In this document: piece after piece, positions 1 to 20,164 of the stretch
Layout of the letters: each line of letters begins with the position of its first letter
Numbering within the stretch: position 1 is the first letter of the stretch
Virus record (IMG/VR): IMGVR_UViG_3300017744_000209
Coordinates: 1-20,164 of that record
Source: a virus
Length of the DNA stretch: 20,164 bases
Reading direction: 5' to 3' (one strand)
Notes under the pieces: model-generated
What the model was told of the DNA's origin: nothing
Database searches by the model: none
The model's input: the letters and a program-made list of their open reading frames with translations, nothing else
Position numbers and translations under genes: made by a program

Positions 1-4
1 ATAA

Positions 5-742
5 ATGGCAGATAAATTTTTTAGTAATTTTCCAGAGATTCAATATCAACTTTCTGATGGTAAGATTGTATACATCAAAGACTTCTTTAGAAAGTCTAAG
101 ATAGAACAAGAATCAGTAAACTCATTAGTAGAGTATGAACTATACTCATTGACCGATGGTGAAAGACCAGACACACTTGCAACGAAGATGTATGGTAATG
201 GTAATCTACATTGGACATTTTTTCTTGTCAATGACATAGAAAACTATTATGATTGGCATAAAGATGTTGGTACATTTGAACGATACATTGATAAAAAATA
301 TCCAGGTCAGTATGCCATAGGAACTACAACTACTGAGATTGTATCTGCCAAATCATTTACAGGTGATAATGCTAATAAGTTTTTACTAGGCGAAAAGGTC
401 ACAAGTGTATCAGCAGAAGGAAGAATTATAACTGTTGAACCTGAAAAATACAGAATTGCAATTGAGACTGTATCAGGAAGTTTTGTCTCAGGCGAAACAA
501 TAACAGGTAAAGTTTCAACAAGAACATTTACACCAAGTTCAATAATCAATCATAGAGATGGCGTAAAGTATTATGAGAACGCAGACGGTCTTAGAAAGAA
601 TCAATCCGCTGTAGGCTACACTTCAAAAACAATCTATGATTGCGAATACGATTTAAACGAATCTAAGAGACATATAAAAGTCATCTCACCCAATATCATA
701 AACAACATAGTGAGAAGATTTGAAAAAGTAATGACATCATGA
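5..742 (+). CDS. 53: Baseplate wedge subunit gp53-like
   Basis: This is a T4 gp53-like structural protein, one of the wedge subunits that joins neighbouring wedges around the hub. The N-terminal 100 residues carry the family pattern: a short FFSNFP start, then YELYSLTDGERPDTLATKMY and a segment beginning GNGNLHWTFFLVNDI. The C-terminus has the family ending 'ESKRHIKVISPN' followed by a helix with VRRFEKVM. At 245 residues it is longer than T4 gp53 (about 196). The extra length falls at about residues 124-177, a beta-rich 'GExVT...GETITG' module also found in gp7 and the giant protein downstream. The ATG is only 4 bases into the window, so any ribosome site lies outside. The stop overlaps the next start in an ATGA arrangement, suggesting translational coupling. 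The assignment rests on motif recall and gene order. Confidence 0.88.
   Translation: MADKFFSNFPEIQYQLSDGKIVYIKDFFRKSKIEQESVNSLVEYELYSLTDGERPDTLATKMYGNGNLHWTFFLVNDIENYYDWHKDVGTFERYIDKKYPGQYAIGTTTTEIVSAKSFTGDNANKFLLGEKVTSVSAEGRIITVEPEKYRIAIETVSGSFVSGETITGKVSTRTFTPSSIINHRDGVKYYENADGLRKNQSAVGYTSKTIYDCEYDLNESKRHIKVISPNIINNIVRRFEKVMTS
374..535 (+). repeat. GExITG beta-module inserted in gp53
   Basis: Residues 124-177 of gp53 contain 'FLLGEKVTS', a strand rich in I and V, then 'GSFVSGETITGKVS'. The same spacing of GExITG-like turns recurs in gp7 (8335-8502, 9856-10029, 10201-10353) and in the giant protein (about 13749-13950, 14913-15105 and 16140-16338). This is a protein-level similarity seen by eye, not a DNA-level repeat. 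The fold and role are unknown; a small beta-sandwich decoration is an inference. Confidence 0.6.
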
Positions 743-2223
743 GTAATAATTATCAACAAGGCGAACTTGTTGTTGATTCAGTATCTATAGTAAATCCAGA
801 AAAGGAATCAGTAGATATACTTGGATTAACATCTAACATAACCATATACGAATCAATAGATAAACCATTCTTGTCTGGTCGTATAACTGTTGTTGATGGT
901 TTAGATATTATCAAAAACTATAAACTAGTTGGTCAAGAATCACTCACAATTAAAGTGAGACAAAGAGAAGGTTCAAATGATGAGATGTCATCACCAGAAT
1001 TTTCTATTGATAAAGTATTCAGAATTTACAGTGTCACTAACATTAAAACAATTGACCAAATTACTAAATCATATGTACTACATTTTGTAGACCCCAAATT
1101 CTTTATATGTCATAAGACTAAAATTAATCAAACTCTTCGTGGTTCATATTCTAATATGTTGCTACAAGTCTTAGAAGAGAACGGAGGTTTCAAAACACTT
1201 CCTAAAGTTGGTTATGATAAATGGGACGAAACAGAACCAGGATATAATCAAGTAGTTGTACCAAATTGGAACATTAATAAGTTCATAAGTTTTATATGTG
1301 AAAATGCAGAGTTGAAATCAAACAAATCTTGGAAGAATAGTATGTTCTTTTATCAAACTCTTAGTGGTGAATTTAGATTTGATGGTTTTCAGAGTATGGT
1401 CGCAAGAGAATTTCCTATAGGGTTTGACTACTATCCAAGAAACAATGTTTCTACTGAAGACCATGACTTAAATGAAGAATTTATTGGATTGAATACTCAA
1501 ATAATAAATTACGAAATGCCTCAAAGATTCAATACAATGAAAGGTGTATCTCATGGTTCATATGCATCGATGTTAAAAACTTATGATCCAGTTAGAAAAC
1601 TAGAAGAAGAAAATGTATACTCTATAACAAAAGTCTTTGAGAGAGGAAACGATGACGGACATGTATCTAAGTTTCCTATGATAAGAACTTCTTCACCCGA
1701 AACAATTTACAAAGCAGATGATATGATTTCTTCTGCTGATAGTCCAGAGTTCAGTGAAGAAACTATAGACTATGCACCCGATGTATCATACGATTCTTAT
1801 GTCATGCACAAAGTAAATATGACAAATGCATTTTCAGATGAAGCAAAATTAGTAGACGCTAGTGGCAATAAATCTATAACACAACAAAAGGGACAAGAAT
1901 ACAGAGATTCTGGACCACTTGAAAGAAGAGCATTATTATCTATGTTTGAACAAAATGTAGTTAAAGTTGTTATACCATTTAGAAGTGATATCTCAGTTGG
2001 CACTGTAGTCAAATTGACTCTACCAACACATGAGAAAAAGGATGATGACCAACCTGGAGATGAAATGATGGATAATAGATATTTAATAGGTAAGATGACT
2101 GTAAGTATAAACCCATTAGCGAACACAGGAAAGTTGACATTACAAACAATCAAAGAAAGTTATGGTGTAGATATAACAACATATAAACCATTAGACAAAG
2201 TATCTAAACCAGAGGCATCATAA
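739..2223 (+). CDS. 27: Baseplate hub subunit gp27-like
   Basis: This is probably the hub ring protein equivalent to T4 gp27, which forms a trimer holding the gp5 spike and matching the tail tube. The N-terminal part has a hub/tube-type beta pattern, with 'KPFLSGRITVVDG' and 'LVGQESLTIKVRQREG' at about residues 44-78. The middle part (about 160-215) contains 'VVVPNWNINKFISFICENA' and 'FFYQTLSGEFRFDGF', typical of gp27/gpD-like hub proteins. The C-terminal part returns to beta structure with 'RYLIGKMTVSINPLANTGK'. At 494 residues it is about 100 longer than T4 gp27. No clear Shine-Dalgarno site precedes it: its ATG overlaps the gp53 stop by 4 bases, and its TAA overlaps the gp5 start by one. 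The position directly before gp5 supports the call. A generic hub protein without close T4 ancestry is the alternative. Confidence 0.75.
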   Translation: MSNNYQQGELVVDSVSIVNPEKESVDILGLTSNITIYESIDKPFLSGRITVVDGLDIIKNYKLVGQESLTIKVRQREGSNDEMSSPEFSIDKVFRIYSVTNIKTIDQITKSYVLHFVDPKFFICHKTKINQTLRGSYSNMLLQVLEENGGFKTLPKVGYDKWDETEPGYNQVVVPNWNINKFISFICENAELKSNKSWKNSMFFYQTLSGEFRFDGFQSMVAREFPIGFDYYPRNNVSTEDHDLNEEFIGLNTQIINYEMPQRFNTMKGVSHGSYASMLKTYDPVRKLEEENVYSITKVFERGNDDGHVSKFPMIRTSSPETIYKADDMISSADSPEFSEETIDYAPDVSYDSYVMHKVNMTNAFSDEAKLVDASGNKSITQQKGQEYRDSGPLERRALLSMFEQNVVKVVIPFRSDISVGTVVKLTLPTHEKKDDDQPGDEMMDNRYLIGKMTVSINPLANTGKLTLQTIKESYGVDITTYKPLDKVSKPEAS

Positions 2224-3260
2224 TGGATTGGTATTACGGCATAGTAGAAGATAGAAACGACCCACTGAAGATTGGTCGTGTTAGAGTTCGTGTTCATGGT
2301 TGTCATACGGATGATAAGAATAAAATATCCTCACCAGACTTACCTTGGTCACATGTTATCATGCCCACAACAAATGCTGGTCTTGGTGGTTTTGGTATTC
2401 AACATTCTCTCGTAGAGGGAACTACTGTATTTGGTTTCTGGAGAGATGAAGACATGCAAGACTTTGTTGTCATGGGTGTTCAACAAGGTATCTCACAACA
2501 AGGATATAAAGAAACTATAACCGATGAATTAATTCTTCGTAGTGTAGATAAAGGTTTCAATGACCCTAGAAGAAAGACTGAGGCAGATTACAGTGGAACG
2601 AATGATGGTTTAAATCCACCTAGTGCTCCACAAAGACCAAACTCATTATCTCTTTCACTAGAAAAATCTCCACAATTACTTAAAGATGCCGGCATAACAT
2701 ATGGTGGGGCAGGTTCAAAGAGAGAAGAATTTACAGAGGCAGATAAAGAGTTGCCTTACTATCCTTTAGTCAAAGATGCAACAGATGTAAATGTATTTAC
2801 AACAGGTGATGCAAAGTATGACTCAAGGGATATGTCCGAGTATATCACAAATGCTAAGTCAAATGCAACCCCTATGTATCCTTTCAACAAAGCATTGTAC
2901 ACTGAATCTGGTCACATCTTAGAACTAGATGATACAAGAGGCAATGAGAGAATCTCAGTAGAACATAGAACAGGTACTTTCTATGAAATAGATGCAGACG
3001 GTAATGAGATTCATAGAGTAGTGAATGACAACTATACAGTTATATGTAAAGATAACGACCTATTCGTTGGTGGTAATGTCAATGTTAGAGTTTTAGGTGA
3101 TGCGAAGATACACGCAAATGGTAAAGTAGACATCAAAGGTTATAACGATGGTAAGATTGATGTCTCTGGTAAACTAGAATTATCAGCTGGTGATAACATT
3201 ACTTTGAAATCTGGTAAAGAGGTTATTGTACAAGCACAGAAATTTAGACCTAACAGTTAA
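2223..3260 (+). CDS. 5: Baseplate central spike gp5-like, without lysozyme domain
   Basis: This is the cell-puncturing spike protein, a trimer bound beneath the gp27 hub. Residues 1-95 form the gp5/VgrG-type OB-fold, shown by 'WYYGIVEDRNDPLKIGRVRV', 'DLPWSHVIMPTT' and 'GTTVFGFWRDEDMQDFVVMG'. Residues 96-215 are a polar, proline-containing linker. Residues 225-340 begin with the VgrG/gp5C signature 'ESGHILELDDTRGNERI' and 'HRTGTFYEIDADG', then short repeats ending in D-I-K-G, V-S-G-K and L-K-S-G-K that fit a triple-stranded beta-helix. T4 gp5 is 575 residues with a lysozyme domain between these two parts. Here, at 345 residues, that domain is absent and no lysozyme-like catalytic segment is visible. 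An AGAGG Shine-Dalgarno match lies 7 bases before the ATG, inside the end of the gp27 gene. Confidence 0.9.
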   Translation: MDWYYGIVEDRNDPLKIGRVRVRVHGCHTDDKNKISSPDLPWSHVIMPTTNAGLGGFGIQHSLVEGTTVFGFWRDEDMQDFVVMGVQQGISQQGYKETITDELILRSVDKGFNDPRRKTEADYSGTNDGLNPPSAPQRPNSLSLSLEKSPQLLKDAGITYGGAGSKREEFTEADKELPYYPLVKDATDVNVFTTGDAKYDSRDMSEYITNAKSNATPMYPFNKALYTESGHILELDDTRGNERISVEHRTGTFYEIDADGNEIHRVVNDNYTVICKDNDLFVGGNVNVRVLGDAKIHANGKVDIKGYNDGKIDVSGKLELSAGDNITLKSGKEVIVQAQKFRPNS

Positions 3261-3262
3261 TC

Positions 3263-5140
3263 ATGACAACACTAACAGAAGTCTTAGAGAAACAAGTAGA
3301 AGAGCAGAAATTAGAAACAGAATCATCTAAGAGTATTGCTGATAAATTTCCTTGTCCAGAAGGAGACATATTCTCTCTACCAACTAGAGCAGATATCACA
3401 AACGCATTTAATGAAATCGCTGCCATACCTGGTGAACTTCAAGCAAAATTTCAAGAGAATAAAGCAAAACGAGAAAAAGAAATTGCTGAACTACAAGAAC
3501 TCATAAAGAATCCTGAGTTGTCAGAAGAAGAGATTGCAGAAATACAAGCAGAGATTGAAAAGAAAGAAAACTACATTCAGACAGCATTAGTAGAAGGAAT
3601 GCAAAAAGAGATAGATGAAGTTGTAAAGACAATAGAAGAATTTGTAGAAACATTAGAAAAAGCATTGTCGCCATATTGGACTAAAACTGAGGATAAACAA
3701 AATAGAGATTGGCAAAAAGAGGCGAAAGATGCCTTTGAAGAATTACTTGCAGAGTTTCATACTTACATACCAGTAAAGATTGCAGAGTTAGTTGGTAAGT
3801 TAGTACCGTTTGATTTCAATATCAATATTATGGGACTATCAATCAACATTTTAAAACTAGTTACCAGTCCTAGTTATCGTACAGAGTTGCAAGACCAACT
3901 TGCAGGTAAGAATTTCGTCACTCAAATAGTTGCTAAACAAAAACAAATTGCAGACTTAAAAGAGAAACAAAAGAATCCTGATTTAACTTTAGATGAACAT
4001 GCAGACTTACAAGACCAGATAAACAAACTGCAAGAAGAAATAGATGCATTATACATAACAAAAAAAGAACTTGTAGATAAGTTTTTCAACATGATACCAG
4101 AAGAGTTTAGAAACTTTGATGGTGAGTTTGGTGTTATAGATGATGAGGCAAAAGCCAAGTTATCTTGGAAGTACATTAAGACTGAAATCAAAGAATGGGT
4201 TCAAAATGCACATGTCAAAGCATTTGAAAAACTCATAAAGGTATTTAAAGAAATTTGGGACTTACTTGGTTTACCTAAATTACCTTTCTCAGAATTGATT
4301 GCTATTATGAATTTAGATATTGGTGCATTGATAGAGGCAAAGATTGCATCAATCAAAGAGAAGTTCAAACAAACAAAAGCAGGAATGCTTGTTGACATAA
4401 ATCGACTTAAGAAAGAAATTGAAGAAATCAAAACAAAGATGGCAGATGATAACATTAGTATGGATGACCATATAAAATTATCAGAAGAGTTAGACAAGAA
4501 AGAAGAAGAGAAAAGAAAATTAGAAGACGAACTTCTAAAAGAAGTTAGAGATTTTCATCAAGGTATATTAGATTCTATATCAGAGATAAGTATTTTTGGT
4601 TATGATATTCTAAAAATGATAGGTGGTAAAATAGAATCCACCACTGAATCTATAGAAGAAAAGATTGCAGAGATTTCTTTAGAATTTCAGGACTTTAAAT
4701 TGAACTGGCATAAAAAGATTCTCTTTGCATGGGTTAAGATTGTTAAGAAGTTTTTCAGTGCAATAGGTTTAGGTAAGATATTTGAGTTCATGTTCTTAAC
4801 ATGGTGCGACTTTCTAAAACTAATCGGTATGCCATTTACGATTCCTGGAATTGCTGGCATCGCAGGCGTCATGTCTACTAGTCAAAGAAACACACCAGTG
4901 TCACCTAGACCAAGTGGTAATGATGTAAACATTGATAACGAAGTTAATTTTCAGACAACAGACGGAGAAACAGATAGATTTACCATTCCAACTTCGTCTG
5001 GAGATTTAAAAGTGTTTAAAAATGGCGTAGAACAGACCCTAGGTCTCTTGGGTACAGGTGATTATAGAATCTCAGATGGCAAAATAGTTTTCAATTCGAT
5101 GCCTTTAGAGAATGAAAGTGTATCAATACTTAAAATATAA
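3263..5140 (+). CDS. Large helical protein with three internal repeats, unknown function
   Basis: I do not recognise a family. The 625-residue protein is strongly helical and rich in E, K, I and L. Three helical hairpins recur at residues 72-102, 227-263 and 380-428, each turning at a similar point (KNPELS, KNPDLT, DDNISM). Each is followed by an amphipathic to hydrophobic stretch, giving a period of about 154 residues. Residues 490-536 are hydrophobic, with L-G-L and a 'GIAGIAGV' end. A proline/serine linker (540-552) leads to a small beta domain (about 560-625) with 'DLKVFKNGVEQTLG' and 'DYRISDGKIVFNS', a pattern seen in phage tail proteins. It starts 2 bases after gp5 with no clear ribosome site, so it is probably translated by coupling. 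Its position beside the hub genes suggests a tail hub, tape-measure or spike-associated protein. This is inference. Confidence 0.5.
   Translation: MTTLTEVLEKQVEEQKLETESSKSIADKFPCPEGDIFSLPTRADITNAFNEIAAIPGELQAKFQENKAKREKEIAELQELIKNPELSEEEIAEIQAEIEKKENYIQTALVEGMQKEIDEVVKTIEEFVETLEKALSPYWTKTEDKQNRDWQKEAKDAFEELLAEFHTYIPVKIAELVGKLVPFDFNINIMGLSINILKLVTSPSYRTELQDQLAGKNFVTQIVAKQKQIADLKEKQKNPDLTLDEHADLQDQINKLQEEIDALYITKKELVDKFFNMIPEEFRNFDGEFGVIDDEAKAKLSWKYIKTEIKEWVQNAHVKAFEKLIKVFKEIWDLLGLPKLPFSELIAIMNLDIGALIEAKIASIKEKFKQTKAGMLVDINRLKKEIEEIKTKMADDNISMDDHIKLSEELDKKEEEKRKLEDELLKEVRDFHQGILDSISEISIFGYDILKMIGGKIESTTESIEEKIAEISLEFQDFKLNWHKKILFAWVKIVKKFFSAIGLGKIFEFMFLTWCDFLKLIGMPFTIPGIAGIAGVMSTSQRNTPVSPRPSGNDVNIDNEVNFQTTDGETDRFTIPTSSGDLKVFKNGVEQTLGLLGTGDYRISDGKIVFNSMPLENESVSILKI
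3476..4876 (+). repeat. Three tandem protein-level repeats of about 154 residues
   Basis: The repeat units run from about residue 72 to 226, 227 to 379 and 380 to 538 of the helical protein. Each begins with a charged helical hairpin: 'EIAELQELIKNPELSEEEIA', 'QIADLKEKQKNPDLTLDEHA' and 'EIEEIKTKMADDNISMDDHI'. Each continues into a more hydrophobic section with an L-G-L or M-G-L turn. The copies have diverged strongly at the DNA level, so this is an old duplication rather than a recent one. Confidence 0.65.
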
Positions 5141-5151
5141 TAACGGAGATG

Positions 5152-5159
5152 TATAAATA
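5152..5159 (+). promoter_or_regulatory. Late-type promoter box TATAAATA before gp25
   Basis: This is an exact match to the T4 late promoter -10 box, TATAAATA. It lies in the 24-base gap between the helical protein and gp25. If the T4 geometry holds (box at -13 to -6), transcription would start at or next to the A of the gp25 ATG at 5165. A GGAG at 5145-5148 lies upstream of the box and would only be present in transcripts reading through from upstream. The octamer can arise by chance in AT-rich DNA; its intergenic position is the main support. Confidence 0.5.
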
Positions 5160-5164
5160 GATAT

Positions 5165-5593
5165 ATGGCAAATCTAAACGACTACTCAAAACCTAATTCT
5201 AAAGTAAATGCTCAGAAGAACGAGTATACAGACTTAGATATACTATTTAGTGCGAATCCTATATCAGGCGATATCACAACTAAGAAGGATTCAGATGCAG
5301 TTAAGAGGTCAGTAAGAAACATTTTGTTAACCAATCACTATGAAAGACCATTTAAACCAAATTTTGGTGCAAATTTGAGGTCTCAACTATTCGAATTAGA
5401 TGGTATTGGTGCAAAAAAGAGAATAACAAAAGACATAATAGAATCATTATCAATATTAGAACCTAGAATTGGCAATATAAGAGTAGATATAAGTGATTCA
5501 GAGGCAAACAACATAGATGTAAGAGTCAGTTATGTCATTAGAAACGGATTAAAACAATCAAGTGTAGATTTTACAGTAAGTAGGGTACGATAA
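5165..5593 (+). CDS. 25: Baseplate wedge subunit gp25-like
   Basis: This is a gp25-like wedge protein, the sheath-polymerisation starter that forms part of the inner baseplate core with gp6 and gp53. At 142 residues it is close to T4 gp25 (132). The hallmark EPR motif is present at residues 99-101 within 'ILEPRIGNIRVD'. An upstream segment, 'LLTNHYERPFKPNFGANLRS' (about 54-73), matches the family pattern of a helix followed by F-x-P-x-F-G. The first 40 residues are a polar extension. The start at 5165 is the first in-frame ATG before this conserved region, but no Shine-Dalgarno site sits at normal distance; GGAG is 16 bases upstream. The TAA overlaps the gp6 ATG by one base (TAATG), so the two are probably coupled. 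Confidence 0.92.
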   Translation: MANLNDYSKPNSKVNAQKNEYTDLDILFSANPISGDITTKKDSDAVKRSVRNILLTNHYERPFKPNFGANLRSQLFELDGIGAKKRITKDIIESLSILEPRIGNIRVDISDSEANNIDVRVSYVIRNGLKQSSVDFTVSRVR

Positions 5594-7464
5594 TGACAAT
5601 AAAAAGTTCACAAATAAACGCAACAGACCTAGATTTCGAAGAAATTGGCGATAATATCAAGACCTACCTTAGAGGTCAAGAAAAATTTAAAGATTATGAC
5701 TTCGAAGGTTCTAATATGTCGGTACTTATTGACATGTTGGCATATGCAGGACACATTGGTGGTCTAAACACAAACCTGGCTGCATCAGAAATGTTTCTAG
5801 ACTCAGCACAATTAAGAAAGAATGTCGTATCTCGTGCAAAAGACTTAGGGTTTACACCTGCATCTGAAAGAGCTACGGCTGCTCAGATTGAAGTTAAACT
5901 TACTAATATCTCTAACGCAAACGGAACTATACCAACAGCGAATGACATGACCCTAAACAGAGGTCACAACTTCTCTACAACATTCGATGGTGTATCATAT
6001 AACTTTGTTAATGCATCTTCAGTAGTACCTATTAGAGATAATCAAGTATTCACCTATCCATTGGTAGATATCATTCAAGGTCAGTATGTGACAGATTCAT
6101 TTGTATTTGATAACCAGATTAAAAATGCAAAGTTTGTATTGTCAAATGGAAGAGTTGATAAATCCAGATTAGAAATATCTGTAAACTCAAACGGTTCAGT
6201 ATCAAAGTATTCACTCTCAACAGAAGTGTCAACAATTACAAGTTCATCTCGTGTATTCTATGCACAAGAAAACGAAGAAGGATTTTTAGAGATATACTTT
6301 GGTGATGGTGTATTGGGTAATGGTTTAAATGATGGCGATGTTATAAGTGCCACTTATATTGCAGTTGATGATATTCATGCTGATGGTGCAAGAATATTCT
6401 CATCTATAGATACAATCAATGGATTCTCAAACGCTACTATCACGACTTTGACGATTGCTGGTGGCGGTGCAGAGAAAGAATCTATCGAATCAATTAAGTT
6501 CAAAGCAACAAAGTTCTATACATCACAAAATAGATTAGTCACATTGAATGACTATAAAGCAAAGGTACAAGAATACTATCCCAACGCTGATGCAGTTGCA
6601 GTATGGGGTGGTGAAGACAACGATCCACCTGAGTATGGTAAAGTATTCATAACACTTAAACCACAAAATTCAGATTACTTATCAACTGTAGAAAAAAATC
6701 AAGTACAGAATAAATTGAATCAACTTAATATGTTGACTGTTAGACCTGTAATTGTAGATGCAGAGATAGTTAAAATTTTATTGACTACTGTATTCAAATA
6801 TAACGAAGCAGATACTACATTATCAAAAGGAGAGTTAGAAACCATAGTAAGAAATGGCATAGTCTCTTTTGATAATACAAATTTAAACAACTTCGATAGT
6901 ATATTCAGACATTCAAATCTCGCCAAGGCGATTGATGAAACGAATGTCGCAATACTATCCAATGTAACCAATGTTAGATTGCAAAAACGAAAACATCTTA
7001 AGATAAACCTTACAGAAGGTTTTAATGTTATCTTCGGAAATGGTTTTTATCATCCTCATGACGGCCATAACAAGGCTGCTGGGGGCATTTTAACATCAAC
7101 AGGTTTTAAGGTCGAGGGCGATATAGTCAATACCTACTTCTTTGATGATGACGGTTCTGGTAATGTCAGACGATATTCATTAGATAGTGGTACAAGAGTG
7201 TTCGCAGACCAAAGTGCTGGTACTATAGATTATGCCAGTGGAAAGATTTCGATTGATGCCATCAAATTTACTTCAACAGTAAATAGTGACACATCGATAG
7301 ACTTCACTGTTATACCTTCAAGTGGTGATGTTGTTGCAATTAGGGGTTCTCTAGTTGACATCAGCATTGACGACATTAGGGTTAGTGGCGAAGTCGACAC
7401 CATTAGTAGTGGTGAGAGTAGTGCTGGGGTAGGTTTCGTATCTACATCTAGTACAAATTATTAA
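5593..7464 (+). CDS. 6: Baseplate wedge subunit gp6-like
   Basis: This is a gp6-like wedge protein, which dimerises to form the continuous inner ring of the baseplate and bridges gp25/gp53 with gp7. It has 623 residues against about 660 in T4. The N-terminal region shows the gp6/gpJ-type signature 'FKDYDFEGSNMSVLIDMLAY' followed by 'NLAASEMFLDSAQLRKNVVS' and 'AKDLGFTP'. A middle region has 'GFLEIYFGDGVLGNGL' and 'ESIKFKATKFYTSQNRLVT' with 'DYKAKVQEYYPNADAV', typical of baseplate J-like proteins. The C-terminal 140 residues are beta-rich and end in a serine- and glycine-rich tail. A TAGGG 7 bases before the ATG can act as the ribosome site, and the start overlaps the gp25 stop by one base. Confidence 0.92.
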   Translation: MTIKSSQINATDLDFEEIGDNIKTYLRGQEKFKDYDFEGSNMSVLIDMLAYAGHIGGLNTNLAASEMFLDSAQLRKNVVSRAKDLGFTPASERATAAQIEVKLTNISNANGTIPTANDMTLNRGHNFSTTFDGVSYNFVNASSVVPIRDNQVFTYPLVDIIQGQYVTDSFVFDNQIKNAKFVLSNGRVDKSRLEISVNSNGSVSKYSLSTEVSTITSSSRVFYAQENEEGFLEIYFGDGVLGNGLNDGDVISATYIAVDDIHADGARIFSSIDTINGFSNATITTLTIAGGGAEKESIESIKFKATKFYTSQNRLVTLNDYKAKVQEYYPNADAVAVWGGEDNDPPEYGKVFITLKPQNSDYLSTVEKNQVQNKLNQLNMLTVRPVIVDAEIVKILLTTVFKYNEADTTLSKGELETIVRNGIVSFDNTNLNNFDSIFRHSNLAKAIDETNVAILSNVTNVRLQKRKHLKINLTEGFNVIFGNGFYHPHDGHNKAAGGILTSTGFKVEGDIVNTYFFDDDGSGNVRRYSLDSGTRVFADQSAGTIDYASGKISIDAIKFTSTVNSDTSIDFTVIPSSGDVVAIRGSLVDISIDDIRVSGEVDTISSGESSAGVGFVSTSSTNY

Positions 7465-7468
7465 TAAT

Positions 7469-7537
7469 ATGAAAAAAGTGGTCATGGTTTATGCCATGAG
7501 TAGTTTCCCATTCAATTGGATTATAGGAGGAAAATAG
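7469..7537 (+). CDS. Possible 22-codon hydrophobic leader peptide
   Basis: A short open frame, ATG to TAG, fills most of the gap between gp6 and the 162-residue gene. Its product starts [10 protein letters not shown] and continues with [12 protein letters not shown], a basic start followed by a hydrophobic core. It begins 4 bases after the gp6 stop and ends one base before the next ATG. Its last codons overlap the AGGAGG ribosome site of that gene. It has no recognisable ribosome site of its own. It may be chance; a reinitiation leader is the alternative. Confidence 0.2.
7482..7499 (+). promoter_or_regulatory. Small hairpin upstream of the 162-residue gene
   Basis: A perfect 6-base inverted repeat, TCATGG and CCATGA, surrounds a 6-base loop in the gap after gp6. 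No run of T follows it, so it does not look like an intrinsic terminator. It could be an RNA-processing or stability element between gp6 and the next gene, or have no function. Confidence 0.35.
7525..7530 (+). promoter_or_regulatory. Strong ribosome binding site AGGAGG
   Basis: A full AGGAGG lies 8 bases before the ATG at 7539. It is the strongest Shine-Dalgarno match among the starts in this window, where most genes rely on weak sites or overlap. It suggests the small protein is made in larger amounts than its neighbours, and it fixes the start choice. Confidence 0.75.
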
Positions 7538-7538
7538 A

Positions 7539-8027
7539 ATGGCAGATAAGAAAATAACAGCATTAACAGAGATAGCGGCAGGTGATGTCAACAGTGTAGA
7601 TTTACTACATGTGGTTGATAACCCAGGCGGAACTCCGGTTAATAAAAAAATGAGTTTGGCAAGAATGTTTAACAATCTTCCAACTTACATTGCATTTGAT
7701 GATGTTGAAGCATTAACAGATGCAGGTGCAATCAGTAATACTAAAGCAGTGACAACACTAGACATGACCAGCGAAGGCGGTGATGTTCAGTTTTCACTTG
7801 CTAGAGGTGTTTCAGTTGGACAAATCAAAATCATCGTAAGAAATGATGATGGTGTTTCATATAATGCAGATATTACCGTTGAAGGTTGGAAAGATACATC
7901 AGGCACTCCTCAGATTCTTTTAGAGACTGGTGGTGCAGTGATTTGTATCGCATTGGGTTCAGAGGGGTCATTAGTTTGGCATCCACTCTCAATCGTTGGA
8001 ACAAATTCAACAGTAGCTGGTATATAA
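7539..8027 (+). CDS. Small virion structural protein (162 aa), probably tail or baseplate
   Basis: I do not recognise a named T4 counterpart. The N-terminus, '[20 protein letters not shown]' followed by '[16 protein letters not shown]', is a short pattern that often opens phage tail and fibre proteins. The rest (about 55-155) alternates short beta strands, with '[20 protein letters not shown]' and a late '[13 protein letters not shown]', which fits a beta-sandwich. It lies between gp6 and gp7, which are adjacent in T4, so it is an additional gene in the wedge block. It has its own strong AGGAGG site. A decoration or attachment protein of the wedge is plausible but not shown by the sequence. 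Confidence 0.6.
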
Positions 8028-8046
8028 TACCAAATAGGATTCATAA

Positions 8047-11000
8047 ATGGCACATGAAAAACACATTGTAGATAGATTATCTACTCGACTACCAAGTCTT
8101 CTTCCTGAGTATATCAGAGATGAGGCACCAGTATTTGAGTTGTTTCTACAATCATATTTTGAGTACCTAGAATCCGAAATCATAGTCCTGACATCGAAAG
8201 GTGAATTAACAGGAATACGATACGAGGACGGTACCTCTGAGACAGCCTCTTCAGTGCTGATTGAAGAAGGTACCGAAACCTCTGCTCCCGATATATTAAC
8301 ATCTAAGTTAATACAAGAGGGAGAAATAGAACCATTCTCAGTGGGTGAATACATCTACGGAAACAAAAGTGGTTCAGTTGCAAAGATTAAAGTTATTAAT
8401 GGTCTAACATTAATAGTAGACACTATATCAGGTACAGGTTTCTCAGAGACAGAAACAATCACAGGAAGAGATGGTAATCAGACTGGTGTAGTTAAGACAT
8501 ATAAAGAAAACCAAGTAGTCGCAAACAACAGACTATTAGATTATTCAGATATAGACCAAACATTGGAAACATTTTTACAGTATTTCCAAAAAGATTTCGT
8601 ACCATCTCTAGATTTAAAAGAGACACAAAACGCAAGATTAACTATTAAGAATATCGGAACACTGTACAAACAAAAGGGTACTGCTGATTCTGTTAAGTTC
8701 TTGATGAGATTATTATATGGTGAAGATGCCGAGATATCTTACCCCATAGACGAAACTGTATTCGCATCCGAATCAGGATATGGTGAAGATAGAAGACTTG
8801 CAATTTCAATGAATCTATCACAAGCTGTACCGTCAGCAACTGATAGAATAAGACAATATGACATTAACGATGCTAGTATTGTGACAGCAGAGGCAGTCGT
8901 AGAACAAGTATCACCAATAGATTTAGCAAACAATGAGTATTCACTCTCTATATCGAAAGACCACAGAGGAACATTTGAGTTCAACAAAGAGGCAAAAGTA
9001 TTAGATAGAGATGGTGTCACCGAGTATATCGGAACAGTTAAGGGTATTGTATCTACAGTAGACCCAACAAACGGTTCAATCTATTTCTCATTAGAAGACT
9101 CAACTGGTTCTATATTAGACGAAGATGGAAATGGATTACTACATGAAGAAACTTCAATTGGTTCTATGTATAGTCCTCAAGACTTCATCAACTTCACTGG
9201 TTCAAAAACAGATACAGATGCAAATAGGGCATTAGGTAATGTGACAGGACTAACTAGAGGTCCTGTAGAAAAGATTTATATAGAAACTACTGGTCAAACT
9301 TACAGTGGTGGAGATATTGTAGTATTCGATGACGAAGGTACAGGCGGAGGTGGTGCAGAGGGTATCATTGGTGCAGTCGGTGATGAGATAATCTTAGAAG
9401 ATGCTCATGCAGATGAACAGTATGAAATAACCGCAGTTGCAAACCAAACTGTATTTGGTGGTGTAATACAAAATGGAAATAGATTCGATAATGTATTAGA
9501 TGACCATGGCAAACCAATTTCAATTAACAGATTTCACGGTGCATTAGAAGTTCACATCGATGGCATAGTTCAATCACAATCAACATATAGTATAGAACCA
9601 CAAAAGATAACATTCACAACAAATCCAAATTTAAGTGGCGGAGAAAGAGTAGAGATATTTACCGATAAGAGTAGATTACTGTACGAAGATGGTACAGAGA
9701 TGTTAATCAATGCATATCAAAATACTGATGGTGGTTCAATTGTATCAACAGACCAAAGAGTAAGACGAGTCGAAATAACAAGTGGTGGTGCAGGATATGA
9801 AACACTGCCTCAAGCATTCCCAGGTGGTTATCTATACTTTAAAGATACGACAGGATTCCAAAAGGGTGAAACTATTACAGGTTCTACTTCAAACGCTACA
9901 GGTACAATTTTAAGACTAGAACCGAAAAAGAACAGAATCGTAATTAAAAGATTCAGTACTGATACTGGTGTTTTCCAAGATGGCGAAAACATAGTAGGGG
10001 GAAATTCTTCTACAACTAAAGTTTGTAGTAGTGCCAAGGTATCAGATGGTACAGGTGCTAAGTTCTTCGCATGGTCATCTAGGATTGGTGGTATTGAGAA
10101 GGTAACTTTACTAGACCAAGGTAGTAAGTTTGATTCAGATGCAGTATTAGACGAAGCAACATCTTTCCATAATATGTTGATAACTACACCATCAGGTAAT
10201 CTAAACAAAGGCATAACAATTACTGGTGTAATTTCTGGTGCTACTGCAACAGTTCAAAATTACGATACAATCAGACAAATACTCAAGTATAAAAACTTAA
10301 AGGGTATGTTCATCAATGATGAAAAGGTAACTTATGAGGGTTCAGATAGTTTCTTAATTCTTAAGAATGACCCATATACTGCAAGAGGTAAAGTTGCTGG
10401 TGAAGGTTTAATAAACGATGGTTTCTTAAGTGACAAAGGTTATCTATCTTCTAAAGTTGCAAACATACAAGATAGTAAATTCTATCAGTCTCACTCTTAT
10501 GTTATTAAAGTTGGTGAGTCAATCAATAAGTATCGTTCTATAGTTAAAGACTTAGTTCATCCATCAGGTCACTTATTCTTTGGTGAGGTTGCACTCAAGT
10601 CTCAACTTCTAGGTTCATCATTAGATGGTGTTAAAGAAATACCATTTGATGTTAATGAACAGAACAAAATGGGAATTATTTCTACAGAGTTTGTTCCCAC
10701 AATTGTCATTCAGGCATACCCAACAGACAATATGTTGTTCGAAGAATCTACTAGAGATAAATCAGTTAGAGTTTTAACTGAAGACGGTCATCTGTTAGAA
10801 AATGAAGACTCCAGAGACAATGTAGCACATCTAAGTAAAGAAACTCTCATGTTGTTCCATACAACTTCTGCTGAAGTAGAAAATCAAGACATGATACTTC
10901 AATATCGTGAGGCATCAGGTACAAACATATCAACAGATAAACACAAGGGTGCAGGTCATTTAAACATTCTAAACAGAAAAGAGTTTATAACAAGTGCATT

Positions 11001-11853
11001 AGATACTAAAATAGATAATGACCCAAGTACTGTATCATCAATTAGAAGACCAACAATAACAGAATTCAATACATTCATACAAAAATCTCCAAGAAGAGAT
11101 GGCGCTGTGACTGTATTAAATCTCGACACTGCCGACCACGATTACTATGTGAATAATTCAAATGTTCCATTGACAAGTGAATACGGTAATGTTGCGATAA
11201 GACCTGCTGACTCTGGTAAAGTATTTCAGTTCTGGCATCCGTCAGAAGAAGTATTGATACATGAAGACGGCACAAAGATTTTAAACGAAGAACCTTTAAA
11301 CTATGTAAGATTCGATCCATTCGATAGAGACTTATATGGTGAAAAGATTTTAATGGAAGATGGTTCAGGTAGTTTCTTACTAGAAGATGAAACTGTACCT
11401 GAGACTAGAGAGTATTTTGTGACTGAAAGGTCAATTGAACTAGACAATTCTTACATGTATATGGAAGACAATTCTAGAATAGTATTTGAAGATGGTGTTC
11501 CTATAGTAGATGAAGAGTCAGGCGAAGAGGTACATACATTCATTCCAATTGGTCCGACTTTAAAAACCCTAAATAAGATTGCATTCCAAAATTGTTATAA
11601 GATATCTCATTATATCTTAGATGAGACTTCTAGTGCAAATGAAGAAGACAAAATCTTATTAGAAGATGGCATAAGTGGTCTACTTTCAGAAGATTCTGAA
11701 AAAGACGGACTAACAATTAAACAGATGAGTGACCTGACAGGTCTTTTATATGTCGAAGAGATAGATAAAAAACAGAGAAGAAGAACTAATATTGCATTTA
11801 GTTCCTATGTTAATTCATCAAATATTACAAATAGTGCCTTGGCATTGTTATAA
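8047..11853 (+). CDS. 7: Baseplate wedge initiator gp7-like, enlarged
   Basis: This is the gp7-like wedge protein, the long peripheral subunit on which wedge assembly starts with gp10 and gp8 in T4. It has 1268 residues against about 1032 in T4. The N-terminus, 'LPEYIRDEAPVFELFLQSYF', and the segment 'KGTADSVKFLMRLLYGEDAE' at about 210-229 match what I recall of gp7 in marine T4-like phages. Three GExITG-type modules (97-152, 604-661, 719-769) and GxGYT-like pieces (about 408-440 and 572-590) fill the middle. Acidic 'EDG' motifs recur, densest at 1070-1216. Residues 805-850 contain a conserved-looking 'YVIKVGESINKYRSIVKDLV' and 'HPSGHLFFGEV'. An AGGA lies 7 bases before the ATG. The call relies on order (gp6, gp7, gp8), size and recalled motifs. 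Confidence 0.78.
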   Translation: MAHEKHIVDRLSTRLPSLLPEYIRDEAPVFELFLQSYFEYLESEIIVLTSKGELTGIRYEDGTSETASSVLIEEGTETSAPDILTSKLIQEGEIEPFSVGEYIYGNKSGSVAKIKVINGLTLIVDTISGTGFSETETITGRDGNQTGVVKTYKENQVVANNRLLDYSDIDQTLETFLQYFQKDFVPSLDLKETQNARLTIKNIGTLYKQKGTADSVKFLMRLLYGEDAEISYPIDETVFASESGYGEDRRLAISMNLSQAVPSATDRIRQYDINDASIVTAEAVVEQVSPIDLANNEYSLSISKDHRGTFEFNKEAKVLDRDGVTEYIGTVKGIVSTVDPTNGSIYFSLEDSTGSILDEDGNGLLHEETSIGSMYSPQDFINFTGSKTDTDANRALGNVTGLTRGPVEKIYIETTGQTYSGGDIVVFDDEGTGGGGAEGIIGAVGDEIILEDAHADEQYEITAVANQTVFGGVIQNGNRFDNVLDDHGKPISINRFHGALEVHIDGIVQSQSTYSIEPQKITFTTNPNLSGGERVEIFTDKSRLLYEDGTEMLINAYQNTDGGSIVSTDQRVRRVEITSGGAGYETLPQAFPGGYLYFKDTTGFQKGETITGSTSNATGTILRLEPKKNRIVIKRFSTDTGVFQDGENIVGGNSSTTKVCSSAKVSDGTGAKFFAWSSRIGGIEKVTLLDQGSKFDSDAVLDEATSFHNMLITTPSGNLNKGITITGVISGATATVQNYDTIRQILKYKNLKGMFINDEKVTYEGSDSFLILKNDPYTARGKVAGEGLINDGFLSDKGYLSSKVANIQDSKFYQSHSYVIKVGESINKYRSIVKDLVHPSGHLFFGEVALKSQLLGSSLDGVKEIPFDVNEQNKMGIISTEFVPTIVIQAYPTDNMLFEESTRDKSVRVLTEDGHLLENEDSRDNVAHLSKETLMLFHTTSAEVENQDMILQYREASGTNISTDKHKGAGHLNILNRKEFITSALDTKIDNDPSTVSSIRRPTITEFNTFIQKSPRRDGAVTVLNLDTADHDYYVNNSNVPLTSEYGNVAIRPADSGKVFQFWHPSEEVLIHEDGTKILNEEPLNYVRFDPFDRDLYGEKILMEDGSGSFLLEDETVPETREYFVTERSIELDNSYMYMEDNSRIVFEDGVPIVDEESGEEVHTFIPIGPTLKTLNKIAFQNCYKISHYILDETSSANEEDKILLEDGISGLLSEDSEKDGLTIKQMSDLTGLLYVEEIDKKQRRRTNIAFSSYVNSSNITNSALALL
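8335..8502 (+). repeat. GExITG beta-module, first copy in gp7
   Basis: Residues 97-152 of gp7 contain 'FSVGEYIYGNKSGSVAKI', a hydrophobic strand, and 'TETITGRDGNQTGVV'. The spacing matches the insertion in gp53 and the later copies in gp7 and the giant protein. Confidence 0.55.
9856..10353 (+). repeat. Two further GExITG beta-modules in gp7
   Basis: Residues 604-661 ('FQKGETITGSTSNATGTI' then 'GVFQDGENIVGGNS') and 719-769 ('LNKGITITGVISGATATV' then 'GMFINDEKVTYEG') are two copies of the same module. A 57-residue spacer between them begins with a GGIEKVTLLDQGSKFDSD strand pair. Confidence 0.6.
11254..11694 (+). repeat. Cluster of acidic EDG repeats near the gp7 C-terminus
   Basis: Residues 1070-1216 of gp7 hold four or more degenerate copies of a pattern like L-x-x-E-D-G-x-x-x-L-x-E-E. 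Examples are 'LIHEDGTKILNEE', 'ILMEDGSGSFLLEDE', 'RIVFEDGVPIVDEE' and 'ILLEDGISGLLSED'. Scattered copies occur earlier at about residues 58-92, 356-368, 544-553 and 908-921. Confidence 0.7.
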
Positions 11854-11856
11854 ATA
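11849..11856 (+). promoter_or_regulatory. Late-type promoter box TATAAATA before gp8
   Basis: This exact T4-type late box straddles the gp7 stop codon (TAA at 11851-11853). With T4 geometry the transcript would start near 11862, leaving a leader of about 36 bases that contains a GGAG at 11883-11886, 11 bases before the gp8 ATG. That is a sensible layout for an independent late promoter of gp8. Confidence is limited because such octamers occur by chance in AT-rich DNA. Confidence 0.6.
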
Positions 11857-11897
11857 ATAGAACGAATTATAAAAAATAACTTGGAGTTATAAAGAAA

Positions 11898-13400
11898 ATG
11901 GCAGCAATAATCACAGAAAAATTTAGAACGCACAATGCAAGGCAGTTCATTGAAGACTTCTCAGAGAGTGGTCAAAAGAACTATGTCTTTATTGGTCGTT
12001 CACATGCATGGGCAGATGACACACAACCACCTCCTCCTGCAAACTCAGAATCAGAAGAAATCGGTGTATATGAAGACATGATTGCCCTAAAGGCAGTCGC
12101 TTCAACTGATATCTCACATGGATTGGTAAGATATAATTGGACAGATGGTACTAAGTATGATGAATACAGAGATAACTATTCTGCTTCCAATACAACCAAT
12201 GTCACAAATGTATCTAACTTCTTCGATGGAAGAGGTTATGTAATTACAGACGAATTTAAAGTATACAAATGTTTAAGAACAGGTGTTGATTCAAATGGTG
12301 CAACTATAAATTCTACAGTTAAACCAACAACTATTTCAACAACAGTTCCTGAAGTGACCGCAGATGCAAATGCATCTTTAGGATATATGTGGAAATTTAT
12401 GTACTCAGTTACCGCTTCAGATGTTATTAAGTTTGTCACTAACGACTTTATACCAGTAAAATCACTTGGTGCTAAATCTGCTGTAGTAGGTTCTGGTACA
12501 AATGGTGGGTTTGGTTCAACTGCTGATGATGATGGTTCTGCTCAATGGGATGTTGAAAACGCTGCCGTAGACGGCGCAGTTTATCATTATGTCGTAACCG
12601 CTGCCGGTTCTGGTTACACAAGTGGTTCATCAAATACATTTACAGTTAATGTTCCTGTACAGGGAGATGGTTCTGGTGCAGAAGTCACTTTAAGTTTCGT
12701 TTCAGGTAATTTAAAACAAGCATATCATCGTTCTGGTACTAGTTATTGGGGAACAGGTTATAAAAGAGCATCATTACCTACATTAGACTCCAATGTTTCA
12801 GGTATTGCAGGTGGTTCAGGTGCTACAGTTCATATTATAATGTCGCCAATTAATGGTCATGGTGCTAACCCTATCGAAGAAATGGGTGGTAACTATGCAA
12901 TCGTAAACTCTAGATTAGAGTTTGGTGAAGGTCTTGATGGTGGGTTTAGTGATTTCCCAACAGACAATGACTTCAGAAGAATTGGTCTTATTAAGAATCC
13001 AGTAAAAGCATCATCTGGTGCTGTTTCTGGAGATGCAACAATGACTGCAACAAATATGTTGACAGTTGATAATGCTTCTTCAATTAATGTTGATGACTTA
13101 CTTACAGATGCTTCATCTGAATCAGCAACCACTGCTAAAGTAAGAGTTGTATCTAAGACAAGTAATACTCTAAAAACCTTACCTGTTGCTAATTCAGGTG
13201 GCGAATATATCGCATTTGCAAATGATGATGAAGTCTATAAAGCTGGCACAAAAGTTGCTGATGTTACCGCATCTGGTGTCTCTTCTGCTCATCCAGAAAT
13301 GCAAAGATTTACAGGTCAAATTCTCTATGTTGAAAATAGAGGCGCAGTTTCAAGAGCCGCTGACCAAATTGAAGATATTAAACTAATTATTGAAATGTAA
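11898..13400 (+). CDS. 8: Baseplate wedge subunit gp8-like, enlarged
   Basis: This is a gp8-like wedge protein, which binds gp7 and gp10 in T4 and forms dimers at the wedge periphery. The N-terminal 120 residues, with 'FRTHNARQFIEDFSESGQKN', 'YVFIGRSHAWADD' and 'LVRYNWTDGTKYDEY', and the segment 'SLGYMWKFMYSVTASDVIKF' (about 160-179) fit gp8 of T4-like phages. The C-terminus, 'FTGQILYVENRGAVSRAADQ' then 'IEDIKLIIEM', is the usual family ending. At 500 residues it is much longer than T4 gp8 (334). Extra glycine-rich beta sequence lies at about 225-315 (GxGYT module) and 370-460. GGAG lies 11 bases before the ATG, and a TATAAATA box sits about 40 bases upstream. A terminator hairpin follows the stop within 5 bases. 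Confidence 0.88.
   Translation: MAAIITEKFRTHNARQFIEDFSESGQKNYVFIGRSHAWADDTQPPPPANSESEEIGVYEDMIALKAVASTDISHGLVRYNWTDGTKYDEYRDNYSASNTTNVTNVSNFFDGRGYVITDEFKVYKCLRTGVDSNGATINSTVKPTTISTTVPEVTADANASLGYMWKFMYSVTASDVIKFVTNDFIPVKSLGAKSAVVGSGTNGGFGSTADDDGSAQWDVENAAVDGAVYHYVVTAAGSGYTSGSSNTFTVNVPVQGDGSGAEVTLSFVSGNLKQAYHRSGTSYWGTGYKRASLPTLDSNVSGIAGGSGATVHIIMSPINGHGANPIEEMGGNYAIVNSRLEFGEGLDGGFSDFPTDNDFRRIGLIKNPVKASSGAVSGDATMTATNMLTVDNASSINVDDLLTDASSESATTAKVRVVSKTSNTLKTLPVANSGGEYIAFANDDEVYKAGTKVADVTASGVSSAHPEMQRFTGQILYVENRGAVSRAADQIEDIKLIIEM
12570..12842 (+). repeat. GxGYT glycine-rich module in gp8
   Basis: Residues 225-315 of gp8 contain 'VTAAGSGYTSGSSNTFTVNV' then 'GDGSGAEVTLSFVSGNL' and later 'GIAGGSGATVHI'. 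The arrangement of G-x-G-Y-T, a strand, G-D-G-S-G-A and another strand recurs at 19329-19488 in the giant protein and, in weaker form, in gp7. Confidence 0.55.
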
Positions 13401-13404
13401 TATA

Positions 13405-13425
13405 GGGAGTTTAACTCCCCCTTTT
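13405..13425 (+). terminator. Rho-independent terminator after gp8
   Basis: GGGAGT and ACTCCC form a 6-base stem around a 3-base loop (13405-13419). CC and a TTTT run (13422-13425) follow, 5 bases after the gp8 stop. The T run is short, so termination may be partial, which would let some transcription reach the giant gene that begins 30 bases later. Confidence 0.75.
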
Positions 13426-13454
13426 ACATTCTTAAATTTAAAGAAGATTAAACT

Positions 13455-16400
13455 ATGTCAGAAAAAACAGACTTAAATATATCACCATACTACGATGACT
13501 ACAATGAGGATAACAATTATCACAAAGTACTCTTCAGAGCAGGTAGACCCCTACAGGCAAGAGAACTAACTCAGTCACAATCAATCTTACAAAACCAAAT
13601 ACAAAAATTTGGTAGTCACATGTTCAAAGAGGGTTCGATTGTCAATGGTGCAGAGACAGACATCGATATGGATGTCGAATATGTTAAAGTCGAGGCAACT
13701 AATCCTAACTCTACTGGAACAGCTGATGTCGCTACATATCTAAGTGGTTTCACAGGTAAACTAATTCAAGGAGAGACAACTGGAGTCGTTGCAGAGATAG
13801 TAAAAACAGTTGCATCTACAGGAACAGATTTAGCAACTATTATTGTAAGATATTTACAACATGGTACAGACGAAACTGCAACAACAAATCCTTCAGAAAG
13901 ATTTAGTCCTTCTGAAGAGATAAGTGAAGTTAATGTTAGTGCCGCTGGTGCAATAACCACTGCATCAAATAACAATGAATTCAAAGTAGCTGCACTTGGT
14001 CTTTCACCAGTCGGCCGTTCATCTATTGCAAGTATAAATGAGGGTGTTGTATTCTTAAGAGGATACTTCGTCAAAGTAGATGCACAAACAATTGTATTAG
14101 AAAAGTATAATGGTAAACCTTCTTATAGAATTGGTCTAGACATTGTAGAAGAACTTGTTGGTTCTGGCACTGATACAACTCTACTAGACAATTCACAAGG
14201 AACAACAAATGAAAACGCTGCTGGTGCAGATAGACTTAAGTTCACATTAACACTTGCTAAGTTCGCACTAACTGCTACAACAGATACAAACTTTGTAGAG
14301 TTGGGAAGAGTTAGTAATGGTGTTATAGAATTAGAAGTAAAAAGACCAGTATACAATCATATAGAAAACACACTTGCACAAAGAACATTTGATGCGAATG
14401 GTGATTTTGTAATACGACAATTCACACATTCATTTAGAGAACATTTACTAGACGGATTCAATAGAGGATTCTATGAAGCGTATCAAGGTGGAGATGAGAG
14501 TCAATTTGTTATGCAAGTCTCTCCTGGTAAAGCATATGTTAAAGGTTACTCTATTGATAAAACAGGCACAACGAATTTAACATTAAACAAGGCAAGAACA
14601 ACAGAGGCGCTTACAAACGCAAACACACCTGCAAGACTAGGAAACAAATTAAGAATTAAAGATTCACATGGTCAACCAGAGTTTGGTGATTCTACAAATA
14701 CAGAATCATATAAAGCAATTCAACTATTTGATAAGGCAACTGCAACACCAGGCACACTTAATGCATATGCAGGCACTGGATCAACAACAACAGTTGGTCA
14801 TATCGGTTTTGCAAGAGTAAGAAACATTGACGAACACTCAACTGCTTTTGAAAATCTATATCTATTTGATATCAAGATGTTCACAATGTTAAGTACTACA
14901 GTTGCGACAAACAACTTCAAAGTTGGTGATAAAGTCACAGGTTCAGCATCTGGCGCAGTAGGTATTGTTGCATATGCAGATACTACAAACAATCATATTA
15001 TGGTACATGATGTTGTTGGTACATTCAAAACAACAGATACCCTTTCACTAAAGGGACAAGGTACATGCGGTACGATTATAGTCAATGCTGGAAGTTTTGT
15101 TTCAACTACTCCATATATAATAACGGAACTTGGAAACACAACTCAAGCACAGTGGAATACGGCCGCAGGCACTTCTGGTCAGACATACGCAGTAGGTTCT
15201 ACTTTCACGGCTGCAGCTGCAGGAACTGGAACAGGTAAAGTAAAAGTAGATTTTAGTATTACTGCTGTTCGTAGTTTTCAAGTAGAAGATGCAAGAAGTG
15301 TTGGTCAAACTAAGTCTTCTGAAACAACAGGAACACAAAACTTTACTGCCAATATTGCATTAGACAACGACAAAGTTATATCGGGTCTAACAACAATAAC
15401 TGGTACAGCTTTAACAGGTGTTGGTACTGATTTCTTGACTGAACTAAGAAAGGGTGATATAGTCTTAGATGGTAATGGTGCTGAACAACTTATTGCATCC
15501 GTGACAGACAATTCAAATGCAACACTAGTTGCTGCCGGAACTAACATTAAACAAGTTGGACTACTCAGACGAAGAGCAAAACTTTACAATCAAGACCAAT
15601 CTTCTACAGTATTTGCATTCCCTAGAGACCATGTAAGTAAATCAACACCTACAGAGATTACAGTTAAGTATCAAAAAGAATTTGAAGTTGGTACTTCTGG
15701 TGAGATAACACTCACAAAAGAAGCAAACGAATCATTTGAACCAAAAAACAACGACAACTATCAGTTCGCAATTGTCAAAGAAGCGACAGGAAGTCCAACA
15801 AGAGCTAATGGTGTAGTATTAGGAGGCGATGATGTCTCTTCAGTCAATACATCATCTGGTGAAGTTGTATTGGGTGCAGCTGCTGACGATGGTGCAATCG
15901 TAAGGGCGACATATACAGTTAGTGTCACTAACCCAACATCGAAATCAAAGAACTTAAGAGAGTTTCGTGCATTAAGATTCACTAAGAACGATGCACATGC
16001 AGATAATCCATTCTATGGTACTGCATATGACCACAAAGAACTATCTCTTGGTGTTTCAGATGTATACAAAATCAGAGGCATATTTGAGGCAGTTCCAGGA
16101 ACAGATACAAGTGGTGTTGCAACACCACCAAATGCAGTTATAACTCTAACATCTGGTACAAGTACAACAGGAAATATAATTAAAGGTGCTACAACAGGTG
16201 TTCGTGCTAAACTTATGAAGTTTACTGATACGCAAACATGTTATTTTTACTACTTAGGAACCGAAAAGTTTACCGCAGGCGAAACAGTAGTAGATGAAAC
16301 AACAGGTGGAATTGCAACCATAACATCATTAGGAGTTCAATCTCCTGAAATAACAAATAGATACTCTTTAGACAATGGTCAAAGAGATGGTTATTATGAC

Positions 16401-19400
16401 CACGCAAAACTTATTTTAAAACAAGGACAGACAACACCAAATAATCAAATAACAGTATTATTTGATATGTTTGTAGGTGGTTCTGGTGATTTCTATGATG
16501 TAAATTCATATACAAATAGTATTTCATATAAAGACATTCCTAACTTCTCACCAAACAAAGTAGACTTGGGTGGTTTTGAACCAGATGGACAATTTGAACT
16601 TGCAGATGCAGTAGACTTTAGACCATCAGTTGGTCAACTATTTGGTAATGCAGATTTAGTTAGTCAGAGTTATGTATTCAATATTGCAAGTATATTAGAT
16701 GTATCAGACTACAGTAGTGGTGATGGTACAGGTCACTTAATATCTCCATTTGCATATGAAGCAAGAAGTTTTGAATCCTCTAGAGATAATCTATTAGGAG
16801 TATCTACTGCTGATATTACGACAGCACATTCATCATATTCAAGATGTCCTTTGCCAACATCAATGATTAAGTCAAACATAGAGTTCTATGTGCCTAGAAT
16901 CGATAAAGTATTCTTACATAGAAGTGGTAAATTCGAAGTTGCACAAGGTAATCCGACCTTAACACCACAAAGACCAAATTCAATTGATGATTCTTTAGAA
17001 ATGTTCGAATTGTTTATACCTGCATTTACAAGAAATGTAAAACAAATACAAGTAAAAACAAAAGACTACAGAAGATTTACAATGGGCGACATTGGTAAAA
17101 TCAATCAGAGAGTCACAAACTTAGAAAGAATTACTGCATTGTCTTTATTAGAGAAAGACACACAAACAAAACAGATATTAGATGCACAAGGTTTCGATAG
17201 ATTCAAATCTGGTTTCTTAGTAGATAACTTCAGAGGTCACAAAATTGGTGATGTATCTCATCCTGATTATCATGTTGGTATAGATACTAAATTGGGACAA
17301 TTAAGACCAGAATCAGTATCAAACTTCTTTGATATAGAATTAAATGCATCTGGTTCAACTGGTTATCAGCAGACTGGTGATTTAATTACATTACCTTACT
17401 CACAAGTATCATATGTAAATCAGGATAAGGCATCTAGACATGTCAATGTTAATCCATATCATGTATTTGCATTTATAGGTAATGTCAAATTAACTCCTGG
17501 TTCTGATATATGGAATGATACAGAACAATTACCAGAAGTTAGAATCAACAGAGAAGGAAACTTTGACGCTGTTCTTGCAGAGAATCAAAACTCACTTGGA
17601 ACAATATGGAATAACTGGCAGACAACATGGGTTGGTGAACCAACCGTAGTTAGTTCTTCAGTAGATGCAGCTGTTCCTGGCAATTGGTCTGGTGACCCTG
17701 CTCAAGGTGGTGAATGGGTTCAAGGTACAATCATAACAACAGAGATTACCGAAACACCAGAAATTCAATCAAGACAAGGTGTTAATACTTCAGTAGTTGA
17801 AGACTTTGTAGAAACAAGAAACGATAGAGTTGTTAGTGTCAGTGTTATACCTTTCATTAGAAGTAGAGAGATAACAGCAGTAGGAACTAACTTAAAACCA
17901 AACACAAAACACTTTGTATACTTTGATGGTATCAGAGTAGATGGTTATGTCACACCTAGTAGTGCTGACTTCTCACAAGACGGAACAACAAACAAGGGTG
18001 TTGGAATAAAAACAAATGGTAATGGTAAAGTAGAATGTAAGTTCTTAATACCTAATGACAACTTCCAAAGATTCCCAACAGGACAAAGAGAATTAAAGAT
18101 AACATCTCAGTCATCGAATCAAAGTAATCCAGATTCAATGGGTGCAGAGATTTATCAAGCACAAGGTCTCTTAAATAGTTCACAAACAGAAATAGTATCT
18201 ACTAGAAATGGTAGAGTAGTGACAGAAAGATTATCAGGCGAAAGAACAATTACAAGAAGAGGTGAAAGATTAAATGTGACAGGAGATGGTTCATTACCAC
18301 CCCCACCACCACCTATTGCGCCGCCTCCACCAATACCACCGACACCACCACCTATGCCACCAACTCCGGTATATGTGCCAGTGCCGAATCCGGTGCCTGT
18401 GCCTGTGCCAGTCCCTGTACCAGTTCCGGTACCTGTGCCTGTGCCTACACCGCCGGTGCCTGTTCCTGTACCACCTCCTGTACCATTACCTCCAAGGTTC
18501 CCACCCGCTGATTTAATGGTTCTTCCAAGAGAAGACAGAAGAATATTTGACTTTGATATTCCAGCAGAACCAAGAGGTTGGCAAGACCCATTAGCAGAAT
18601 CATTCATGGTAGAATCTGATGGCGGTATGTTCCTAACATCTATAGATGTATTCTTTAAGAGTAAGGCAACTAGTTTACCTGTATCAGTAGAAATCAGAAA
18701 TATGATAAATGGATATCCAGGACAGACAACTATACCATTCTCAATTGTGACAAAGAATCCAGATGAAGTCAATACTTCAGATGATGGTTCATCCGCAACT
18801 ACATTTACATTTGAGTCACCTGTATACCTAGAAGACAAACATGAATATTGTTTTGTTGTGTATACTAACTCAACAGATTACGAGTGTTTCATTTCCAGAA
18901 TGGGCGAAACAGATTTAATTACTGGACAGACAATATCAGGACAACCATACGCTGGTTCATTGTTCATGTCTCAGAACGCATCTACATGGACAGCAGAACA
19001 AACAGATGACTTGAAGTTTAATATGAGAGTCGCTAAGTTTAATACAACTACAGCTGCAAACATCGTGTTTAACAACGCACATTTACCACCTAAGAAATTG
19101 CAGAATAATTCAATAGAAACTTTTTCTAATCAATCATTCTTTAGAGTATACTCTTACTCACATGGTATGTACGACAATCAATCGAATGTTGTTATATATG
19201 GCGTAGAAGGAGATAAGAAGAATGGTGTATTAACTGTAGCAGGTTCAACAACAGGAACTCCAACTGCTGGTACATATAACAATAGTGGCGCCAATTGGGA
19301 TTCCACAGGATATACCTACAGTGGTACTGGTACAGGACTTAAGATTGATACAATAACAGTTAATAGTGGAAATCAAATTAGTTCAGTGACAATCAAAGAC

Positions 19401-20164
19401 CCAGGTGTAGGTTATACTGCAAACGAATCTATCACTATTAATAACTATGATGGTTCAAACAATGCAACTATAACATTATCAAGTGTTGGAGATACATTGG
19501 GTGGTTTCCCTGTAGATTCAATTAATAAAGTATTCAGTAGTATCAATAATTATGGTATCGACTCATTTGCATGTACACCAGACTTATCATCATATCACTT
19601 ATCATATACCAATGCAGTTGAATCAACTATTGCTGGTGGTGACCAAGCATATGCAACTACTAACATGTACTATGATGTATTGCATACAATGATACCTTCT
19701 TTAACATATAAAGACACAACATTATTGTCAAGTGTTAGAAGAACAGGAACTAATTCACCTGAAGATAATAATTTAGATTCAACATTTACATTACGCTCAA
19801 AGAATGAATTCATTACATTAAATGACAATAACTATTTCGAAAGACCTAGTATTATCGCATCGAGTATTAATGAATCAGAAGAACAGACTGGTGGCACAAA
19901 TAATAAATCATTTGAATGTAGATTACAGTTTACTAGTGCTAACCAGAACTTATCTCCAGTAATTGATATTGGTACGATTGGTTGTTTGGGTATCATGAAT
20001 AGAATCAATAATATTGATTCTGCTAATGACCTACCTGGTGGTTCAACTGGTTCTATGATTCATGTGCCTTCAACTGAACCAGATGGCGATAATAACGCCA
20101 TGGTCTATATCACTAGAAAAGTGAATCTTAAGAATCCTGCAACTACATTGAAAGTTATTGCAGA
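13455..20164 (+). CDS. Giant DUF4815-type virion structural protein, incomplete at the 3' end
   Basis: The frame is open from the ATG at 13455 to the window edge (2236 complete codons). The N-terminus, 'YYDDYNEDNNYHKVLFRAGR' then 'LQARELTQSQSILQNQIQKF' and 'FKEGSIV', is the DUF4815 signature of large baseplate or tail-fibre-base proteins in T4-like phages. GExITG modules lie at about residues 99-165, 487-550 and 896-961. A different phage module, 'GTDFLTELRKGDIVLDGNGA', lies near 660. A short coiled coil (about 1211-1245) precedes 'VFAFIGNVKLTPGSDIWND' and a W-rich 'GTIWNNWQTTW' (about 1335-1395). A proline rod (1615-1684) and a beta domain with a GxGYT module follow. The last visible residues, 'VYITRKVNLKNPATTLKVIA', resemble the family's end region, so perhaps 100-150 residues are missing. 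The ribosome site (AAGAAG) is weak. A role at the wedge rim is inferred from position. Confidence 0.8.
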   Translation, partial: MSEKTDLNISPYYDDYNEDNNYHKVLFRAGRPLQARELTQSQSILQNQIQKFGSHMFKEGSIVNGAETDIDMDVEYVKVEATNPNSTGTADVATYLSGFTGKLIQGETTGVVAEIVKTVASTGTDLATIIVRYLQHGTDETATTNPSERFSPSEEISEVNVSAAGAITTASNNNEFKVAALGLSPVGRSSIASINEGVVFLRGYFVKVDAQTIVLEKYNGKPSYRIGLDIVEELVGSGTDTTLLDNSQGTTNENAAGADRLKFTLTLAKFALTATTDTNFVELGRVSNGVIELEVKRPVYNHIENTLAQRTFDANGDFVIRQFTHSFREHLLDGFNRGFYEAYQGGDESQFVMQVSPGKAYVKGYSIDKTGTTNLTLNKARTTEALTNANTPARLGNKLRIKDSHGQPEFGDSTNTESYKAIQLFDKATATPGTLNAYAGTGSTTTVGHIGFARVRNIDEHSTAFENLYLFDIKMFTMLSTTVATNNFKVGDKVTGSASGAVGIVAYADTTNNHIMVHDVVGTFKTTDTLSLKGQGTCGTIIVNAGSFVSTTPYIITELGNTTQAQWNTAAGTSGQTYAVGSTFTAAAAGTGTGKVKVDFSITAVRSFQVEDARSVGQTKSSETTGTQNFTANIALDNDKVISGLTTITGTALTGVGTDFLTELRKGDIVLDGNGAEQLIASVTDNSNATLVAAGTNIKQVGLLRRRAKLYNQDQSSTVFAFPRDHVSKSTPTEITVKYQKEFEVGTSGEITLTKEANESFEPKNNDNYQFAIVKEATGSPTRANGVVLGGDDVSSVNTSSGEVVLGAAADDGAIVRATYTVSVTNPTSKSKNLREFRALRFTKNDAHADNPFYGTAYDHKELSLGVSDVYKIRGIFEAVPGTDTSGVATPPNAVITLTSGTSTTGNIIKGATTGVRAKLMKFTDTQTCYFYYLGTEKFTAGETVVDETTGGIATITSLGVQSPEITNRYSLDNGQRDGYYDHAKLILKQGQTTPNNQITVLFDMFVGGSGDFYDVNSYTNSISYKDIPNFSPNKVDLGGFEPDGQFELADAVDFRPSVGQLFGNADLVSQSYVFNIASILDVSDYSSGDGTGHLISPFAYEARSFESSRDNLLGVSTADITTAHSSYSRCPLPTSMIKSNIEFYVPRIDKVFLHRSGKFEVAQGNPTLTPQRPNSIDDSLEMFELFIPAFTRNVKQIQVKTKDYRRFTMGDIGKINQRVTNLERITALSLLEKDTQTKQILDAQGFDRFKSGFLVDNFRGHKIGDVSHPDYHVGIDTKLGQLRPESVSNFFDIELNASGSTGYQQTGDLITLPYSQVSYVNQDKASRHVNVNPYHVFAFIGNVKLTPGSDIWNDTEQLPEVRINREGNFDAVLAENQNSLGTIWNNWQTTWVGEPTVVSSSVDAAVPGNWSGDPAQGGEWVQGTIITTEITETPEIQSRQGVNTSVVEDFVETRNDRVVSVSVIPFIRSREITAVGTNLKPNTKHFVYFDGIRVDGYVTPSSADFSQDGTTNKGVGIKTNGNGKVECKFLIPNDNFQRFPTGQRELKITSQSSNQSNPDSMGAEIYQAQGLLNSSQTEIVSTRNGRVVTERLSGERTITRRGERLNVTGDGSLPPPPPPIAPPPPIPPTPPPMPPTPVYVPVPNPVPVPVPVPVPVPVPVPVPTPPVPVPVPPPVPLPPRFPPADLMVLPREDRRIFDFDIPAEPRGWQDPLAESFMVESDGGMFLTSIDVFFKSKATSLPVSVEIRNMINGYPGQTTIPFSIVTKNPDEVNTSDDGSSATTFTFESPVYLEDKHEYCFVVYTNSTDYECFISRMGETDLITGQTISGQPYAGSLFMSQNASTWTAEQTDDLKFNMRVAKFNTTTAANIVFNNAHLPPKKLQNNSIETFSNQSFFRVYSYSHGMYDNQSNVVIYGVEGDKKNGVLTVAGSTTGTPTAGTYNNSGANWDSTGYTYSGTGTGLKIDTITVNSGNQISSVTIKDPGVGYTANESITINNYDGSNNATITLSSVGDTLGGFPVDSINKVFSSINNYGIDSFACTPDLSSYHLSYTNAVESTIAGGDQAYATTNMYYDVLHTMIPSLTYKDTTLLSSVRRTGTNSPEDNNLDSTFTLRSKNEFITLNDNNYFERPSIIASSINESEEQTGGTNNKSFECRLQFTSANQNLSPVIDIGTIGCLGIMNRINNIDSANDLPGGSTGSMIHVPSTEPDGDNNAMVYITRKVNLKNPATTLKVIA
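18297..18506 (+). repeat. Proline-rich rod (about 70 residues) in the giant protein
   Basis: Residues 1615-1684 are mostly proline. A P-P-P-P-P run opens it, then P-P-T-P-P-P-type spacing, then nine consecutive V-P dipeptides, and P-P-V-P-L-P-P before R-F-P-P. At the DNA level the central part is a degenerate 6-base repeat related to GTGCCT, visibly more GC-rich than its surroundings. It separates the conserved N-terminal body from a C-terminal beta domain beginning 'DLMVLPREDRRIFDFDI'. A stiff polyproline helix linker is the likely structure. Confidence 0.9.
19329..19488 (+). repeat. GxGYT module in the giant protein
   Basis: At about residues 1959-2012 there is 'GTGLKIDTITVNSG', then 'ISSVTIKDPGVGYTANESIT' and a short N-x-A-T-I-T strand. 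This matches the glycine-rich module of gp8 in the order of its turns and strands. Confidence 0.55.

What the first reader, a model, noticed from the sequence alone, without database searches (positions are those of the whole stretch)
3263..5140. Triplicated helical protein next to the spike: candidate tape-measure or new hub protein
The sequence shows three units of about 154 residues, each a helical hairpin followed by a hydrophobic segment, with a small beta domain at the C-terminus. The gene sits immediately after gp5 and before gp25, where T4 has no such gene. Hub and tape-measure proteins (gp29 in T4) diverge too far to be recognised easily in marine T4-like phages. At 625 residues it is near gp29 in length (about 590), and repeats plus a hydrophobic C-terminal part are common in tape measures. 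Against this, the helical-hairpin turns would break a single long helix, so a hub-plug or chaperone role is equally possible.
Basis: partly seen in the sequence, partly recalled or inferred. Interest (0 to 1): 0.65.

Follow-up and report, generated by a model that had tools for sequence, protein, structure and literature searches.

The report
Helical replacement for phage spike tip
This gene of an uncultured marine T4-like phage is not the tail ruler: it most likely encodes a new kind of helical protein that takes the place of the sharp tip on the phage's cell-piercing spike, because related phages carry either this gene or a known tip, never both.

Summary
The 625-aa ORF at 3263-5140 lies between gp5 and gp25 and has three helical-hairpin units (offset ~155 aa) plus a C-terminal beta module. 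The tape-measure reading fails: longer related contigs carry a separate large ORF beside gp26, which in one of these genomes matches tape-measure profiles (phrog_58, E=5e-15), and relatives lacking the finding's gene keep that ORF.

The gene belongs to a large unannotated marine family (at least 204 viral contigs; one sequenced phage, C48C1; 293 to 862 aa) that sits directly after gp5. In 126 distinct gp5 loci, 88 carry the family and no HxH apex on gp5, 36 carry the HxH (iron-binding) apex and no family, 0 carry both, and the remaining 2 carry a PAAR gene. On a gp6 tree the tip type switches at least 7-12 times. gp5's C-terminal part and this protein co-vary (partial r=0.73), and in near-identical genomes the last ~52 residues of gp5 and residues 1-442 are exchanged as one block.

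Best reading: a helical spike-tip (cap) protein replacing PAAR or the HxH apex. Neither AlphaFold model matched a solved fold. Presence in the virion, binding to gp5 and a pseudo-threefold cap are inferred, not shown.

The parts
3263..5140 (+). The finding's gene: 625-aa helical protein, proposed spike-tip (cap) protein
   Evidence: ORF; family always directly after gp5; alternates with HxH apex and PAAR
2223..3260 (+). gp5, spike protein without lysozyme domain and without an HxH apex; ends ...QAQKFRPNS
   Evidence: Gp5_OB and phrog_430; C-terminal comparison
3103..4589 (+). Block exchanged as one unit against near-identical genome G002 (L065): last ~52 residues of gp5 plus residues 1-442 of the finding's protein
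   Evidence: blastn: 98.9% identical up to 3103 and 96.9% from 4589, divergent between
3353..3385 (+). N-terminal cysteine motif CPEGDIFSLPT (C31)
   Evidence: Nearly invariant in alignments A2 and A5; present in 91 of 92 members
3425..3664 (+). Hairpin 1 (residues 55-134)
   Evidence: AlphaFold2 model; repeat comparison
3908..4090 (+). Hairpin 2 (residues 216-276)
   Evidence: AlphaFold2 model; repeat comparison
4319..4582 (+). Hairpin 3 (residues 353-440)
   Evidence: AlphaFold2 model; repeat comparison
4799..4834 (+). C-terminal cysteine motif of the core, TWCDFLKLIGMP (C515)
   Evidence: C515 invariant in A2 and A5
4925..5140 (+). C-terminal beta module, optional in the family and exchanged on its own in L006 (block 4913-5116)
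   Evidence: Strands in the model; fold hits of 64-78 residues to tail-fibre proteins in BFVD, prob 1.0 but E>1e-3; absent from short members; L006 block
5165..5593 (+). gp25, baseplate wedge; downstream border of the tip cassette
   Evidence: GPW_gp25 2e-14

Best explanation
The protein is a spike-tip (cap) protein of the contractile tail. In related phages gp5 either ends in its own HxH iron-binding apex, or a PAAR protein is made separately (as gp5.4 in T4). Here gp5 stops bluntly after its short beta-helix, and this mostly alpha-helical protein, made from the next gene, would sit on that blunt end and lead the spike through the host envelope when the sheath contracts. Its core probably binds the last strands of the gp5 trimer; the three hairpins would project as prongs; the C-terminal beta module is an optional add-on. 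Three related units in one chain would suit a single subunit capping a three-fold trimer. Exchange of the tip cassette between otherwise near-identical phages suggests adaptation to something in the host envelope. Shown: gene order, strict alternation with known tips, co-exchange and co-variation with the gp5 end, a tape-measure candidate elsewhere. Inferred: presence in the virion, binding to gp5, stoichiometry, pseudo-threefold arrangement, role in penetration.
For: Alternation: 88 family without HxH, 36 HxH without family, 0 both, 2 neither, and both of those have a PAAR gene; in loci fetched by gp5 alone 28/28/0/1. PAAR absent from 16 other records including 151 kb and 140 kb, and from complete C48C1; family absent from the apex and PAAR records searched. 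Tip type changes 12 times on a gp6 tree, 7 forced by well-supported branches. gp5 C-terminal part co-varies with this protein given gp5 N-terminal and gp6 distances: partial r 0.73, 0 of 500 permutations as high; gp5 N-terminal part given gp6 only 0.14. Block exchange of gp5 end plus residues 1-442, and a second pair L090/L215. gp5 end type matches member class: KLNS with short members 36 of 39, RPNS with long 18 of 18. Known precedents: gp5.4 PAAR binds the last strand of T4 gp5 and forms the tip (PMC4576200); it binds as a monomer on the trimer (PMC7600766); HxH apex binds iron (PMC11948020).
Against: No direct evidence of virion presence or gp5 binding. The cassettes may have arisen once each and been swapped ready-made, so the alternation is not 126 independent events; adjacency of gp5's end and this gene also produces some co-variation by linkage. 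The PAAR and HxH tips are compact and beta-structured, whereas this is large and helical with no known fold. Cyanophage ACG-2014d has neither HxH nor this family next to gp5, only a weak PAAR-like hit elsewhere, so the rule is shown only for this lineage.
Confidence: 0.62

Rival explanations
1. Assembly factor: the protein is a chaperone or clamp that helps an apex-less gp5 trimerise or load onto the hub, and it is not in the finished virion.
For: The same alternation and co-variation data would follow if the apex is a folding nucleus whose loss must be compensated; no virion data exist.
Against: Large size, optional hairpins and an optional beta module resembling tail-fibre domains and exchanged on its own are more natural for an exposed virion part; PAAR, a virion tip in T4, fills the same slot in L213.
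Confidence: 0.15
2. Spike-borne cargo: the protein rides on the spike as an effector delivered into the host (as PAAR- or VgrG-linked effectors do in type VI secretion), with capping only incidental.
For: Rapid cassette exchange in near-identical genomes; optional C-terminal module; PAAR proteins are known carriers of effectors (PMC8651086).
Against: No catalytic or toxin domain recognised; the conserved part is the whole helical core with its two cysteine motifs, not a cap plus a variable payload.
Confidence: 0.13
3. Hub plug: it fills the lumen of the gp27-gp5 hub rather than capping the spike.
For: Position among hub genes; helical character.
Against: The coupling is to the gp5 C-terminal part, not the gp5 N-terminal part that faces the hub; it alternates with tips, not with hub parts.
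Confidence: 0.05
4. Tape measure protein, a diverged gp29.
For: Long, helical, repeated; length near gp29; weak sub-threshold PHROG tape-measure hits (E 0.74 for the window protein, 0.04 for the C48C1 homologue).
Against: A separate tape-measure-like ORF in the same genomes (L102 phrog_58 5e-15; L103, from a genome 97-99% identical to the window around this cassette, phrog_23574 2e-7); that ORF persists when this gene is absent; length 293 to 862 aa among relatives; no gp29 similarity.
Confidence: 0.02

Closest known systems
T4 gp5.4 / PAAR-repeat spike-tip proteins (PF05488)
   Same: Gene lies just after gp5; one tip per spike; in L213 a PAAR gene occupies the very slot between gp5 and gp25
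   Different: PAAR is about 100 aa and beta-structured; this family is 293-862 aa, mostly helical, without PAAR similarity
HxH iron-binding spike apex of P2 gpV / phi92 type (Pfam Apex PF18946)
   Same: Alternates strictly with it in related phages, so probably the same job
   Different: The apex is the last ~30 residues of the spike protein itself; here the spike protein is blunt and a separate gene follows
CDS0189 of Phage C48C1 (OQ984149, Kyanoviridae), 'hypothetical protein'
   Same: Only homologue found among 50,697 phage records; same position between gp5 and gp25; all three core units
   Different: 451 aa; lacks most hairpin sequence and the C-terminal beta module; a 76-aa ORF lies between it and gp5
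T4 gp29 tape measure (PF25671, phrog_1283)
   Same: Similar length, largely helical
   Different: No profile similarity; another ORF in these genomes matches tape-measure families

Membership tests
Tail tape measure protein (T4 gp29 and others) | Matches a tape-measure profile | tested here: not met
   No significant Pfam, PHROG or NCBIfam tape-measure hit; HHalign to gp29 probability 0.35%
Tail tape measure protein (T4 gp29 and others) | Present in every phage with this tail; no other candidate | tested here: not met
   Missing from 36 HxH loci and 2 PAAR loci; a separate ORF matches tape-measure families and persists without this gene
Tail tape measure protein (T4 gp29 and others) | Length proportional to tail length | not testable with these tools
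   No tail measurements for these uncultured phages; family length varies 293-862 aa
PAAR spike-tip protein | PF05488 domain match | tested here: not met
   No PAAR hit; HHalign to T4 gp5.4 negligible
gpV-type HxH apex | HxH metal motif at the end of the spike protein | tested here: not met
   Absent from the last 60 residues of all 88 family-bearing gp5
Spike-tip protein (functional class) | Encoded directly after the spike gene and mutually exclusive with other tips | tested here: met
Spike-tip protein (functional class) | Evolves together with the spike's C-terminal end | tested here: met
   Partial r 0.73; block exchange; end types
Spike-tip protein (functional class) | Binds the end of the gp5 trimer in the virion | not testable with these tools
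   Needs co-expression, cryo-EM or multimer prediction
Spike-tip protein (functional class) | Monomer with (pseudo-)threefold match to the trimer | tested here: inconclusive

The most novel reading that the evidence does not exclude
A third class of contractile-tail spike tip: an alpha-helical, triplicated single-chain cap with three coiled-coil prongs that replaces PAAR or the HxH apex on the gp5 trimer, common in marine T4-like phages and exchanged between them together with the end of gp5 to match host envelopes.
Probability: 0.35. Interest if true: 0.78.

Novelty: new variant of a known kind. Interest (0 to 1): 0.62.

Why it matters
Breaching of the cell envelope by contractile tails is thought to depend on a sharp metal-bound tip, either PAAR or the HxH apex. 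A widespread marine lineage that swaps these for a large helical protein would challenge the idea that a hard beta-structured point is needed, would point to a host-specific step at penetration, and names a protein family whose function is directly testable by co-expression with the gp5 end. It also gives a function hypothesis for hundreds of unannotated marine phage genes.

Tried and rejected
Tape measure: rejected. Homology to T4 gp27, gp28, gp29, gp5.1 and gp5.4: none by HHalign. Fold search: nothing at E<=1e-3 in the PDB for the full model or the 360-aa hairpin-less core; BFVD was searched with the full model only and its top hits were mostly the C-terminal beta module. Loss of a whole unit in short relatives (my first reading of the C48C1 match): rejected, since all three core units remain and hairpin sequence is missing. 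Weak hits to KIF21A, ABC_tran_CTD, WXG100 and mycoplas_twoTM are far below cut-offs and typical of coiled coils. Pfam Apex profile over whole records: no hits even in HxH-bearing ones, so that profile is too insensitive here and an HxH pattern was used instead. An overlapping-unit comparison (V1-V2) was an artefact and was redone. Paper searches found nothing on this family.

Full report
Observation. The ORF at 3263-5140 (+) encodes 625 aa between gp5 and gp25 in a 20,164-bp IMG/VR fragment whose other recognised genes are gp53, a phrog_350 tail protein, gp5, gp25, gp6 and a gp8 homologue. The three-unit repeat is real: best self-offsets 155 and 157, shuffle z-scores 10.4, 6.5 and 4.3, profile-profile E-values 2.6e-10 to 2.6e-7, well above shuffled controls. 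AlphaFold2 gives three long helical hairpins and a C-terminal beta module. The hairpins carry most of the repeat signal. In the hairpin-less core, units 2 and 3 are related (E 7e-6) and unit 1 is marginal.

Family. tblastn finds one homologue among 50,697 phage records: CDS0189 of Phage C48C1, also between gp5 and gp25. IMG/VR holds at least 204 relatives. Complete-looking members in hand range from 293 to 862 aa. Short members keep the three core units but lack most of the hairpin sequence and the beta module. Two cysteine motifs, CPxxDIFxLPT near the start and TFCDxLKLIGxP near the end of the core, run through the family. A motif scan of 84,980 bacterial and archaeal genomes found no relative.

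Not the tape measure. The longer contigs carry a different large ORF beside gp26 and a ~126-aa membrane-segment protein (653-781 aa in family-bearing records; 492 aa in C48C1). In G001, which also holds the 656-aa homologue, this ORF matches phrog_58 'tail length tape measure' at 5e-15 and further tape-measure families; in G002, 97-99% identical to the window around the cassette, it matches a tape-measure family at 2e-7. These ORFs are very divergent and three of the five tested had no family hit that names them, so for those the assignment rests on position and composition. The same ORF is present in five relatives that lack the finding's gene (one is cut by the contig end). The finding's protein has no profile similarity to T4 gp29.

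What takes its place when it is missing. In the gp25-containing loci without the family, gp25 nearly always follows gp5 directly, and gp5 is longer and ends in ...LxTHxHxxxxGSSAG.... This is the HxH pattern of the iron-binding spike apex (Browning et al. 2012, cited in PMC11948020; Pfam Apex matches L125 weakly, E 0.03). Over 126 distinct gp5 loci, 88 have the family and no HxH, 36 have HxH and no family, none has both, and 2 have neither; those two carry a PAAR gene near gp5 (L213, E 1.6e-15, exactly between gp5 and gp25; L021, E 7.5e-11). Restricted to loci fetched by gp5 alone, the numbers are 28, 28, 0 and 1. PAAR is absent from the other 16 records searched, including 151-kb and 140-kb ones, and from complete C48C1. 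The family is absent from the apex and PAAR records searched. On a gp6 tree of 129 loci the tip type changes 12 times; for the family label alone 11, of which well-supported branches force 7. The loci are related and cassettes may be swapped ready-made, so these counts are not independent origins. Still, no switch among the sampled loci has produced a double or an empty tip.

Coupling to the gp5 end. Window and L065 are 98.9% identical up to 3103 and 96.9% from 4589. Between them lies a divergent block holding the last ~52 residues of gp5 and residues 1-442 of the protein. A second pair, L090 and L215, shows the same pattern at protein level. Over 84 family-bearing loci the distance of the gp5 C-terminal part correlates with the distance of this protein after removing gp5 N-terminal and gp6 distances (partial r 0.73, 0 of 500 permutations as high), while gp5 N-terminal distance given gp6 correlates only at 0.14. 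gp5 ends of type KLNS go with short members (36 of 39) and RPNS with long ones (18 of 18). L006 differs from the window mainly in the C-terminal beta-module region (4913-5116), so that module is exchanged on its own.

Mechanism. In T4 the gp5 trimer ends in a beta-helix whose last strand binds gp5.4, a PAAR protein that forms the membrane-attacking tip (PMC4576200). gp5.4 binds as a monomer, and the tip complex contacts the periplasmic chaperone PpiD (PMC7600766). By position, alternation and co-variation the finding's protein occupies that place. The proposed mechanism is that its core caps the blunt gp5 end while the hairpins and beta module project. Three related units in one chain could match the three-fold spike, as PAAR does by pseudo-threefold symmetry (own knowledge). 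Binding, virion presence and symmetry are inferences; no coordinates or multimer prediction were available. Neither AlphaFold model, the full protein (pTM 0.72) or the core (pTM 0.83), matched a solved fold at E<=1e-3.

Verdict. I place it as a new variant of spike tip: it probably works like PAAR or the apex but belongs to neither family by any tested feature.

Noticed in passing
L157:3873-5963 and L160:1932-3977: Two apex-type gp5 proteins (696 and 681 aa) carry a long helical, glutamate-rich insert inside the C-terminal half, before the HxH end; an unusual helical stretch in a spike.
   Followed up: no
L016:21437-21667 (C48C1) and L013:6789-8879: Extra ORFs (76 and 696 aa) between gp5 and the family gene, both with the short Pfam 'Phage tail tip domain' PF24243 (E 1.9e-9 and 3.4e-8).
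   Followed up: partly
L006:4815-6800 against window 4913-5116: Only the C-terminal beta module region of the finding's gene is replaced in an otherwise ~99% identical stretch.
   Followed up: partly
L005:2677-4845 (minus strand); similar in L008, L061, L245-L249: Between gp2 and gp4 homologues lie genes that look like a sugar-nucleotide (CMP-KDO-type) cytidylyltransferase, a HAD-type phosphatase and an unknown protein, i.e. possible surface-sugar genes inside the tail cluster (by eye, not profile-tested).
   Followed up: no
L245:8559-8939, L246:3939-4313, L008:291-671: A conserved ~126-aa protein with membrane-like segments always sits between gp26 and the tape-measure-like ORF.
   Followed up: no
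L020:738-3794 (Synechococcus phage ACG-2014d): The gene after gp26 in this cyanophage (1018 aa, phrog_790, VanY-type peptidase domain) sits where the tape-measure-like ORF lies in the marine relatives; possibly a tape measure carrying a peptidase.
   Followed up: partly
window 18393-18446: Short tandem repeat (GTGCCT, 9 copies) in the 3' part of the window.
   Followed up: no
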